The notes beneath the pieces were generated by a model, which was not told the origin of the DNA, made no database searches, and saw nothing but the letters and a program-made list of their open reading frames with translations. Below are positions 1 through 64,000 of a stretch of 64,000 nucleotides of DNA, piece by piece. This DNA is from Dissulfuribacter thermophilus (GTDB lineage Bacteria; Desulfobacterota; Dissulfuribacteria; Dissulfuribacterales; Dissulfuribacteraceae), in NCBI RefSeq assembly GCF_001687335.1, contig NZ_MAGO01000006.1, positions 1 through 64,000 on the forward strand, read 5' to 3'. The position numbers and the translations under genes were made by a program. Within the stretch, counting starts at the first letter, position 1. Every line of letters begins with the position of its first letter.

Positions 1-545
1 CCCCGGACAGTTTTTTTGTTGAGTTCTTTTCGTTTTTGGTAGATTTCTGCCACAGTAAAGCCATTTTCTCCCTCTGCCTTGTCCACATGGAATCCCTTGG
101 GGATTTCAAGTGATTCTGTCTTCTTGGTCAAAGATGATGGCATGGCGGCGTGTGGATTGGTAGAGGCTTTAGAATGGTTATTGGTGTGGGCGCCAACTAT
201 CCCTGTGGCAAAAATGATCCTTTCAAAGGTACGGTTGAGTGTCCTGCTTGTAAAGTTTCTTAGTTCCATATCTGGAAGAACTTTTACTATAGAATCTTTT
301 TCAACCTTTGATTCAGGGATTGCAACCCAAATTTTTTCGTTTCCAGTATTGAGATTAAGGTATGTATATCCTGGGACATTTAAGACTTCTAATACCTTTC
401 CCTCGATTACCTTTGAGTGAAGTTTGGCCGGTGGAACAGCGTTGTTGTTAGAGGCCACCTTTTTGGGTTCATGAGAGTTGTTCCCCTTACAACCTGAATA
501 TGAGAATAATAATATTAAGCTCAATAAAATAGTAAAATATCGCAT
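1..545 (-). CDS. NrfJ-like OB-fold lipoprotein (3' end outside window)
   Basis: The frame opens with ATG at 545 on the minus strand and stays open to the window edge, so the C-terminus is missing. An SD-like AGAGG lies just upstream. The N-terminus is a lipoprotein signal: a hydrophobic stretch ending in FSYSGC, with Cys as the lipidation site. It is followed by a segment of the kind EVLNVPGYTYLN..GNEKIWVAIP and RTLNRTFERIIFATGIV, typical of the OB-fold, NrfJ-like periplasmic proteins of Desulfobacterota and Geobacter. The visible end (GFTVAEIYQKRKELNKKTV) looks like the start of a second OB unit. The family assignment is from recalled motifs. The exact role (possibly redox or c-type cytochrome related) is unknown. 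Confidence 0.7.
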   Translation of the reverse strand, partial: MRYFTILLSLILLFSYSGCKGNNSHEPKKVASNNNAVPPAKLHSKVIEGKVLEVLNVPGYTYLNLNTGNEKIWVAIPESKVEKDSIVKVLPDMELRNFTSRTLNRTFERIIFATGIVGAHTNNHSKASTNPHAAMPSSLTKKTESLEIPKGFHVDKAEGENGFTVAEIYQKRKELNKKTVR

Positions 546-894
546 TTTGTTACCTCTCTTTTTTAGTGTTTTTAACAGATAAGGCTGGGTCTTATCAAGA
601 GGGAAAACGTAATGGTTGGGAACTATGTGAGGAACTTGACAAATTTCTTGAGCTAATTAGTCTTCTTTACGTGTCGTCGTTCTTCCATATATGTTGGCGC
701 CCACAGAGGGGAAGGTCTCATATGATCGGTCGCTCGACGAACAGGGAGTACGTCCATCGATCTTTCCACCTCGTAATAGGGGCGAGTTTTGACCGCTTAC
801 ATATTTGGGAGTACGGAAAGTATGCATTGAAGTACTCTTTGAAGGCTTATCCTATTGGCTTTTTCAAGACTCCACGGTCTCGGAGGCATTGGTC
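546..894. other. Intergenic region between divergent genes
   Basis: About 350 bases separate the lipoprotein gene (minus) from the ABC ATPase gene (plus), so both promoters should lie here. An open frame covers much of it, but the encoded peptide has no recognisable domain and the frame runs into the ABC gene in another phase, so I treat it as non-coding. A short inverted repeat GATAAG / CTTATC with a 7-base loop lies at 578-596. I see no convincing -35/-10 pair. Confidence 0.4.
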
Positions 895-1632
895 ATGATC
901 CAACTTGAAAATATCTCTATGAATTATGGCAGCTTTCAGGCAGTAAAAAATTGCAGTTTTAATGTTGAAAAGGGGCGTATTGTAGGACTTCTTGGTCCAA
1001 ATGGCGCTGGCAAGACAACTTTGATGAAGATCCTTGCCACGCAGATCGTGCCCACAAGTGGCAGGGCAATGGTTGCAGGTTTTGATTGTGAAAAAAATCC
1101 CAAAGAGGTGAGGGCAAATATCGGATATCTCCCTGAAAGGGCTCCACTCTACGATGACATGGAGGTCAGAGAATATCTTGATTTCGTGGCGAGGGGCAGA
1201 GGCCTCAAGAATAGTCTTCTAAAAGATCGTCTTGAATGGGTGAAGGATCGTTGTGCCCTAAAAAAGAAGTGGTGTACGCCCATTGGAGAACTATCCAAGG
1301 GATATCGCCAGAGGGTAGGGCTGGCCCAAGCCCTGATTCACGATCCTCCAGTTCTAATTCTTGATGAACCTACTAGCGGACTTGACCCATTACAGATCAT
1401 AGAAATCAGAGACCTCATTAAAGATCTAGCAAAGGAGAAGGCTATACTCTATAGCTCTCACATCATTCAAGAGATCGTAGCCCTGAGTGATAGAGTAGTG
1501 ATAATTAGTGAGGGCAGTATTAAGGCAGATGGTCCAATACAAGAGTTGGCCCCTGATTTTCCAATTCAAGAATTATCGAGGGCGCAGGCAGACCTCGAAA
1601 AGGTATTTACCACCCTTATTCACCATAGCTAG
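895..1632 (+). CDS. ABC transporter ATP-binding protein (GldA-like)
   Basis: A 245-residue ATPase of an ABC-2 type exporter; it would hydrolyse ATP on the cytoplasmic side of the permease encoded next. Visible motifs: Walker A GPNGAGKTT, signature LSKGYRQRVGLAQAL, Walker B PVLILDEPTSGLDP and the H-loop SSHII. I chose ATG 895 because GGAGG lies 8-9 bases upstream and the protein then begins MIQLENISMNYG, the normal start of the family; the frame can be extended to 805 but the extra residues match nothing. It heads a three-gene set (ATPase, permease fused to a GldG-like domain, DUF4340 protein) found in many Gram-negatives. The substrate is unknown. Confidence 0.9.
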   Translation: MIQLENISMNYGSFQAVKNCSFNVEKGRIVGLLGPNGAGKTTLMKILATQIVPTSGRAMVAGFDCEKNPKEVRANIGYLPERAPLYDDMEVREYLDFVARGRGLKNSLLKDRLEWVKDRCALKKKWCTPIGELSKGYRQRVGLAQALIHDPPVLILDEPTSGLDPLQIIEIRDLIKDLAKEKAILYSSHIIQEIVALSDRVVIISEGSIKADGPIQELAPDFPIQELSRAQADLEKVFTTLIHHS

Positions 1633-1757
1633 ATCCTGCATGAAAATGCGAAAAATTTTGTCACTTTTAGTGATCGCAGGATTTTAGACCATAATCCTTA
1701 GGGCCATAAGAGTGTGGACCTTTGCAGTATACAGGACCAAGCTGGAAGGAGGTATTT

Positions 1758-4187
1758 ATGAGCCAGTGGTTGAACGTAGCCAAAAGGGAACTGAGGAGCT
1801 ACTTTAATTCTCCTATCGCATACTGCTTTATAGTAGTCTTTTTATTGGTCACCTGTGGCCTATTCATGACCACCTTTTTCCTGTCAGGTGTCGCCACTAT
1901 GAGGCCTTTTTTTTCCTCCCTGCCCTTGATTTTGATTGTATTCGTTCCAGCTATAACAATGAGACTTTGGGCAGAGGAAAGAAAGAACGGTACGCTTTCC
2001 CTACTTTTCAGTCTACCCACAAATAGCATTTCGCTGGTCTTGGGAAAGTTTTTAGCCTCATTTGCCTTTGGAATTCTAGCCCTTTTGAGTACCCTCGTTA
2101 TTCCAATTATGTTGATTGTCCTAGGCGATCCAGACCCAGGACCAATTTTTGGAGGCTATCTTGGGAGCATTCTTTTGCTCGCATTTCTCCTATCTCTTGG
2201 GATGGCCGTATCTGCCTTTTTCAAAGACCAGATAGTTGCCTTCATCATATCCCTTGTAGTGGGATTTAGTTGTTTTCTTGCGGGTCTTGAATTCATCAGC
2301 GCATTTATTGATGGTTGGATTCCCGGGCTGGGAACTTTTCTAAGGGAGACAATTGGTATCTCTAGCCATTTTAATTCATTTTCCAAGGGAATAATTGATA
2401 TAGGCGACTGTCTTTATTTCATTGTCTTTTCCGTCATATTTCTCCTTATCAACGTATTCACCCTAGAGGGTTATCTTAGGATGCGTACCACCAAGGGGTT
2501 TGCCTTTGGCTGCATCCTCCTTATTGGTATTGGGATCTTTTTAAACGGCATTTTTAGGGATATGCACCTTGGCAGAATGGACTTGACAGAGGACAAAATT
2601 TTTACAGTCTCCCCTGCAACCAAAAGGGTCTTTGAAAGACTAAAAGTGCCAATTCGCGTTACCTACTATGTATCGCCAAAAGATAAACTTCCAACTCCCA
2701 TGAAAGATATGCCAAGGGATGTTGGAGACATCCTTGAGGAATTAAAAAGGCTTTCCCCAAAGTTTTCATACAAGATTGTGAATCCAGAAGACATACCTGA
2801 TGAAATCGAGGACATACACAAAAAGGGGATTCTACCCTTTAGTGCCCAGACCATTGAGCATGACGCCCTCAATATAAAACGGATATATTCGGCAATATCA
2901 GTCGCTTATCTCGATAAGAAAGAAGAGATAATACCACAAGTTGTTCCGGATTCTCTAGGAAGCCTTGAATATGACCTCGTTAGCAGGATCTATAGGCTTA
3001 CCTTGACCTCAAAACCAAAGATCGTCCTCATAACTCCAAATTCTTCTATGGATCCAAAGCTCGCCGAAATGCTGAGGCAGGCAGGACGCCCACCGCAGGA
3101 AATGGATAGATTTCAGCGCATCGTGGAAATACTTGAGTCTCAGGGCTACGAAGTTGTTAAGCAAAAGATTACAAAGGATACTCCTATCCCAGACGATGCT
3201 AGGCTAGTTATGATTATCGCCCCTGAGAAAATGAGTGATAGAGCGCGTTTTGAGATCTACAGATTTCTGAGGTCTGGTAAGCCTGTATTTATCGCTGGTC
3301 AGAGCTATACCTATTCCTATAGTGAAGGACCAAATGGGCCAGAGCTCCATGCACAAAAGTCCCTTCAAGAGACCAATGATTTGATCAGTCCATTTGGTCT
3401 CAAAATAGGTGAAAAGATGTTTTTTGACACCAGACATGTCACTCTCCATGTGACTAGTCAACGTCAAATAGGCATGTTTACGGCGTTAGTTCAGACTCCA
3501 GTAAACTATCCAGTCCAGATACAGGTCTTGCCAGATCAGATGAATAAAGATCTTTCCATTACAAATTCGATTGCTGGCCTCTTGTATCTCTGGGGGAGCC
3601 CTGTTTCAGTAGATGACGATCTTCTAAAAAAATATGGTGTTACGAAAACCGTCCTTTTTGAATCGAGTCCAGGTGCATGGGAAAGGGATTTTCATTTTGG
3701 ACCATTGACTCAAAGGGATCTGAGTCCACCAAATACAAGGCAGTTGAAGTCATATCCCTTGGCAGTGCTCCTTGAAGGGAAATTCCCTGACCCATTTGAA
3801 GGCAAGAAGGTACCCAAATGGGCATCTGACAAGACCGATAATGAAACTGAGACTGAAAAAGACCCTAATCGCAACCAGCAAGTTACCTCTAAACCATCGA
3901 GGCTTCTGGTAGTTGGATGTTCTGAGATGTTTTCAGATACAGCCATCATGGCCATGGGGAATCCTGTATTTTTGTTGAATAGTGTTGATGCCCTAAGTCT
4001 TGGTGAAGAGCTGATTCACATTAGGAATAAGACCCAAGTGCAGCGTTTCATAAGGCCAGTGAGCACAAAAGAAAAGCTCATGTGGCGTTTATTCACTGTA
4101 TTTTTCATGCCAGTACTTTGGATTTTATACGGTATATTCAGGGCCATAAGTAGAAAGAAAAATAGATTGCTTTGTGAAGGGAGGTAG
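1758..4187 (+). CDS. ABC-2 permease fused to GldG-like auxiliary domain
   Basis: An 809-residue inner-membrane protein. Residues about 15-250 form an ABC-2 permease with six hydrophobic segments and the motif RLWAEERKNGTL seen in such permeases. A further membrane segment near 260-280 precedes a large extracytoplasmic domain of the GldG/ABC_transp_aux type (about 285-760), and a last membrane span lies near the C-terminus. In gliding bacteria GldF and GldG are separate; here they are fused, as in many Desulfobacterota. ATG 1758 has a strong SD (GGAGGT, 5 bases away), so it is preferred over the upstream in-frame start at 1722. The stop is 3 bases from the next gene, which indicates an operon. 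Confidence 0.88.
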   Translation: MSQWLNVAKRELRSYFNSPIAYCFIVVFLLVTCGLFMTTFFLSGVATMRPFFSSLPLILIVFVPAITMRLWAEERKNGTLSLLFSLPTNSISLVLGKFLASFAFGILALLSTLVIPIMLIVLGDPDPGPIFGGYLGSILLLAFLLSLGMAVSAFFKDQIVAFIISLVVGFSCFLAGLEFISAFIDGWIPGLGTFLRETIGISSHFNSFSKGIIDIGDCLYFIVFSVIFLLINVFTLEGYLRMRTTKGFAFGCILLIGIGIFLNGIFRDMHLGRMDLTEDKIFTVSPATKRVFERLKVPIRVTYYVSPKDKLPTPMKDMPRDVGDILEELKRLSPKFSYKIVNPEDIPDEIEDIHKKGILPFSAQTIEHDALNIKRIYSAISVAYLDKKEEIIPQVVPDSLGSLEYDLVSRIYRLTLTSKPKIVLITPNSSMDPKLAEMLRQAGRPPQEMDRFQRIVEILESQGYEVVKQKITKDTPIPDDARLVMIIAPEKMSDRARFEIYRFLRSGKPVFIAGQSYTYSYSEGPNGPELHAQKSLQETNDLISPFGLKIGEKMFFDTRHVTLHVTSQRQIGMFTALVQTPVNYPVQIQVLPDQMNKDLSITNSIAGLLYLWGSPVSVDDDLLKKYGVTKTVLFESSPGAWERDFHFGPLTQRDLSPPNTRQLKSYPLAVLLEGKFPDPFEGKKVPKWASDKTDNETETEKDPNRNQQVTSKPSRLLVVGCSEMFSDTAIMAMGNPVFLLNSVDALSLGEELIHIRNKTQVQRFIRPVSTKEKLMWRLFTVFFMPVLWILYGIFRAISRKKNRLLCEGR

Positions 4188-4190
4188 TAA

Positions 4191-5219
4191 ATGAAGCAGA
4201 GCCATGTTGTCATCCTCAGTGTGGTGTTCATATTGGTTATTGGACTTTATTTCATTCAAAAAAGGCCCCATCATGTGGAACCAAATGAATTGTTCGAGGA
4301 AGTCATCCCTGAATTTGATATTGATTCCATAGATAGTATTAAGGTTTGGACCCCAAAAGACAAATCAGGACATCCCTTCCATATTGTAAAAAAAGATCAT
4401 TCCTATTGGATAGAAGTTTATGAAGATGGCACCTCTTTTCTAGCCCCCTGTCAGGAAAGCAGGGTCAAAAGACTCCTTGAATCACTCAGAGGTCTCAGGG
4501 GGGAGGAAAGGGCAAAGGGTGAAGATCACTTTGATACCTTTTTGATTGGAGACAAAAATGCCCTTCATTTGGAGCTAAAGAGTGGAGATCGAGTCATTTG
4601 CCACATATTGGTAGGTAAGAGAGGTGAGGCATGGGGTACATCCTTTGTTAGAAAAGTGGATGATGATAGTGTCCTAATAGTCAGGAAAAACATGCTGAGT
4701 CTTGTGGAGATCTGGCAGGAAAGGGCTGCACAAAATCCAAGTCCAACATCATGGATTGATCTGGGTGTGATAAAAGACGATTCAAGTGAGGTTGAAGGGG
4801 TTTCTTACTCTACTTCTGATGAAGTGTGGAGTCTGACGTCTAGTGGCAATGAAACGAGTGAGAAGGGAAAATGGCTTCTGGTACAAGATGGGGCTCAAAT
4901 ATCCATTGATGAGGATAAGGCAAAGGAATTCTTAAGGTCTATCTTTCCACTCTATGCTAAGAGCGTAAGAGATCCTTCCAAGATTAAAGACTTTGGACTC
5001 AGCAGCGGAGAAAACTTTGGCAGATTCACCATACATTATAGGACAAAGGGCCTAAAAATTATACACATCGGTAAGATTGATAAAGAAAAGAAGGTTGGAT
5101 GGATACGAGACAATAGAGGGGTAATTTTTGAGGTATCCAGTGATCTCATCCATAAGATTCAAACAGGACCAGTCTTAGAAAAAAAGGAGGAGGCATCCCA
5201 TAGCCAAGAGCAAAACTAG
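4191..5219 (+). CDS. DUF4340 domain protein
   Basis: A 342-residue protein with one N-terminal membrane anchor (HVVILSVVFILVIGLYFI) followed by a soluble domain. DUF4340 proteins are regularly encoded directly after GldG-like ABC proteins, and the position here fits: the SD (GGGAGGT) overlaps the stop region of the permease gene. The function of the family is not established; it probably acts in the periplasm with the fused permease. The last 45 bases overlap the 3' end of the convergent permease gene on the other strand, so the two transcripts would be antisense to each other there. Confidence 0.75.
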   Translation: MKQSHVVILSVVFILVIGLYFIQKRPHHVEPNELFEEVIPEFDIDSIDSIKVWTPKDKSGHPFHIVKKDHSYWIEVYEDGTSFLAPCQESRVKRLLESLRGLRGEERAKGEDHFDTFLIGDKNALHLELKSGDRVICHILVGKRGEAWGTSFVRKVDDDSVLIVRKNMLSLVEIWQERAAQNPSPTSWIDLGVIKDDSSEVEGVSYSTSDEVWSLTSSGNETSEKGKWLLVQDGAQISIDEDKAKEFLRSIFPLYAKSVRDPSKIKDFGLSSGENFGRFTIHYRTKGLKIIHIGKIDKEKKVGWIRDNRGVIFEVSSDLIHKIQTGPVLEKKEEASHSQEQN

Positions 5220-5903
5220 GACTATTTTTAGATAGATTGCATAAGGTATTGCCCTGTATGCCTTCATGCCTAAAAAAACACCGGAAAGTATAAAGGGGGC
5301 GTTTAGGAGAAAAAGAAAATAGGTGGTTTTATTCGATATACCAGTAAATAGATGACCCGTTGAAATGAATATTCCCGTGAAGAGAAAGAAGGCAGAAAGC
5401 GTCCCCTTTATTTCGTCTTTTTTCCAACCACTCAAGGTCACGTAGATAATGGTCGGGGGGCCTCCTGCACTGAAACTTGCCCCAATTATGCCTGTGAGAA
5501 AGCCTGCAACTATTCCCCAAATACGTGACAGACGCTTGTTTAGAGTCCTTTTTTTGGATAAGGAATAAATGGAATACGAAATGATGATTGCACCTAGTAT
5601 GCGTTTTATGAGTATCTCATCCGCATACCTCAAGAAGCTTACTCCTAAAAAGATCCCAGGTATGGATCCTATGATCAGTGGCAATATGTTTTCAGACTTT
5701 ACGTCTGATCTATGCCTAATAGTCAGTATGGTCGTAATAAGTAATCCGTTTAAAATTGATAGGCTCACTGCGAGTTTTGCAGGAAGTATTTGAATAAAAA
5801 AGGGCATGGCCACCAGGGCAGAGCCGAAACCAGTAAGTCCCTGCGTTAATCCTGCAAAGAATGATATGGGAAGCGTAACCAGATAATTTAGTTCTTCTAT
5901 CAT
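5175..5903 (-). CDS. TauE/SafE-family sulfite/organosulfur permease
   Basis: A 242-residue integral membrane protein with about eight hydrophobic helices. The two repeat signatures of the family are present: GLTQGLTGFGSALVAMPF near the N-terminus and the second-half equivalent GFLTGIIGASFSAGGPPTI. TauE/SafE proteins export or import sulfite, sulfoacetate, thiosulfate or related anions. The gene lies just downstream of the selenocysteine rhodanese on the same strand (about 107 bases apart), so a shared role in sulfur handling is plausible but inferred. No strong SD is visible at the start. The C-terminal coding end overlaps the DUF4340 gene by 45 bases. Confidence 0.85.
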   Translation of the reverse strand: MIEELNYLVTLPISFFAGLTQGLTGFGSALVAMPFFIQILPAKLAVSLSILNGLLITTILTIRHRSDVKSENILPLIIGSIPGIFLGVSFLRYADEILIKRILGAIIISYSIYSLSKKRTLNKRLSRIWGIVAGFLTGIIGASFSAGGPPTIIYVTLSGWKKDEIKGTLSAFFLFTGIFISTGHLFTGISNKTTYFLFLLNAPFILSGVFLGMKAYRAIPYAIYLKIVLVLLLAMGCLLLFF

Positions 5904-6009
5904 TCGAGCTATTCCCTAATGAGACAATTCTAGAGAACAGAAAATTTTCCCATCATTTTTTAATATGGCAAATATTATCCTAAATAGTGTGGCCATCTTC
6001 AATGGGCTT

Positions 6010-6366
6010 TTATCCATTGGTCTCTGGGCCAAAGGCCTTTTCTCCCATCCATGCCTTTATGCCGCCTGATAAGCTGTAGACTTTTTTAAATCCAAGAGAG
6101 GAAAATATCTGGGCACCTGCCCTACTTCTTGCCCCTGAGTTTCAGTAGACTATCGTGGTCTTAGACGGATCCAATGCCTTTGCCTTTTGAGATAGTTCTG
6201 AAAGGGGCATGAGATATGCTCTGGGAATATGGCCTTTTTCATACTCTTTGGGCTGACGAACATCAACAATTTGGATCTCATTGGGATCTGCCTTTGAAAT
6301 GAGTTCCATGGCCTCTTGGCTGGAGATAGTCTTTACTGAGGAAAAGAGCTTCTTTAAAAAAAACAT
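6010..6366 (-). CDS. Selenocysteine-containing rhodanese-like sulfurtransferase
   Basis: A single-domain rhodanese of 118 residues in which the catalytic Cys codon is TGA (6144-6142). Upstream lie the rhodanese features IQIVDVRQPKEYEKGHIPRA and TTIVY. Downstream in the same frame the sequence continues U-NSGARSRAGAQIFSSLGF and ..VYSLSGGIKAWMG to TAA at 6012-6010. The active-site loop CxxGxR is therefore UxxGxR. A terminal stop at residue 74 would remove the catalytic loop and the conserved GG..AW helix, while the continuation matches the family closely. A SECIS-like hairpin follows (6111-6122). The enzyme would transfer sulfane sulfur or persulfide in the cytoplasm. Sec rhodaneses are known from Deltaproteobacteria. 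Confidence 0.88.
6111..6122 (-). promoter_or_regulatory. SECIS-like hairpin of the Sec-rhodanese
   Basis: On the minus strand the hairpin GGGC-AGGT-GCCC lies with its loop at bases 27-30 counted from the T of TGA. A short perfect stem with GG in a small apical loop about 20-27 bases after TGA matches the general bacterial SECIS layout (compare E. coli fdhF). It lies inside the coding sequence, as bacterial SECIS elements do. Confidence 0.7.
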
Positions 6367-6672
6367 TCAGATTACCCCCTTTATATTGCAAGGCTGAGCG
6401 GTTTTAACACGCAATATTGTGAAGATAAATCAGGAATTTCAAATTACAATCCACGCCAAAATTCCTTAAGTACTGATTTTGTAGAATCAATTAATATCAT
6501 TATGGAATGAAAGTGGAAAAAATTTTATTTATTATGGGATACTTTTTAAAAGATTACTCCTTGGCTGCACTAGTTCGCAACAAGCACTTGTTATAGTGAG
6601 CCTGGCTTACACCCTGTATCATTTGCCTTATAGGATATAGGAATTCATAATTTGTGATTAAAGGAGTTAGCT
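6367..6672. other. Divergent intergenic region, no clear element
   Basis: About 300 AT-rich bases between the Sec-rhodanese start (minus) and the methyltransferase start (plus). It should hold both promoters. I found no strong hairpin, repeat or convincing consensus promoter. Only the GGAG at 6663-6666, the SD of the next gene, is clear. Confidence 0.4.
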
Positions 6673-7347
6673 TTGGAAAAGTTTTCTGATACCTATTTAA
6701 GAGATTTCCAATTGAATATCCTTCAGCCACGGGAAGGATACAGATTTTCTGTGGACTCCATTTTGCTAACAAACTTTGTGCGCGCACCCAAAGAGGGCAG
6801 ACTATTGGATATAGGTACAGGTTGTGGTGTTATTGCCCTTTGTCTTGCAAGGCTTTATCCTAATCTCAAGATCGTTGGTATAGAGATCCAAAGACAGTTA
6901 TATGAAATTGCCAGGGAAAATGTAAAACGCAATGATCTTTCCCACCAGGTGGAAATAATCCATGGGGATATAACCAAGGCCAGGGAGATATTTGAGGCAG
7001 GGAGCTTTCAAGTGATTGTTACAAATCCCCCTTATAGGGATCCCCTAACAGGAAGGCTATGCCCAATAGCCCAAGAGGCCCTGTCTCGCCATGAGATATT
7101 GTTGGACCTTAATTCACTGGTCAAGGCCATCAGATACCTATTGTGTCCTGGTGGCCATATCTTCATGATATATCCAGCTGATAGAGCGGGCATCTTACTT
7201 CATGAACTAGTAGAAGCCAGACTTGAGCCCAAGCGAATTAGAAATGTACACCCAGGTCCCAATGATGAGGCCCGTATGTTTCTGGTTGATGCAATTAAGG
7301 ATGCAAGGAAGGGTGGGCTCAGGGTGCTGCCTCCACTATTTATTTAG
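6673..7347 (+). CDS. tRNA1(Val) A37 N6-methyltransferase-like protein
   Basis: A 224-residue SAM-dependent methyltransferase. Motif I LLDIGTGCGVIALCLA, an acidic residue ending the next strand (IVGIEIQ) and the catalytic NPPY motif (VTNPPYRDP) place it with N6-adenine methyltransferases of the TrmN6/YfiC type. The N-terminal DTYLRDFQLNILQPREGYRFSVD is also typical of that group. The start is TTG at 6673, supported by AAGGAG 6-7 bases upstream; there is no better ATG. The next gene is miaA, also a tRNA-modification enzyme acting near position 37, which supports the assignment. The exact target is not proven. Confidence 0.78.
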   Translation: MEKFSDTYLRDFQLNILQPREGYRFSVDSILLTNFVRAPKEGRLLDIGTGCGVIALCLARLYPNLKIVGIEIQRQLYEIARENVKRNDLSHQVEIIHGDITKAREIFEAGSFQVIVTNPPYRDPLTGRLCPIAQEALSRHEILLDLNSLVKAIRYLLCPGGHIFMIYPADRAGILLHELVEARLEPKRIRNVHPGPNDEARMFLVDAIKDARKGGLRVLPPLFI

Positions 7348-7397
7348 CACACTATTCAGGCTGACTCGCCAATTTTAGGATTTAGGTATTTAAACAT

Positions 7398-8330
7398 ATG
7401 AATAAAAAATTGGTCAAATTTCCATGGATTGCCATTCTTGGGCCGACGGCCGTAGGAAAAACGGACTTTAGTCTCAACCTGGCCGATGAAATTAGAGGAG
7501 AAATTATAAATTTTGATTCAGTTCAAATCTATAAGTACCTGGACATAGGATCAGCCAAGCCTACGATTGAAGAGCGAAAAAGGGTACCCCATCATTTGAT
7601 AGACATATTATATCCCGATGATCCCTTTGACGCAGCAGACTTTATCGAAGCCGCTCTCAAGATATCAAAAAAACTTGAGACCCATGGAAAGGTCCCAATA
7701 TTTGTTGGTGGAACTGGATTTTATTTGAGGGCCCTTGTTGAGGGCCTAACCCCCCTTCCTAAAGGAAATCCTCCTCTGAGAAACTGGCTGCGAAGTTTGG
7801 AGAGCAGGTTTGGTAGAGGCTTTCTTTTTAGATGTCTAAGTCAGTTTGATCCAGATACCGCTAAAAGGCTAGCCAAAAACGATTATTTTAGAATTATACG
7901 TGCCCTTGAGGTGTTTATTCTCACGGGACAACCCTTTTCAAAAATCTGCCGGGAAAATAGACCGTTTCCTAGAAGGTTCGATTGTCTTGTTAAAATAGGT
8001 CTTATTCGCCCAAGAGATGAGCTCTACAACAGAATAGAACAACGGGTTGAACAGATGTTTGAAATGGGATTTTTAGAGGAAGTAAAAGCCATTCTTGAAA
8101 TGGGATATAGTCCTAATCTTAAGCCTCTGCAATCCCTTGGATATAGGCAGGTAATCGACTACATCTTGGGTAAGAAATCCTTGGAAAGGGCCATTTATGA
8201 GATCAAAAGGGATACGAGGCATTATGCCAAGAGACAACTGACATGGTTTAGAAGGGACTCACAAATAAAGTGGTTTCATCCAGATGCCTTTTTGGGTAGA
8301 GCTGATCTTTGGCGGTTTATCAATGGATGA
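7398..8330 (+). CDS. miaA: tRNA dimethylallyltransferase
   Basis: A 310-residue enzyme that transfers a dimethylallyl group to N6 of A37 in tRNAs reading UNN codons. Motifs: P-loop GPTAVGKTDFS, the substrate loop NFDSVQIYKYLDIGSAKPT, VGGTGFYLRALVEGL, and the C-terminal LGYRQVIDYILGK and TRHYAKRQLTWFRRD, all standard in MiaA. The length is normal. It follows the methyltransferase gene by 50 bases on the same strand, so co-transcription is likely. Confidence 0.96.
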   Translation: MNKKLVKFPWIAILGPTAVGKTDFSLNLADEIRGEIINFDSVQIYKYLDIGSAKPTIEERKRVPHHLIDILYPDDPFDAADFIEAALKISKKLETHGKVPIFVGGTGFYLRALVEGLTPLPKGNPPLRNWLRSLESRFGRGFLFRCLSQFDPDTAKRLAKNDYFRIIRALEVFILTGQPFSKICRENRPFPRRFDCLVKIGLIRPRDELYNRIEQRVEQMFEMGFLEEVKAILEMGYSPNLKPLQSLGYRQVIDYILGKKSLERAIYEIKRDTRHYAKRQLTWFRRDSQIKWFHPDAFLGRADLWRFING

Positions 8331-8506
8331 TACACCCAAAGGCCCAAAGCCCTCGTAGGGGCTGAGGGGGGTTGCATGGATGCTGTGTAGGTTGGCCAAG
8401 GGGAAATTGGCAGATAAGACAAAGCCATCAGATAGCCATACATATAGAAAATGGGACAAACTGGGAATGGTCCCATTTAGAACACTACATTTGGTATAGC
8501 AAAATG

Positions 8507-8531
8507 AGGGGCACACCTTAGGTGTGCCCCT
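8507..8531 (-). terminator. Probable terminator of the calcium-loop protein gene
   Basis: A perfect 11-bp inverted repeat AGGGGCACACC / GGTGTGCCCCT with a 3-base loop, 26 bases beyond the stop of the minus-strand gene ending at 8557. The following minus-strand bases are CATTTTG, a weak T-tract. It could also end the miaA transcript from the other side. Confidence 0.6.
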
Positions 8532-8556
8532 GTTTGAGGATGAGGGAGGGAGTAAT

Positions 8557-9354
8557 TTACTGAATAGAGGAAGCTATGGGATTGGCTTCGTAGTTATCGC
8601 AGAGTCCGTCGCCATCGATGTCGACGAAGTTTCTCATGCCAAAGGCCCTATAGAAGCCAATGGTTTGAAATTCATCGTGGATTGAGTCACCGTTTTGGTC
8701 AACAAAAGGTCCGATTCCGAGCTGTTCAAAGTAAGGGGTGTTCTGGGCGTAGTCGCAGATTCCGTCACCGTTTTCATCCACAAAGTTCAATCCCATTGTC
8801 ATCTGTCTGAATCTTTCAGGATTAACAAATAGGTCATCATCTGTATTTACCTGGAACATTGCATAATGCTGTGGACCGAATTCTCTTCTAAGGTTTTGAG
8901 TGGCATTTGTTGCAAATGGATTGGCTTCATAGTTGTCGCAGAGTCCGTCGCCATCGATATCGACGAAATTTCTCATGCCAACGGCCCTATAGAAGCCGAT
9001 GGTTTGAAATTCATCGTGGATAGAGTCACCGTTTTGGTCGACAAAAGGTCCGATTCCGAGCTGTTCAAAGTAAGGGGTGTTCTGGGCATAGTCAATGATT
9101 CCGTCACCGTTTTCATCCACAAAATGCATACCACCAGCCATCTGTGAAAAGGTACGAGGATTGATGAAGAGATCATTGCTGATGTCTACTGAAACATCAG
9201 GATACACTTGGGGGCCCATGACATTACGCATGTTGTAAGCATGCCCCATGCCAGTGGCAATTTGACCTGTTCCACTGCTCATTGGTCCTGTGGCAAAGGC
9301 GTTTGAGAAGATCATTAAGGAAAAAATGGCTGTTAAAAGTGTTAATTGTTTCAT
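8557..9354 (-). CDS. Secreted protein with duplicated EF-hand-like Ca2+ loops
   Basis: A 265-residue protein with an N-terminal signal peptide (MKQLTLLTAIFSLMIFSNAFA, cleavage after AFA likely). The mature part is two near-identical units, each with three acidic loops of the form DxNGDGxxD / DQNGDSxxDE / DIDGDGLCDN, resembling EF-hand or dockerin-type calcium-binding loops. The intervening text ..YAQNTPYFEQLGIGPF and FQTIGFYRA is also repeated. Single Cys residues occur in several loops. A role as an extracellular or periplasmic calcium-binding structural protein is inferred; no enzyme domain is visible. AGGAGG lies just before the start. Confidence 0.7.
   Translation of the reverse strand: MKQLTLLTAIFSLMIFSNAFATGPMSSGTGQIATGMGHAYNMRNVMGPQVYPDVSVDISNDLFINPRTFSQMAGGMHFVDENGDGIIDYAQNTPYFEQLGIGPFVDQNGDSIHDEFQTIGFYRAVGMRNFVDIDGDGLCDNYEANPFATNATQNLRREFGPQHYAMFQVNTDDDLFVNPERFRQMTMGLNFVDENGDGICDYAQNTPYFEQLGIGPFVDQNGDSIHDEFQTIGFYRAFGMRNFVDIDGDGLCDNYEANPIASSIQ
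8581..8784. repeat. Direct repeat copy 1 (204 bp, inside the calcium-loop gene)
   Basis: This 204-bp block is nearly identical to 8920-9123, at an offset of 339 bases (113 codons). The few differences are mostly silent, which indicates recent duplication or gene conversion within the gene. Confidence 0.85.
8920..9123. repeat. Direct repeat copy 2 (204 bp)
   Basis: Second copy of the intragenic duplication, with matching boundaries at both ends (ATTGGCTTC.. and ..TTCATCCACAAA). Confidence 0.85.
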
Positions 9355-9486
9355 CTCTGAAACCTCCTTTATTTTGTTTTTTGTCTATATTTAAATCCAA
9401 GGAATGTGCCAACTGTAATTTGTTAGTAATAACAATAAGTTATTAGTTGTGAATGGTGGCATCCAGTCGACGAAATCAGTATTTGC

Positions 9487-9502
9487 TCGACAAATTTGTC
9501 GA
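9487..9502. promoter_or_regulatory. 16-bp perfect palindrome, possible operator
   Basis: TCGACAAATTTGTCGA reads the same on both strands. It lies in the 286-base intergenic region between the calcium-loop gene (minus) and the malic enzyme gene (plus). A second dyad TAATAAC / GTTATTA with a 5-base loop lies at 9427-9445. The regulator is unknown. Confidence 0.45.
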
Positions 9503-9615
9503 TGCCATAGGGTTTACGGTACGTAGTTCCATGCTTACTCTATAACTGTTAATGAGTTCTTTTTCCTTTTCCTTTGCTGGCGTGTCGCTCTTCATCTTAA
9601 AGGAGGTGGAAAAAA

Positions 9616-9657
9616 ATGTCTCAGACTCATAGGGGTAAAAATGGACCAGATTTATAA
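9616..9657 (+). CDS. 13-residue leader ORF overlapping the malic enzyme start
   Basis: ATG 9616 has the best SD in the neighbourhood (AGGAGGTGG, about 7 bases upstream) and encodes MSQTHRGKNGPDL before TAA at 9655-9657. The malic enzyme starts inside it at 9641 in another frame with only a weak SD of its own (AGGGG). This arrangement suggests translational coupling. Expression of the peptide is not shown. Confidence 0.4.
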   Translation: MSQTHRGKNGPDL

Positions 9658-10828
9658 TGATGCCTTGGATCTTCACAGGAAACTGAGGGGAAAAATTGAG
9701 GTAAGAGCAAAGGCCGAGATTAAAAATTTACGTGATTTGAGCCTTCTCTACTCTCCTGGTGTAGCTGCACCATGCAGGGCTATTAAAAGGGATTTGGAAG
9801 AAGTCTGGAACTATACGATAAAGGCAAATACAGTAGGTATCGTAACTGATGGTTCTGCCGTACTTGGATTAGGAGATATTGGTCCAGAGGCTTCTCTCCC
9901 TGTGATGGAGGGAAAGGCCATGCTTTTTAAAAGATTTGCCAATATAGACGCCTTTCCAATTTGCTTGGCCACGAAAGATCCGGAAGAGATCGTAGAGACT
10001 GTCAGAAGGATTTGCCCTGTTTTTGGAGGCATCAACCTTGAGGATATAGCTGCTCCACGTTGTTTTTTAGTAGAAGAGGCCCTGCAAGACCTTGGCATCC
10101 CTGTATTTCATGACGATCAACATGGAACTGCCATAGTGGTCCTTGCGGCCCTCATGAACGCTGTAAAATGTCTTGGAAAGAGCCTTGAAGACCTAAAAGT
10201 CGTAATCTGCGGTGCTGGAGCCGCAGGTATTGCAATTGCAAGATTGTTGAGGTGTGTGGGCCATGAAGGTACATCGTGTATTACGGTCAAAGAAGTAATA
10301 TGTGTAGATAGTAAGGGCATTATTCATAGGGACAGAGAAGATTTGAATAGGCCCAAGGAGGAGATCTTGATGTACACAAATCCCCGTAATATTAAAGGTG
10401 GATTAGAAGAGGCCCTGAGTGGAGCAGACTGTTTTATTGGGGTGAGCAAAGGAAATATTCTGGATAAGAGTCTGATATCCAAGATGAATCACGATCCAAT
10501 TGTCTTTGCCCTGGCAAATCCTGATCCAGAGATCAACCCTAAAGATGCGCTTGAGGCTGGAGCAGCAATCGTTGCCACAGGAAGGAGTGATTTTCCCAAT
10601 CAGGTCAATAATGTTTTGGGATTTCCAGGAATATTTAGAGGGGCATTAGATGCAAGGGCAAAGCGTATAACGAATGAGATGAAATTGGCAGCTTCAAAGG
10701 CGATTGCCGCATGCGTGGAAGATCCAACTCCAGATAGAATTATACCAAGTGTCCTAAATGAAGATATAGTAAAGATGGTATCAATTGCTGTTTTTCGTGC
10801 TGCTAACATGGGGGACCTGACAGAATAG
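9641..10828 (+). CDS. Malic enzyme (malate dehydrogenase, decarboxylating)
   Basis: A 395-residue, short bacterial-type malic enzyme that converts malate to pyruvate and CO2 with NAD(P)+. Seen: LYSPGVAAPC, VTDGSAVLGLGDIGPEASLPVMEGK, the metal-binding region FHDDQHGTAIVVLAALMNA, and the nucleotide-binding GAGAAGIAIARLL. There is no phosphotransacetylase fusion as in long MaeB enzymes. The start MDQIYNDALDLHRKLRGK matches the family, so the upstream leader ORF is not part of the protein. The coenzyme cannot be decided from sequence alone. Confidence 0.94.
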   Translation: MDQIYNDALDLHRKLRGKIEVRAKAEIKNLRDLSLLYSPGVAAPCRAIKRDLEEVWNYTIKANTVGIVTDGSAVLGLGDIGPEASLPVMEGKAMLFKRFANIDAFPICLATKDPEEIVETVRRICPVFGGINLEDIAAPRCFLVEEALQDLGIPVFHDDQHGTAIVVLAALMNAVKCLGKSLEDLKVVICGAGAAGIAIARLLRCVGHEGTSCITVKEVICVDSKGIIHRDREDLNRPKEEILMYTNPRNIKGGLEEALSGADCFIGVSKGNILDKSLISKMNHDPIVFALANPDPEINPKDALEAGAAIVATGRSDFPNQVNNVLGFPGIFRGALDARAKRITNEMKLAASKAIAACVEDPTPDRIIPSVLNEDIVKMVSIAVFRAANMGDLTE

Positions 10829-10851
10829 GCCAACTGGTTGTCTCAAACATG

Positions 10852-12207
10852 CTAGACTGTTCCGCAGCTTAGCATTGCATCTGCCACCTTTAAAAATGCT
10901 CCGATATTGGCTCCTTTTTTATAGTTTACATAGCCATCATGTTCTCTTCCATATTTGACAATTGTCGCATGTATGTCTGCCATGATTTCTTTTAGTCTCA
11001 GGTCTAACTCCTCCTCTGTCCAGGAAAGTCTCATACTGTTTTGGGTCAACTCCAATCCTGAGACTGCCACACCTCCAGCATTTGCGGCCTTACCAGGTAT
11101 GAAAACGCGTTTTGAGGCCATAATTGTGTGAACTGCCTCAGGCGTACACGGAATATTTGCGCCCTCTAGAAAGAATCTACAGCCATTCATTATTAAAGTC
11201 TTTGCATCAGAGTCACTAATTTCATTTTGAATGGCACATGGAAGGGCGATATCACAGGGTACAGCCCAAGGCTTTTTGCCGGAAAAGTATCTTAGACCTC
11301 TGTCTTTAGCGAACTGAGATATCCTTCCCCTCTTTTCAAACTTGAGTATCTTTAATTCCTCTACGTCCTTTTCTGCTAGGCCTTTTGGGGCATATACAAA
11401 CCCTGAAGAATCAGAAACAGTGATTACATTTGCACCTTTGTTAACCAATTTTTCAATGGCATGTATTGCCACATTACCCGCCCCTGAAACAGCCACGGAT
11501 TTTCCTTCAAGTCGTTGGTTTTGTTCTTTAAGTACAAATTCAAGCATATAGGCGCATCCGTATCCTGTGGCCTCTTTTCTAATGAGACTCCCTCCAAAAG
11601 ACACTCCCTTTCCGGTGAGGGCACCTGAAAATTCGTTTTTTATCTTTTTATATTGACCGAACATGTAGCTTATTTCTCGCTCTCCTACCCCAATATCTCC
11701 TGCAGGAATATCAAGATTGGGGCCAATATAGCGACTGAGCTCAGTCATGTATTGCTGGCAAAATTTCATTATTTCACGGTCTGATTTCCCTTTTGGATTA
11801 AAGTTGGCACCTCCCTTTGCACCACCCATAGGTAGGCCAGTAAGGCTGTTTTTGAAGGTCTGCTCAAAGGCAAGGGCTTTAAGCACACTGAGTCTGAGAG
11901 GGGCTCTAAAACGTATCCCTCCTTTATAAGGACCAATGGCATTACTGTGCTGGATCCTGTAGCCTCTATTAGTGTGTATTACACCTTGATCATCCTCCCA
12001 TGTCACCCTAAATATTATGATCCTGTCGGCCTCTGTGAGCCGCTCAAAAATGCGTTTTTCTCGGTAAATAGGGTTCTTGTCCATAAAAGGGATGATGTCT
12101 TGCGCCACTTCAAAGACTGCTTGGTGAAATTCCCTATCACCAGGGTGTCTTTCTTTGATGCCCTTAATGAATGTATGTAGCCCCTCGGACAGGCATACAG
12201 CAGCCAT
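10852..12207 (-). CDS. gdhA: Glutamate dehydrogenase (probably NADP-specific)
   Basis: A 451-residue enzyme interconverting 2-oxoglutarate plus ammonia and glutamate. Motifs: GPYKGGIRF, the catalytic-lysine region LPMGGAKGGANFNPKGKSD, PAGDIGVGEREI, and the Rossmann signature VSGAGNVAIHAIEKL. The length and the N-terminal ..FHQAVFEVAQDIIPF match the hexameric NADP-type GdhA. It is convergent with the malic enzyme gene and lies 9 bases downstream of the cupin-like gene on the same strand. Confidence 0.95.
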   Translation of the reverse strand: MAAVCLSEGLHTFIKGIKERHPGDREFHQAVFEVAQDIIPFMDKNPIYREKRIFERLTEADRIIIFRVTWEDDQGVIHTNRGYRIQHSNAIGPYKGGIRFRAPLRLSVLKALAFEQTFKNSLTGLPMGGAKGGANFNPKGKSDREIMKFCQQYMTELSRYIGPNLDIPAGDIGVGEREISYMFGQYKKIKNEFSGALTGKGVSFGGSLIRKEATGYGCAYMLEFVLKEQNQRLEGKSVAVSGAGNVAIHAIEKLVNKGANVITVSDSSGFVYAPKGLAEKDVEELKILKFEKRGRISQFAKDRGLRYFSGKKPWAVPCDIALPCAIQNEISDSDAKTLIMNGCRFFLEGANIPCTPEAVHTIMASKRVFIPGKAANAGGVAVSGLELTQNSMRLSWTEEELDLRLKEIMADIHATIVKYGREHDGYVNYKKGANIGAFLKVADAMLSCGTV

Positions 12208-12216
12208 TTTATCTCC

Positions 12217-12754
12217 TTAGTGTTGGTCCCTAAAACCCTCACGTATAACAGTGAATTCGCCTGTTTCAGTATTTAGATCATAGATGTTGAAGTTGGTCTT
12301 GGGATCTATTCCAGGATAGTGTATTGCAAGATTCATAGAGGCAGATCCTTTTGGTCCGCTGACGATTCTATGAAAGACACCCCCTTGGCCAGGAAAGGAG
12401 GGCTGGACCATCATAAATTAGCTGACTTTGGTGCCAGATCTCGTTAGGACTTACTTTAAAATATTCAATTTTACCGTGTTTTTTAGTGTAGAGTTCTACA
12501 TGTCTTGTCCCGTAAAGGACCACTAAATTGTCGTCCTGGTTTGGATGCATATACCAGGGGCTTTCGACATCTCCCACAGGACCTGGAGACATAGCTCCAG
12601 CTTCATGAATCACCCTATCTATGGCACTGATTTCTTTGAAGGCTGACCGTGGGACCAGGTCAAAATAGACACCAGGGGTCCGCCTAAATTGGTAGAGAAG
12701 AATAATCTTATATAGGCCTGGGACTTCTTTTAAAACTTTTACTTTAATCGCCAT
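12217..12754 (-). pseudogene. Cupin-like protein gene interrupted by a frameshift
   Basis: Two overlapping frames on the minus strand make one coherent protein of about 178 residues. The first (12754 to 12368) runs MAIKVKVLKEVPGLYKI.. to ..QLIYDGPALLS, then reads WPRGCLS and stops. The second (to 12217) supplies FPGQGGVFHRIVSGPKGSASMN.. to FRDQH. The change is +1 within about 12380-12405, near CCTCCTTTCCTGG. The sequence WYMHPNQDDNLVVLYGTRHVEL suggests a cupin-like beta-barrel; no function is known to me. It may be a genuine mutation, an assembly error, or less likely recoding. It directly precedes gdhA. Confidence 0.6.
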
Positions 12755-12771
12755 ATTTAACTCAACATTTC

Positions 12772-13932
12772 TTACTTAAACTTTGCAGGAAGCATTTCAG
12801 GGATTAGCATTTCTCTAGCTATTCTGAGAAAATATGCATCGGTCATACCCGCGATAAAGTCTCTTACCTTTTCTTCTGGTTTGGTGGAATCCATGTAGCG
12901 GGTGTTCATACCGTTTAAGAAATCACAGACTATGGGGCTACTTTTATTGAATGTTTTGACATCCTCCAAAAGACGTTCAAATAGGTATTGAAACAGATTT
13001 TCAATCTTTTTTGCCTGGGTCTTTATAAGGGGATTGAGATATATTCTCTCCATATTGAAAGCACGTAGGATTTTCAAGATTTCTGAAACTTCTTTACTAA
13101 AGGAGATAGTGTCCCTGTCAAAGCTGTTTTGGATGAGGTCTTCCACCAGGTTATAAACAATTTTTCCATTTGTATCACCAAGGCGATCCCTACATTCTTT
13201 TGGTATATCTTTTCTATCAATAAGGCCAAGACGAATTGCATCTTCTATATCTCGCCCTATATAACTTATAACATCGGTCATTCTAACAAGACATGCCTCT
13301 AGAGTTGTTGGGACGAAATCTTTTTGAGGATTCTGCTCCTTTTCTTCCATTTCTTTTAAGAGGTCGCTGAAGGTCTTTCCCCGTATTGGGCTGATTTCTC
13401 TTTGGTGCCTTTCTCCATCATGGCATAAAATTCCATCGAGTACCTGTAAGGTTAGATTCAATCCTCTTCCTTTACGTTCTACATCTCTCAGAAATCTTAC
13501 CCCCTGACAACTGTGGACGAAGTATCCTATTCCATGGGAATGACAGATTTTAGACAGATACTGTTCTCCATCATGACCAAATGGAGGATGGCCAATGTCA
13601 TGTCCTAGGCTTATGGCCTCTATGAGATCGACGTTAAGCCCTAAGAATCTCCCAATACTCCTTGAAATCCGTGAAACTATCTGTACATGCAAGACCCTGT
13701 GAGTAATGTGATCGTTTGGAATTAGGGAAAAGACCTGTGTTTTGTCTATATAACGAGTGTATGCCAATGAGTGGAGTATTCGGTCTGTATCTATTGAAAA
13801 GGCTGTCCTGTGGTCTTGCTTGACGGTTTCTTCATCCCGTTCTCTCTGGGCATTGAGGCTGAGGGTTGCAAAGGGTGAAAGTCTTTTCTTTTCTTCGGCT
13901 TCAAGCCTTTTTTTCCAGAGTTGGACATCCAT
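12772..13932 (-). CDS. dGTPase-like HD-domain dNTP triphosphohydrolase
   Basis: A 386-residue metal-dependent HD phosphohydrolase of the Dgt-like family, which splits dNTPs to nucleosides and triphosphate. The HD signature is clear: ITHRVLHVQIVSRISRSIGR supplies the first His and LGHDIGHPPFGHDGE the HD pair, with a later MTDVISYIGRDIEDA supplying the distal Asp. The N-terminal YRTAF-like text (KQDHRTAFSIDTDRILHS) also fits. The length matches the deoxyguanosinetriphosphate triphosphohydrolase-like group rather than E. coli Dgt. Substrate preference is unknown. Confidence 0.9.
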   Translation of the reverse strand: MDVQLWKKRLEAEEKKRLSPFATLSLNAQRERDEETVKQDHRTAFSIDTDRILHSLAYTRYIDKTQVFSLIPNDHITHRVLHVQIVSRISRSIGRFLGLNVDLIEAISLGHDIGHPPFGHDGEQYLSKICHSHGIGYFVHSCQGVRFLRDVERKGRGLNLTLQVLDGILCHDGERHQREISPIRGKTFSDLLKEMEEKEQNPQKDFVPTTLEACLVRMTDVISYIGRDIEDAIRLGLIDRKDIPKECRDRLGDTNGKIVYNLVEDLIQNSFDRDTISFSKEVSEILKILRAFNMERIYLNPLIKTQAKKIENLFQYLFERLLEDVKTFNKSSPIVCDFLNGMNTRYMDSTKPEEKVRDFIAGMTDAYFLRIAREMLIPEMLPAKFK

Positions 13933-14272
13933 GTAAATTTCCTTCCAAGGAATCTATGAGAGATTTCCTGTAATAGACAAATAATTACACGACATTTAGG
14001 AAAAGAAGATGATATTTTAGATTATATTATTATTAATCCTTGCTGCCAACTTTATACTTTAAAAACAATGAAAAATGTTTTGGCGATGTTTTTTCTTTTA
14101 ATGACAATTTCTTGAATATAATATCTTTCTTGAAAAACTTGTTTTAGTTAAAATGTGTTATGAGCTAGATTCTTCAATTCTAAGTCACTTCACCAAAATG
14201 TTGGATCTTTTTTGCAAAATGTGGGCTAACTATTAGGCAATTTTGGAACCAGATCGAGGAGAAAATCGAGGA
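13933..14272. other. AT-rich divergent intergenic region
   Basis: About 340 bases between the dNTPase gene (minus) and the PilB-like gene (plus). It is markedly AT-rich with runs of A and T. I see no repeat or clear operator. An SD-like AGGAG at 14257-14261 belongs to the PilB-like gene. Confidence 0.4.
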
Positions 14273-16558
14273 ATGAAATATAAGGATCTTTATAAAAGAG
14301 AAAAAAAGATCAATGAGATCACAATCAGTCTAAATCAGGCTGAAAATTTAATGGAAATAATGTCTCATTTGAAAGATCAGTTACTTGAGGTCTTTGATTG
14401 CGAGAGAATAACTGTGTATGCAGTAGATGTAGCCACAAAGGAATTATTTTCTTACTTTAAAACAGGACGTACTCCCGACGAAATTCGGGTTCCATTGAAT
14501 AAAATGAGTATTGCAGGTTATGTGGCCACTACTGGAAAAATAATAAATATAAAAGATGTTTACCAAAATAACTATCAAATCGACTACCCGGGTCTACACT
14601 TTGATGCCAGTTGGGATTTGGAATCTGGTTTCAGGACAAGGTCTGTACTGGCCGCCCCACTTGTAATCAAAGAAAAGTACCTTCAGGGGGTAGTTCAATT
14701 ACTAAATAAAAGATCTCATTTAGGATTTTCCGATGAAGATGTTAATTTATTAAAACATATTTCTAAAGGGTTAGCCGTAGCAATATACAATCAAAAGAGA
14801 ATTCATCGAAAGATTAATAAGTTTGACTATTTATTGCAAAAAAATATTATTAGTTGTGATGAGCTTAATAGGGCAATAGCTCTAGCTCGTAGCAATACTG
14901 ATGCGATTAAAAAAGACGTAAGTTATGTATTATTACATGAATTTGGAGTTGATAAAAGTGAGTTGGGAAAGGCACTTTCTAGATTTTATGATACGGAATT
15001 TATAGAGTTTTCAGATCAAATCATCATATCATCAGAATTGCTACAGGGCCTTAATGTAAAATATTTGAAAAAACGATTCTGGATACCTCTTAAAAAAGAG
15101 GGGAAAACAGTAACCGTATTGGTTGACGACCCTTTTGATCTAGAAAAGAGAAATGAGATCAGATGTGCTGGCCTTGGCAGGGACATAAAACTAGTCGTTG
15201 GCATACGAGAGGATATTCTGCGTTTTATCGAATGCAGTGCTGGAGACGTTCCATCTTTTGAAAGATCTTCCATTGATTCCTTTTTAGAAGAGATGGATGA
15301 AGGAGGAATTGAATTTGAAAGCGATAATACGCCGTCTGAGGAAGATTTATTAAATGAAGACGCCCCAGCCGTGGTAAAACTCGTTACCAGGATCATAAAA
15401 GATGCCTATGATCAAGGCGTTTCTGATATTCATATTGAGCCTTATCCTGGAAAAATGCCAACAGAAGTGCGGTTTCGTAGAGATGGCGTCTGTTATAAAT
15501 ATCTTGATATACCATCGACGCATACAAGGGCAGTGGTGAACCGGATTAAAATAATGAGTAATTTGGACATTTCAGAGAAGCGTCTTCCTCAGTCTGGGAA
15601 GATCAAACTCAGGTATGGTTCAAAAGATATAGAGCTTCGAGTAGAAATAACACCAACAGTATGTGGTCTTGAAGACGCAGTCATGCGAATCTTGAGTGCA
15701 GGAAAGCCTATTCCACTGGAAAAAATGAATTTTTCGCCAAGAAACTTGGAAAAGTTGTTGAATATAATTCAAAAACCCTATGGAATAATTCTCGTTGTCG
15801 GGCCTACTGGCAGTGGAAAGACTACAACTCTCCATTCAATTCTTGGTCATCTCAATAAACCTGAGAAAAAGATATGGACCGCAGAGGACCCTGTAGAGAT
15901 TACCCAGCATGGTCTTAGACAAGTGCAGGTAAAGCCACAGATTGGATACACGTTTGCTGCTGCAATGCGATCCTTTCTAAGGGGTGATCCAGATATCATT
16001 ATGGTGGGAGAAATGAGAGATGAGGAGACTGCCCATATCGCGCTTGAGGCATCTTTAACAGGGCATTTGGTTTTGTCCACTCTACACACTAACTCCGCTC
16101 CAGAAACCATTACCCGTCTCCTGGATATGGGAGTAAATACACTAAATTTTGCAGACGCAATCCTTGGAATATTGGCTCAAAGATTAGTTAGGACCCTGTG
16201 TCCATCTTGTAAGCGTCCCTATCATCCAACTAAAGAAGAATTTGCGCTCATAAAGGCTGAATATGGCCATGACTATTTTGATGAGTTAGACATATCATAT
16301 GATGATGATTTTAGACTGATGGGGGCAGGGGGCTGTCCAAAATGCAACAACACTGGTTATAGAGGCAGGATCGCCATCCACGAACTTTTGGTAGGATCAA
16401 GAGAGATAAAGAGACTCATTGTAGAAAAGGCCCCAGTGGAAAGGCTTCTAGAGCAAGGAATTAAAGAAGGAATGCGTACCTTAAAGCAAGATGGAATCTA
16501 TAAGATTATTCAAGGTTACACTGATATGGTAAATGTTCGAAAGGTCTGCCTTGTTTAG
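14273..16558 (+). CDS. GAF-domain PilB/GspE-type assembly ATPase
   Basis: A 761-residue cytoplasmic ATPase for type IV pilus or type II secretion assembly, with an added N-terminal GAF sensor domain (about residues 10-170; ..VFDCERITVYAVD..GRTPDEIRVPL..GYVATTGK). A PilZ-less GspE N-domain (MshEN-like, about 180-320) follows, then the ATPase: Asp box SDIHIEPYPG, Walker A GPTGSGKTTT, Walker B DPDIIMVGEMRD, His box GHLVLSTLHTN, and a C-terminal zinc motif CPSC...CPKC. ATG 14273 is preferred over TTG 14243 for its SD. The 3' end overlaps the convergent HD-GYP gene by 4 bases. No other pilus gene is nearby. Confidence 0.88.
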   Translation: MKYKDLYKREKKINEITISLNQAENLMEIMSHLKDQLLEVFDCERITVYAVDVATKELFSYFKTGRTPDEIRVPLNKMSIAGYVATTGKIINIKDVYQNNYQIDYPGLHFDASWDLESGFRTRSVLAAPLVIKEKYLQGVVQLLNKRSHLGFSDEDVNLLKHISKGLAVAIYNQKRIHRKINKFDYLLQKNIISCDELNRAIALARSNTDAIKKDVSYVLLHEFGVDKSELGKALSRFYDTEFIEFSDQIIISSELLQGLNVKYLKKRFWIPLKKEGKTVTVLVDDPFDLEKRNEIRCAGLGRDIKLVVGIREDILRFIECSAGDVPSFERSSIDSFLEEMDEGGIEFESDNTPSEEDLLNEDAPAVVKLVTRIIKDAYDQGVSDIHIEPYPGKMPTEVRFRRDGVCYKYLDIPSTHTRAVVNRIKIMSNLDISEKRLPQSGKIKLRYGSKDIELRVEITPTVCGLEDAVMRILSAGKPIPLEKMNFSPRNLEKLLNIIQKPYGIILVVGPTGSGKTTTLHSILGHLNKPEKKIWTAEDPVEITQHGLRQVQVKPQIGYTFAAAMRSFLRGDPDIIMVGEMRDEETAHIALEASLTGHLVLSTLHTNSAPETITRLLDMGVNTLNFADAILGILAQRLVRTLCPSCKRPYHPTKEEFALIKAEYGHDYFDELDISYDDDFRLMGAGGCPKCNNTGYRGRIAIHELLVGSREIKRLIVEKAPVERLLEQGIKEGMRTLKQDGIYKIIQGYTDMVNVRKVCLV

Positions 16559-17784
16559 TCAGGGTATTGTAAACGTATGGACTTGAGGATTTCTAGGCAC
16601 TCGAAAAAGGCATCTATCATTTCAGGATCAAATTGTTTACCAGCCTCTGTCCTCATGACGTTTAGCACTTTTTCTTCATCCCATTGGTCTTTGTAACACC
16701 TCTTAGAGCTCAAGGCGTCGTATACATCGGCTATGGCAACTATTCTAGCGAATACAGGGATTTCTGAGCCTTTTTTACCAATTGGTCTACCATAGGAATC
16801 TACGCGATCGTGTGGATATTTTTCGGTCTTCGGATCAATATGTCCTGGATAGCCTCTGCCGTCCCACCTTTCGTGATGATTTAATGAAATCTCATAGGCT
16901 GCTTCATCAAACTCAGACCATTTGTCCAAGAAAAGCTTTGCCCCGAAGTAGGTGTGTTTTTTTATCTGTTCATACTCCTTCTCAGTCAGTTTAGCAGGTT
17001 TCTTGAGTATCCTGTCTGATATTGCTATCTTACCTACATCGTGGAGCATGGCCGCCATTCTCAAGATATCTTTTTTGCGCTGTATTTCCTGGTAGTTCAT
17101 TCCTTGTTTCAAGGCCCATTGCTCAAATATTTCGATTGAATAGGCTCCAACCCTGTTTACATGCGCCCCTGTCTCTGTTGGATCATGGAGTTCAGCCATC
17201 TTTATCATTCTGAGAATCATCTCCCTAGTCAGCATGGAACGTTCCACAGCAACCGCAGCATTCATTGCAAAGTGTAAAACTAATTGTTCTTCTTCCATAG
17301 AGAATTGTCGAATTTGCCCTGTCTCGTCCTTGGCGTTTATGAGTTGTAAGACTCCAATCACTTCATTCCTATATGTCTTCAATGGAAAACTAAGAACAGA
17401 GACTGTCCTGTAATTACTCAGCTTGTCGTATTCTGGATTGAACCTAAAAGGATGAGTGGCACTAATTGAATATGCATCTTTTATGTTTACAGTTTTACCT
17501 GTAGCAGCCACATACCCAGAGATCGTTTGATTGTTAATTGGAATAGAAAAACTAGAATAAATTAATTTTTTGTTAACTCCTAGCCTTTTTTGTATTGTAT
17601 CATTTTGTGTGTATTTAATCTTTAAGTTGTCACCTTCTTTTATGTATATTGATCCAGCGTCAGAATTTGTAAGCAGTCTGGCCTCTGTTAGGATTCGTTC
17701 AAGGAGGACGTCAAGGTCCTTGATATAAGAGATTTCATGGGAAATTTTTATTACTGAATTTAAATCCTTATTTGTTTTATTCAT
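16555..17784 (-). CDS. GAF / HD-GYP phosphodiesterase-type signalling protein
   Basis: A 409-residue protein with an N-terminal GAF domain (about 15-165) and a C-terminal HD-GYP domain. Metal and GYP motifs are visible: HDPTETGAHVNRVG, LHDVGKIAISDRIL, KHTYFGAKLF, NHHERWDGRGYPG and the closing ARIVAIADVYDALSSKRCY. HD-GYP enzymes hydrolyse cyclic di-GMP; activity here is inferred from intact motifs. The start codon lies 12 bases downstream of the stop of the barrel gene on the same strand, so it is the last gene of the 24.6-16.6 kb signalling operon. Confidence 0.88.
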   Translation of the reverse strand: MNKTNKDLNSVIKISHEISYIKDLDVLLERILTEARLLTNSDAGSIYIKEGDNLKIKYTQNDTIQKRLGVNKKLIYSSFSIPINNQTISGYVAATGKTVNIKDAYSISATHPFRFNPEYDKLSNYRTVSVLSFPLKTYRNEVIGVLQLINAKDETGQIRQFSMEEEQLVLHFAMNAAVAVERSMLTREMILRMIKMAELHDPTETGAHVNRVGAYSIEIFEQWALKQGMNYQEIQRKKDILRMAAMLHDVGKIAISDRILKKPAKLTEKEYEQIKKHTYFGAKLFLDKWSEFDEAAYEISLNHHERWDGRGYPGHIDPKTEKYPHDRVDSYGRPIGKKGSEIPVFARIVAIADVYDALSSKRCYKDQWDEEKVLNVMRTEAGKQFDPEMIDAFFECLEILKSIRLQYPD

Positions 17785-17796
17785 TTTGGTATCGTA

Positions 17797-19803
17797 TCAA
17801 AAATTCCACTGAACGCCCAGTTCAAACAGCTTTCTTTGCCAAGGCAATTGGGTAGCATCAGTTGGCTCAGTGAGCAAATACCTATATTGTTGGTCTGTGA
17901 TATTCTCCAACCTGGTAAAAAATAGGGCTTTTTTGTCAAAAAGGCTCTTTTCAAGAGAGATGCTTAGAATAGTGAAATTGTCACCTACAGCACTGTTAGT
18001 GTGTCTTTGTTCTTTTTGATCTACATACCATACAGCACCCTGAATTCTCCAACCCTTTGGATGTACCCAGGTAAGTCGAGCTCCCACGTCATAATCTAGT
18101 CTCTCATAATCGGTTTTAGGCTTCAACTTTGTTACTCCAAAAGAAATAGATACAGAGGTCCTCTTGTTTAAAAGAGATTCAAGAGTGAGCCTAAAGGAGG
18201 TATCCTGTTCGTCCTTCCAGGAGAGGTTACTAAATGCCCATGGCATAAATTGATTGGGATAGCGCCTGTAGAGTTTGAAAATCTCCATTCGGGAAAATAG
18301 TTTTTTGCTCCAGATCCTATCCCACCCAAGACCATAAAACCATGACCATGTTCCAGGCGTTACACCACTAACCCTTGAAAAACCTGCAACTTCAATTGGT
18401 TGAAGGGTTCCACTCAAATAGTGAGGTTGGATTTCTTGAAAATAGGCCGTTCTTACAGTGTCTTTGATGCCGATTTTCTTAGAAATTCCTATGTGTGGTA
18501 ATATCTCTTTTCGTTCCAAGGAAGAGCCATCAGAGGCTTGCCACACTCCATCCATGTTACAAACAGAAATGCCACTGTCAATTATTAAATTCTGAGATAT
18601 CTTCCAAATATCTCTTATATATGCCCGAAACTCTCGCATGTGGTTTTTAATATTTGAAGAATTTAGTGCATTAACCATTAATATGCCAAACTTTCGAGAA
18701 TGATTGAAAAATTCCGATACAAATAAGTCTTCTAGTGCCCCTCCTATTGAAAGTCTGTGGTTATTTACTCTCAGAAACTGTATTGCCTCGCCTCTTATGC
18801 CCTTTCTATAAAAATCAAGGCTGGATCTGGTGATCAACGAGGTTGGGCCAAACCCTGAAAGGATGATTGTATCACTTGATTCGTCTAGACCGTTAGTATC
18901 CAAGCCATCTATTTGTAAGGATAAAAGTAAATCATTTCCAGGTGCCTGTCTCCAATGATAACCAATCTGCCCTTGCCAATAGTCCCCGTGCACCACATGA
19001 TGGTTTGGGCTGGCATAGCCATTTTGCAAGATACTTAGATCTTCTTCATTTCTGTGTCCCGCAAGGCCTTCAAACAAGAATTGATGCTGACGAGAGACAG
19101 CGTACTTAATTCTTATTAAGGTGTTTTCTCCACGATTTCCTGTTTCAGTCTTTGGACCATCTGTAGTAAAATAGTTGGCGTCTACAAATACTGCCATCTT
19201 ACCCTGGCCACCCTGGAGAAAGGCCCTAGTTTTAACTGTCTCGTCAGTTCCTATATCCACTAGGCTACTCCCTCTGAAAGAGGGTTGTTCCAGCAGTTCC
19301 TGATAATCTGTATAGGTGATGAAAGTGTTGGCGTTTACAGGCTGTAATAAATGTGCCCGTTTGACATCTCCTAGGGTGTCTGCTCCCACTTGTCTGAGGT
19401 GGACTGACTCTGAAGCCCTGAATAGATAGGCGCTGCTATTGGTGGGGTCATTCCATACTGCCCAATCGCCAATGGCTTTTGCCCACTCATGGAGGCCCAT
19501 AAAGGCAAGAGACCAGGCAAGGCTTATATTTTTTAATGCCCTATCTTGATCTAGTAAGAATCTGGAACGCGTAGTCAAACGGTTATCGTTTAGGTCAATT
19601 GCTTTTTGTAGGGCCAAAATACCTTCTCCTGCCCTGTATTGATCAGTGAATATGGTAGCAAGATAGAGATAAGGAGTTGGGTCAAGTGGATCTAATTCTA
19701 TTGCTCGCCTCAATTCCACCTCAGCCTCTTTTCTTTCTCCAAGTCCATGTGTGCCTTGCCAAGGTAATAATGTGGGTATGCAGAAAGGGGTTCTAGAAGA
19801 CAT
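17797..19803 (-). CDS. TPR plus outer-membrane beta-barrel (C-terminal part of a split gene)
   Basis: The frame encodes TPR-like residues (GERKEAEVELRRAIELDPLDPTPY..) followed by about 480 residues rich in alternating polar/hydrophobic strands and ending ..GVQWNF, a terminal Phe typical of outer-membrane barrels. LENITDQQYRYLL resembles the end of TonB-dependent receptors. The first 20 or so residues of the frame are a shadow of the upstream gene, and there is no SD. The real protein is probably one of about 1050 residues that begins at 20951, with a 1-base frameshift near 19735-19750: the upstream frame reads GKAHMDLEKEKRL where GKAHMDLGERKEA is expected. Confidence 0.65.
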   Translation of the reverse strand: MSSRTPFCIPTLLPWQGTHGLGERKEAEVELRRAIELDPLDPTPYLYLATIFTDQYRAGEGILALQKAIDLNDNRLTTRSRFLLDQDRALKNISLAWSLAFMGLHEWAKAIGDWAVWNDPTNSSAYLFRASESVHLRQVGADTLGDVKRAHLLQPVNANTFITYTDYQELLEQPSFRGSSLVDIGTDETVKTRAFLQGGQGKMAVFVDANYFTTDGPKTETGNRGENTLIRIKYAVSRQHQFLFEGLAGHRNEEDLSILQNGYASPNHHVVHGDYWQGQIGYHWRQAPGNDLLLSLQIDGLDTNGLDESSDTIILSGFGPTSLITRSSLDFYRKGIRGEAIQFLRVNNHRLSIGGALEDLFVSEFFNHSRKFGILMVNALNSSNIKNHMREFRAYIRDIWKISQNLIIDSGISVCNMDGVWQASDGSSLERKEILPHIGISKKIGIKDTVRTAYFQEIQPHYLSGTLQPIEVAGFSRVSGVTPGTWSWFYGLGWDRIWSKKLFSRMEIFKLYRRYPNQFMPWAFSNLSWKDEQDTSFRLTLESLLNKRTSVSISFGVTKLKPKTDYERLDYDVGARLTWVHPKGWRIQGAVWYVDQKEQRHTNSAVGDNFTILSISLEKSLFDKKALFFTRLENITDQQYRYLLTEPTDATQLPWQRKLFELGVQWNF

Positions 19804-20951
19804 GCCCGTTCCATGCTCTCTAAACCTTCATTAGTTTTTCCCTGGTAATAGAGGGCGAGTCCAAGACCTAGATGGGCAGAAGCAAGATCTGGACGCATGC
19901 TCAAGGCCTTTTTGAAGTATTTTGCTGCCTTGACCGAATCAAGCTTTATAAGACAAATATATCCTTTTTGTAGGTAAATCCTAGGGTCAGCACTAGCGTC
20001 AAAATTATTGAGGAGTGATTCTGCTTCCTCTATCCTATCTAGTCCTAAAAAGAGTTCAACTGTCCTTAACAATGCAGGTATGGAATGTGGATCAATTTTT
20101 AATGCCTGTTTAGCTTCCACTAGGGCCTCATCCAGTTTGCCAAAAGATTGGAGGATGGTCGCCTTTGCAACGTGTACTGCTGCAGGCAGTTTAGATAGCT
20201 CCTCAGCCTTTTGAACTGTGGCAAGTGCTTCATTAGCCCTATTCCTTATGAGAAGATCTAGAGCTGTTTTTGCCATGGCAATAGCCTTTGCCTCACTGCC
20301 TTTGGCGGTTAAATCAGATGGGCCTGTGATTTTAGGAGTAAGGAGTAACCACTGTACAGAGTCTTCTGGATTGAGAATTTTTACTATATCAGGTCCTTTT
20401 CCTTTTATTATTGTGGCCATCTGTCCCCTTTTTATTATGCCTTCTCCAAGTTCATTGGAACATCGAACTGTCCCCTCGAGTACCACAACCTGTGTGTCCC
20501 CAGTTTTATCAGCAACGGTTACGGCCATTTCTGTTCCTCTTATACTTGCGGTAACGACTGGAGTTTCAAATATCGGTTTTGGTACCCTTCGTTTGTTTCT
20601 GAACCAAAGAGAGCCTCTATGGAGTTGATAAACACCTTTATTTGAAATGTCTGTATCTGGAATTGGGCCTGCCTGTTTGAGACAAAAAATTGATCTTTGA
20701 CGTAGACGTATTTGAGATCCATCTCTTAAGAGAATGGCAGCTTCACTGTCTTTGGAAACCCTAAGGCAGATGCCCTGAGTCAACTCCTGATGTAATTTTA
20801 TTGCGTTCCAACTCGTGCCCCGATCATATGATGCCTCTAATGTCCCTTTAATCCAAACCACTTCGCCTGCCTTGATTCCCGCCCATGCTGTATTACAGAT
20901 AAGGAATGAAGGGAGGAGGTAATTGAAGATTAATTGAATTGCCCATTTCAT
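19710..20951 (-). CDS. FecR-domain and TPR protein (N-terminal part of a split gene)
   Basis: A 413-residue frame with a signal peptide (..NYLLPSFLICNTAWA), a FecR-like beta-domain (about 30-180; GEVVWIKGTLEASYDRG.., LRDGSQIRLRQRSIF, ASIRGTEMAVTV) and several TPR units (about 220-400). FecR domains of this periplasmic type often bind peptidoglycan or act with CHASE2 sensor proteins, and a CHASE2 cyclase is encoded immediately upstream (18 bases away). After residue about 400 the frame degenerates to EKEKRLRWN and stops, while the TPR sequence carries on in another frame (see 17797-19803). Confidence 0.75.
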   Translation of the reverse strand: MKWAIQLIFNYLLPSFLICNTAWAGIKAGEVVWIKGTLEASYDRGTSWNAIKLHQELTQGICLRVSKDSEAAILLRDGSQIRLRQRSIFCLKQAGPIPDTDISNKGVYQLHRGSLWFRNKRRVPKPIFETPVVTASIRGTEMAVTVADKTGDTQVVVLEGTVRCSNELGEGIIKRGQMATIIKGKGPDIVKILNPEDSVQWLLLTPKITGPSDLTAKGSEAKAIAMAKTALDLLIRNRANEALATVQKAEELSKLPAAVHVAKATILQSFGKLDEALVEAKQALKIDPHSIPALLRTVELFLGLDRIEEAESLLNNFDASADPRIYLQKGYICLIKLDSVKAAKYFKKALSMRPDLASAHLGLGLALYYQGKTNEGLESMERACLLEPLSAYPHYYLGKAHMDLEKEKRLRWN

Positions 20952-20969
20952 TATCTTGCTCCCAACTCA

Positions 20970-22991
20970 TTATTTAGTTTTCATGGTCCAGATACCATCC
21001 CATGTCTTTGGCGGGTTTTTTAATAGAATTTCACACCTTGAAAAAAAGAGTTTCGATGGGCCATCATTTGGTTTAATGGTCAAAATTTCTTGAAATGCCT
21101 CCAAGGCCTTAGACCAATTTCCTTTTCTGTAATATTCCAATGCCTTATTAAATTTTGATAACAGAGTTGTGAGTTCGCTGTCTGCCTCCCCCTCTTTAAT
21201 GAGTTCAAATATCCTAACAGGCAGTTTTTTACCCTTTACCCTAACAAGGTCCAGCTCCCTGAATAAAAATTTTTTGTCTACATATCGTTGGGTATTCTCT
21301 CCTATTATTATGGATGTCCCATACAATTTGTTCAATCCTTCGAGTCTTGATGCAAGATTGACTTCATCTCCGATAACTGTGTAATCGAATCTCCTATGGG
21401 AACCAAAATTGCCAATGACCATCTGTCCTGTATTAATTCCTATGCCGATTTTAGGGCGTTTGAGGCCTCGTTTTTCCCAGATACTACCCACCATCTCAAG
21501 GCATGAAAGCATTTCTAGAGCTGTTTTACAAGCACGGTAAGCATGATCATCACGTGGAACAGGGGCACCGAATACAGCCATTATTGCATCCCCTATGTAT
21601 TTGTCTAAAAGGCCGTGATTTTTAAATACGCGTTCTGTCATATGGTCCAAATAATTGTTAAGGAGATATACGAGTTGCTCTGGGTCGAGTGTTTCAGAAA
21701 GAGATGTAAACCCCCTAATATCGGCAAAGAGCACTGTAAGTTCTGTTTTATGACCACCTAGATGCAACAGCTGGGGATTTTTGAGAATTTCTTCTATCAC
21801 AGCTCGAGGTACATACCTATCGAAGGCCCGTCGTATTTCTTTCTTTTCTTCAAAAGTAAGAAGATAACCAGATAAGCCCCACCACAATCCGCCAAATATT
21901 GTGGCTAAAAGGGCAACACCTATATTAAGGACGAGTCCTTTATAGAAAAAAAGACTGACGGACGTGAATATCATAGTGCAGATCAGTGCAGCCACAGTGC
22001 CTGTGAGCATTAAAGGGTATCTTCTGACGAACAAAGGGACCAATGCAATTAGAGCGTATATGAACTTAAGCCATTTGAAATCTATTTCTCTTAAAGGGAA
22101 ACCTGATAAGATGGTATTTAGTGCGTTGGCGTGGATTTCCACTCCAAACATAGCCTTTTTGCTGAATCTAAAGAATGGAGTGGGGAATGCATCTACTGCA
22201 CCTCTTGAGACTTCAACTGCTGCTTCTGAGGCAAATCCAACAAATACAATCTTATCTTTGAAAAAATTTTTAGGAAGAAATTCTTCCATATTTAGGGCCT
22301 GATAATAGGATACGGTTTTTATGACACCCGAAGGCCCGGAAAAATCGATTAAAAAAGGATTTTTTTCTGGGTTGTAGTTGGTAGATCTATTTTTAATTGA
22401 TTTTTTCTGTTGGAAGTAAGTTGCATAAGCAAGTGAAGGATATTCAGAAATAAACAACCTTCCATGGCGTATAATTCCGTCTGGATCAGGGAAAAAGTTT
22501 ACCAATCCAGTTTGAGCACTTGCTCTTGACAGTATCTCCAATGGATCAGTAAAGAATATTTGCGTATAACCTTCTCGTTGGACTTGGGTAATGCTTGCTC
22601 CTAAAATGACATTTCCAGCATAAGCTAGGTCCTGTGCAAAGGTTTTATCATCATTGGGGTACCTAGATGGTTCTGTGAACATGATATCAAAGGCAATTAC
22701 CTTGGCACCTGCCTTTTTTAATTTCCGTACAAGTCTTCCATGCAAACTCCGTGGCCAAGGCCATTGCCTTCCCAAGTATTGAAATGACGGTTCGTCAATG
22801 GCGACTATGACAATATCTCTAGGTGGAGATTTTATACCTCTAAGGGTGAAAAGAAGATCGATCCAAGCCAGATTGGTGATTTCCCCAAGTTTTGTGGTCG
22901 GTGCAAATATCAATGTTATGATTGGAACGAGGATCCCTATCTTTAAATATATTAATCTCTTGAGAGACCAGTGAGTTAGCTGAATAGCCAT
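20970..22991 (-). CDS. CHASE2-domain adenylate/guanylate cyclase
   Basis: A 673-residue membrane protein: an N-terminal span, an extracytoplasmic CHASE2 domain (about 35-310; DIVIVAIDEPSFQYLGRQWPWPR), three membrane spans (about 320-390), and a class III nucleotide cyclase domain (about 420-590). The catalytic metal-binding segments LTVLFADIRGFTSLSE and KYIGDAIMAVFGAP are intact. A short TPR region ends the protein (NKALEYYRKGNWSKALEAFQEILTIKP). It should make cAMP in response to an extracytoplasmic signal. It is 3 bases from the HD-GAF gene and 18 from the FecR gene, so all are one operon. Confidence 0.9.
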   Translation of the reverse strand: MAIQLTHWSLKRLIYLKIGILVPIITLIFAPTTKLGEITNLAWIDLLFTLRGIKSPPRDIVIVAIDEPSFQYLGRQWPWPRSLHGRLVRKLKKAGAKVIAFDIMFTEPSRYPNDDKTFAQDLAYAGNVILGASITQVQREGYTQIFFTDPLEILSRASAQTGLVNFFPDPDGIIRHGRLFISEYPSLAYATYFQQKKSIKNRSTNYNPEKNPFLIDFSGPSGVIKTVSYYQALNMEEFLPKNFFKDKIVFVGFASEAAVEVSRGAVDAFPTPFFRFSKKAMFGVEIHANALNTILSGFPLREIDFKWLKFIYALIALVPLFVRRYPLMLTGTVAALICTMIFTSVSLFFYKGLVLNIGVALLATIFGGLWWGLSGYLLTFEEKKEIRRAFDRYVPRAVIEEILKNPQLLHLGGHKTELTVLFADIRGFTSLSETLDPEQLVYLLNNYLDHMTERVFKNHGLLDKYIGDAIMAVFGAPVPRDDHAYRACKTALEMLSCLEMVGSIWEKRGLKRPKIGIGINTGQMVIGNFGSHRRFDYTVIGDEVNLASRLEGLNKLYGTSIIIGENTQRYVDKKFLFRELDLVRVKGKKLPVRIFELIKEGEADSELTTLLSKFNKALEYYRKGNWSKALEAFQEILTIKPNDGPSKLFFSRCEILLKNPPKTWDGIWTMKTK

Positions 22992-22994
22992 ACT

Positions 22995-24632
22995 TCATTG
23001 CTGCTCAGGAAATGGACCTGACGATTTTAGAAGGTCTTTAAGCCAAGAAATCGTTTCGATGAAATTTGACAGCTGTGTTGAGAGGAGTGACAGGAAGGCC
23101 ATGTCTCGTTGACTAAATCTTCTCAGAGGGCCTTTGTTGTTTACTGCCTCTATAACACCAACTACCTGTCTATTGTGATATAAAGGTACTGCAACCAATG
23201 ATTCTGTAGTAAATTGTGTACTCTTGTCTATCAAATTACAAAATCGTTTATCATGACAGACGTCATTGACTACAGCTGGCCTTTTGTTGGCATAGACCCA
23301 GCCAGCAACGCCCTTGTCCCATGGTATGGACAGCCCTTTTAAAGCGTCTTTTTGGGGGCCAGTACCAATAGCAAAGACAAGGGATTTTTTTTGGTAATCT
23401 GCAATAAGGATTGAACTTGCCTCACATTGGATAGTCTCATTCACTATCTCAAGGATGTGGGAAAAGATTTTGGGTATTTGTCTAATATTCCCCAACATCA
23501 TGGCAGTGAGAAGGAGAGTAGAGCAATCCTCATGTGTTAAGAGTTGGCATAAGTCCTGTGGCAGAATTTGTGCCTTTAAATTTTTTCTAAGGTTAGAAAC
23601 CGAAATAAAGCCTATTTTTACTAGTAAGTCTCCAATGGATGCCTTACCTGAATTTTCTTCAAGCCAGTCAAAGAGGTGATAGACAATAGGAATATTGTCT
23701 TTAGTGTTTTGGTTTAACGTCTTTGAAGCCAAAGAATTTTTTTGATCGAGAGTAATATCTATATTATTTGTGGCTATAAGGCTCATATCTTCCAATAATT
23801 CTCCGATCTTTTCCCATTGGCTGTTTATTTTAGAGCTATTGACTATTAAATTGGCTATTATGCTTTCAATATATGGATTTCTAGCTACTGGAAATAAGTA
23901 ATTTATATATTGATACATTGATCCAAGTTTTTTTAAGCGAGGAATGACCGTTTGTTCAAAAAAGGGAAATGTCTCTTTTCTCATTTCATCCACAGATTTA
24001 AAGCAGTTAATTCCTCTTCGGGACAATTCATTGATTCCCTCTATTTCATATGCCTCTTGAAGTTCTTCCAAGAGGTGTGAAAGGTGATCTAAATAATTTG
24101 GATCAGCCATTTGGGCCAGAAGGTCTGCGCTCGCCACCATTGATGCCACGACATTTTCAATATACCTGAGTTTCTTTGACGGCCTCGGGGGAATCTTGAT
24201 ATCTGTCAAAAGAATCATTTCAGGTACTATTATTTTTGACCTTTCAGACCAATTTTTGCTATTTAGATATTTCAATGCAATTTTTGTTGAGCGAACCTCG
24301 TGAGTGAATGAATATTTGCCGCCTTTTCCAATCTGATCTCCCTTATCTTTTAGGTATCCAGCGTCGTGAAATAGGCATGCAGCCATTCCGCAGAGAAATA
24401 GCTCTAACGAAATCGGCTCCTTTCCAGTCTTATGCCATCCTGCAACCATGTACGAAGTTGCAAGGGCTACCTCTTCGACGTGATGAAGGGTATGATAGCC
24501 TACCTGGCATGCCTCGTATTCTGGCCATCTGCCCTCATAGAGATCTTTTACATCATTATAGAGCTCAAAGAGTCGCTTTGGACATCTTCCGTATATGGAC
24601 TTGGTGATGCTTGATACCTGTTCAATAGCCAT
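22995..24632 (-). CDS. HD-domain and GAF-domain protein
   Basis: A 545-residue soluble protein. The N-terminal third is an HD-type phosphohydrolase fold: VGYHTLHHVEEVALA gives the first His, and CLFHDAGYL gives the HD pair, as in cyclic-nucleotide phosphodiesterase-like domains. The C-terminal part (about 370-530) is a GAF domain (ETIQCEASSILIADYQKKSLVFAIG.., VAGWVYANKRPAVVNDV, SLVAVPLYHNRQVVGVIEAVN). It is encoded directly before the CHASE2 cyclase, so the pair could make and degrade a cyclic nucleotide; that link is inference. Confidence 0.78.
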   Translation of the reverse strand: MAIEQVSSITKSIYGRCPKRLFELYNDVKDLYEGRWPEYEACQVGYHTLHHVEEVALATSYMVAGWHKTGKEPISLELFLCGMAACLFHDAGYLKDKGDQIGKGGKYSFTHEVRSTKIALKYLNSKNWSERSKIIVPEMILLTDIKIPPRPSKKLRYIENVVASMVASADLLAQMADPNYLDHLSHLLEELQEAYEIEGINELSRRGINCFKSVDEMRKETFPFFEQTVIPRLKKLGSMYQYINYLFPVARNPYIESIIANLIVNSSKINSQWEKIGELLEDMSLIATNNIDITLDQKNSLASKTLNQNTKDNIPIVYHLFDWLEENSGKASIGDLLVKIGFISVSNLRKNLKAQILPQDLCQLLTHEDCSTLLLTAMMLGNIRQIPKIFSHILEIVNETIQCEASSILIADYQKKSLVFAIGTGPQKDALKGLSIPWDKGVAGWVYANKRPAVVNDVCHDKRFCNLIDKSTQFTTESLVAVPLYHNRQVVGVIEAVNNKGPLRRFSQRDMAFLSLLSTQLSNFIETISWLKDLLKSSGPFPEQQ

Positions 24633-24693
24633 GACTTCCTAAAGTTGCTACAAGTTTGGTGAAAAGTAAATCAACGTCCCTTTGACCTTAGAT

Positions 24694-26775
24694 TTAGTTT
24701 GGAACAAAAAATAAAGTCTGCTTGCCAGCTGGAGAAGAGCTGTAAAAGATGACATCATTCCAACCATCCTCATTTTGGTCTTGGATTTTGAAGGCAAGTC
24801 CGTCCTTAATTTTATTTTGTTGATACCAGTCAAGCTCATCTTTGGAAAAGTCTTCTATAGGGGTAAATGAGTAATCAGGACGCCATAGTCCCGCATCAGC
24901 AGCTCTTAAGTCAATTAAACCGGTGTCCCTATCAATAGAATATTGCCCTGGGAAAAATTCTTCTAAAAGCTCTATCAACGATTCGAATGCAACAAATGCC
25001 GGTGGTAATGATTGAACAGTGCCGTCAGCATATCTGACTAGGATTGAAAAGGCCTGAGATGTGATGTCTGGTTGTGGTATATCAAAGCTTACCAGCCCAG
25101 TACTGAAGTTGTTTTCCTTGATTGTATGCCATCCAACAAATGTTGAATAACTTTTTCCATTGTTATCATGGACTACGATGCGACCGTCTCTAGTAAAATT
25201 GGCATTGAGGCCAAGACTGGCAAATTCTGCTGCAAGCTGGATGGGGTCATAGGGTGATGGTGCAATGTGCATGGCAAAGTTATTAGAAACATTAATTTTT
25301 GTATCATCAGGGAGATTAAGAACTCCTACTGGCACCAAAGGCGTCATGATATTTACATCTATTAAACCCATTACCAGGCCTTTATGGTTGTCCAACTGAG
25401 CATTGATAATGCCAGTTATAGGATCCACTGAGAGTTTTTTAGGCTCAAGGCCCATATTTTCACCAACAAGTTGGGAGGCACTCTTTATTGTTCCTTTTTC
25501 ATCAATAAACAGTCCTTTGCCTGCATCTAATGATTCTTCAAGCGAGGATTCAATCTTATTGGTCAGCTCAGAGCTCAAACCGAGGGAGTCGAGTTTATTT
25601 TTTATCTTATTGCTAGGAATTCTGTGTAAGGCCACCACAGGTATACCAGTTTCCTTTATCACAGTCTTTAAAAAAACTGGATGATTTTTAAAGAATTCTT
25701 GAGTTGTTTCAGGGTGTTGTGCCAACTCCTTTATCTCTCCTAAAGAAACTCCCTTTTCCCGTGCAATATCATCGATACCGGCTAGAAGGAGTTGGCCTTC
25801 AACCACCCCTGCCTCATTTACTATGTCTATGGTCAGAGGTATATTGTGGTCGATCATTGTCTGAGATAGTTTTCCGCTTGACTGGGCAAGACTTTTTACA
25901 GAGGATAAAGTAACGTTTTCTGGTTTTTGGATGAGTTGGGCTAGGCGTTCTACCTGGCGTTCTAGGATAGTTTTTAGGCCTCTTCTTGCTGAGGTTGCAA
26001 TTTGTTGTTTCACCTCATCTTTTACATTGGCTGCCTGAGTTAGTAGCCTGTCAAGTTGTCTAGAGGCAGAATCAATTATCTGTAGTATTGAAGAGATGGT
26101 TAAATCCTCAGCCATTAATGCAGAAACTGCCTGATCCAAGACTCGGGATACTTCTTGAGGTGCTTTTGATGCAGGCGATACCTTAATTGTTAAGGCGTTA
26201 GCTCCTCTTGTACCTTCATTGTCTTGGGCTTCAACACTAATGGTGTAATTTCCAGTCTCTAAAAATGTATGAGTTATTGTAGAATTAGAGGAGCTTATTG
26301 GGGCTGATCCATCGCCAAATTGGTATGAAAAGGTGATGGGTTCGGTTCCATTAGTTGCATTTACTGAAATAGTTATCCTGAGGGGAGCAAAACCTTCAGG
26401 AGGATCAGCATTCAGTTTGAGATTTAATTCTTTTTGCCTAAATATGCGAACCTCGGCATTACATTCATGTTCACTTCCAAGTCCATCACTAAAACGATAG
26501 GTTGGGTGATAGGTTCCCTCATCATTATACGAATGCCTAATTATAGGAAGAAATGCTGGTTGTTGATTTCCATCTCCAAAATTCCAGACCCCCAAACTCC
26601 ATGGTTGTGGTATTTCATCTGAGATACTTACTCTTAACTCAACCTCGAGAGGAGGTGGGCCAGAAGACGGATTTACTAAGATTTTACATGGGGCATCCTG
26701 TGCAATAGATGCGGAATATTTAGAAACTATAACCAAAAAGACAACCAAAAAAATAAGAAATTTAGTAAAATGCAT
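24694..26775 (-). CDS. Secreted PKD-domain protein
   Basis: A 693-residue exported protein with an N-terminal hydrophobic signal (FLIFLVVFLVIVSKYSASIAQ). Two PKD domains follow (about 30-115 and 118-205) with the typical WNFGDGNQQ / YQFGDGSAP, TFLETGNYTISVEAQDNEG pattern. The middle (about 210-420) is helical. The C-terminal part is beta-rich and ends in a segment on what looks like an aspartate-containing structural motif (DQNEDGWNDVIFY). No enzyme motif is recognised. A surface or extracellular adhesion or structural role is likely but unproven. It lies upstream of the HD-GAF gene on the same strand with a 61-base gap. Confidence 0.72.
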   Translation of the reverse strand: MHFTKFLIFLVVFLVIVSKYSASIAQDAPCKILVNPSSGPPPLEVELRVSISDEIPQPWSLGVWNFGDGNQQPAFLPIIRHSYNDEGTYHPTYRFSDGLGSEHECNAEVRIFRQKELNLKLNADPPEGFAPLRITISVNATNGTEPITFSYQFGDGSAPISSSNSTITHTFLETGNYTISVEAQDNEGTRGANALTIKVSPASKAPQEVSRVLDQAVSALMAEDLTISSILQIIDSASRQLDRLLTQAANVKDEVKQQIATSARRGLKTILERQVERLAQLIQKPENVTLSSVKSLAQSSGKLSQTMIDHNIPLTIDIVNEAGVVEGQLLLAGIDDIAREKGVSLGEIKELAQHPETTQEFFKNHPVFLKTVIKETGIPVVALHRIPSNKIKNKLDSLGLSSELTNKIESSLEESLDAGKGLFIDEKGTIKSASQLVGENMGLEPKKLSVDPITGIINAQLDNHKGLVMGLIDVNIMTPLVPVGVLNLPDDTKINVSNNFAMHIAPSPYDPIQLAAEFASLGLNANFTRDGRIVVHDNNGKSYSTFVGWHTIKENNFSTGLVSFDIPQPDITSQAFSILVRYADGTVQSLPPAFVAFESLIELLEEFFPGQYSIDRDTGLIDLRAADAGLWRPDYSFTPIEDFSKDELDWYQQNKIKDGLAFKIQDQNEDGWNDVIFYSSSPAGKQTLFFVPN

Positions 26776-27257
26776 GAAATATGCCTAATTTTAAGTAATT
26801 ATATTTAGTAAATAATTTATTATTAAATTATAGTCAAGGACTTTTAGGTCTGAATATTTTCTTAATTTCAATTTAACGCTATTTCATTATTTAGCCTAGA
26901 AAAATAGGCTAGGTAGATTTTGGTCAGAGGTTTTCAGCTATTAAAATTAGCTAGCCAATTTATTGATGGGCACTAAAATCAATAGTGCCCCCATGGACTC
27001 AAAAGAAAACAAACGATATTACTCTTTGAGGTAATCTTTAGGGCAAAGAGTCAAGTTTTAGTTTTAATCCTTCTTCACCATAAGGCATTTAATGCGCATT
27101 AGCGGGGTGTGAGGTAACCTTCATATTTAGATCACCAGAAGGGTCACTTCCTAGTCTATTTATTGTCAATTAAGCCATTGACATCTGTCATGTGGATTCT
27201 TAGCTTTTCTTCGAAAATAACATATTGAAACTAAATACTTTTTAGGAGGTTTAAAAT
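26776..27257. other. Long divergent intergenic region upstream of clpB
   Basis: About 480 bases between the PKD gene (minus) and clpB (plus), with no credible gene. It holds a perfect 8-bp inverted repeat (26968-26990) and the clpB SD AGGAGG at 27244-27249. I saw neither a CIRCE element nor a convincing sigma-32 promoter. Confidence 0.5.
26968..26990. repeat. Inverted repeat upstream of clpB
   Basis: GGGCACTA / TAGTGCCC with a 7-base loop AAATCAA. There is no T-tract on either side, so it is not a standard intrinsic terminator; it could be an operator or an RNA hairpin in a leader. Confidence 0.45.
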
Positions 27258-29846
27258 ATGCAGTTTGAAAAATTTACTCTTAAGTCGCAAGAAGCCCTTC
27301 AGAGTGCACAGGCTCTGTGCTCTCAGCTACAGCACCAACAAATTGAGCCTGAGCATCTTTTGAAGGTTCTCATAGAACAGGACGATGGAATAGTGCCATC
27401 CATACTTAAAAAGCTTGGAGTAGAGGTCGAGGCAGTAAAAGCCGAGATGGATGAGGCCCTGCGGGCGTATCCTAAGGTGAGTGGGGCTGGAGTTCAGGTC
27501 TACTTGTCTCCGAGCCTCAATCAGATACTCCAAAATGCCTTTGCGGTTGCCTCAAATATGAAGGATGAATACGTCAGCCAAGAGCACATACTTCTTGCTC
27601 TACTCGATGCCGGACACACAAAGGCAGCCCAGGCCCTGACATCTCGTGGAGTCACAAAAGATGCAGTGTTAAAGGCCTTAACCTCTATTAGAGGGAGTCA
27701 AAGAATTACTGATCCAAATCCTGAGGACAAATATCAGGCCCTTGAAAAGTATGGTAAGGACCTTACAGCCCTGGCGCGTCAGGGAAAATTAGACCCGGTT
27801 ATTGGACGAGATGATGAGATTAGACGGGTGATTCAGGTACTGTCTAGGCGTACCAAAAATAACCCGGTTCTCATTGGTGAGCCAGGAGTCGGTAAGACAG
27901 CTATCGTAGAAGGGCTTGCCCAAAGGATAGTATCTGGAGATATTCCGGAGACCTTGAGAGACCGCAGAATTGTTGCCCTAGACATGGGAGCTCTCATAGC
28001 AGGCGCCAAGTTTAGGGGCGAATTTGAAGACAGGTTAAAGGCTGTCTTAAAGGAAGTGGCTGAAAAACAAGGTGAAATCATATTGTTCATTGACGAGATT
28101 CATACGTTGGTTGGTGCTGGAGCTTCTCAGGGGGCAATGGATGCCTCGAATATGTTGAAGCCTGCATTGGCCAGGGGAGAACTCCATTGTATAGGAGCTA
28201 CCACCATCGATGAATACAGGAAATATATTGAAAAGGATGCTGCCCTTGAAAGGCGCTTTCAGCCTGTACTCGTAGAAGAACCCAGTGTAGAAGATACCAT
28301 TGCGATCTTAAGAGGACTCAAAGAAAAATACGAAGTTCATCACGGAGTTAGGATAAAGGATTCGGCTATTGTGGCCGCAGCAACTCTTTCTCATAGATAC
28401 ATTACTGATAGGTTTCTCCCTGATAAGGCCATTGATCTAATTGACGAGGCAGCTGCAAAATTGAGGATAGAGATAGATAGTCTTCCTTCTGATATAGACG
28501 AGATCGAAAGGAAGATCATGCAACTGGAGATTGAGAGGGAGGCCCTCAAGAAAGAGAGTGATCCTGCCTCTAAGGATAGGCTTGAAAAAATAGAAAAAGA
28601 ACTTGCAGATCTCAGAGAAGAGAGCGATGCCCTCAAGGCCAGATGGAGCCAGGAAAAGGGCATCATACAGAAGATTAGAGACATAAAGGAGCGTATTGAT
28701 CAACTGAGGATAGAGGCTGAGAGGTTCCAGAGGGAAGGCGATCTCAATAAGGTGGCAGAGATACTCTATGGCGAGATTCCAAAACTTCAGAAAGAACTGG
28801 AGCAGGAGCAGCACAGACTTGCTGAGATTCAACAGGATGGAAAGAGCATGTTGAAAGAGGAAGTGGATGCCGAAGACATTGCTGCAATTATCTCTAAGTG
28901 GACTGGTATCCCTGTAAGCAAACTACTCGAGGGTGAGCGAGAAAAATTAGTGCACATGGAGGATCGTCTAAGCCAGCGTGTGGTCGGACAGCACGAGGCA
29001 ATTGTGGCCGTATCAAACGCGGTCAGAAGGGCAAGGGCAGGGCTCCAGGATCCAAATAGACCTATTGGCTCCTTTATTTTCCTTGGCCCCACAGGGGTTG
29101 GTAAGACAGAGCTTGCGAGAGCCCTTGCAGAATTTATGTTCGATACCGAACAGGCAATGATCAGGATCGACATGAGCGAATTCATGGAAAAACACGCTGT
29201 TGCACGCCTCATAGGTGCTCCGCCAGGCTATGTTGGATATGAGGAAGGCGGTTATTTAACAGAGGCAGTGCGCAGACGGCCCTATTCTGTGATCCTGTTT
29301 GATGAAATTGAAAAGGCACATCCAGATGTGTTCAATGTACTTCTTCAGATACTCGATGACGGACGCCTTACTGATGGTAAGGGCCGTACAGTAGACTTTA
29401 AGAATACCATAATTATTATGACATCGAATATTGGTAGCGATCTTATCCAGACTATTTCTGATAGGGAAGAGATGGAAAGAAGGGTCATGGAGGCCTTAAA
29501 GCTCCATTTCAGGCCCGAATTTTTAAATAGGGTAGATGATAAAATCATATTCCATGCACTTACCCGGGAAGATCTCAAGAAGATTGTTGATATTCAGATT
29601 CGCAATCTCAAAAAGCGTCTAAAAGAGCACAATTTTGATATAGAACTCACTGACCGGGTGAAGTCATGGCTTGCTGAAGTAGGATATGATCCAAACTATG
29701 GTGCAAGACCTCTTAAAAGGGCAATTCAGCGCTATATAGAAGACCCTCTGGCATTAAAGGTACTTGAAGGTAGTTTTAAAGAGGGGGATAAGATCATAGT
29801 TGACCTAGATGAAAATAACCATGTAGAATTCAGACATGCTGAATAA
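27258..29846 (+). CDS. clpB: ATP-dependent disaggregase ClpB
   Basis: An 862-residue Hsp100 chaperone that works with DnaK to resolubilise aggregated proteins. Domains: Clp N-terminal repeats (1-145), AAA module 1 with Walker [15 protein letters not shown] (about 203-220), a coiled-coil middle domain (about 405-525, rich in E/K/L), and AAA module 2 with [14 protein letters not shown] and [31 protein letters not shown]. The middle domain distinguishes ClpB from ClpA/ClpC. The SD is AGGAGG. A strong terminator follows, so it is probably monocistronic. Confidence 0.97.
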
Positions 29847-29871
29847 TGACACTGTAGTATTATCTCTTTAG

Positions 29872-29910
29872 AAAAGAGGCTGGGAAACCAAAGGTTTCCT
29901 GGCCTCTTTT
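29872..29910 (+). terminator. Intrinsic terminator of clpB
   Basis: A long hairpin: AAAAGAGGC and GGGAAACC pair with GGTTTCC and GCCTCTTTT around an AAA loop, followed by a T-rich run ATTTT. It begins about 25 bases after the clpB stop. Confidence 0.85.
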
Positions 29911-29927
29911 ATTTTGGGAGTTTATAT

Positions 29928-31154
29928 TTGGCTCTACCGCATATGGATATAAGTCTTTTGGCCACTGCAGGTATTATGATACTTGCAGCATACATAGGAG
30001 GCAGATTAGCCAATCTCATAGGTCTACCTAGAATTAGCGGTTATCTTTTTGCTGGAATATTACTGGGCGAAAACCTAGCCAATCTGGTCCCAAAACACGC
30101 AGTAGCAGTAGAGTTCTCTTGGATTACCAGCGTTGCCCTCTGTATTATTGGATACGGAATTGGAGGAAGTCTTGAATTTAAAAGGTTAGCCCGTCTTGGG
30201 AGTACAATATTTTGGATCACTTTTTTCCAGGCTATTGGAGCCTTGGTGTTTTCTACCATAGCAATTTACGTTGCACTTCGGCTTTTTGGGCCAAGTGAAA
30301 TGCTCATGACAAATACGATTATTTCAATGAGCTTGACTGTGGGTGCCATCTGTGTTGCCACGGCACCAAGCTCTGTACTTGCAGTCATCTCTGAGACCGG
30401 TGCACGAGGTGTATATACAGATATCCTTTTAGGGGTAGTTGCGCTTGATGACGGTGTAACTCTTTTGATCTTTGCAGCAGTAATGGCATTGATTCAGGGA
30501 ATATTAAGGCCTGAAGGCCTAAATTTACACACTTTGTTAGTACCATTGTGGGAAATAGTCGGTTCAATATCGATTGGCTGCCTGTTTGCCTTTTTGATGA
30601 GCAAGCTCCTAACAGGGATTTATGAAGAAGGGGCGATCTTGAAGGTGATTTTAGGGGCATTGATCTTGATAGCAGGTCTTTGTCCCCATATTCATTGCTC
30701 TCCGATTTTGGCAAGCATGAGCGTAGGTTGCTTTATAGTCAATTATGAAAAGAGACATAATCTTTTTTTTCAATCTACAGATCCCATTGAAAATGCCGTA
30801 TTTGGACTTTTTTTCGCCCTTGCCGGTGCTCATATGGATTTTAGGGTCTTATCAAGTTTTTGGCATCTTTCACTGGTGATATTGGTGTTTAGATTCCTAG
30901 GAAAACAGTTTGGCGTATTCCTCGGTAGCTCAGTTAGTAAGACAGATGAACGAGTTAAGAAATATCTTGGGATTGGACTTTTCCCCCAAGCCGGTGTCTC
31001 CATTGGTCTTATACTAGTTGGTGCCCAATATTTTGATAGATGGATAGGGGAACTTTTGATTAATTTTGTAATTGGATCTGTTATCTTCAATGAAATTATA
31101 TCTCCTCCTTTATTAAAATGGTGTCTTACTAAGGCTGGGGAAACTACGAGGTAA
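29928..31154 (+). CDS. Cation:proton antiporter (CPA2/NhaP-like)
   Basis: A 408-residue inner-membrane protein with about 12 hydrophobic helices. Motifs of the sodium/hydrogen exchanger family are seen: GRLANLIGLPRISGYLFAGILLG near the N-terminus and VALDDGVTLLIFA in the middle, whose Asp pair is in the ion-binding region. The start is TTG 29928 with GGGAG 7 bases upstream; ATG 29943 is an alternative. The next gene, a CBS-domain protein 3 bases downstream, may regulate it; this pairing is inference. The transported cation cannot be told from sequence. Confidence 0.85.
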   Translation: MALPHMDISLLATAGIMILAAYIGGRLANLIGLPRISGYLFAGILLGENLANLVPKHAVAVEFSWITSVALCIIGYGIGGSLEFKRLARLGSTIFWITFFQAIGALVFSTIAIYVALRLFGPSEMLMTNTIISMSLTVGAICVATAPSSVLAVISETGARGVYTDILLGVVALDDGVTLLIFAAVMALIQGILRPEGLNLHTLLVPLWEIVGSISIGCLFAFLMSKLLTGIYEEGAILKVILGALILIAGLCPHIHCSPILASMSVGCFIVNYEKRHNLFFQSTDPIENAVFGLFFALAGAHMDFRVLSSFWHLSLVILVFRFLGKQFGVFLGSSVSKTDERVKKYLGIGLFPQAGVSIGLILVGAQYFDRWIGELLINFVIGSVIFNEIISPPLLKWCLTKAGETTR

Positions 31155-31156
31155 TT

Positions 31157-31603
31157 ATGAGATCTAAACTCAAAATTGTAGACATCCTGAATTCAATTCC
31201 CATGCATCCTTATGCCCTGTTACATGCAACTGAACCTATTGAATATGTCAAAAGGCGCCTTGAACAATTCGAGGTGTTGAGAAATCTTTATGTAATAGAT
31301 AACGAAGAACGATTAATAGGCTATGTGTCTCTTGGAAGGCTTATACGCTATTTGACCTCTACGAGAAGGAAGACAAGTTTTCATTACCATACTTTATTGG
31401 AATATGTATCGGCAAAGACAGTTTTAGATTTGATGGAAGAAGATATAGTTTTTGCAAGGAAAATGGACCTAGCAGAAGACGTATTACATAAGATGATCTG
31501 GAGGGGAATAAAAGAGGTCCCTGTGATCGACGAGGGTAGGAGAGTTATATCAAACGTAGGGATATTGGATCTTTGGAGATTTACAGAGGATAGAGTCAGT
31601 TAA
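31157..31603 (+). CDS. CBS-domain pair protein
   Basis: A 148-residue soluble protein consisting of two CBS motifs (about 10-60 and 85-140). Typical fragments are YVIDNEERLIGYVSLGRLIRYL and EVPVIDEGRRVISNVGILDLWRF. CBS pairs bind adenine nucleotides or related ligands and regulate partners. It starts 3 bases after the antiporter gene with GAGGT as SD, so they form an operon and a regulatory link to the antiporter is likely. Confidence 0.82.
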   Translation: MRSKLKIVDILNSIPMHPYALLHATEPIEYVKRRLEQFEVLRNLYVIDNEERLIGYVSLGRLIRYLTSTRRKTSFHYHTLLEYVSAKTVLDLMEEDIVFARKMDLAEDVLHKMIWRGIKEVPVIDEGRRVISNVGILDLWRFTEDRVS

Positions 31604-31613
31604 ATTCTAGACC

Positions 31614-31967
31614 ATGAGTCTATATGTCGATTACTCAATCAAAGGGAGTCGCGTGGTCTTCTACTATTTAAGAACTAGGTTCGAGTGAAAAGTATGTGAG
31701 CAGTTGGTTCAACTCGCACAGGAAGTTATAGAGGAAAAATTCCCTGGCAGGATACAGGTTGAAGTCATTTCCTTTGGAAGTCCAAAAGAAAAGGGGTTGA
31801 GAAGGCTTTTTTCTTTGGAGGTTAAGGGATTTGTATTGGCTGAGGAGGAGTCAGGAAAGATTTTGAGGTTTAAACATTTAAAGGATATATGGAAACATTT
31901 TAGGGATCCGGAAAAAGAGAAAGAATATCTTGAAAGGGAATTCCGGAAGTTTCTTTCAAAAACATGA
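31614..31967 (+). CDS. Small thioredoxin-like UxxC selenoprotein (unrecognised family)
   Basis: An in-frame TGA at 31686-31688 joins two parts. Upstream is MSLYVDYSIKGSRVVFYYL RTRFE and downstream U-KVCEQLVQLAQEV followed by a 70-residue soluble C-terminal part. The result is a beta-strand, then the redox motif UxxC, then an amphipathic helix and a second strand (RIQVEVISFG), which is the opening of a thioredoxin-like fold. Starting at TTG 31704 would delete the strand and the whole motif. The start is ATG 31614 (Sec = residue 25; no clear SD) or GTG 31653 (Sec = residue 12; GGGAG just upstream). A SECIS-like hairpin follows. The stop overlaps the start of the sigma-54 activator gene. I do not recognise the family; function unknown. 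Confidence 0.72.
31702..31714 (+). promoter_or_regulatory. SECIS-like hairpin of the UxxC selenoprotein
   Basis: AGTT-GGTTC-AACT, with one more G-C pair outside a bulged C (31700/31715). The loop occupies bases 21-25 after the T of TGA and begins GGT, as in the E. coli fdhF loop. The stem is short, so the support is moderate. Confidence 0.55.
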
Positions 31968-33307
31968 AGGATCTATCGAAACATACTAATATTATACTTG
32001 AGAGCATATCCGATGGGGTTTTCACCATTGACCTCAACTGGAGGATTACGTCTTTTAATAGGGCGGCTGAAAAGATAACAGGAACCCCTAGAAGAGAGGC
32101 TATAGGCAAGACATGCTACAATGTTTTTAGGTCCAGCTTTTGCGAGTCATGGTGTCCGCTCAAAAAGACCATAGAAGACGGTGAGCCAGTTATAGACAAA
32201 AGGGGATTCATTATAAATGCAGATGGTGAGAAGGTCCCAATTAGTATTTCAACTGCTGTTTTGAGAGACGAAAGTGGAAAGATAATTGGTGGAGCAGAGA
32301 CTTTTAGGGATCTGAGTGAGGTAGAGGTCCTTCAAAATGAATTGAAAAAGGATTTTTCCCGGGGATTTATAGCATCTAGCCCGGCTATGAAAAAGATACT
32401 CGAACTTGTCCCTGTGATTTCAGAGACAGACACAAACATTTTGATTACGGGCGAGACTGGGACAGGAAAGGAGAGGATAGCAAGGCTTATTCATTCAATG
32501 GGGCCAAGGAATGATAGGCCATTTGTAGCAATAAATTGTGGTGCCCTGCCAGATACCCTATTGGAATCTGAACTTTTTGGCTACAAAAAAGGTGCCTTCA
32601 CAGGTGCTACCAAGGACAAACTTGGCCGCTTTTCCGTGGCCAAAAATGGAACCCTCTTCCTTGATGAGATAGGAGACACGAGTCCTGCCTTTCAGGTCAA
32701 GTTACTCAGAGTCCTTCAGGAAAGGACCTATGAACCCCTTGGTTCCCTTGATAGACAGGTGCTAGAGGCAAGAATCATATTTGCTACAAATAAGGATCTG
32801 GCAGAAGAAGTAAAAAAGGGCAGGTTCAGAGAGGATCTCTATTACCGAATCAAGGTGTTTGAGTTAAGGGTGCCGCCGTTGAGGGAACGTCCCGAGGATA
32901 TCCCATTGCTTGTGGATTCATTGATTAAAAAATTTTCATTGTTAAAGGGTCGAAAAATTAGAGGGATATCAAATGATGCCCTGGATTGTATGTTGAGGTA
33001 CCATTGGCCAGGCAATGTGAGAGAACTTGAAAATGTGATCGAAAGGGCCTTTTTGATAGCAAGGGATGAAATAATAAAGTTTGAGGATCTACCAGATGAA
33101 TTAAGAGTTCAGAGGCGATTGTCTTATCCCAAGATAAGGGCCGTCAAGGATGAAATAGAGGCCCAGACCATTCTGGAGGCATTGAAAAGAAACAATTACA
33201 ATAGGAATCAGACTGCTAAAGAACTTGGAATCCACAGAGCCACACTTTTCAGAAAGATGAAACGGCTTGGAATTATTACTCCTTTTAAGGATCCTATCGT
33301 TCGGTGA
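31964..33307 (+). CDS. PAS / sigma-54 activator / Fis-type regulator
   Basis: A 447-residue enhancer-binding protein. An N-terminal PAS domain (about 8-120) contains the cysteine pattern CYNVFRSSFCESWCPL, common in PAS sensors of anaerobes. The AAA+ domain (about 135-375) has Walker A GETGTGKER, the sigma-54 contact motif GAFTGA and DEIGDTSPAFQVKLLRVLQ. A Fis-type HTH ends the protein (NRNQTAKELGIHRATLFRKMKRLG). Two near-palindromic sites and a -24/-12 promoter lie just downstream, before the NifX-like gene. This matches the arrangement of the DVU2106 activator with the orange-protein genes in Desulfovibrio. It overlaps the UxxC selenoprotein gene by 4 bases. Confidence 0.92.
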   Translation: MKDLSKHTNIILESISDGVFTIDLNWRITSFNRAAEKITGTPRREAIGKTCYNVFRSSFCESWCPLKKTIEDGEPVIDKRGFIINADGEKVPISISTAVLRDESGKIIGGAETFRDLSEVEVLQNELKKDFSRGFIASSPAMKKILELVPVISETDTNILITGETGTGKERIARLIHSMGPRNDRPFVAINCGALPDTLLESELFGYKKGAFTGATKDKLGRFSVAKNGTLFLDEIGDTSPAFQVKLLRVLQERTYEPLGSLDRQVLEARIIFATNKDLAEEVKKGRFREDLYYRIKVFELRVPPLRERPEDIPLLVDSLIKKFSLLKGRKIRGISNDALDCMLRYHWPGNVRELENVIERAFLIARDEIIKFEDLPDELRVQRRLSYPKIRAVKDEIEAQTILEALKRNNYNRNQTAKELGIHRATLFRKMKRLGIITPFKDPIVR

Positions 33308-33326
33308 GCTCATTTCAAATCTCATT

Positions 33327-33344
33327 GTCGCAATAATGCAACAT
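33327..33344. promoter_or_regulatory. Putative enhancer site 1 for the sigma-54 activator
   Basis: TGTCGCAATAATGCAACA, a near-perfect dyad of the form TGTTGC-N6-GCAACA. A second copy lies 32 bases downstream (three helical turns). It sits about 128-145 bases upstream of the -24/-12 promoter, suitable for looping activation. Confidence 0.65.
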
Positions 33345-33358
33345 TAAATTTAATAACT

Positions 33359-33376
33359 GTTGCAATAATGCAGCAT
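33359..33376. promoter_or_regulatory. Putative enhancer site 2 for the sigma-54 activator
   Basis: TGTTGCAATAATGCAGCA, the second copy of the same dyad, with an identical core GCAATAATGC. The 32-base spacing puts both copies on the same face of the helix. Confidence 0.65.
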
Positions 33377-33471
33377 CAAGAATTCCTCTGAGGGATTTTG
33401 GTGGAATTGGTCCCTATTCTTTTTTAAATAATATCAAGATATTATAGATGTTAGTTCGAGGATCATTAAGC

Positions 33472-33487
33472 TGGCATTAAACTTGTA
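33472..33487 (+). promoter_or_regulatory. Putative sigma-54 (-24/-12) promoter
   Basis: TGGCATTAAACTTGTA fits TGGCAC-N5-TTGCA with correct spacing between GG and the -12 element; the only key mismatch is GT for GC. Transcription would start near 33497, about 3 bases before the ATG of the next gene, which has no SD. The mRNA may therefore be leaderless or start elsewhere. Confidence 0.55.
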
Positions 33488-33499
33488 ACATATTATGAC

Positions 33500-33883
33500 A
33501 TGGCGAGGAAAAGGATTGGCTTTTCAATTGTTGGGGACGCAATTGCTCCCGTTTTTGATGTTTCAAGAAACCTTAGAGTATATGAAATGGAAAATTCTCG
33601 ACCATTTGATTTCGCCGCCATGTCAAGATACGACGTTTGTCTTGATGGAAATTATTTTGAAAGGGCAGCAATCCTCAAGGGCCTAGGGGTGCAGCTCATT
33701 GTATGTGGTGCCATATCCAAGGAATTTGAGGCAATCCTGACTGCTATAGGAATCAATATTATTCCATTTGTCAGCGGGAATATACATGAAATTTTATGGC
33801 GTATAGTTTCAGGGCATAGATTGGTAAAAAGATTCTTTATGCCAGGAATTAAACCAAAAAATAAGAAGGAAAAAAGGAGGTAA
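33500..33883 (+). CDS. NifX/ORP-like dinitrogenase-cofactor fold protein
   Basis: A 127-residue protein of the NifX/NifB-C-terminal fold (MTH1175-like), seen in RIGFSIVGDAIAPVFDVSRNLRVYEM and the later CGAISKEFEAILTAIGINIIPFVSG. Orange proteins, which bind a Mo/Cu sulfide cluster in Desulfovibrio, belong to this fold. No SD precedes ATG 33500. The tail is very basic (KPKNKKEKRR). It is the first gene after the predicted sigma-54 promoter. Its exact role is inferred from context. Confidence 0.75.
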   Translation: MARKRIGFSIVGDAIAPVFDVSRNLRVYEMENSRPFDFAAMSRYDVCLDGNYFERAAILKGLGVQLIVCGAISKEFEAILTAIGINIIPFVSGNIHEILWRIVSGHRLVKRFFMPGIKPKNKKEKRR

Positions 33884-33888
33884 GAGAC

Positions 33889-34158
33889 ATGCTAGGCTTA
33901 AATAGAATGGGTCGCAGGGGGGCTAGTCCACGGACAGGTAGAGCTCTTGGACTGTGTAGAGGCCGGGGATTAGGCCTAGGGACAAGTGGTGACCTCAGTG
34001 GCCGTGGTAATAGAGGCTTTAGATGCTTTGGTTTTAGGGGCTTTTGGAGCCGAATGTTCTCTGGTCAAGCTGAGAGGCAGACTCTGGAATCCAGGGCAAG
34101 GGCTCTACGCGACGAACTCAGGTTTATAGAAGATAGGCTAAAAGGCCTTTCAAACTAA
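33889..34158 (+). CDS. DUF5320-like Gly/Arg-rich small protein
   Basis: An 89-residue protein with a low-complexity N-terminal half rich in Gly and Arg (MGRRGASPRTGRALGLCRGR..) and a C-terminal helix (RQTLESRARALRDELRFIEDRLKGL). DUF5320 proteins with this layout are commonly found beside NifX/ORP and MBL-fold genes in anaerobes. AGGAGG precedes the start. The function is unknown. Confidence 0.7.
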   Translation: MLGLNRMGRRGASPRTGRALGLCRGRGLGLGTSGDLSGRGNRGFRCFGFRGFWSRMFSGQAERQTLESRARALRDELRFIEDRLKGLSN

Positions 34159-34183
34159 AATGGCGTAAGAGGCGAGGCAGATC

Positions 34184-34996
34184 TTGATCAAGATTACCGC
34201 TCTAGTTGACGATAAGACAGGTAGATTAAAGGGGGGTCATGGGCTTTCTCTATGGATTGATGCCTTTGGGCAAGGGATTTTGTTTGATCTTGGACAAGGA
34301 GATGTCCTCTTAGATAATGCAAAGTGCCTGGGCATCCCCATTGAGGATGCTGACATAGTAGTCTTGAGTCATGGCCATTACGATCATTTGGGGCCACTTT
34401 CATATTGTCTGACTCAGTTAGAGAAGGCGAGATTTTTTGTGAATCCCAATGCTCTAAAACCAAAATTTTGCAAAAAGGCGGGCAAAATAACAGGAATTGG
34501 AATATATGTGAAAAACTTCCATAATAAAAAGGTGCAATGGGTAGATAGGCCCACGTGGATCTTTGAGGACAAGGTTGGAGTAACAGGTAAGATTAGTCTT
34601 AGGAATAAATTCGAAATGGAAAACGAAAATTTTTTTCTGGATCCAGACGGACTAATCCAGGACCCTTTTGAAGATGAGCAGTGCATGTGGATTAATACGG
34701 CTTCAGGTCTTATTATTTTTTTGGGATGTTCTCATAGAGGGGTAATAAATTCAATTTCAACAGTAATTGATTTTGTTGGTAAGGATGAGATTTCATATTT
34801 GATAGGTGGTTTTCACCTAATCAGTGCAACGAAACAAAAGATATTGAATCTAATAAATGGATTACGAGACTTTAAAATAGAACATATTGTCCCTATTCAC
34901 TGCACAGGACAGACGGCAAAGACAATGTTAAGGGCTGAATTTGGTAATGCCTTTATAGATTTTTCATGTGGAGATACCTTGATATGCCAAGAATAG
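34184..34996 (+). CDS. MBL-fold metallohydrolase (ORP-locus type)
   Basis: A 270-residue metallo-beta-lactamase-fold protein. The metal-binding motif is VVLSHGHYDHLGPLSYCL (HxHxDH), with later His residues in LGCSHRGVINSI, IGGFHLI and IVPIHCTGQ. This variant, related to 7,8-dihydropterin-6-methyl-4-(beta-D-ribofuranosyl)-aminobenzene-5'-phosphate synthase-like MBL proteins, often accompanies ORP genes. The start is TTG 34184 with GAGG upstream. The end overlaps the methyltransferase gene by 13 bases. Confidence 0.8.
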   Translation: MIKITALVDDKTGRLKGGHGLSLWIDAFGQGILFDLGQGDVLLDNAKCLGIPIEDADIVVLSHGHYDHLGPLSYCLTQLEKARFFVNPNALKPKFCKKAGKITGIGIYVKNFHNKKVQWVDRPTWIFEDKVGVTGKISLRNKFEMENENFFLDPDGLIQDPFEDEQCMWINTASGLIIFLGCSHRGVINSISTVIDFVGKDEISYLIGGFHLISATKQKILNLINGLRDFKIEHIVPIHCTGQTAKTMLRAEFGNAFIDFSCGDTLICQE

Positions 34997-35601
34997 AGCC
35001 CTTTGAAAGATTTTTTGAACGTTATGATACATGGTTTGACAACAATAAAACCGTGTATCAGATAGAGTTGTCAGCAATTCAGTCACTATTTCCTTCTGAT
35101 GTTGCTTATTCCCTTGAGGTTGGGGTTGGAACTGGCAGATTCGCTGTCCCATTGAATATCAGGTTTGGCATTGATCCTTCTGTGAATATGTTAAAAATTG
35201 CAGGACTTAGAGGGATATTTCCTATTTTGGGTGTAGCTGAATACCTTCCCTTTAAAGAGAATCAATTTGATGTCGTCTTGATGGTTACATCTATTTGCTT
35301 TGTGGATGATATCCTCAAGAGCTTTAAGGAGGCCAAAAGAGTTTTAAAAAACACTAAAGGATCTATTGTTGTTGCCTTTGTGGATAGGGAAAGCCCTTTG
35401 GGCAAAACATACCTTTTAAAGAAGTATGAAAACCCCTTTTATAGAGATGCCATATTTTATTCGGCTACTGAGGTCCTTCAGTATTTGAAAGAAGCAGGAT
35501 TTCAAGAATTTTGCATCAAACAGACCCTTATGGAGGGTAATTATGAAGGCATCAAAGAAGGATATGGTGAAGGCTCCTTCATTGTTATAAGGGCCAATTA
35601 A
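34984..35601 (+). CDS. Class I SAM-dependent methyltransferase
   Basis: A 205-residue methyltransferase of the UbiE/Methyltransf_11 type: motif I SLEVGVGTGRFAVPL (about 45-58), the Asp of FGIDPSVNML, and ILGVAEYLPFKENQFDVVLMVTSICFVDD. I use ATG 34984, which gives MPRIEPFERFFERYDTWFD, the normal start of this group, with GGAG 10 bases upstream; an upstream GTG at 34966 is possible. It overlaps the MBL gene. The substrate is unknown; similar methyltransferases are common in ORP loci. Confidence 0.8.
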   Translation: MPRIEPFERFFERYDTWFDNNKTVYQIELSAIQSLFPSDVAYSLEVGVGTGRFAVPLNIRFGIDPSVNMLKIAGLRGIFPILGVAEYLPFKENQFDVVLMVTSICFVDDILKSFKEAKRVLKNTKGSIVVAFVDRESPLGKTYLLKKYENPFYRDAIFYSATEVLQYLKEAGFQEFCIKQTLMEGNYEGIKEGYGEGSFIVIRAN

Positions 35602-35660
35602 TATGTTGGTAATTTCGTTTTTCGAGGATTTAGGCAAATCAACCCAAGGAGGAAGGATCC

Positions 35661-36422
35661 ATGGCTGAAACCCCAATTTATAAAATCCACCCTATTGTCG
35701 TGGGAACAAAGATCTTTGATAAAGGCATGATGACATACCAGTACGATTATGGGAAGGAATATACGATACCAATCTACTCTTGGTATATAGAAGGAGGAGA
35801 TAAAAGGATTCTTGTTGATACTGGTCTCATAGGTGTGATTCAATCTGAAGACAGAGAAAGGGCCATTGGTGGTAAAATCTATACTTTTGAAGAGGGGCTT
35901 TCCCTTTACGGCCTCACACCAAAGGATATCGACATAGTAATACATACCCATCTTCATAACGATCATTGCGAAAATGATTTTAAGTGCATAAATGCCGTCT
36001 TTTATGCACATGAACTCGAGTTTGAGTCTGCCTACAATCCTCATCCATTGGATTTTAGGTACATGGCTGACTTCATACAGGAGATTGATGAAGCAGGTCA
36101 GATGGTACACATAAAAGAGGAAGAATATGAAGTTGTACCAGGTATAAAGATGATTCACACCCCTGCTCACACAAAGGGAGGCATGAGCGTCTTGGTCAAT
36201 ACTGAGAAGGGAATCGCTGGCATAAGCGGTTTCTGTACAATTATGGAAAATTTCTATCCGCCCAATGAGATAAAGGCCATGGAGATGGATGCCATTCCAC
36301 CAGGAACAAACATAAATCCTTATGAGGCCTATGATCAGGTTATACGGCTTCGTGAAATGGTCGATATTATTCTGCCTCTTCACGAACCTAGATTTGCATC
36401 AATGGATGTTATACCGGCGTAA
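35661..36422 (+). CDS. MBL-fold lactonase-like metallohydrolase
   Basis: A 253-residue metallo-beta-lactamase-fold protein similar to AttM/AiiA-type N-acyl homoserine lactonases: HTHLHNDHCEND carries the HxHxDH metal motif, and a further His lies in IHTPAHTKGGMSVLV. AAGGAGGAAGG lies about 11 bases before ATG 35661. The specificity cannot be read from sequence, so other hydrolytic roles are equally possible. It lies between the methyltransferase and ORP-like genes on the same strand. Confidence 0.78.
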   Translation: MAETPIYKIHPIVVGTKIFDKGMMTYQYDYGKEYTIPIYSWYIEGGDKRILVDTGLIGVIQSEDRERAIGGKIYTFEEGLSLYGLTPKDIDIVIHTHLHNDHCENDFKCINAVFYAHELEFESAYNPHPLDFRYMADFIQEIDEAGQMVHIKEEEYEVVPGIKMIHTPAHTKGGMSVLVNTEKGIAGISGFCTIMENFYPPNEIKAMEMDAIPPGTNINPYEAYDQVIRLREMVDIILPLHEPRFASMDVIPA

Positions 36423-36531
36423 ATAATCCCAGATTATGCACATCAAATGCCTGAGAAAAGGATTTTATTTGGATAATTACACAAAATATTGATGTTGGAT
36501 TTAGGTCACATAGAATATACAGGAGGTAAAC

Positions 36532-36909
36532 ATGAAATTAGCTATGCCAATTGAAAACGGGATGTTATCAGGACATTTTGGACATGCTCCTCAATTTGCA
36601 TTTATTGAAATTGATGAGGCATCTCCGTCTGTGCCCACAGATTTACAGTTGGAAACACCACCGCCTCATGAACCAGGGGTACTTCCAAGGTGGTTAAAGG
36701 AGATGGAGGTCACGCACGTTATATGCGGTGGTATTGGAGCAAGGGCAGTGGAATTACTGGAGTCTTCTGGGATAAAGGTGCTAGCTGGGGTAAAGGAAAG
36801 AGATCCTGCCAAGATCGTTCAGGAATTTGTTGAAGGACGTATCTCAGGAGTAACTGGCCCAACCTGTGATCATGGGCATCATGGCCATGGAGGCGGCTGT
36901 AGCAAATAA
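36532..36909 (+). CDS. NifX/ORP-like protein with His/Cys-rich tail
   Basis: A 125-residue NifX-fold protein (MKLAMPIENGMLSGHFGHAPQFAFIEID..; HVICGGIGARAVELLESSGIKVLAGVKE). The C-terminus CDHGHHGHGGGCSK is a metal-binding-like tail. The motif GHFGHAPQF is characteristic of the MTH1175-like subgroup. AGGAGG precedes the start. A role in metal-sulfur cluster handling is inferred from the fold and tail. An FmdB-type zinc-ribbon gene follows 19 bases downstream. Confidence 0.82.
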   Translation: MKLAMPIENGMLSGHFGHAPQFAFIEIDEASPSVPTDLQLETPPPHEPGVLPRWLKEMEVTHVICGGIGARAVELLESSGIKVLAGVKERDPAKIVQEFVEGRISGVTGPTCDHGHHGHGGGCSK

Positions 36910-36928
36910 ATGCGTGGAGGAAACAGTA

Positions 36929-37180
36929 ATGCCAATATATGAATATCTCTGTGAGACCTGTGGTAAGGTAGGAGAATATCTCGTATTTTCTGGAGAAGCT
37001 GAATTAAAGTGCAAATTTTGTAGTTCTAGCTCTCTAAAGAAGCTTTTGTCTCCTAGTGCCAAATATTCAGGGCGCCCCTCTAAAGGTTTACCAGGCCATG
37101 GAGATACAGGTTGTTGTGGTTCTAGGATAGGGGAGGCCTCAAATTGTAATGGCCCTGGATCATGTTGCGGAAGGGCCTGA
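36929..37180 (+). CDS. FmdB-type zinc-ribbon protein with Cys-rich tail
   Basis: An 83-residue protein beginning MPIYEYLCETCGK, the standard FmdB start, followed by the second zinc-ribbon pair CKFCSS. The C-terminal third is rich in Gly and Cys (GCCGSR.. SCCGRA). I use ATG 36929, preceded by GTGGAGG; an open frame extends to 36866 but only shadows the NifX gene. It ends before a strong bidirectional terminator. The function of the family is not well established. Confidence 0.82.
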   Translation: MPIYEYLCETCGKVGEYLVFSGEAELKCKFCSSSSLKKLLSPSAKYSGRPSKGLPGHGDTGCCGSRIGEASNCNGPGSCCGRA

Positions 37181-37222
37181 CAATTTGTAACTAATCATAG
37201 GCAATTGCTGCTAAGAAAAGGG

Positions 37223-37265
37223 AATAAGGTTCAAGGTTCATGGGAATTGAACCTTGAACCTTATT
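37223..37265. terminator. Bidirectional intrinsic terminator
   Basis: A perfect 18-bp stem (AATAAGGTTCAAGGTTCA and its complement) around a 7-base loop TGGGAAT, with A-rich sequence before and T-rich sequence after. It separates the plus-strand ORP-like genes from the convergent minus-strand Hdr/DsrE operon. Confidence 0.9.
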
Positions 37266-37273
37266 TTTATTGA

Positions 37274-37651
37274 TCAATATGTAAGTGCCTGATCTGCATT
37301 CATCACTTCATTGATTAGTTTTCCAGCCTTTACAAGCTCACAGCCGTCCACTAGTTGATCCTTTGAAATCTTCCTTTCCTCGATACAGGGAATACAAACG
37401 AAAATCTTCCCTCCAAGGGGTATTATCCCGTCTACTAATTCCTTTAAAGGCTTGAGGCCTGGGGCAGTAATATGTTCATACATCCCCTTGGTACATGCCA
37501 TGACCCCTTTCCCCTGGAATACCACAGTGACCTGAACGTCCATTGCAAGGGCTGCATTGGCTACTACCAATCCGAGAGTAGCCTTTTCTGGATCGTCAAG
37601 TCCATGGGTGATAATTACCACAAGCTTTTTTCCAGCTATTGATCCTGCCAT
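37274..37651 (-). CDS. DsrE-family sulfur-relay protein
   Basis: A 125-residue DsrE/DsrF-like protein (KLVVIITHGLDDPEKATLGLVVANAALAMDVQVTVVFQGKGV..; FVCIPCIEERKI). The CxxC of IPCIEER and further Cys residues could carry persulfide. DsrE-type proteins pass sulfur with TusA, which is encoded at the start of the same operon (43595-43849). This is the last gene before the terminator. The precise sulfur partner is unknown. Confidence 0.82.
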   Translation of the reverse strand: MAGSIAGKKLVVIITHGLDDPEKATLGLVVANAALAMDVQVTVVFQGKGVMACTKGMYEHITAPGLKPLKELVDGIIPLGGKIFVCIPCIEERKISKDQLVDGCELVKAGKLINEVMNADQALTY

Positions 37652-37696
37652 TTTTATATTACCTCCTTATATTTTAATGAAGAAAATATGTAGGGG

Positions 37697-38674
37697 TTAG
37701 GTGCTAGTTTTTTGGGTAGATGATGACTCCAGTAGATATTCAGAAATATCCTTAATTTCTACTTTATCTTGAGTAGCAGCTTTTAGATTGAGATGACAGA
37801 CGGGACACATAGTCACTATTTTTTTGCCAATGGCCGAAAGAGATTCCAGCCTTTTTTGAGCTATCTCCCTGGTCTTTTCAGGAAAAAGTGACTCTATTGG
37901 TCCACCACAACAGTGGGTTAGTCTCCCAGACAGTTCAGGCTCACATACATTATATCCGGCTTGTTTGAGCAGTTTTCTTGGGGCCTCTGATACATCCAGA
38001 TATCGCGTATAAACGCATGAATCGTGGATTACTACTTTACTATCTCCATTAAAGTGGAGTTTTTTAGGGAGCTTTTCAGCTAGTATCTCGAGATAACTTT
38101 TTACCTCAAGGTCAAATCCATTGATCAGCTCTGGATAGATATGTCCTAAGATATAAGTAGTGTGAGGATCTACGGTGATTACAGTACCTACGCCTGCCTC
38201 TTTGAGAGTTCTATAGACTTTTTTTGCATGTCTTTCAAAGACGTGTTGAAGTCCCAAGTCATAGGCAAGGGTACCTGCATAGTCTTCTCTTTCATAGAGG
38301 TATCCAGGGTCAATGCCTGCTAATCTCAAGAGGAAAACGATATTTCGTAGATAGCCATTATATAGTCTAATGTCTTGTGGAGATGCGGCAGCAATTGACA
38401 TTAGAGTAGATACGCTAAAGATGGGATTTATGATTCTAGCAAGTCTAGTCTTTTGGGAAGGGTTAGAGATCTTCTTTTGCCTTTTCTGTACCCCTTTAAT
38501 AAAGGGTATTATTTGATACATGTGTCCTGTAAAGATTACAACCTTTCCGCCTCGTTTCAGTCCAAGGCCTTTGGCCCAGGCAGTTAGTCGCTTCCAGCTC
38601 AGGGGAAAGGCGCTCTTTCTAATGGCAATATTCTGTTCCAGTATTGCAAGTATGTCTTCTTTGGGAAGTGTCAT
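37697..38674 (-). CDS. HdrB-like CCG-domain iron-sulfur protein
   Basis: A 325-residue protein with one clear CCG domain in its C-terminal half: HDSCVYTRYLDV, LTHCCGGPIESLF and MCPVCHLNLKAA supply the Cys set. The N-terminal half does not show a second complete set; the expected position reads VITVDPHTTYILGH. Such single-cluster relatives occur in Hdr-like complexes of Desulfobacterota. It follows HdrC (4-base overlap) and would receive electrons from it. Its own substrate is unknown; heterodisulfide or protein persulfide are candidates. Confidence 0.8.
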   Translation of the reverse strand: MTLPKEDILAILEQNIAIRKSAFPLSWKRLTAWAKGLGLKRGGKVVIFTGHMYQIIPFIKGVQKRQKKISNPSQKTRLARIINPIFSVSTLMSIAAASPQDIRLYNGYLRNIVFLLRLAGIDPGYLYEREDYAGTLAYDLGLQHVFERHAKKVYRTLKEAGVGTVITVDPHTTYILGHIYPELINGFDLEVKSYLEILAEKLPKKLHFNGDSKVVIHDSCVYTRYLDVSEAPRKLLKQAGYNVCEPELSGRLTHCCGGPIESLFPEKTREIAQKRLESLSAIGKKIVTMCPVCHLNLKAATQDKVEIKDISEYLLESSSTQKTST

Positions 38675-38973
38675 GGTTTAAACACCTTTTTATTTAGATA
38701 TATTCTTAGGAGCCTTATATTGTTGGATATTTTTACTCCTTCTGGACAATTCTCCTCACACATTCTGCAAAGAAGGCAGGAAAAAATGGGGTCAGATTCA
38801 TCTCTTAGACGATCCTCTGCGCCGAGAAGGGCATATCTAAAAATTTCTCTTGGGAGGATAGGAAGTCCAACAGGACATAGGGCTGTACATGTTCCGCAGC
38901 TAAAGCACATGCTCGCATTAAAATCCCCAATTTTTTTTAGTTCTTTCAAGACATTTTCACTTACTTTGATCAT
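38671..38973 (-). CDS. HdrC-like ferredoxin subunit
   Basis: A 100-residue protein with two 4Fe-4S motifs: CFSCGTCTALCPV and CLLCRMCEENCPE, the standard HdrC pattern, with the helical linkage LPREIFRYALLGAEDRL between them. It would transfer electrons from the HdrA-like flavoproteins to the HdrB-like protein encoded next. It overlaps the HdrB gene by 4 bases, so translation is probably coupled. Confidence 0.88.
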   Translation of the reverse strand: MIKVSENVLKELKKIGDFNASMCFSCGTCTALCPVGLPILPREIFRYALLGAEDRLRDESDPIFSCLLCRMCEENCPEGVKISNNIRLLRIYLNKKVFKP

Positions 38974-38976
38974 GGC

Positions 38977-39216
38977 TTACTTCTTCCTGTATTTAAAATA
39001 ACGATCCCGTCTTTCCTTTGGGACCTCCTCTATTAGGCTAAATTTTCGCATGGCCATGACATACATCATGATCTCGTCACTTGGCCATTGGATTGCCTGT
39101 GAAATTTCATTAATTGAAAGTGGGCCGCGCTCTTCGAGGACAGATAGTATTTTTTTCTGGAGCCCCATTTCGTCTCTGAATTTTTCAACAGTTGTCTTTG
39201 GCCGACTTGGTTTCAT
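38977..39216 (-). CDS. Small winged-helix protein in the Hdr operon
   Basis: A 79-residue protein (..LQKKILSVLEERGPLSINEISQAIQWPSDEIMMYVMAMRKFSLIEEVPKERRDRYFKYRKK) with the outline of a winged helix-turn-helix. Similar small wHTH proteins are encoded between HdrA- and HdrC-like genes in other Desulfobacterota. ATGA overlap with the preceding HdrA stop shows tight coupling. It may be a structural adaptor or a regulator; that is not resolved. Confidence 0.6.
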   Translation of the reverse strand: MKPSRPKTTVEKFRDEMGLQKKILSVLEERGPLSINEISQAIQWPSDEIMMYVMAMRKFSLIEEVPKERRDRYFKYRKK

Positions 39217-40976
39217 GGTCTAATCTCTCCTGTTAAGGCTTCAATCATTGCCCTAATTCGTTGATGCTCGTAACCCTTTATCTCTACGGCCTCTTTTGGA
39301 CATACAGGAACGCAGGCGCCTTCTCCCTTACAGAGTCCAGGATTTACTTTTGCAACCTTTTTTCCGTCTACATCATTGATTGAGATTGCCTCATATGGAC
39401 AAGCATCAATACACAATCCGCATCCATCACAGAGTTCTTCATAGACTTTGGCAATAAAGGGTTCGAGGTATACCTTTTCCTTTAGAAGCATTGACCCTGC
39501 CTTGGCAGCTGCTGCAAGTGCACTTTGAACACTCTCAGAGGCATTTTTGGGAGACTGTGAACACCCAGCAATGAACAGACCGTCTACTACTGTTTCCACA
39601 GGTCTGAGTTTGGGGTGTATTTCATTGTAAAAGCCGTCCTTGCCTATGGGGAGCTTTAGAATTGATTCAAGTTCAGGATTATCTCTGGGAACCATTCCTG
39701 TCACAAGGACTACTAGGTCACAGTCTATCTCCAGTTCCTGTTTTCGAGTGAGAAGGTCTTTTACTTTTACACGGTTTATTCCAACCTCCCTATCTATTAT
39801 TACTTCAGGCGGGGATGAAGGAGAAAATTTTATGAAAATGGATCCTGTCTCTAGGGCCCTTTGATATAGAGCTTCAAATGCTCCATAGGTCCTAATATCT
39901 CTATATAAATGATATTGTACTATTTTTTCTCCAAAATTCTCGTGGGTACTGACTGCTGCATGAATGCCTGCTGTGCAGCAATAGCGGGAGCAATATGTCA
40001 ATGCGTCTTCCTTTTTGGAGTTTTCTCTTGAACCAACGCAATAAATATAGCAAATTTTTTTTATCTTTTTTCCATTGAGCATAAGGGCGGATTTGTGAGT
40101 GCCTACATTTTTTTCCAGCAAATCCAGGTACTGCCCCAGAGTAATTACGAAAGGCGCTCCAAATCCTAGTTCACCCTCCTTTGGTGTATAGGGAGCAGCG
40201 CCTGTGGCCACAATAATTGCGCCTACATTTAATTCGATAACATCTCTATCATCTGTCTCTGGCCTCTTCACCTCTACCTTGATCGTGAAATCTCCTACGC
40301 TCCCTTTTTTCTCAATGAGTCTTGCCCCATAGTAAATATGTAAGGTATCAATGGCATTTGCCCTCAATCTAAGTGATTCGATGAGTTTTTTAGCATCAGT
40401 GTTATTGGGAAATAGTCTCTTTCTGTTGCGTATTAGTCCTCCAGGTTCATTTTCTTTTTCCACGACATATACATTGAGCCCCATCTGTCCAAGGCTTATT
40501 GCAGCTCTCATTCCTGCTATGCCAGCACCAATTATCAATACGGCCGGACGGGTCTTGATCTCTATAGGCTCCATGGGCTTTGAAAATCTAGTACTAGCAA
40601 TCCCTGCCCTGACGAGTCGTATGGCCTTTTGGGTAGCTCCATCCTTATCGTGGGTATGTGTCCATGAACACTGTTCGCGAATATTGGCATGGCTATATTC
40701 ATAGGGATTGAGTCCCCCACGTTTGGCCATGGACCTGAATGTACTTAAATGGAGTTTGGGGGAACAAGATGCAATAACAATCCCATTGAGATTGTATTCC
40801 CTTATGTACTTGATCATTTCTTCTTGGGCGGCATCAGAACAAGAAAACGTATTTACCCTGGCAACCACTACGCCTTTTTCTTTTGCTATGCCCTTAACTA
40901 CCTTATCGACATCGATATAATCAGAGATGTTCCCGCCGCACCGGCATACAAATACCCCAATCCTTTTGTCCGCCAT
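39213..40976 (-). CDS. HdrA-like flavoprotein with C-terminal ferredoxin
   Basis: A 587-residue flavoprotein. The N-terminal domain has IGVFVCRCGGNI and ..SCSPKLHLSTF; a FAD-binding Rossmann motif VLIIGAGIAGMRAA is at about 148-160; and two 4Fe-4S motifs (CDGCGLCIDACPY, CKGEGACVPVCPK) close the protein. The Cys-rich YCSRYCCTAGIHAA motif binds a cluster in HdrA. No Sec codon is seen. The whole protein resembles the second half of the double HdrA encoded at 54128-57190. It would pass electrons to HdrC and HdrB. Confidence 0.88.
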   Translation of the reverse strand: MADKRIGVFVCRCGGNISDYIDVDKVVKGIAKEKGVVVARVNTFSCSDAAQEEMIKYIREYNLNGIVIASCSPKLHLSTFRSMAKRGGLNPYEYSHANIREQCSWTHTHDKDGATQKAIRLVRAGIASTRFSKPMEPIEIKTRPAVLIIGAGIAGMRAAISLGQMGLNVYVVEKENEPGGLIRNRKRLFPNNTDAKKLIESLRLRANAIDTLHIYYGARLIEKKGSVGDFTIKVEVKRPETDDRDVIELNVGAIIVATGAAPYTPKEGELGFGAPFVITLGQYLDLLEKNVGTHKSALMLNGKKIKKICYIYCVGSRENSKKEDALTYCSRYCCTAGIHAAVSTHENFGEKIVQYHLYRDIRTYGAFEALYQRALETGSIFIKFSPSSPPEVIIDREVGINRVKVKDLLTRKQELEIDCDLVVLVTGMVPRDNPELESILKLPIGKDGFYNEIHPKLRPVETVVDGLFIAGCSQSPKNASESVQSALAAAAKAGSMLLKEKVYLEPFIAKVYEELCDGCGLCIDACPYEAISINDVDGKKVAKVNPGLCKGEGACVPVCPKEAVEIKGYEHQRIRAMIEALTGEIRP

Positions 40977-41019
40977 TATTCCTCCTAACGCAACCCTTCC
41001 AAAAGATTCTTTTCCTTCA

Positions 41020-41050
41020 ACTCAAAACTCAACACTCAAAACTCAACACT
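41020..41050. repeat. Short tandem repeat between hdrA-like genes
   Basis: The 14-bp unit ACTCAAAACTCAAC occurs twice in tandem with a partial third copy, in the 78-base gap between the two flavoprotein genes. Its function is unknown; it may be slippage-generated. Confidence 0.7.
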
Positions 41051-41054
41051 TCCA

Positions 41055-43205
41055 TTAGGCCTTGTCCCTGGATTTTAGATACGATGCCACCTGAGCTGCA
41101 CAGGCCCCTGCATGAACTACGCAATCAGGAATATCCTTTGGGCCCGATGCAGATCCCGCCACGAACACTCCATCTACGTTGCTAAGGCAAGGCTCAGAAA
41201 TTTCGCTAATTTCTTTAAAGAAGCTCAATTCATTTAATTGGGGAATATTGTCCTTAAATGCCTTTGTGATCTTTGAGTCTGCTAGCGCCCCTACTGAAAG
41301 CACCACAAGATCGTGTTTTGCACGTTTTAGTCCCCCTTTTCTCTCCATATCCTCGTAATAGAGGTAAAGATCATCTCCTGGGGCCTCTTCAATGCGCGCA
41401 ACCTTGCCCTTTACAAAGACTACCCCCATTCCTTTGGCCTGCTCGTAGAATTCATCGTAGCCCTTTCCAAAGGCCCTGATGTCAATGTAATAGATAGTGA
41501 CATTCGCAATAGGAAGCGCCCCCATGATGAGCTGGGCCTGTTTTATGGAATACATGCAACAAATACGGGAACACCATGGATTTCCGACTGTTTTGTCTCT
41601 GGAACCAGTACAGAGTATAAGGGCAATGTTGCCAGGGATTTTTCCATCTGAGGGCCTGAGTACCGCGTTGTAGGGCCGTGTTGGCGAAAGGAGTCTATCC
41701 ATCTGCATTGCAGTAATGACATTTGGCATCCTTTCATATCCAAGGAGTTTCTTTTTGGATGGGTCAAACAGTTTAAATCCGGTTGCAGTGATTATGGCGC
41801 TTGCCTTCACATTGAGTTGGGTAGGCTCCATGGAAAAGTCAATAGCACCTGCCGGACATGCCTTTTTACACTCTAAACACTCTGAACAAGATCCGCAGTC
41901 AAGACACTCCATGGCTTTCTCAAGAGCCTGTTCCTCAGAGAGAAGGGGTCTCAAGGAAGCATCTTCCTTGGGCAAAGTCTCGTAGTGGCCGTGTTTAAAT
42001 AGTTTCCTCCCTGTTGTTTTGTCCGACTCTTTTAATGTGACAGTCTTTCCCTCCAGAAATAAATGAATTTGTCTGGCGATTCGCTTGGCCTCCTGAATGC
42101 CTAGTACGATCCTACATGGATCCTCGACCACTGTCTCTGGCCTGAAGATTCGTTCATCTTCAGATGTGTAGGATTTATCTTCTGTGAATACAACGTCATA
42201 TCCATTTGCCAAAATCTCTTTAAAAGATGCGGGTTTTATATCCTCGACATTTATACCCTTTGAAAGTATCCCTTGAATATCATTTTTTAGGATGTAACTA
42301 GGAAGATGGCCACCTTGCTTTGCCTTCAATAATATGCCCCCCAGTTCTTTTCCCCCTGTAAATATCGTTACACTATGTCCCTGTATGCATAGGAAATAGG
42401 CTAGGGCAAGAGATTCAACTCCAGAACCTACGATGCCTATTTTGTGTTTTCCCTGTGGTGGCTCACATGGTAAACCATCATCATTGTTATTTGGTTTTGC
42501 CCCAATCCTTTTCTCAGCGATAAAACGCTCAAGCTCCCTTATGGAAACTGGTTTATTAGAGCGTTTGCCTTTTGTGCAGTGTTTTTCACACGGGGCATAG
42601 CAAAGATAGCCCAATGATCCAACAAAAGGTGCATCCTCCATGTGCCTCTCATAAGCCCTCTCAAATCTTCCATTTCTTATCAGTGCTACCAGTCCATGTG
42701 CCCTTATTCCCGCAGGGCAGGAGTTTGAACACGGAGAAAGCCCCTTTTTCTCTATAACTGCCTTTTTGGGGACAGCCTGGGGAAATGGGATGTATATCGC
42801 CCTTCTCGCAATGAGTCCCTCGTTAAATTGGTCAATTCGTGCAACAGTGCATACCTTTTCACACTGAGAACACCCAGTACACTTTGAAGGATCTACAAAG
42901 GTAGGCTTTTGGGTAATTTTTACATCAAATGTCCCGTCTTCTAGCCTCTCAATGGATTTGACCTCGGAATATGTTAAGGTCGTAATATTTGGGTGATTAT
43001 ATGTTGCTGCCATTTTAGGAGTAGATATGCAACTCGAGCAGTCAAGAGTGGGAAAGACCTTTGAAAGGAGGATCATCTTACCGCCTATGCTGGCTTCTCG
43101 TTCCACCAGGAGCACTTTGAACCCCATATCTCCCAGGGTTAAGGCAGACTCCATGCCTGAAATGCCACCCCCAATAACTACGCAATCGAAATGGAGATTA
43201 TCCAT
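41055..43205 (-). CDS. HdrA-like flavoprotein with an inserted GltD-like module
   Basis: A 716-residue flavoprotein. HdrA framework: FAD motif VVIGGGISGMESALTLG, FPTLDCSSCISTPKMAAT, CTGCSQCEKVC, then at the end WCSRICCMYSIKQAQ and GVFVAGSASGPKDIPD. Between them (about residues 150-470) sits a block like the small subunit of glutamate synthase or NfnB: LSPCSNSCPAGIRAHGL, GYLCYAPCEKHCTKG, a second nucleotide-binding motif IGIVGSGVESLALAYFL, and CLDCGSCSECLECKKACP. This suggests an added NAD(P)H- or second flavin site. The position that is Sec in the other HdrA is Cys here. Confidence 0.85.
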   Translation of the reverse strand: MDNLHFDCVVIGGGISGMESALTLGDMGFKVLLVEREASIGGKMILLSKVFPTLDCSSCISTPKMAATYNHPNITTLTYSEVKSIERLEDGTFDVKITQKPTFVDPSKCTGCSQCEKVCTVARIDQFNEGLIARRAIYIPFPQAVPKKAVIEKKGLSPCSNSCPAGIRAHGLVALIRNGRFERAYERHMEDAPFVGSLGYLCYAPCEKHCTKGKRSNKPVSIRELERFIAEKRIGAKPNNNDDGLPCEPPQGKHKIGIVGSGVESLALAYFLCIQGHSVTIFTGGKELGGILLKAKQGGHLPSYILKNDIQGILSKGINVEDIKPASFKEILANGYDVVFTEDKSYTSEDERIFRPETVVEDPCRIVLGIQEAKRIARQIHLFLEGKTVTLKESDKTTGRKLFKHGHYETLPKEDASLRPLLSEEQALEKAMECLDCGSCSECLECKKACPAGAIDFSMEPTQLNVKASAIITATGFKLFDPSKKKLLGYERMPNVITAMQMDRLLSPTRPYNAVLRPSDGKIPGNIALILCTGSRDKTVGNPWCSRICCMYSIKQAQLIMGALPIANVTIYYIDIRAFGKGYDEFYEQAKGMGVVFVKGKVARIEEAPGDDLYLYYEDMERKGGLKRAKHDLVVLSVGALADSKITKAFKDNIPQLNELSFFKEISEISEPCLSNVDGVFVAGSASGPKDIPDCVVHAGACAAQVASYLKSRDKA

Positions 43206-43593
43206 CTTGTTCTCCGCAGAGTTTCTTTAGGTTTTCCTCAAATTTTTTCATGTGGTTTTGGAATGCCTCTGAACACACGGAACATATCGCAGCCATCTTA
43301 ATCCTTCGGGGGTCCATTCCATTGATTTTGACTAGCTCTTGGGCGTTTTTTACGACATCTGCTGTCCTTTTGGTGCAATCCTGAAGGAAGCTGCAATCTG
43401 TTCCGTCAGCGGCTATGAATACTCCATCAAATCCCTTTTTTAGGGCATACAGTATCCACCTTGGATCGATCCCGCTTGAACATGGAACGGATATCACTGA
43501 AACGCCGAGGGGATAGTCCAAGTGGGACGCCCCAGCCAGATCTATCCCCGGATCTGAGATGGTGTTGGTTGAAAAGACTAGGATCTTTAACAT
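43198..43593 (-). CDS. MvhD-like (hydrogenase delta subunit) protein
   Basis: A 131-residue relative of MvhD, recognised by its start (ILVFSTNTISDPGIDLAGASHLDYPLGVSVISVPCSSGIDPRWILYALKKGFDGVFIAADGTDC). The conserved [U/C]HxGxCHYxxGN motif of MvhD is replaced by DGTDCSFLQDC, and a CSVC follows near the end. It would link HdrA-like flavoproteins to another electron carrier. It overlaps the flavoprotein gene by 8 bases and follows TusA by 1 base. Confidence 0.75.
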   Translation of the reverse strand: MLKILVFSTNTISDPGIDLAGASHLDYPLGVSVISVPCSSGIDPRWILYALKKGFDGVFIAADGTDCSFLQDCTKRTADVVKNAQELVKINGMDPRRIKMAAICSVCSEAFQNHMKKFEENLKKLCGEQDG

Positions 43594-43594
43594 G

Positions 43595-43849
43595 TCACTC
43601 CTCAGCCTTTTTTACAAACAGCCTCCAAAATCCTGCCTCCTCAATGACTCCCAGAAAATCATGACCAGCGTTTTCAGCCCATAATGGCAGGTCATCATTT
43701 GTACCTTCATCAGATGATTGGACTTCTAGGATGGCTCCAGGGGCCAGATCTGCTATTGCTCGTTTTGCCTCGAGCAATGGACCAGGACAGGCTGTTCCCC
43801 TGGCATCTACAACTTTGTCTGGTTTTAACGAACTTAGATCTACGCTCAT
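43595..43849 (-). CDS. TusA-family sulfur carrier
   Basis: An 84-residue TusA-like protein. The conserved motif ARGTACPGPLLEAKRAI carries the sulfur-binding Cys. The C-terminal part fits the two-layer sandwich fold (GAILEVQSSDEGTNDDLPLWAENAGHDFLGV..). I use ATG 43849, which has AGGAGG upstream, rather than the longer frame beginning at 43906. With DsrE at the other end of the operon, it would carry persulfide sulfur to or from the Hdr-like complex. This is a context-based inference. Confidence 0.88.
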   Translation of the reverse strand: MSVDLSSLKPDKVVDARGTACPGPLLEAKRAIADLAPGAILEVQSSDEGTNDDLPLWAENAGHDFLGVIEEAGFWRLFVKKAEE

Positions 43850-43859
43850 GGCATTCCTC

Positions 43860-44237
43860 CTATTTTTTTGTGGTTTGTCTTGATTCCATGGGTTCAAGTT
43901 CCTCAATGCACTTTAGAAGCTTGGCCTGGGACCTGAGCCTATCCAACAAAGTGGCTCTAATGAGGTCACAGGCCCTTGGAATCCTGTCATCCGATATGGA
44001 ATAAACCACTGTTTGGCCGATCTTTTTTGTCTTCACAAGGCCACGGTTGCGAAGTTTTGCAAGATGCTGACTTGCATTGGCTATTGGAACCCCAATTGCC
44101 TGGGCGATCTCACTTACGCTCTTGTCTCCGCCAGAAAGGAGGTAGAGTATCATGAGCCGCTTGGGATTGGCCAAGACCTTACAGACTTCAGCGTGTTCGT
44201 CGAACACCTTGGGATCAAAGTCTATTTTTATTGTCAC
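43860..44237 (-). CDS. ArsR-family regulator of the Hdr/TusA/DsrE operon
   Basis: A 125-residue winged-helix repressor: VCKVLANPKRLMILYLLSGGDKSVSEIAQAIGVPIANASQHLAKLRNRGLVKTKKIGQTVVYSI. Cysteines in the first helix (EVCKVL) and in the C-terminal helix (RACDLIRA, LLKCIEE) resemble the pair used by sulfane-sulfur-sensing ArsR proteins such as SqrR and sHdrR. It heads the minus-strand operon. Sensing of persulfide is inferred, not shown. Confidence 0.85.
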   Translation of the reverse strand: MTIKIDFDPKVFDEHAEVCKVLANPKRLMILYLLSGGDKSVSEIAQAIGVPIANASQHLAKLRNRGLVKTKKIGQTVVYSISDDRIPRACDLIRATLLDRLRSQAKLLKCIEELEPMESRQTTKK

Positions 44238-44275
44238 TTGTGAGCACTCCTGTTTTCAGTTTTGTTTAGATTAAT

Positions 44276-44287
44276 ATTTTCGAAAAT
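44276..44287. promoter_or_regulatory. Palindrome in the ArsR / NifX intergenic region
   Basis: ATTTTCGAAAAT is a perfect 12-bp palindrome, 39 bases upstream of the ArsR start. It is a candidate operator for the adjacent ArsR-family regulator, in the 141-base divergent region between that gene and the NifX-like gene at 44379. Composition alone could produce it. Confidence 0.4.
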
Positions 44288-44378
44288 TTGAAATTACTAC
44301 TTGAAATTTAGGGGCGATGTCTTATTTTGTCAATATAAAAAAGTTTAAAATTCAATTATTGAAAATGGAGGAATATCT

Positions 44379-44771
44379 ATGAAGGCTGCAGTTAGCATAA
44401 CTGATCCTGAAAAAAGTTTGGATTCTCAAATAGATCCACGTTTTGGTAGAGCAGCTAACTTCCTTTTGGTAGACCTTGAAAAGGGGGAAGCCTTAAAGGT
44501 CATATCAAATTCTCAGGCAATGAATTTGGGCCACGGGGCTGGAATACAGGCAGCAACCTTGATCGTAGAGGAAGGAGCAGATGCAGTAGTAAGCGGATAT
44601 GTTGGCCCAAAGGCATTTTCTGTTTTGAACGCCGCTGGAATCAAGGTCTATTCAGGGGCTGAAGGTACTGTCAAAGAGGTAATCAATCTTTTGAAAGAGG
44701 GGAAACTTACTCCTGGTGAAGCTCCAAGTTCAAATGGACATGGTATGGGAATGGGGAGACGTGATTTATGA
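44379..44771 (+). CDS. NifX/ORP-like protein
   Basis: A 130-residue NifX-fold protein (..DPRFGRAANFLLVDLEKGEALKVISN.., HGAGIQAATLIVEEGADAVVSGYVGPKAFSVLNAAGIKVYSG). Its motif PRFGRAANF and the Met/Gly-rich tail NGHGMGMGRRDL fit the MTH1175-like, ORP-related subgroup. The SD is TGGAGG. It overlaps the first MinD-type gene by 4 bases (ATGA), so the three genes are an operon. Confidence 0.85.
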   Translation: MKAAVSITDPEKSLDSQIDPRFGRAANFLLVDLEKGEALKVISNSQAMNLGHGAGIQAATLIVEEGADAVVSGYVGPKAFSVLNAAGIKVYSGAEGTVKEVINLLKEGKLTPGEAPSSNGHGMGMGRRDL

Positions 44772-45631
44772 GAATTGCCATAGCAAGTGGTAAGGGTGGA
44801 AGTGGTAAAACGAGTTTTTCCGTTTTACTCGCCTACTATCTTAGAAACAAACTAAAACATCCGGTAAAATATCTAGATTGTGACTGTGAAGCCCCAAATG
44901 GACACCTTTTTTTTGATGTTGACTTTAAAGGTTCAAGAAGCGTTGAGGTTGAGTGCCCAGACATAGATGAATCTCTATGTGATTACTGTGGGCTTTGCAG
45001 GGACATTTGTAAGTTCAGTGCAATCACGGTATTTGGAAAATCTATAATGACCTTCCCTGACATGTGTCATTCCTGTGGCGGATGTTTTAGGGTCTGCCCT
45101 AATGGTGCAATCAATAAACAATCAAGAATGATAGGAGAGATCAGGTGGGGAGAGAGTAGAAAAGTTGAGGGGCTTTCATTTGTGCAGGGGAGCCTCAGGA
45201 TAGGGGAGGCCATGAGTCCACCCTTAATTAAGGAGGTGTTAAACACTAGATTTTGGAATGAACCAGGTACTGTTGAAATCGTAGATTCCCCGCCTGGTAC
45301 ATCGTGTCCTGTGGTGACGAGCATAAAGGACGCCGATTACGTTATCTTGATAGGAGAGTCAACGCCCTTTGGCCTTCACGACCTTAAAATAATGGCAACA
45401 GTTGCAAGAAAAATTGGGGTTCCCTTTGGTGTAATAGCAAATAAGGCCAGGGAAAAGACAGAACTCATAGGAAACTGGTGTAGTGCAAGCGGAGTTGAAT
45501 TTCTCGGCTCACTCCCCTTTTCCATGGAATTTGCAAGAGCTTATGCAGGGGGAGGGGACATATTTGAGATCATGGAAGAAGAAAAAGATAGTCAGGAGTT
45601 GTTATGGCACGTGGCAAAAATGGTAAAGTAG
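44768..45631 (+). CDS. MinD/Mrp-type ATPase with inserted ferredoxin (first of pair)
   Basis: A 287-residue P-loop ATPase (ASGKGGSGKTSFSVLLA) carrying a two-cluster ferredoxin insertion: CDYCGLCRDICKF and CHSCGGCFRVCPN, about residues 62-110. The later VDSPPGTSCPVVTS is the switch-II type segment of the family. Pairs of such proteins (DVU2103/DVU2104-like) accompany orange protein in Desulfovibrio and act with NifX-type proteins. A role in metallocluster assembly or delivery is inferred. It overlaps the second MinD gene by 28 bases. Confidence 0.88.
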   Translation: MRIAIASGKGGSGKTSFSVLLAYYLRNKLKHPVKYLDCDCEAPNGHLFFDVDFKGSRSVEVECPDIDESLCDYCGLCRDICKFSAITVFGKSIMTFPDMCHSCGGCFRVCPNGAINKQSRMIGEIRWGESRKVEGLSFVQGSLRIGEAMSPPLIKEVLNTRFWNEPGTVEIVDSPPGTSCPVVTSIKDADYVILIGESTPFGLHDLKIMATVARKIGVPFGVIANKAREKTELIGNWCSASGVEFLGSLPFSMEFARAYAGGGDIFEIMEEEKDSQELLWHVAKMVK

Positions 45632-46491
45632 AACTCGTAATTTTAAGCGGCAAGGGCGGCACAGGAAAGACGACCTTTACTGCCTCATTGGCAGCGCTAC
45701 TTTCCGAGATCGTGATAGTGGATTGTGATGTAGATGCATCTAATTTATTCCTGTTACTAAATCCAAAAAATGTTGACGTTAATGAATTTTATAGCGGTCA
45801 GAAACCAGTAATCAATAGCGATCTCTGTAGCAAGTGTCTTACCTGTCAGGATGTATGCAATTTTGATGCAATTTATCCTGAATCAGGGAAAGTTGATGAC
45901 ATCGCATGTGAGGGCTGCGGTGTTTGCGCCTGGTTTTGCCCTGAAGGTGCCATAGATCTCAAAGAAAACCACTGTGGTAGGTGGTATGTGTCGAAAACTT
46001 CGTATGGACCAATGGTACATGCAGACCTTTTTCCAGGCGAAGAAAATTCTGGAAAGCTTGTCTATAAGATAAAGGAAACAGCCCGTGATATAGCTCAATC
46101 TGAAAATTTTGACTTGATTTTAATAGATGGTCCCCCTGGAACTGCGTGTCCTGTTATCTCAACACTGTCAGGTGCAACACACGCGGTCCTAGTGGCAGAA
46201 CCTACACTTAGTGGTTTTAGTGACATGAAGCGGACATTGGAACTATGCATGCATTTTAAGATCAAAACCTCTTGCCTCATTAATAAAGCCGATATTTCTC
46301 CACAGATTTCAGATGAAATTGAAAAGTATGCCCTGGATAACGGCATTACCTTTTTAGGGCATTTACCTTTTGAGGAAAAGGTCACACTAGCCATGGAAAA
46401 TTGTACACCATTTGTAAAAGCATTTCCAAATTCGCCCCTGTCTTTGGCAATAAAAGAAGTTGTGACGAAGATGAGGGAATGGATCACTTAA
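45604..46491 (+). CDS. MinD/Mrp-type ATPase with inserted ferredoxin (second of pair)
   Basis: A 295-residue paralogue of the preceding gene. Walker A LSGKGGTGKTTFTASLA, ferredoxin motifs CSKCLTCQDVCNF and CEGCGVCAWFCPE, and IDGPPGTACPVIS are visible. The two likely form a heterodimer and bind up to four 4Fe-4S clusters; the latter statement is inference from motif count. The gene ends 10 bases before the Pho-box-like repeats and so marks the end of the operon. Confidence 0.88.
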   Translation: MARGKNGKVELVILSGKGGTGKTTFTASLAALLSEIVIVDCDVDASNLFLLLNPKNVDVNEFYSGQKPVINSDLCSKCLTCQDVCNFDAIYPESGKVDDIACEGCGVCAWFCPEGAIDLKENHCGRWYVSKTSYGPMVHADLFPGEENSGKLVYKIKETARDIAQSENFDLILIDGPPGTACPVISTLSGATHAVLVAEPTLSGFSDMKRTLELCMHFKIKTSCLINKADISPQISDEIEKYALDNGITFLGHLPFEEKVTLAMENCTPFVKAFPNSPLSLAIKEVVTKMREWIT

Positions 46492-46500
46492 ACACGGGTG

Positions 46501-46522
46501 AATGTTACATCTCTGTGACAAT
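46501..46522. promoter_or_regulatory. Pho-box-like 11-bp repeats upstream of the porin gene
   Basis: AATGTTACATC and TCTGTGACAAT form two repeats spaced 11 bases, and 19 of the first 20 bases are identical to those upstream of pstS (50977-51009). Because TGTNACA is nearly palindromic, orientation is ambiguous. A dyad GTTGAC / GTCAAC lies just downstream (46530-46554). Confidence 0.6.
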
Positions 46523-46564
46523 ATAGCGTGTTGACTTGATATATCATCGTCAACGTTTAAATCT

Positions 46565-46590
46565 CCTCCTTCAAAAAAGGAGGTTTTTTT
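46565..46590 (+). promoter_or_regulatory. Terminator-like hairpin containing the SD of the porin gene
   Basis: CCTCCTT-CAAAA-AAGGAGG followed by seven T residues and then ATG at 46591. The hairpin looks like an intrinsic terminator, and its 3' arm is the SD (GGAGG, 7 bases from ATG). It could act as an attenuator or as a switch that hides the SD. Confidence 0.65.
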
Positions 46591-47991
46591 ATGGTTTCAA
46601 AAAGGTATTTATTTTTTACAATCATGGTGTTCTGGCTTGGGTTTTGGGGATGCCTTCAGGGTAGTTTGAGAGCAGAGGTCAAAGATCCTCTGTTAAAAGT
46701 GCTTGTAAGAAAGGGGCTCTTGACAGAAAAAGAGGCACTGGAAATAAAAAAGGAGGCCGAATTAGAGGCAAAAAAGGAAAAAGAAAGGATCGCTTCTGAA
46801 GTAAAAAGTAGGATAGAGGCAGAGGGAGAAAAGATACCTAAGGGCCTAAAAGGAGTGAAACTAGGGACACTGACTTATCTTGACTATTCATCTGGGTATG
46901 GCCCGTTTTCTCAAGATGGATCCAAAGACAGCACAAACTATTTTTCTATTACAAGGGCCTATTTAAATTTCGAAAAGAAGATAACCCCCTGGTTTTCTTT
47001 CAGGTTTACTCCAGATATCCATAGCGGCAATGGAGATGATTATGATCTAAGAATAAAATACGCCTATGCAAAGTTTAAACTTCCTTCTGTTGGTCCATTT
47101 ACAGGGCTTTTCATTGAAGCAGGGCAGGGCCATTTCCCGTGGCTCGATTTTCAGGAGCACGTAAATCCATATAGAATGCAGGGTACAATGCCCAGAGAGT
47201 TTTTTGGTACTTTTAACTCTGCAGACAGAGGAATAAGTCTGGCAGGTGACATAGGCGGAAAGCTCGATAGCGTTTTTATTGAAAAACTCTCCGCTCATTA
47301 CCCAACCTTTGATCATTATGTTGGCAAGTACGGGACCTTTTGGCTTTCTGTCATGAATGGGGCTGGATATCACAACAAAGAAGTGAACCAAAACAAGGGA
47401 GTTGAGGGAAGGATCACTCTGAGGCCCTTTGGAAACAGTACAACTGGTATGTTACCGCTTGCAGGTCTTCAGGCGAGTTACTTTTTCATAGTTGGGGAAG
47501 GTAATGATGAAAACAGCCTTGGAGGATCTGCTCCAAACTATCTTGTCAATCTATTCATGTTGTCTTATCAGCATCCATGGTTTGTCTTGACAGCTGAATA
47601 CAGTACCTCCACAGGGAACAATTCTGGATCCTGGGTAGTTACTCGCCCAGATGGCAGGATCGAGGAATTGGATACTGTTTGTTACTCTGTTTTTGGTGAT
47701 GTCACCCTGCCGATATTGTCAGAAAAACTCCACGTCACAGGAAGATTTGACTGGTTCGATCCAGATAAAGAAGGTGTTAATGATACTGCCAGGCACTACA
47801 TGATGGGCCTTGCCTATTACCTTACTGGAAAAAACATTATTCTCTTAAATGCTGAGTGGATGGACTATGATAGAAATTTCAGGATAAAACCGACTTTGGA
47901 TTTTGGTAAGTGGGGCAAATACAATCCAAGCGGCGTTGGCGACCTAGAAGACGGATTCCGGATACAAACCACCTTACAAGTTTCATTTTAG
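46591..47991 (+). CDS. Phosphate-selective porin (OprP/OprO family)
   Basis: A 466-residue outer-membrane protein. An N-terminal signal sequence (..LFFTIMVFWLGFWGCLQGSLRAE) is followed by a coiled-coil helix (KEALEIKKEAELEAKKEKERI) and a beta-barrel region (from about 85) ending in ..QTTLQVSF with a terminal Phe. The pattern YFSITRAYLNFEKKITPWFSFRFTPDIH is typical of the Porin_O_P family. The Pho-box-like sites upstream and the downstream phoB and pstS genes support a role in phosphate or other polyanion uptake. The anion specificity is not proven. Confidence 0.82.
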   Translation: MVSKRYLFFTIMVFWLGFWGCLQGSLRAEVKDPLLKVLVRKGLLTEKEALEIKKEAELEAKKEKERIASEVKSRIEAEGEKIPKGLKGVKLGTLTYLDYSSGYGPFSQDGSKDSTNYFSITRAYLNFEKKITPWFSFRFTPDIHSGNGDDYDLRIKYAYAKFKLPSVGPFTGLFIEAGQGHFPWLDFQEHVNPYRMQGTMPREFFGTFNSADRGISLAGDIGGKLDSVFIEKLSAHYPTFDHYVGKYGTFWLSVMNGAGYHNKEVNQNKGVEGRITLRPFGNSTTGMLPLAGLQASYFFIVGEGNDENSLGGSAPNYLVNLFMLSYQHPWFVLTAEYSTSTGNNSGSWVVTRPDGRIEELDTVCYSVFGDVTLPILSEKLHVTGRFDWFDPDKEGVNDTARHYMMGLAYYLTGKNIILLNAEWMDYDRNFRIKPTLDFGKWGKYNPSGVGDLEDGFRIQTTLQVSF

Positions 47992-48013
47992 TCAACAAAA
48001 TATACCAATCATT

Positions 48014-48080
48014 GGCCTGGAAGCTGGTTTAGTGGCCTTTGCCAGTGCCTGTTCCAGGCCCTGAGGTTTGTGTTTTTTTT
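48014..48080 (+). terminator. Probable terminator of the porin gene
   Basis: GGCCTGGAA (48014-48022) pairs with TTCCAGGCC (48052-48060), with inner CTGG/CCAG pairing, and a run of T follows at 48073-48080 after a short interval. The structure sits 22 bases after the stop codon. Confidence 0.6.
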
Positions 48081-48245
48081 ATCAAAAGGCATCTTGCCTA
48101 TTTTTAGTGTAGCTCCTTATAATAGATGGATAAGACCATATGGAATATCCTATTAGTTAGGGGATTGTCTGGCTTTTTATTCATAGAAAATCATCATTTA
48201 CCAATGGCATCCTGCGACTCCTCAATGCATGGAGGCAAAGTAAGA

Positions 48246-49100
48246 ATGAATTTTTTTGAAAAGTTTATTGCTTTAGTTACGTATATTTATGATCCAATAC
48301 ATTATTGGTGGGAAAGGGAAAAAACCCAGAAGTTTGTTGCATCTTTATTGATTTTTATTTTTCTTTTCTGGCTTACCGTAATAGAGATGAACAGACATGG
48401 GGTATTGCCTGAATTCCTTGGCCAGAAAATCCCTAAGAATCCTTTTGATGCAGTTCATTTGGCGTTTTCATTACTTTTGATTTTCGAGGTAATAACATTT
48501 ATATTTGTGCTCCCGTGTTCTGTAACAATGGCCGTAGCCAAGCAGCTAGAAATACTTTCTCTTATTTTTTTAAGAAATTGTTTTAAACTTTTAATTGAAT
48601 TTGAAGAACCGATTAATTTTTCAGCTCATTTGGATATCATATTTCAGATTGGTAGTTATGCCTTTGGGGCCCTTCTACTTTTCATTTCATTGACTATTTA
48701 TCAAAAATTGAAGCAACCAAGAGAAGGCGTGGAATCTGGCGTTACAATTTATTATTTCGTTGGGGCTAAAAAGTGTATTTCGCTCCTTTTAATCTTGATA
48801 TTCATTAGTTTAGGTATTTATAATGCCTTTGCCGCATATTATGGAAAACCACATGTAAACTTTTTTCAAGAATTCTATACAATATTAATCTTTAGCGATA
48901 TACTTATTGTGTTGATCTCACATAAATTTTTCCCTTCCTTTAAGGATATGTTCAGAAATTCTGGCTATGCTATAGCTACTCTTTTAATGCGTTTATGTCT
49001 CACTGCTCCAATTTATTTTGATGTCATGATTGGTCTCATGGCTGCAGTCTTTGCCATGTGTCTTACATATGTTTACAACAGGGCTGAAAGATTCTTTTAA
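48246..49100 (+). CDS. Multi-pass membrane protein of unknown function
   Basis: A 284-residue protein with about seven hydrophobic segments (for example FVASLLIFIFLFWLTVI, AFSLLLIFEVITFIFVLP, FGALLLFISLTIY, LMRLCLTAPIYFDVMIGLMAAVFAM). I do not recognise a family. I chose ATG 48246 because GGAGG lies 10 bases upstream; the frame is open to 48126 but the extra 40 residues have no membrane or domain logic and no SD. Position between the porin and phoB genes hints at a link to phosphate stress, but the evidence is only proximity. Confidence 0.6.
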   Translation: MNFFEKFIALVTYIYDPIHYWWEREKTQKFVASLLIFIFLFWLTVIEMNRHGVLPEFLGQKIPKNPFDAVHLAFSLLLIFEVITFIFVLPCSVTMAVAKQLEILSLIFLRNCFKLLIEFEEPINFSAHLDIIFQIGSYAFGALLLFISLTIYQKLKQPREGVESGVTIYYFVGAKKCISLLLILIFISLGIYNAFAAYYGKPHVNFFQEFYTILIFSDILIVLISHKFFPSFKDMFRNSGYAIATLLMRLCLTAPIYFDVMIGLMAAVFAMCLTYVYNRAERFF

Positions 49101-49124
49101 AAATGTTATATTTGAGATTAATAT

Positions 49125-49820
49125 CTATATCTTAAATTTATATCCAATGCCTCGAACAGTCTCAATGTAATCAGCTGCTTGTCCTAATTTCTTTCTCAGC
49201 CTTCTTATGTGAGTATCTACGGTCCTGGAATTGACTGGATAGTTGTAACCCCAGACTTGTTCCATAAGCATTTGTCTGGTTAGGACTATGGAAGGATGTT
49301 CTGCAAGATAGGTGAGAAGCTTGAATTCAACTCTTGTCAGTTCAATCTCTTTTTGTGCAACTGTTACTTTCACCCCTGCCTTGTCAATCCTGAGAATGCC
49401 TTTTTCAATGATGTTTTGTGGATTTTCAATATAGTCTCCGGCTCCGGCCCTTTTGAGTACTGCCCTTGCCCTCAGTACGAGTTCTCTAGGGCTAAAGGGC
49501 TTGACCACGTAGTCGTCCGCTCCAAGTTCAAGGCCGTAAATACGATCGTCTTGGGCATCTTTCGCAGTGACCATAATAACGGGGATAGACCTGGTATCGT
49601 TTCTCTCTTTTAAGGCCTTTATGATTTCAAAGCCATCCACGTCTGGCAACATTATGTCCAGGATAATAAGGTCAGGAGCAAAGTTGCGAATTTCATGAAA
49701 GATACCACCACCATAGGCAATGGCTTTGGTATCAAAGCCAGCGGCATCCAGATTGAATTGCTCAATGTTTGCGATCTCTGGATCGTCCTCAACAATTAGG
49801 ATTCTTTTGGGCCTATCCAT
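49125..49820 (-). CDS. phoB: PhoB-type response regulator
   Basis: A 231-residue OmpR/PhoB-family regulator. The receiver (about 1-120) shows the acidic pair VEDDPEI, the phospho-acceptor LIILDIMLPDVDGF and the VTAKDAQDD / VKPFSPREL signature. The C-terminal winged helix ends RTVDTHIRRLRKKLGQAADYIETVRGIGYKFKI. I place the start at 49820 (MDRPKRILIVEDD), after the hairpin at 49829-49848; an earlier GTG at 49850 would lie in that hairpin. pstS precedes it on the same strand. A PhoR-like kinase is encoded at 60457. Confidence 0.88.
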   Translation of the reverse strand: MDRPKRILIVEDDPEIANIEQFNLDAAGFDTKAIAYGGGIFHEIRNFAPDLIILDIMLPDVDGFEIIKALKERNDTRSIPVIMVTAKDAQDDRIYGLELGADDYVVKPFSPRELVLRARAVLKRAGAGDYIENPQNIIEKGILRIDKAGVKVTVAQKEIELTRVEFKLLTYLAEHPSIVLTRQMLMEQVWGYNYPVNSRTVDTHIRRLRKKLGQAADYIETVRGIGYKFKI

Positions 49821-49828
49821 AAAGAGAA

Positions 49829-49848
49829 GGCCGGGAATTTTCCCGGCC
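49829..49848 (-). terminator. Hairpin between pstS and phoB
   Basis: GGCCGGGAA / TTCCCGGCC, a perfect 9-bp stem with a 2-base loop, followed on the minus strand by TTCTCTTT. It begins about 15 bases after the pstS stop and 9 bases before the probable phoB ATG. It may partly terminate transcription so that pstS RNA exceeds phoB RNA. Confidence 0.7.
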
Positions 49849-49862
49849 ACACCTTTCTTTTT

Positions 49863-50933
49863 TTAATGGCTTGGCCAAATTGGTTCCCCATTTACGGTAA
49901 TTTCTTTGGCCCACATTTGTTCTACTATTTGTACAACTTTTAAGGGCATAGGAACATAAAGTAGGTCTCGTGCCATTTCAGTGCCGTTTTTATAGCACCA
50001 ATCAAAAAACTTTAACATAGTAATAGCTCTATTTTTATCCTTTTGTTCCTTGTAGATCAAGATAAAAGAAGCCCCTGTAATAGGCCAGGAATTTTTACCA
50101 GGCTGATTTACAAGGACAACCGCCATCCCTGGAGTATTGATCCAGTCGGCATTTTTAGCAGCTGCTTGGAAAGAGTCAATGGTTGGAGATACAAAGTTTC
50201 CGTCCTTGTTTTTGAGTAAAACTGAAGTCAAGTTATTTTGTTTTGCATATGCAAACTCCACATAGCCTATGGAGCCCTTTAGACGTTTCACATAGGCAGC
50301 CACCCCTTCATTTCCTTTTCCTCCAACACCAGTAGGCCATTTTAAGGCTTTGCCTACCCCAACTTTTTCTTGCCACTTTGGACTCATACTGCTCAAGTAC
50401 TTACTAAAAATCCATGTAGTACCAGAACCATCTGACCTATGGACTACATAAATTTTTAAATGAGGGAGTTTTATCCCCTGATTCAGTTGTTTTATTCTGG
50501 GGTCATCCCAGTATTTAATGGCCCCAAGAAATATCAAAGCGAGGGTTTCCCCATCTAGCTTGAGGACATTGGAGCCAATCCCCTTGATGTTGACCACGGG
50601 AACTACACCACCAATTACCATAGGAAATTGAAGGAGGCCTGCTTCATTGAGTTCGTTTGCGTTAAGAGGGGCATCTGATGCTCCAAAATCTACTGCACGT
50701 GCCTTAATTTGTCGAATTCCTCCCCCTGATCCAATAGACTGATAGTTGAGCTTAATGCCTGTCTCTTTAGCATAACTGTGTGCCCATTTGGAATATATCG
50801 GATAGGGAAATGTGGCACCTGCTCCAGTGATAATTTCTGCTGAGTTGGCATTAGACCAAAAGGCCAATCCAATGCCTAAAAAGAGGATTACCATGGCAGT
50901 TTTTTGTCTGAGTGATCGGATAAAGCTAGTCAT
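49863..50933 (-). CDS. pstS: Phosphate ABC transporter substrate-binding protein
   Basis: A 356-residue periplasmic phosphate-binding protein. A signal peptide (..FLGIGLAFWSNANSA) precedes EIITGAGATFPYPIYSKWAHSY. Ligand motifs are present: GSGGGIRQIKARAVDFGASDAPL and VHRSDGSGTTWIFSKYL. I chose ATG 50933 (SD GGAGGA) rather than 50948. No pstC, pstA, pstB or phoU lies in this window, so the rest of the transporter must be elsewhere. A three-repeat Pho box lies 44-76 bases upstream. Confidence 0.93.
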   Translation of the reverse strand: MTSFIRSLRQKTAMVILFLGIGLAFWSNANSAEIITGAGATFPYPIYSKWAHSYAKETGIKLNYQSIGSGGGIRQIKARAVDFGASDAPLNANELNEAGLLQFPMVIGGVVPVVNIKGIGSNVLKLDGETLALIFLGAIKYWDDPRIKQLNQGIKLPHLKIYVVHRSDGSGTTWIFSKYLSSMSPKWQEKVGVGKALKWPTGVGGKGNEGVAAYVKRLKGSIGYVEFAYAKQNNLTSVLLKNKDGNFVSPTIDSFQAAAKNADWINTPGMAVVLVNQPGKNSWPITGASFILIYKEQKDKNRAITMLKFFDWCYKNGTEMARDLLYVPMPLKVVQIVEQMWAKEITVNGEPIWPSH

Positions 50934-50976
50934 AAAATCTTCCTCCATTTGTGTTTTTGCCTTAACATAAGATTAA

Positions 50977-51009
50977 AATGTTACATCTATGTGACAGATT
51001 TGTGACAAA
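50977..51009 (-). promoter_or_regulatory. Pho box upstream of pstS (three 11-bp repeats)
   Basis: On the minus strand TTTGTCACAAA, TCTGTCACATA and GATGTAACATT follow one another at 11-bp spacing, close to the PhoB consensus CTGTCATAAAT. It lies between the divergent pstS and K+ channel genes and could act on either. Confidence 0.75.
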
Positions 51010-51026
51010 GAGGTGAACATAAAGTA

Positions 51027-51836
51027 ATGCCAAAGCCCTCTAGTTTTCGTTCTCGGTTATACGAAATTATCTTTAAAGCAGACACTCCAGCAGGTAAGGC
51101 ATTCGATGTGATACTTATAGGTATCATTGTCTTCAGTGTGTTGGTGGTGATGCTGGACAGTGTGCGCCAATTTCATGAACGCTTTGCCCCATTGTTTAAC
51201 GCCCTTGAGTGGGGATTTACTATCCTTTTTACCATTGAATACGTAGCGAGATTATATTGCGTGCAACAGCCGTTAAAGTATGCTAAGAGCTTCTTTGGGG
51301 TTGTTGATTTACTCGCCATCTTGCCTACTTATTTAGGTATTTTGTTTCCCGCTACCCACTATTTGTTGGTCATCAGAATCTTACGGGTATTGCGTGTTTT
51401 TCGAGTCCTTAAGCTGGTGCAATACCTCGGAGAGGCGCGCTCGCTTTTACTGGCCTTACGGGCTAGCAGTCGAAAGATTACGGTATTTCTGGTCTCGGTT
51501 TTGTCATTGGTCATTATATTAGGTTCAATAATGTACGTCATAGAGGGCGAAGAAAATGGCTTTACCAGCATTCCCCGCAGTATTTACTGGGCTATTGTAA
51601 CGCTCACCACAGTTGGATACGGAGACATATCTCCGCAAACCCCTTTAGGACAGGCACTTTCCTCTATTGTAATGATTTTGGGGTATAGCATCATTGCTGT
51701 GCCAACAGGCATAGTTACAGTGGAAATGTCACGTACCACCAACAAAAAAGTTCTTACCCGAACATGCCCTGTATGTAGTTCTGAAGGCCATGATGCCGAC
51801 GCTATCTACTGTAAGTATTGTGGTGCAAAATTGTAG
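51027..51836 (+). CDS. Voltage-gated-type potassium channel
   Basis: A 269-residue ion-transport-domain protein with six membrane helices. An S4-like helix has regularly spaced Arg residues (VIRILRVLRVFRVLKLVQYL), and the selectivity filter TTVGYGD is intact. The C-terminus carries a zinc-ribbon CPVCSSEGHDADAIYCKYCGAKL. GAGGTG lies about 10 bases upstream of ATG 51027. The Pho box between this gene and pstS might also act here. Confidence 0.92.
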   Translation: MPKPSSFRSRLYEIIFKADTPAGKAFDVILIGIIVFSVLVVMLDSVRQFHERFAPLFNALEWGFTILFTIEYVARLYCVQQPLKYAKSFFGVVDLLAILPTYLGILFPATHYLLVIRILRVLRVFRVLKLVQYLGEARSLLLALRASSRKITVFLVSVLSLVIILGSIMYVIEGEENGFTSIPRSIYWAIVTLTTVGYGDISPQTPLGQALSSIVMILGYSIIAVPTGIVTVEMSRTTNKKVLTRTCPVCSSEGHDADAIYCKYCGAKL

Positions 51837-51907
51837 AACCTAAAATTAAAAAAAGATTAAACGAGTTTTTCCTAAGGGCCTTCACATTTCGAATATAGAA
51901 TAGAATG

Positions 51908-51925
51908 TTGTGCAATTTGTGCAAA
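51908..51925 (+). promoter_or_regulatory. Repeat site 1 (TTGTGCAAT-TTGTGCAAA) upstream of the Mvh/Hdr operon
   Basis: Direct repeat of TTGTGCAA at 9-bp spacing. Its core GTGCAATTTGTGCA differs by one base from the inverted copy at 52033-52048. The two copies flank the promoter-like region and are candidate regulator sites. Confidence 0.5.
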
Positions 51926-51972
51926 GTCGTGTTTATTGTCACATATAAAAATTAAAAAATCATTATTTTTGA

Positions 51973-51999
51973 TTGACATTATCAAAAAAATAGTTTAAT
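51973..51999 (+). promoter_or_regulatory. Candidate sigma-70-type promoter of the Mvh/Hdr operon
   Basis: A perfect -35 TTGACA (51973-51978) is followed 15 bases later by TTTAAT (51994-51999) as the best -10-like sequence. The spacing is slightly short. It is between the two TTGTGC-type sites. Confidence 0.4.
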
Positions 52000-52032
52000 C
52001 ACACAAGCGTTAAAGACTTAAGTTGAAATAAA

Positions 52033-52048
52033 TGCACAAATCGCACAA
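52033..52048 (-). promoter_or_regulatory. Repeat site 2 (inverted copy) at the Mvh/Hdr operon start
   Basis: On the minus strand TTGTGCGATTTGTGCA, the inverted counterpart of 51908-51925. It ends at the putative start codon of the hydrogenase protease gene, so binding here could block transcription or initiation. Confidence 0.5.
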
Positions 52049-52569
52049 TGGTGCTTGTCTTGAAATGGTTAAATAGAGAACATAAACGTATAGCTGTTTT
52101 TGGATGTGGTAATCCCCTTTTTGGGGACGATGGCTTTGGTAGTGCAGTTATCGAAAAATTAAATCAGATCAAGAATTTGCCTCCTGATGTGGTGTTAGAG
52201 GATGTAGGGACGGGTATTCGGGAGGTCCTATTTGACTATATATTGGATCCTTCGTTGCGTCCAAGAAAGATCGTTATTGTGGACGCGGCAAGTCAGCAGG
52301 GTAGAAGGGCTGGGGAGGTCTTTCTAATTTCTCCTTCTGAGATTCCTCACGAAAAAGTACACGATTTTTCCCTTCATCAATTTCCTACCGTAAACATGCT
52401 TTCAGAGTTGGCAGAAGGTACTGGTACAGAAGTAATAATAGTGGCTGTCCAACCTGAATCCATACCAGAAAGCGTGTGTCCTGGTTTGTCCCAGTCGGTT
52501 GCCGAGGCCGTGCCCCTGGCCTGCAATATCATAAAAAAAATAATATTCGATGAATCAGAAGTGAGGTAA
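52048..52569 (+). CDS. Hydrogenase maturation protease
   Basis: A 173-residue HycI/HyaD-family endopeptidase, which cuts the C-terminal peptide from the NiFe large subunit once nickel is in place. Motif: CGNPLFGDDGFGSAVIEKL with the metal-binding acidic residues; then VDAASQQGRRAGEVF and KVHDFSLHQFPT with the conserved His. It heads the operon whose last gene is the large subunit MvhA, its expected substrate. No clear SD precedes ATG 52048; the start is uncertain. Confidence 0.88.
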   Translation: MVLVLKWLNREHKRIAVFGCGNPLFGDDGFGSAVIEKLNQIKNLPPDVVLEDVGTGIREVLFDYILDPSLRPRKIVIVDAASQQGRRAGEVFLISPSEIPHEKVHDFSLHQFPTVNMLSELAEGTGTEVIIVAVQPESIPESVCPGLSQSVAEAVPLACNIIKKIIFDESEVR

Positions 52570-52572
52570 CCA

Positions 52573-54012
52573 ATGATGTTTGAATTCAGGATAAGGGATT
52601 TGGCAGAAGAGTTTGGAGTACATCGAAATACGGTGCGAAACTGGATAAAAAATGGAGCCATAGCCGCCAAAGAGGGACCAGGTAGGCGCTATTTAATGGA
52701 ATGGAGCGATTACCTGGCTCTCTGTGAAAGGTTTGGGAAAAAGCCGCGATTTATACCAGAAATACCAGAAAAAAATGGTGCTGAGAAGGCAGATAATATT
52801 CCTGAACCTCTGGTTATTGATAAGGATAATTCCAAGACGCTATGTCCTGATCCTGCCTGGGCAGACGTCTGCCTTACCTGTGGAACATGTGCCAGTGCCT
52901 GTCCTATAGCAGGGGTCGATGGGCTAGATCCGCGAAAGATCGTACGTATGGCACTTTTTGGCCTCGAAGAAGGCCTCGTAAACAGTAACTGGGTTTGGAA
53001 GTGCACCATGTGTGCAAAATGTGAAGAAGCCTGTCCTATGAATGTCAAGATCGTCCAGCTTATAAGGAAAATCCGATCTCTCAGGCCAAGAGATCGGGTC
53101 CCTGGGCCTATACACAAAGGAGTTCAAAACTGCCTAGAGCGAGGAAACAATCTGGGGATTCCCAAAGACGACTTCTTGTTTCTCCTAGAGGATCTTGGCC
53201 AAGAGCTCTCAGAAGAGGCATGTCCTGGGTTCTCTACCCCAGTGGATGTTAGGGGAGCACGAATCCTGGTCACTGTGAATTCCAAAGAACCCTTTGCTGA
53301 GCCAGATGACATGAAATGGTGGTGGAAGATCTTTTATGCAGCCGGTGAATCCTGGACAATTTCTTCTGAGAACTGGGAAGGTGTCAACTGGGGCCTATTT
53401 TCCGGAGACGACGAGGCCATGAAGACAATCGTTAGCCGTATTGTAGACAATCTACAGAGGCTTAATTGCGAGGGGCTTCTACTACCGGAGTGAGGTCATG
53501 CATATTTTGCAACCCGGTACGGGTTGAGCAAGTGGTTTCCTGAGTTGCTCAAAAAATACAAGATTTATTCTATCTTTGATCTCTTGATGGAGTACATAAA
53601 AGAAGGGCGAATCTCCATCGACAATACTGTCCACGCCAAGCGCACGACATATCACGATCCCTGTAACTACGGCAGAAAGTCATTGAAGACCTTTGGTCAC
53701 GGTTATTTTGAGGAAGGACGTATTATTACCAGAGAATGCTGTCCTGATTTCAAAGACATGAACCCCAACCGTGAAGGTAACTATTGTTGTGGTGCAGGAG
53801 GCGGTGCCTGGGCCATGCCATTTAGCGCTGAAAGGGTCTATTACGGGCGTATAAAGGCAAGGCAAATAGAGGAGACAGGAGCTGAACTGGTCATAGCGCC
53901 CTGTCATAACTGCCGTGATCAGATCAAGAAGAGTTTAGCACACGAATACGACTTGAATATAGAGGTCAAATACCTGTGGGAGTTGGTGGCCGATTCTCTG
54001 ATTTTGCCATAA
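52573..54012 (+). CDS. HTH-HdrC-HdrB fusion with selenocysteine in the first CCG domain
   Basis: A 479-residue protein interrupted by TGA at 53491-53493 (Sec307). Residues 1-66 are a MerR/excisionase-like HTH (IRDLAEEFGVHRNTVRNWIKNG). Residues about 90-150 hold two 4Fe-4S motifs (CLTCGTCASACPI, CTMCAKCEEACPM; HdrC part). An HdrD/HdrB-like part follows, with LLLPE-U-GHAYFATRYG where ECGHAY is usual, then HDPCNYGR, NYCCGAGGGAW and APCHNC (second CCG domain). The frame continues without another stop to 54012, and the sequence after TGA matches the family. A SECIS-like hairpin follows. It would be the disulfide-reducing end of the Mvh/HdrA complex. Confidence 0.88.
53510..53526 (+). promoter_or_regulatory. 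SECIS-like hairpin of the HTH-HdrCB gene
   Basis: CAACCC-GGTAC-GGGTTG: a perfect 6-bp stem whose 5-base loop occupies bases 26-30 after the T of TGA, with GG at the start of the loop. Position and stem length are the same as in the mvhD element. Confidence 0.82.
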
Positions 54013-54127
54013 TCGCTCACAGAGCATCCTATCTGTTTTGTTGTTGGGAGCTAGGCTCTCTCTGCCTCATATTTGGGGCATTCTGTAGGCGATTATACAT
54101 AGCATATGGGAAATGAAGGAGGTTATC

Positions 54128-57100
54128 ATGTCAGTTAAAGATGCCATTGGTTCTGTTATGGTAATAGGAGGCGGTGTCTCAGGCATTCAAGCCGCGTTGG
54201 ACCTGGCTGATGCCGGATACTTTGTATATCTAGTAGAGAGAAGCGGTGCCATAGGAGGCGCTATGGCCCAGCTTGATAAAACCTTTCCTACCAATGACTG
54301 TGCAATGTGAATTTTGGCACCCAAGTTGGTGGAGTGCGGTCGGCACTTAAATATACAATTGATGACCTTGAGCGAGGTCATGGACATTGAGGGTGAAGAA
54401 GGAAACTTTTCAGTCAAGATCAAACAGCATCCACGTTACGTAGATGTAGACAAATGCATAGCCTGTGGAGAATGTGCTTCCAAATGTCCTAAGTCGGTGT
54501 TGGACGAATACAATGTCGGCATTTCCAAGCGTAAGGCCATTTACGTAAAGTATCCTCAAGCTGTTCCTCTGAAATATCAAATAGATCCTAAGTCCTGCAT
54601 ACGCCTAAACAAACCTGGTAAGTGTGGTTTTTGTGAGAAGGTATGCCCTGCAGGTGCCATAAAATTTGACGACACAGAAAAGGAACTCACAATACAAGTC
54701 GGTTCCATAATTATGGCCCCTGGCTTTGAGTGTTTTGATCCCAAAGAGGCAAAAGTATGGGGCTATGGACAATATCCAAATGTAATCACGTCACTTCAGT
54801 TTGAGCGCTTCCTTTCTTCCTCAGGCCCCACTGAAGGACATCTCATACGTCCCTCTGACGGAAAGTCTGTACGCAAGGTTGCTTTTTTGCAATGCGTGGG
54901 CAGCAGGGATAAGAACAGGTGTTCTAATGAATATTGCTCATCTGTGTGCTGCATGTACGCCATAAAAGAGGCTGTTATTGCCAAGGATCACGTACCTGAC
55001 CTTGTGACCTCCATATTTTTCATGGACATGCGCACCAATGGGAAAGATTTTGATCGTTACTACCAGAGGGCTAAGGATGAATCCGGAGTACGGTTTGTAA
55101 GGTGTAGGGTCCACGGAGTGGAACCCCACGGCGAAGACGGAGACCTTAGAATCCATTACATAAATGAAGAAGGTCGTCAGATCGAAGAATACTATGACCT
55201 TGTGGTCCTTTCCGTGGGTCTGGAAACACCAAAGTCAGTAATAGAGCTGGCCAATAAGGCAGGCATACAACTTACTTTAAATAATTTTGCCGCTACCTCT
55301 GCCTTTAATCCAGTTCTCACCTCTAGACCTGGAATCTTTACCTGTGGGGCCTTCGCAGGTCCGAAGGACATTCCTCAATCGGTCATGGAAGGTTCTGCAG
55401 CAGCGGCAGGAGCAGCCGAAGTATTGGCACGGGTTCGAAATTCCATGACCAGGGAGAAAGAGTTTCCCCCTGAACGAGACGTGGCCAAGGAACAACCCAG
55501 GATTGGGGTATTTGTCTGCCACTGCGGTTCAAATATCGCATCAGTAGTTGATGTGGAGTCCCTGGCTGATTATGCAGCAACCCTTCCATATGTCGAACAC
55601 GTGGAGAGGAACCTCTTTACCTGTTCCCAGGATACTCAAGAAATCATGAAGGATATCATTCAGAAAAAGGGACTAAACAGGATCGTTGTTGCTGCATGTA
55701 CACCAAGGACCCATGAATCTCTCTTCAGAGAGACGTTAAAGGCTGCAGGACTCAACGAATACCTATTCGAGATGGCAAACATAAGGAATCAAGATTCCTG
55801 GGTACACCAGAACAATCCTCAACAGGCCACCCAAAAAGCCAAGGATCTCGTTAGGATGGCTGTTTCAAAGGTGGCATTGCAGGGACCTTTGAATCAGATC
55901 AATGTGCCTATAACCCAAAGGGGTCTCGTAATTGGTGGGGGCGTTGCCGGAATGGAAAGTGCCCTTAGTTTGGCAGAACAGGGATTTGATGTAGACCTTG
56001 TAGAAAAGGGTAGAGAATTAGGAGGAAATGCCAGGTTTCTGCACCAAACATGGACAAATGAGGATATTCAAGGATACCTTCAGAAATTAATCCAGAAGGT
56101 ATTTGACCATCCAAAGATCAATGTCCACTTGGAATCTAAAGTAATAGATGTCGATGGATATGTTGGCAATTACTCCACTACAATATACAGCAGAGGAAAG
56201 AAGAAGACCATCGAACACGGTATTGGGATAATCGCCATCGGTGGCCAACGTTTTAGGCCCAATGAATACGGATACGGAAAGCTGGATGGCGTCTTCACTT
56301 CCATAGAATTCGATGCCATAAAAAGGGCAGGGGATTATCGCATAAGACGGGCCAAATCTTTCGTGTTCATACAGTGTGTTGGCTCACGAGAGGACGATAG
56401 AAATTACTGTTCACGCGTGTGTTGTACTCATTCTGTTCAGGCAGCAATTGATCTCAAAAAGGAAGATCCATCTCGGTCAGTATACATCCTTTACAGAGAC
56501 ATGCGTACTTATGGAGAACGTGAGGCCTTGTACAGGCAGGCCAGGGAGATGGGTATCATCTTCATCAATTACGAACTCCATGGAAAACCGCGAGTTAGTC
56601 CTATCGAGGACTCTCATCAAATGAAAGTCGAGGTTTGGGACCACGTGCTTCACCGTCCACTGGAGATTGTGACTGATCTAGTGGTACTTGCATCGGCTAT
56701 TGTCCCAAATCCAGATGCCAAGAACCTAGCAAAGCTTTTCAAGGTGCCAGTGGATTCCGATGGCTTCTTCCAAGAGGCCCATGCCAAACTGAGACCAGTG
56801 GATTTTGCTACAGATGGTCTCTTTATGGCTGGATTGACCCATTATCCAAAACCCATAGAAGAATCTATTGCCCAGGCAAAGGCAGCAGCAGCAAAGGCAG
56901 CGGCCCTTCTGGCCAGGGAATCCATAGCTCTTGAAGCCATAAAGGCAAACGTCAACCCTCAAAAATGTGACGGCTGTGCTCTTTGTATAGATGTTTGCCC
57001 CTTCAATGCCATAAGCCTTGTGGAAACCAGAGACGAAAATGGCGACATTCACAAATCCATAAATATTAACAAGGCTCAATGCAAAGGTTGCGGTCTTTGC

Positions 57101-57190
57101 CAGGGGACATGTCCGAAAGAGGGGGTCAATGTTGCCGGCTTTTCAATGGAACAACTCAGGGCACAGATCAAAGCGGCTCTGGCTGCTTGA
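54128..57190 (+). CDS. hdrA: Double HdrA flavoprotein with selenocysteine
   Basis: A 1020-residue fusion of two HdrA units. Unit 1 (1 to about 400) has FAD motif [19 protein letters not shown], then [17 protein letters not shown] with TGA at 54308-54310 (Sec61), a ferredoxin insertion ([24 protein letters not shown]) and [14 protein letters not shown]. Unit 2 starts [15 protein letters not shown], repeats the FAD motif [29 protein letters not shown], and ends in two 4Fe-4S motifs ([26 protein letters not shown]). HdrA carries out flavin-based electron bifurcation in methanogens, and Sec at this position is known in Methanococci. AAGGAGG is 6 bases before ATG 54128. Confidence 0.93.
54333..54347 (+). 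promoter_or_regulatory. SECIS-like hairpin of hdrA
   Basis: AGTGC-GGTCG-GCACT: a 5-bp stem with a loop beginning GGTC, as in E. coli fdhF. The loop is at bases 31-35 after the T of TGA, about 5 bases farther than in the neighbouring genes. Confidence 0.68.
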
Positions 57191-57221
57191 TAGGTGAAAA
57201 TAACAGGAGGTCTGAATCGAT

Positions 57222-57674
57222 ATGAGCTACGAACCCAAGATAACCGCCTTTTGTTGTAACTGGTGCTCCTATGCAGCAGCAGATCTTGCTGGGATTTCCA
57301 GAATGGAATATCCCCCAAATGTAAGAATAATCAGGGTCATGTGTTCAGGTATGGTGCATCCAGACCTTGTCCTGGAAGCCCTGAATTTTGGCGCAGACGG
57401 CGTAATGGTCCTCGGGTGACACCTTGGAGAGTGTCATTACCAGGATGGTAATTACGTAGCCTATGAAAGAGCAAAAATGATAAAGGACGTATTAAAAGAA
57501 TTTGGTTATGATCCTGAACGGTTCCATATTGCCTGGTGCTCATCCTCTGAACCTGACAAATTTGTACAGGAAGTTACAGAGATGACCAACAGGATCAAGG
57601 CGCTGGGACCACATGCCAATAGCCTGTTTTACAGGGAAGCACAAAAGGCAAAGGAGTGTCAAAATGGGAGTTAA
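57222..57674 (+). CDS. mvhD: MvhD, hydrogenase/Hdr linker subunit, with selenocysteine
   Basis: A 150-residue iron-sulfur protein that bridges the MvhAG hydrogenase and HdrA with a 2Fe-2S cluster. It starts [21 protein letters not shown] and [19 protein letters not shown]; then [15 protein letters not shown] with TGA at 57417-57419 (Sec66) where other MvhD proteins have Cys; and ends [11 protein letters not shown].. with helical tail. Frame and spacing show that TGA is read through. The methanococcal VhuD is also a selenoprotein. AGGAGG precedes the start. It overlaps mvhG by 11 bases. Confidence 0.92.
57436..57452 (+). promoter_or_regulatory. SECIS-like hairpin of mvhD
   Basis: ATTACC-AGGAT-GGTAAT: a perfect 6-bp stem and 5-base loop at bases 26-30 after the T of TGA, with GG in the loop. 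Confidence 0.82.
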
Positions 57675-58587
57675 GGTAGTTAGCGAATGGCTCCATTCAT
57701 GTTCAGGATGTGAAATCGCCATATTAAATATTGGCGAGGAGCTACTGGACCTGTTGGAACGGGTGGAGCTAGTGCACATACCAGTTTTAATGGACAAGAA
57801 ATACTTTGGACAGACAGGCCAGGAGAATGATTTGGACATCCCTGAGGCAGATGTTGCCCTGGTCTCTGGTGGAGTAGCCAATGACGAGCACTTGGAGGTA
57901 CTGGAAAAGGTAAGATCCCGCTGTAACTTCCTAATAGCCCTTGGGACTTGCGCTACACACGGAGGAATTCCGTCCCTTTTGAATCAGTGGACTAAGAAGG
58001 AGGCCATGGAGACCATTTATTCCACTTCAACTACTGATGATTGCGAGATCCCCTCTGAAGGGATTCCAAAGATGCTGGACAGGGTCTATGCGCTGGACGA
58101 ACAAGTTAAGGTGGATTTGATGGTGCCAGGGTGTCCTCCTAATTCGGAACATATTGCAAGTGTCTTGAAGGCCCTCATTTCAGGGAAAAGTCCTACGCTT
58201 CCAGACAAAAGCGTGTGTAGCACATGTCCGACCCTAAGAAAGGGTAAGGGAGACGTAAAGGGAGTGAAGAGGTTTTTAGAGAATGCCAACTTCACCCCTG
58301 GCGAACCTTTGGAACGCATGAGGTGTCTGCTGGAACAAGGATATATGTGCATGGGGCCTGTGACTGCAGCGGGCTGCGCTGTTTCTGGGGCACCCAAATG
58401 TATATCTGCAAGGGTGCCGTGCCGCGGTTGCTATGGACCAGTACGGTTCAATGGTAATCAGTTGCTCGACATGATGAATGCCCTTGCAAGTAATGGAATA
58501 GACTGGAGATCAATTGAGGATAAACGTTCGCTTTTGCGATTTTCAGGGGCACACGGTTTTTTAAGACCGTTAAAACATGAGAAATGA
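57664..58587 (+). CDS. mvhG: MvhG, NiFe hydrogenase small subunit
   Basis: A 307-residue small subunit that carries iron-sulfur clusters from the NiFe centre to MvhD. Proximal-cluster motifs: WLHSCSGCEIAILN near the N-terminus, ALGTCATHGGIPS, and VPGCPPNSEHI; CPTLRKG, CMGPVTAAGCAVSG and PCRGCYGPV supply further Cys residues. There is no Tat signal, so the enzyme is cytoplasmic, as expected for group 3 hydrogenases. I use ATG 57664 (AAGGAGT 6 bases upstream). It overlaps mvhA's first possible start by 4 bases. Confidence 0.93.
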   Translation: MGVKVVSEWLHSCSGCEIAILNIGEELLDLLERVELVHIPVLMDKKYFGQTGQENDLDIPEADVALVSGGVANDEHLEVLEKVRSRCNFLIALGTCATHGGIPSLLNQWTKKEAMETIYSTSTTDDCEIPSEGIPKMLDRVYALDEQVKVDLMVPGCPPNSEHIASVLKALISGKSPTLPDKSVCSTCPTLRKGKGDVKGVKRFLENANFTPGEPLERMRCLLEQGYMCMGPVTAAGCAVSGAPKCISARVPCRGCYGPVRFNGNQLLDMMNALASNGIDWRSIEDKRSLLRFSGAHGFLRPLKHEK

Positions 58588-58601
58588 TGGAGAATATCGT
58601 T

Positions 58602-60047
58602 ATGGGTAAGACCTTAAACATACAACCTATTACCAGAATAGAAGGACATGCCAAGATCTCTATCCATCTCGATGACGATGGCAACGTCCAGGATACCCGG
58701 CTTTATATAATGTCTCTACGCGGATTTGAGAAATTCATAGAAGGGCGTCCTGCAGAAGAGGTGCCTAGGATAGTAAACCGTATTTGCGGAATCTGTCCAT
58801 GGATGCATCATACTGCATCTGTAAAGGCAGTTGACGGCTGTTTTGGAGTGACTCCAACCCCTGCAGGAAATAAGTTGAGGGAGTTACTCCAGGTCATGGC
58901 GCACATAAATGATAAGATCCTCCACTTTTTCTTCCTGGCAGCCCCGGACTTTGTCATTGGGCCTGATAGTGACTATAGGGTGAGAAATGTACTTGGAATA
59001 GCCCAAAAGGCACCGGATTTGGCCAGAGAGGTGGTGAAGATGCGCCAGATGGGCCAGATGATGATAGAAGGATTTGCAGGAAAGGCCATACATCCTGTAG
59101 CTGCTGTGCCTGGTGGTTTTTCTAAGCCTATGACAGAAGAAGAAAGGCAGGATCTATTAGAAAAGTCCAGACAGCTTCTAGACTTCTCTCTTTTCGCCTT
59201 GAAATTTGCAAAGGAAAAGGTGTTTTCCAAGTATGAAGACGAAATTGCAACACTGGGGGCCATAACAACAGGATTTCTGGGTACAGTAGATGAAAATGGT
59301 GCTTTGAGGCTCTTTAACGGAAAACTCCGTCTCATGAAACCCGACGGATCATATGTAGATTTTTCATATGAGGAATATCGGGACTATATAGCAGAGCACG
59401 TTGAGCCATGGTCCTATGGTAAGATGCCCTATGCAAAGGTATGGGATGAAGGTTTTTCCATGGACCTAGATTCTCCCAAGGGGATCTATCGTTCAAATGC
59501 TCTGGCCAGAATCAATGTCTGTGATCATATTTCTACTCCCAGGGCACAAGAGGCCCTTGAAGAGTTCAGAGAAAGGTTTGGAAGACCGGCTCAGAGCACA
59601 CTTCTCTACCACTGGGCACGACTAATAGAACTTGTGTATGCCTGTGAGAGGACTGTGGAGTTGCTTGAGGACGAACAGTTGACTGACCCCAATGTCCGTT
59701 CAAAGTGCGAACCAGGAGCGGGTCGCGGCGTCGGTTGTGTAGAAGCCCCAAGGGGAACGCTGATCCATGACTATGAAACCGATGAAAAGGGCTGCATAGT
59801 CAGAGCCAATATGATAGTTGGTACCACTCACAACATAGCCCCAATGAACATGAGTGTAGCACAGGCCGCTAAATCTCTAATCAAAAATGGATCATACGAC
59901 GAGGGGCTCTTGAATAGAGTTGAAATGGCGGTGCGAGCGTACGATCCGTGAATTTCCTGTGCCACACACCGCCTGGATGGCGGAATTCCCTTGTCAGTAA
60001 CAATTGTTGATTCAAAGGGAAATATTGTCAGGAATTTAAGGGCATAA
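58602..60047 (+). CDS. mvhA: MvhA, NiFe hydrogenase large subunit, with selenocysteine
   Basis: A 481-residue catalytic subunit. The N-terminal nickel motif RICGICPWMHH is intact. The C-terminal motif DPCxxCxxH reads DP-U-ISCATH, with TGA at 59949-59951 (Sec450); then RLDGGIPLSVTIVDSKGN.. to TAA 60045-60047. Reading TGA as a stop would remove two nickel ligands and the cleavage site. The 25 residues after His would be removed by the protease encoded at 52048. ATG 58602 has GGAG 9 bases upstream; 58584 is an alternative start overlapping mvhG. It is the [NiFeSe] counterpart of Mvh (group 3). Confidence 0.94.
59969..59983 (+). promoter_or_regulatory. SECIS-like hairpin of mvhA
   Basis: CCGCC-TGGAT-GGCGG: a 5-bp GC stem with a 5-base loop at bases 26-30 after the T of TGA, containing GG. 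Same register as in mvhD and HTH-hdrCB. Confidence 0.82.
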
Positions 60048-60055
60048 GGTTTTAT

Positions 60056-60138
60056 GGTAAGCGCTCACAGGATAAACTATAAAGTCGCTCATCAATCTCC
60101 CCTCCTCCTCCTCATAGGGCCCCCTGCGAGCGCTTACC
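60056..60138. repeat. Long imperfect inverted repeat after mvhA
   Basis: GGTAAGCGCTCACAGG (60056-60071) pairs with CCTGCGAGCGCTTACC (60123-60138) over 16 positions with one mismatch. The 51-base interior is pyrimidine-rich (CCTCCTCCTCCTC). It starts 8 bases after the mvhA stop. No T-run follows directly, so it is not a simple terminator. It may protect the 3' end of the operon RNA or be a small RNA or mobile-element remnant. Confidence 0.75.
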
Positions 60139-60201
60139 CATTTCCTTTGGGCATTGGCCTTTTTTTATCCCCTTTTAAACCCGATTCCAAGGAGAGGAAA
60201 A

Positions 60202-60462
60202 ATGGAAGAAAACAAAAAGCGTGAGAGGATAATGGTAAAAGCTGAGTCTCCCAGTTGTGCATGCGGTTACATTGGTCACATGACTGTTTCCGAATTAAAG
60301 GAAAGGGCTTTAGGAGAAGAGTTTGATGCCAGGTGCCCTGTCTGCAGGCAAATTCACCTTACCAGGGAGGAAATCGAGGAACTTGAAAGCCAGAAAATAA
60401 CTAGATCTGAAAAATTTTGTCATATTAAAGAAGAAGCGGAAGCCAGGGGCAATATGTCATAG
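60202..60462 (+). CDS. Small protein with Cys pairs, possibly zinc-binding
   Basis: An 86-residue protein (MEENKKRERIMVKAESPSCACGYIGH..; RCPVCRQIHLTREEIEEL). CACG and CPVC could form a zinc site. GGAGAGG precedes ATG 60202; the frame extends to 60154, but that part has no SD. I do not recognise a family. It ends where the convergent kinase gene ends (6-base overlap). Confidence 0.55.
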   Translation: MEENKKRERIMVKAESPSCACGYIGHMTVSELKERALGEEFDARCPVCRQIHLTREEIEELESQKITRSEKFCHIKEEAEARGNMS

Positions 60463-61524
60463 ACGGGGAATCAAAAAAGTAAATTTTGATCCCTTACCCC
60501 ACTGGCTTTCTACAGTAATATCTCCACCCTGGGCCAGGGCAATCTCTTTTGCAATTGAGAGGCCGAGGCCGGTGCCCTCAGGGTGGAGTTTCTTGGTCTC
60601 TTTTACCCTGAAAAAACGGTTAAATATCTTTTTTTGACTATCAAGGGGGATTCCAGGTCCATGATCTATGATGTTTATTGCAACAAACTCAGAGCTCTCT
60701 TGGATAGTTAAGAGCACTTCTTGATCTTCTCCCCCATATTGGACAGCATTTTCAATTATGCTATTTAAGGCAATTTGGGTGAGATCAGGATGGCCCTTTA
60801 CCAATAGCCTGTCTGTATCAGACATGAATTTAACATTTTCATAAAGTTCAGTGATTTCATTAATAAGACCTATTATGTCAAAATTTTTAATAGTATCGCT
60901 GCTAAGCCCCCGGCGAATTCTCGATAATAGCAAGATATGTTTAATAATATTAGTGAGCCTTTCAGTATTTTTTATTATTAAGGCGAGAAATTCTTCTTTT
61001 TTTTCCTCAGGGATATCTTTTTGTTCTAACAATGTCTCTGCATAGCCTTGTATAGAGGCAAGGGGAGTGCGAAATTGGTGTGCGGCATCTGAAAGACCTT
61101 TCAATATGCTTTCTGGGTCTTCGGTAGTCCTCTTTTTTTGTATTAATAGAATAGTTAACTCATCAATATCATTGAATTTAAAAGGCTTGTAATCCACAGA
61201 TAGTGTTTCCCCCCAGTGAGTCTTAAAGGTGAAAGTAAGTGGGGGATCATGTTGAAGCAATGACCTTGAGCGTATTACCTCAAGAATGGATTTTCCCTTC
61301 CAATAATCATGATTTTGTGGAAGTTTCAGCAGTTCAATGGCCACCTTATTTATATGAACGATGTGTTTATTTTTATTTATTACGATAACACCGTGTAGGG
61401 TCTTTTCTATGAGGAACAGGAAGAGATCTTTATATAGAGTATGTGACGAAGGAGTCTTGGTAATATCAAGTAATGTTTCTTTTTTTTGGGCCTTATTCAA
61501 GTAAGATTTTAATATGTTAAGCAT
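60457..61524 (-). CDS. PhoR-like PAS histidine kinase
   Basis: A 355-residue sensor kinase with a PAS-like domain (about 35-125), a dimerisation domain with phospho-acceptor His (SDAAHQFRTPLASIQGYAE) and an HATPase domain (NSIIENAVQYG, DHGPGIP, GTGLGLSIAKEI). The residue after the His is Gln where Glu or Asp is usual. No membrane segment is seen, so it would be cytoplasmic. Similarity to PhoR suggests PhoB (49125) as partner, but the genes are not adjacent. It lies downstream of glnA behind a terminator. Confidence 0.85.
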   Translation of the reverse strand: MLNILKSYLNKAQKKETLLDITKTPSSHTLYKDLFLFLIEKTLHGVIVINKNKHIVHINKVAIELLKLPQNHDYWKGKSILEVIRSRSLLQHDPPLTFTFKTHWGETLSVDYKPFKFNDIDELTILLIQKKRTTEDPESILKGLSDAAHQFRTPLASIQGYAETLLEQKDIPEEKKEEFLALIIKNTERLTNIIKHILLLSRIRRGLSSDTIKNFDIIGLINEITELYENVKFMSDTDRLLVKGHPDLTQIALNSIIENAVQYGGEDQEVLLTIQESSEFVAINIIDHGPGIPLDSQKKIFNRFFRVKETKKLHPEGTGLGLSIAKEIALAQGGDITVESQWGKGSKFTFLIPRL

Positions 61525-61604
61525 GATAGTAACTAGTCACTAAAGAATTTTCACTCAAATGTAATTGATAATAAATTTGGAACCATAGTCAAATTTTAAA
61601 TAAT

Positions 61605-61634
61605 AAAAAAGGGGCCACGTGGGCCCCTTTTTTT
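61605..61634 (-). terminator. Intrinsic terminator of glnA
   Basis: AAAAAAGGGGCC-ACGTG-GGCCCC then seven T residues on the plus strand. The stem is palindromic with A-rich and T-rich flanks, so it can work in both directions; on the minus strand it lies 25 bases after the glnA stop. Confidence 0.85.
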
Positions 61635-61658
61635 CCTCATAATTAACAAAAATGACAA

Positions 61659-63071
61659 TTAGATGTCATAGTAGAGGAAGAACTCATATGGATGTGGACG
61701 AAGCTTGACAGGATTGATTTCATTTTCAGTCTTGTACTCAATCCACATGTCAATGGCATCCTGAGTGAAAACATCTCCCTTGAGCAAGAACTCGTGGTCT
61801 TCCTTAAGGGCATTGATTGCCTCTTCAAGGGAACCTGGAGCAGATGGGATGTTTGCGAGTTCTTCTGGTGGGAGATCATAGATGTTCTTGTCAAGTGGTT
61901 CGCCTGGGTCGATCTTGTTTTCGATTCCGTCGAGGACTGCCATGAGCATTGCTGAGAATGCGAGGTAACCATTACAGGATGGGTCAGGAGTACGGAACTC
62001 GATCCTCTTGGCCTTTGGAGATGCAGAGTACATTGGGATACGAACTGCTGCACTCCTGTTACGGCTTGAGTATGCCAGATTTACTGGTGCCTCATAGCCT
62101 GGGACCAATCTCTTGTAGGAGTTGGTTGAGGGGTTGGTGAAGGCGCAAAGGGCCCTGCAGTGCTTCAGAATTCCGCCAATGGCATAAAGGGCAGTTTCTG
62201 AAAGACCAGCATACTTGTCTCCGGCAAAGACAGGTTCACCATCTTTCCATATACTTATATGGGTGTGCATACCAGTACCATTGTCGCCAAAGATTGGTTT
62301 GGGCATGAAGGTCACTGTGCGACCGTACTTGTATGCCACATTCTTGAGCACGTACTTGAACCACATTAACTGGTCGCCCATCTGGAGAAGGGGTTTGAAG
62401 CGCATGTCAATTTCAGCCTGACCAGCAGTGGCGACCTCGTGGTGCTGGCATTCTACGTCGATACCGAGGGATTCCAAAGTGAGGAGCATTTCTGTCCTCA
62501 TGTCCTGGAACTTGTCAGTTGGAGGAACTGGGAAGTAGCCTTCTTTGTGTCTTGGCTTGTAGGCAAGGTTTGGGCACTCATCGCGGCCTGAATTCCAGAT
62601 ACCCTCAATGGAATCAACCTGATAGAAGCAACCGTTGGGTTGATTTTCATAGCGAACGTCGTCAAAGATGAAGAATTCTGCCTCTGGGCCGAAGTAAGCT
62701 ATATCACCTATCCCTGTACTTTTAAGATATGCCTCTGCCTTTTTGGCAATGTTCCTGGGGTCCCTTGAATATGGCTCCCTTGTCACAGGGTCAACAATGT
62801 CTCCAATGAGGACAAGAGTTGGTTCTTCGAAGAATGGATCGATTTGGGCAGTGGAAGGATCTGGTATAACAAGCATGTCACTTGCATTGATTGGCTGCCA
62901 GCCCCTTATACTTGAGCCGTCAAATCCGTACCCATCTTCGAAGCTTCCTTCATCAAGTTCGCTGATGGGCACAGAAAAGTGCTGCCAGACTCCAGGATAG
63001 TCAAGGAATCTAATGTCTACTACCTTGACCCCTTTTTCCTTCGCAAATTCAAGCACATCTTTAGGTGTCAT
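61659..63071 (-). CDS. glnA: Glutamine synthetase, type I
   Basis: A 470-residue enzyme making glutamine from glutamate, ammonia and ATP. Motifs: [17 protein letters not shown], the metal ligands in [14 protein letters not shown], the ATP-binding [18 protein letters not shown], and [16 protein letters not shown]. The adenylylation-site region near the end reads [10 protein letters not shown], whose Tyr is the target of GlnE-type regulation. Length and motif set fit the GSI-beta type. glnD lies upstream on the same strand (57 bases apart), so the pair may be co-transcribed. Confidence 0.97.
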
Positions 63072-63128
63072 AACGCGTCCTCCTTAGATTTATTTTTTTC
63101 TAGATTATAATTCTCAGGGTCTAAGACC

Positions 63129-64000
63129 CTAAAATACGCATTCCGTTGCAAAAGAAAGTGCATCCTTTAACTCATTACAAAATTCAGGATCTGTAATCTT
63201 TTCTCCATATTCATCTAAACAATAGAATGAAAGGGAAATTCTATCTGCACTTGGGCCCATCTTAGCCCTAAATATGTTGATACCAAAGTCAGCCATAGTT
63301 CTAGTAATAGAATACAAAAGTCCTATTTTAGGATCAGATATAATATCTACAACTGTATAAAAGTCAGATACTTCATTATCTATCTTTATTTCAGATTCCC
63401 CTTGTACCAGACAAATTGGGCCCTGGCTACCGGAAAAAGACATAAATTTTTGTGAAAGTCTGTGAGGGAGTCCAAGTCTTCCTGAAATGGCCTTTTTCAT
63501 CATTTCTTCGAGCTTATTCCAGTCCATTTCCTGAAAATCGATTGCAAAGGTTGGTTCTACGTCGAGGACATCCACAACAGTGCCATCTTTAAGAGTAAAT
63601 ATCTGTGCTGCTAGGACCTTCAGGTTTTCAAGGGCAAGAACTCCACATATCTTTGATAGGAGGCCTGTCCTGTCTTTTGTCATGATGAGCATTGACCAAT
63701 AGGCACGCTTATCTTCTGGAACCAGGATTACCAGCCTTCTATTCAATTCTTTTTTTAGTTTCAGATGTTCTTCTATTGCCTCTGGAGTAAAGGACATGAG
63801 ATAATCTTCTGGAAGATCATCGAGGATAGAGACATGTTCTTCTCCGATCCTCTCTTTGATCTTTTCTTTCATCCACTCTATGCCCTTCACTCTGTCTGGA
63901 TCCAGGAGATCTTTACGTTCCAGAAGGTGGGCAATCCTGAGGTATAGCTCCAGAATAAGGGCCCCCTTCCAGTCGCTCCATGCGTTAGGTCCGGTTGCCT
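63129..64000 (-). CDS. glnD: GlnD-like PII uridylyltransferase, C-terminal part (5' end outside window)
   Basis: The frame runs from the window edge to the stop at 63129. The visible part begins ATGPNAWSDWKGALILELYLRIAHLLE and includes two C-terminal ACT domains (SMLIMTKDRTGLLSKICGVLALENLKVLAAQIFTLKDG and the second with TVVDIISDPKIGLLYSITRTMADFGINIFRAKMG), as in GlnD. The nucleotidyltransferase and HD domains must lie outside. GlnD senses glutamine and uridylylates PII. Its place next to glnA supports the assignment. An apparent GTG start at 63890 is internal and should not be used. Confidence 0.85.
   Translation of the reverse strand, partial: ATGPNAWSDWKGALILELYLRIAHLLERKDLLDPDRVKGIEWMKEKIKERIGEEHVSILDDLPEDYLMSFTPEAIEEHLKLKKELNRRLVILVPEDKRAYWSMLIMTKDRTGLLSKICGVLALENLKVLAAQIFTLKDGTVVDVLDVEPTFAIDFQEMDWNKLEEMMKKAISGRLGLPHRLSQKFMSFSGSQGPICLVQGESEIKIDNEVSDFYTVVDIISDPKIGLLYSITRTMADFGINIFRAKMGPSADRISLSFYCLDEYGEKITDPEFCNELKDALSFATECVF

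Follow-up and report, generated by a model that had tools for sequence, protein, structure and literature searches.

A heterodisulfide reductase selenoprotein with a fused BldC-like DNA-binding domain as a predicted regulator of its own operon in the Desulfobacterota

Can a subunit of a hydrogenase/heterodisulfide reductase (Hdr) complex also serve as the transcription factor for the operon that encodes it? The question is raised by a gene of Dissulfuribacter thermophilus (assembly GCF_001687335.1), which lies in a window of 64,000 nucleotides (contig NZ_MAGO01000006.1, positions 1 to 64,000, to which all coordinates below refer). A preliminary description, made from the sequence of this window, had proposed that a helix-turn-helix (HTH) domain is joined there to HdrC and HdrB parts in one selenoprotein chain, and that two TTGTGC-type sites flank the promoter of the same operon. 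It read the protein either as a redox enzyme acting as its own regulator or as an HTH fold reused as a protein-binding adaptor.

The fusion protein and its operon

The proposed coordinates, reading frame and chain length were right. Positions 52573-54012 of the forward strand form a single open reading frame of 479 residues, with one in-frame TGA at codon 307 (53491-53493). Residues 1-58 (52573-52746, forward strand) constitute a predicted MerR/BldC-type winged HTH. The isolated N-terminus matches Pfam HTH_17 with E = 2.7e-8 and 34.4 bits, above the gathering cut-off of 27, which places it in the MerR/excisionase superfamily as had been suggested, and an AlphaFold2 model of the domain has a pLDDT of 86. 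In the AlphaFold model of the full chain, the winged HTH is predicted with a pLDDT of about 90, the linker at residues 62-76 falls below 50 and is disordered, and the redox body is modeled confidently. The predicted recognition helix is VHRNTVRNWIKNG (residues 16-28) and the wing is KEGPGRRY (residues 33-40). Both are basic and near-invariant among relatives, with residues of the DNA-contact type being the most conserved; an acidic helix would have spoken against the preliminary reading. This HTH domain is single-copy in the D. thermophilus genome.

The remainder of the chain bears out the proposed HdrC and HdrB parts. Pfam Fer4_8 covers residues 97-158, a two-cluster ferredoxin module like that of HdrC, and Pfam CCG covers residues 359-452, a Cys-rich HdrB-type sequence in the C-terminal half. 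The nearest NCBIfam models are HmcF (199 bits against an equivalog cut-off of 750), TmcB (179 against 735) and DsrK (150 against 400). As each score lies under its cut-off, we rejected all three identities and regard the body as an HdrD-type fusion of HdrC and HdrB; the whole protein is referred to here as HTH-HdrCB. Codon 307 lies within a conserved ECGHA motif; 70 loci have TGA at this codon and 7 have TGC, and the D. thermophilus genome encodes a SelB that scores above its cut-off; the TGA is thus convincingly predicted to be read as selenocysteine (Sec). The order abounds in HdrCB-like homologs that are 35-39% identical, contain one in-frame TGA and have no HTH in the match (genomes G034, G024, G006, G009 and others), which indicates that Sec is widely distributed in the HdrD-type fold outside this operon too.

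HTH-HdrCB is the second of six genes on one strand. The first encodes a HycI/FrhD-type hydrogenase maturation protease (52048-52569; Pfam HycI 1.1e-18, NCBIfam hydrog_prot 2e-34), and the fusion gene is followed by HdrA (54128-57190; NCBIfam HdrA2 3e-299), with a Sec codon TGA at 54308-54310, and by an MvhD-like subunit (57222-57674), named from its sequence by eye without a family search, with an in-frame TGA at 57417-57419 that is probably also Sec. An MvhG/VhuG-like hydrogenase small subunit (57664-58587; NCBIfam VhuG 2.5e-65) and an MvhA/VhuA-type [NiFeSe] hydrogenase large subunit (58584-60047; NCBIfam VhuA 3e-144, with a VhuU match over the C-terminus and a Sec TGA at 59949-59951) complete the order. 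The components of an MvhADG-HdrABC complex, namely MvhA, MvhG, MvhD (by eye) and HdrA, are therefore found together, with HdrB and HdrC merged in one chain. Just 3' of the large-subunit gene, positions 60058-60142 hold a long inverted repeat, GGTAAGCGCTCAC ... GCGAGCGCTTACC, ahead of a T-rich stretch, possibly the operon terminator. Elsewhere in the window (44379-46491) we noted, by eye, two adjoining MinD/Mrp-type ATPases with ferredoxin-like Cys motifs; beside them are a NifX/NafY-like protein and, on the opposite strand, a gene with an ArsR-type HTH.

Predicted operators and the presence of the HTH domain

A predicted sigma70-type promoter (51973-52003, forward strand), with TTGACA at 51973-51978 and a weak -10 element around 51994-52001, precedes the operon and is flanked by two mutually inverted 16-mers. 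The upstream predicted operator, TTGTGCAATTTGTGCA (51908-51923, forward strand), is an exact 16-mer containing two TTGTGC half-sites 9 bp apart; the downstream one, TTGTGCGATTTGTGCA (52033-52048, reverse strand), is inverted relative to the first, spans approximately +27 to +41 and reaches the hycI start codon. The 16-mer direct repeat TTGTGCRATTTGTGCA (searched as TTGTGCNATTTGTGCA) has exactly two matches in the whole 2.52 Mb genome, and both are these. The existence of the two promoter-flanking sites thus held up, far above chance; what changed is their structure, since the boxes are tandem 9-bp direct repeats and each site hence comprises two half-sites.

Both the fusion and the sites recur in relatives, as the preliminary description had suggested checking. 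The full 1-479 architecture was found in dozens of genomes labeled Desulfobulbaceae, Syntrophobacteraceae, Desulfarculaceae and others, and the fusion is widespread across the Desulfobacterota. In the alignment the linker is variable and the recognition helix is near-invariant (VHRNT[IV]RNW): VHRNTIRNWI occurs in 71 of 89 loci, and nearly all the rest are conservative variants. Among 69 de-duplicated promoter regions of HTH-bearing operons, with expectations drawn from order-1 Markov shuffles, no 6-mer is more strongly enriched than GCACAA/TTGTGC (63 observed against 12.7 expected, z = 15.6); TTGACA is likewise enriched. Spacings between half-sites on the same strand peak sharply at 9 bp (91), the next value being 18 bp (20), and when 163 half-sites are aligned on GCACAA a second GCAC(A) appears at exactly -9 and +9 on the same strand. 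The predicted operator is a head-to-tail array, not a palindrome, and it is conserved across classes with its 9-bp period.

Direct repeats of 9 bp occur in 45/85 upstream regions of HTH-bearing operons and in 0/9 HTH-less HdrCB operons (Fisher 0.003, a value inflated by shared ancestry; the HTH-less controls are few and phylogenetically clustered), and in a single one of 948 background windows taken from these loci. An exact or one-base-short repeat is absent from the other 40 of the 85 regions, most of which retain at least one half-site; the HTH is present without a clear array at locus L109 and in the second copies L077, L078 and L085. Used as a genome-wide marker, the exact 9-bp repeat separates genomes only weakly, and we did not retain it as such. 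Measured from predicted starts that depend on weakly predicted -10 elements, half-sites in relatives are most frequent between +0 and +60 and form a second cluster between -60 and -120.

Several loci amount to natural experiments. The sole locus with a rewritten recognition helix, L086 (VTQTVIKNWI), has no box in its promoter, and its genome (G108) has no exact repeat. Several other lineages carry the HTH on HdrA instead of HdrCB, as an N-terminal fusion, in a gene that is either first or right after hycI, and GCACAA boxes are again found at the operon promoter; loci of the HdrCB type have one HTH per operon. In L094 and L104, which lack hycI before HTH-HdrCB, the boxes stand directly in front of HTH-HdrCB. 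The operator thus follows the domain, whatever the subunit that carries it and whatever the gene order. The idea that HTH-less operons might hide the domain on a neighboring gene was ruled out, there being no such HTH in the fetched flanks, and no conserved regulator gene was found upstream, where the conserved genes of Desulfobulbaceae resemble galE and ligA. In one 1.7 Mb genome (L149 in G309, the same match as G417) the HTH has the best profile score and a GCACAA box lies at -516, yet the HdrCB part that follows seems to have been deleted or frameshifted; either operator and HTH persist there without the enzyme, or the assembly is faulty.

Arrays also stand before the small subunit of a Tat-exported periplasmic [NiFe] hydrogenase (for example in L119, L123 and L135), in 6/11 genomes with the HTH and 0/19 without it, all within one order (Fisher 7.8e-4, likewise inflated by shared ancestry). 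The HTH protein would probably also control the periplasmic [NiFe] hydrogenase in several genomes. Arrays near two genes for formate-tetrahydrofolate ligase (fhs; L139 and L146) did not generalize (1/16 genomes with the HTH and 0/23 without), so fhs was rejected as a regulon member, and most other stray exact repeats fall inside unrelated coding regions and were set aside as background. An exact array before a second hdrA-type gene (L138, G083:C22, about 6280) suggests a wider Hdr regulon in some Desulfobulbaceae. In G066 (L120, L122) a hypF-like sequence lies divergently oriented to hycI across the operator, so that one array could serve a maturation gene as well as the operon; the second hycI-like copy of this genome, L122, has an array of its own.

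Mode of action and competing explanations

The closest solved structures to the HTH model are BldC-DNA complexes (6AMK and 6AMA; Foldseek ranks 1-3, E about 0.04; Z 6.1 and 5.9), scores at which the match is a resemblance of fold only. BldC has a MerR-like winged HTH and binds head-to-tail, with one protomer per 9-bp direct repeat, whereas classical MerR regulators bind a palindromic operator within the 19-20 bp spacer between -35 and -10 (PMC5859096). The predicted operators match the former, both in the count of 91 at 9 bp and in the +9/-9 profile, and depart from the latter, being direct repeats that lie mostly downstream of the predicted start. BldC is a stand-alone winged HTH without an effector domain, unlike the HTH described here, which is fused to HdrCB or HdrA. 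Site period and fold are two independent lines that converge on a BldC mode, each fold score being modest, and together they are the strongest mechanistic hint.

We consider it highly likely that the HTH domain recognizes the GCACAA/TTGTGC boxes. With a DNA-binding domain in the chain and conserved sites where its own operon begins, the enzyme very probably governs how much of it is made, and the comparative evidence lends strong support to the earlier reading of a predicted redox enzyme acting as its own regulator. No outcome named in the preliminary description as refuting came about, since an HTH is predicted, its helix is basic and the sites are conserved. Our main proposal is that HTH-HdrCB is a PutA-like autoregulatory, or trigger, enzyme, probably a repressor, with a BldC-like mode of DNA binding, to which we give a probability of roughly 0.75; repression coupled to a metabolic switch is held with less confidence than recognition of the boxes. 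HTH-HdrCB would be a catalytic subunit of an MvhADG-HdrABC-type hydrogenase/heterodisulfide reductase complex, and its HTH would bind tandem 9-bp TTGTGC half-sites head-to-tail. At its own promoter it would occupy an array just past the start of transcription and, often, another some 100 bp upstream. Repression would set in when HTH-HdrCB exceeds what the complex uses, or when its Fe-S/Sec centers are in one redox state, and would be released by incorporation into a working complex or by a redox change. Excess free subunit, complex assembly and Fe-S/Sec redox state are all compatible as candidate signals. In position, half-sites at +0 to +60 and -60 to -120 fit repression, possibly with looping.

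The sign of the regulation is where a different outcome has the most room, and we still regard it as unlikely that HTH-HdrCB binds the boxes as an activator or as a nucleoid-type architectural factor. BldC distorts DNA and can have varied effects (PMC5859096), Xis-like proteins do likewise, and an upstream array sits at about -90 here and in some relatives; against this, sites lie most often at +0 to +60, where they overlap the start of transcription or translation, and several loci have no other site. Slightly less probable again is that an unlinked regulator, such as Rex, HcpR/CRP-FNR or another protein, binds the boxes, the fused HTH being incidental or binding other DNA. TTGTG-CACAA half-sites do resemble Rex/HcpR-type motifs, yet dimeric regulators of this kind bind inverted repeats at a fixed spacing, and in the aligned sites the partners lie on the same strand at 9 bp, with no fixed inverted partner. 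Some Syntrophobacteraceae have a palindromic TTGTGCACAA, and many loci have half-sites alone and no full array, as an unlinked regulator would allow. It would not account as readily for arrays that are absent where the HTH is absent or its helix rewritten and present where the HTH sits on HdrA, for boxes before the periplasmic hydrogenase in HTH-bearing genomes only, or for sites confined to a single operon in the D. thermophilus genome.

The adaptor reading of the preliminary description, in which the HTH fold docks HdrCB to a partner protein and the boxes are a separate matter, fares worst, and we think it very improbable. Protein binding by a MerR-like fold has a precedent in CbpM (3UCS, which is among the structural matches), and the linker is long and disordered. 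Conservation is highest, however, at helix and wing residues of the kind that contact DNA, an adaptor does not predict matching 9-bp operators, and attachment to either HdrCB or HdrA would be odd for a specific docking site.

We see about an even chance of a wider role in H2/heterodisulfide electron bifurcation, in which the Hdr complex itself is a trigger enzyme that senses redox state or assembly. By way of a BldC-like domain placed in evolution on HdrCB or on HdrA, it would monitor H2 metabolism and exert direct control over both its own operon and a periplasmic hydrogenase across the Desulfobacterota.

Comparison with known systems

The enzymatic side of this operon has precedents. A four-selenoprotein operon, frhA-frhD-hdrA-glpC, has already been described in Deltaproteobacteria, and its selenoproteins are the same four in kind as those found here (MvhA, MvhD, HdrA and HdrD/GlpC-like); the parts of that description available to us mention no HTH domain or operator (PMC13188914). 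Desulfobacterium autotrophicum HdrD1-HdrD5 and HdrA1 likewise include Sec-containing HdrCB fusions and HdrA-mvhD-mvhG-mvhA clusters, and in the accessible portion of that report the HdrD proteins are presented as having HdrC and HdrB domains, an N-terminal HTH not being described (PMC2702500). HdrR of Methanosarcina barkeri regulates an hdr operon (PMC11218639). It is a separate archaeal regulator, unlike HTH-HdrCB, in which the DNA-binding domain is fused to the enzyme. Our literature search, which covered mainly papers outside subscription journals and is weak evidence on this point, found no published Hdr-HTH fusion or operator for one. No electron-bifurcating or hydrogenase complex is known to us to contain a transcription factor of its own.

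If the proposal is correct, sulfate reducers and syntrophs would have a core H2 enzyme whose redox or assembly state feeds directly into gene expression, energy metabolism would be tied directly to gene control in sulfur- and sulfate-metabolizing bacteria, and a ready operator motif would be at hand for predicting H2 regulons in uncultured Desulfobacterota. The shift of the HTH between HdrCB and HdrA, with the operator kept, would be a natural experiment in how enzymes become regulators, and the short list of fused trigger enzymes would acquire a second, unrelated example.

BldC of Streptomyces shares with HTH-HdrCB the MerR-like winged HTH and the 9-bp repeat period, and differs in being a free developmental regulator of 68 residues, with a sequence identity of about 22%. 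In PutA, a DNA-binding domain is fused N-terminally to an enzyme. PutA (proline utilization A) is the model trigger enzyme and represses its own operon (PMC6978683). As in PutA, a DNA-binding domain and an enzyme share one chain here, an arrangement conserved across lineages, with operators, as predicted sites, in the operon's own promoter. PutA would thus be the nearest functional analog, its DNA-binding domain being unrelated: PutA is a flavoenzyme with a ribbon-helix-helix, whereas HTH-HdrCB is an Fe-S/Sec Hdr subunit with a winged HTH, belongs to a predicted multi-subunit hydrogenase complex and, unlike PutA, is part of a system in which the domain may sit on either of two subunits.
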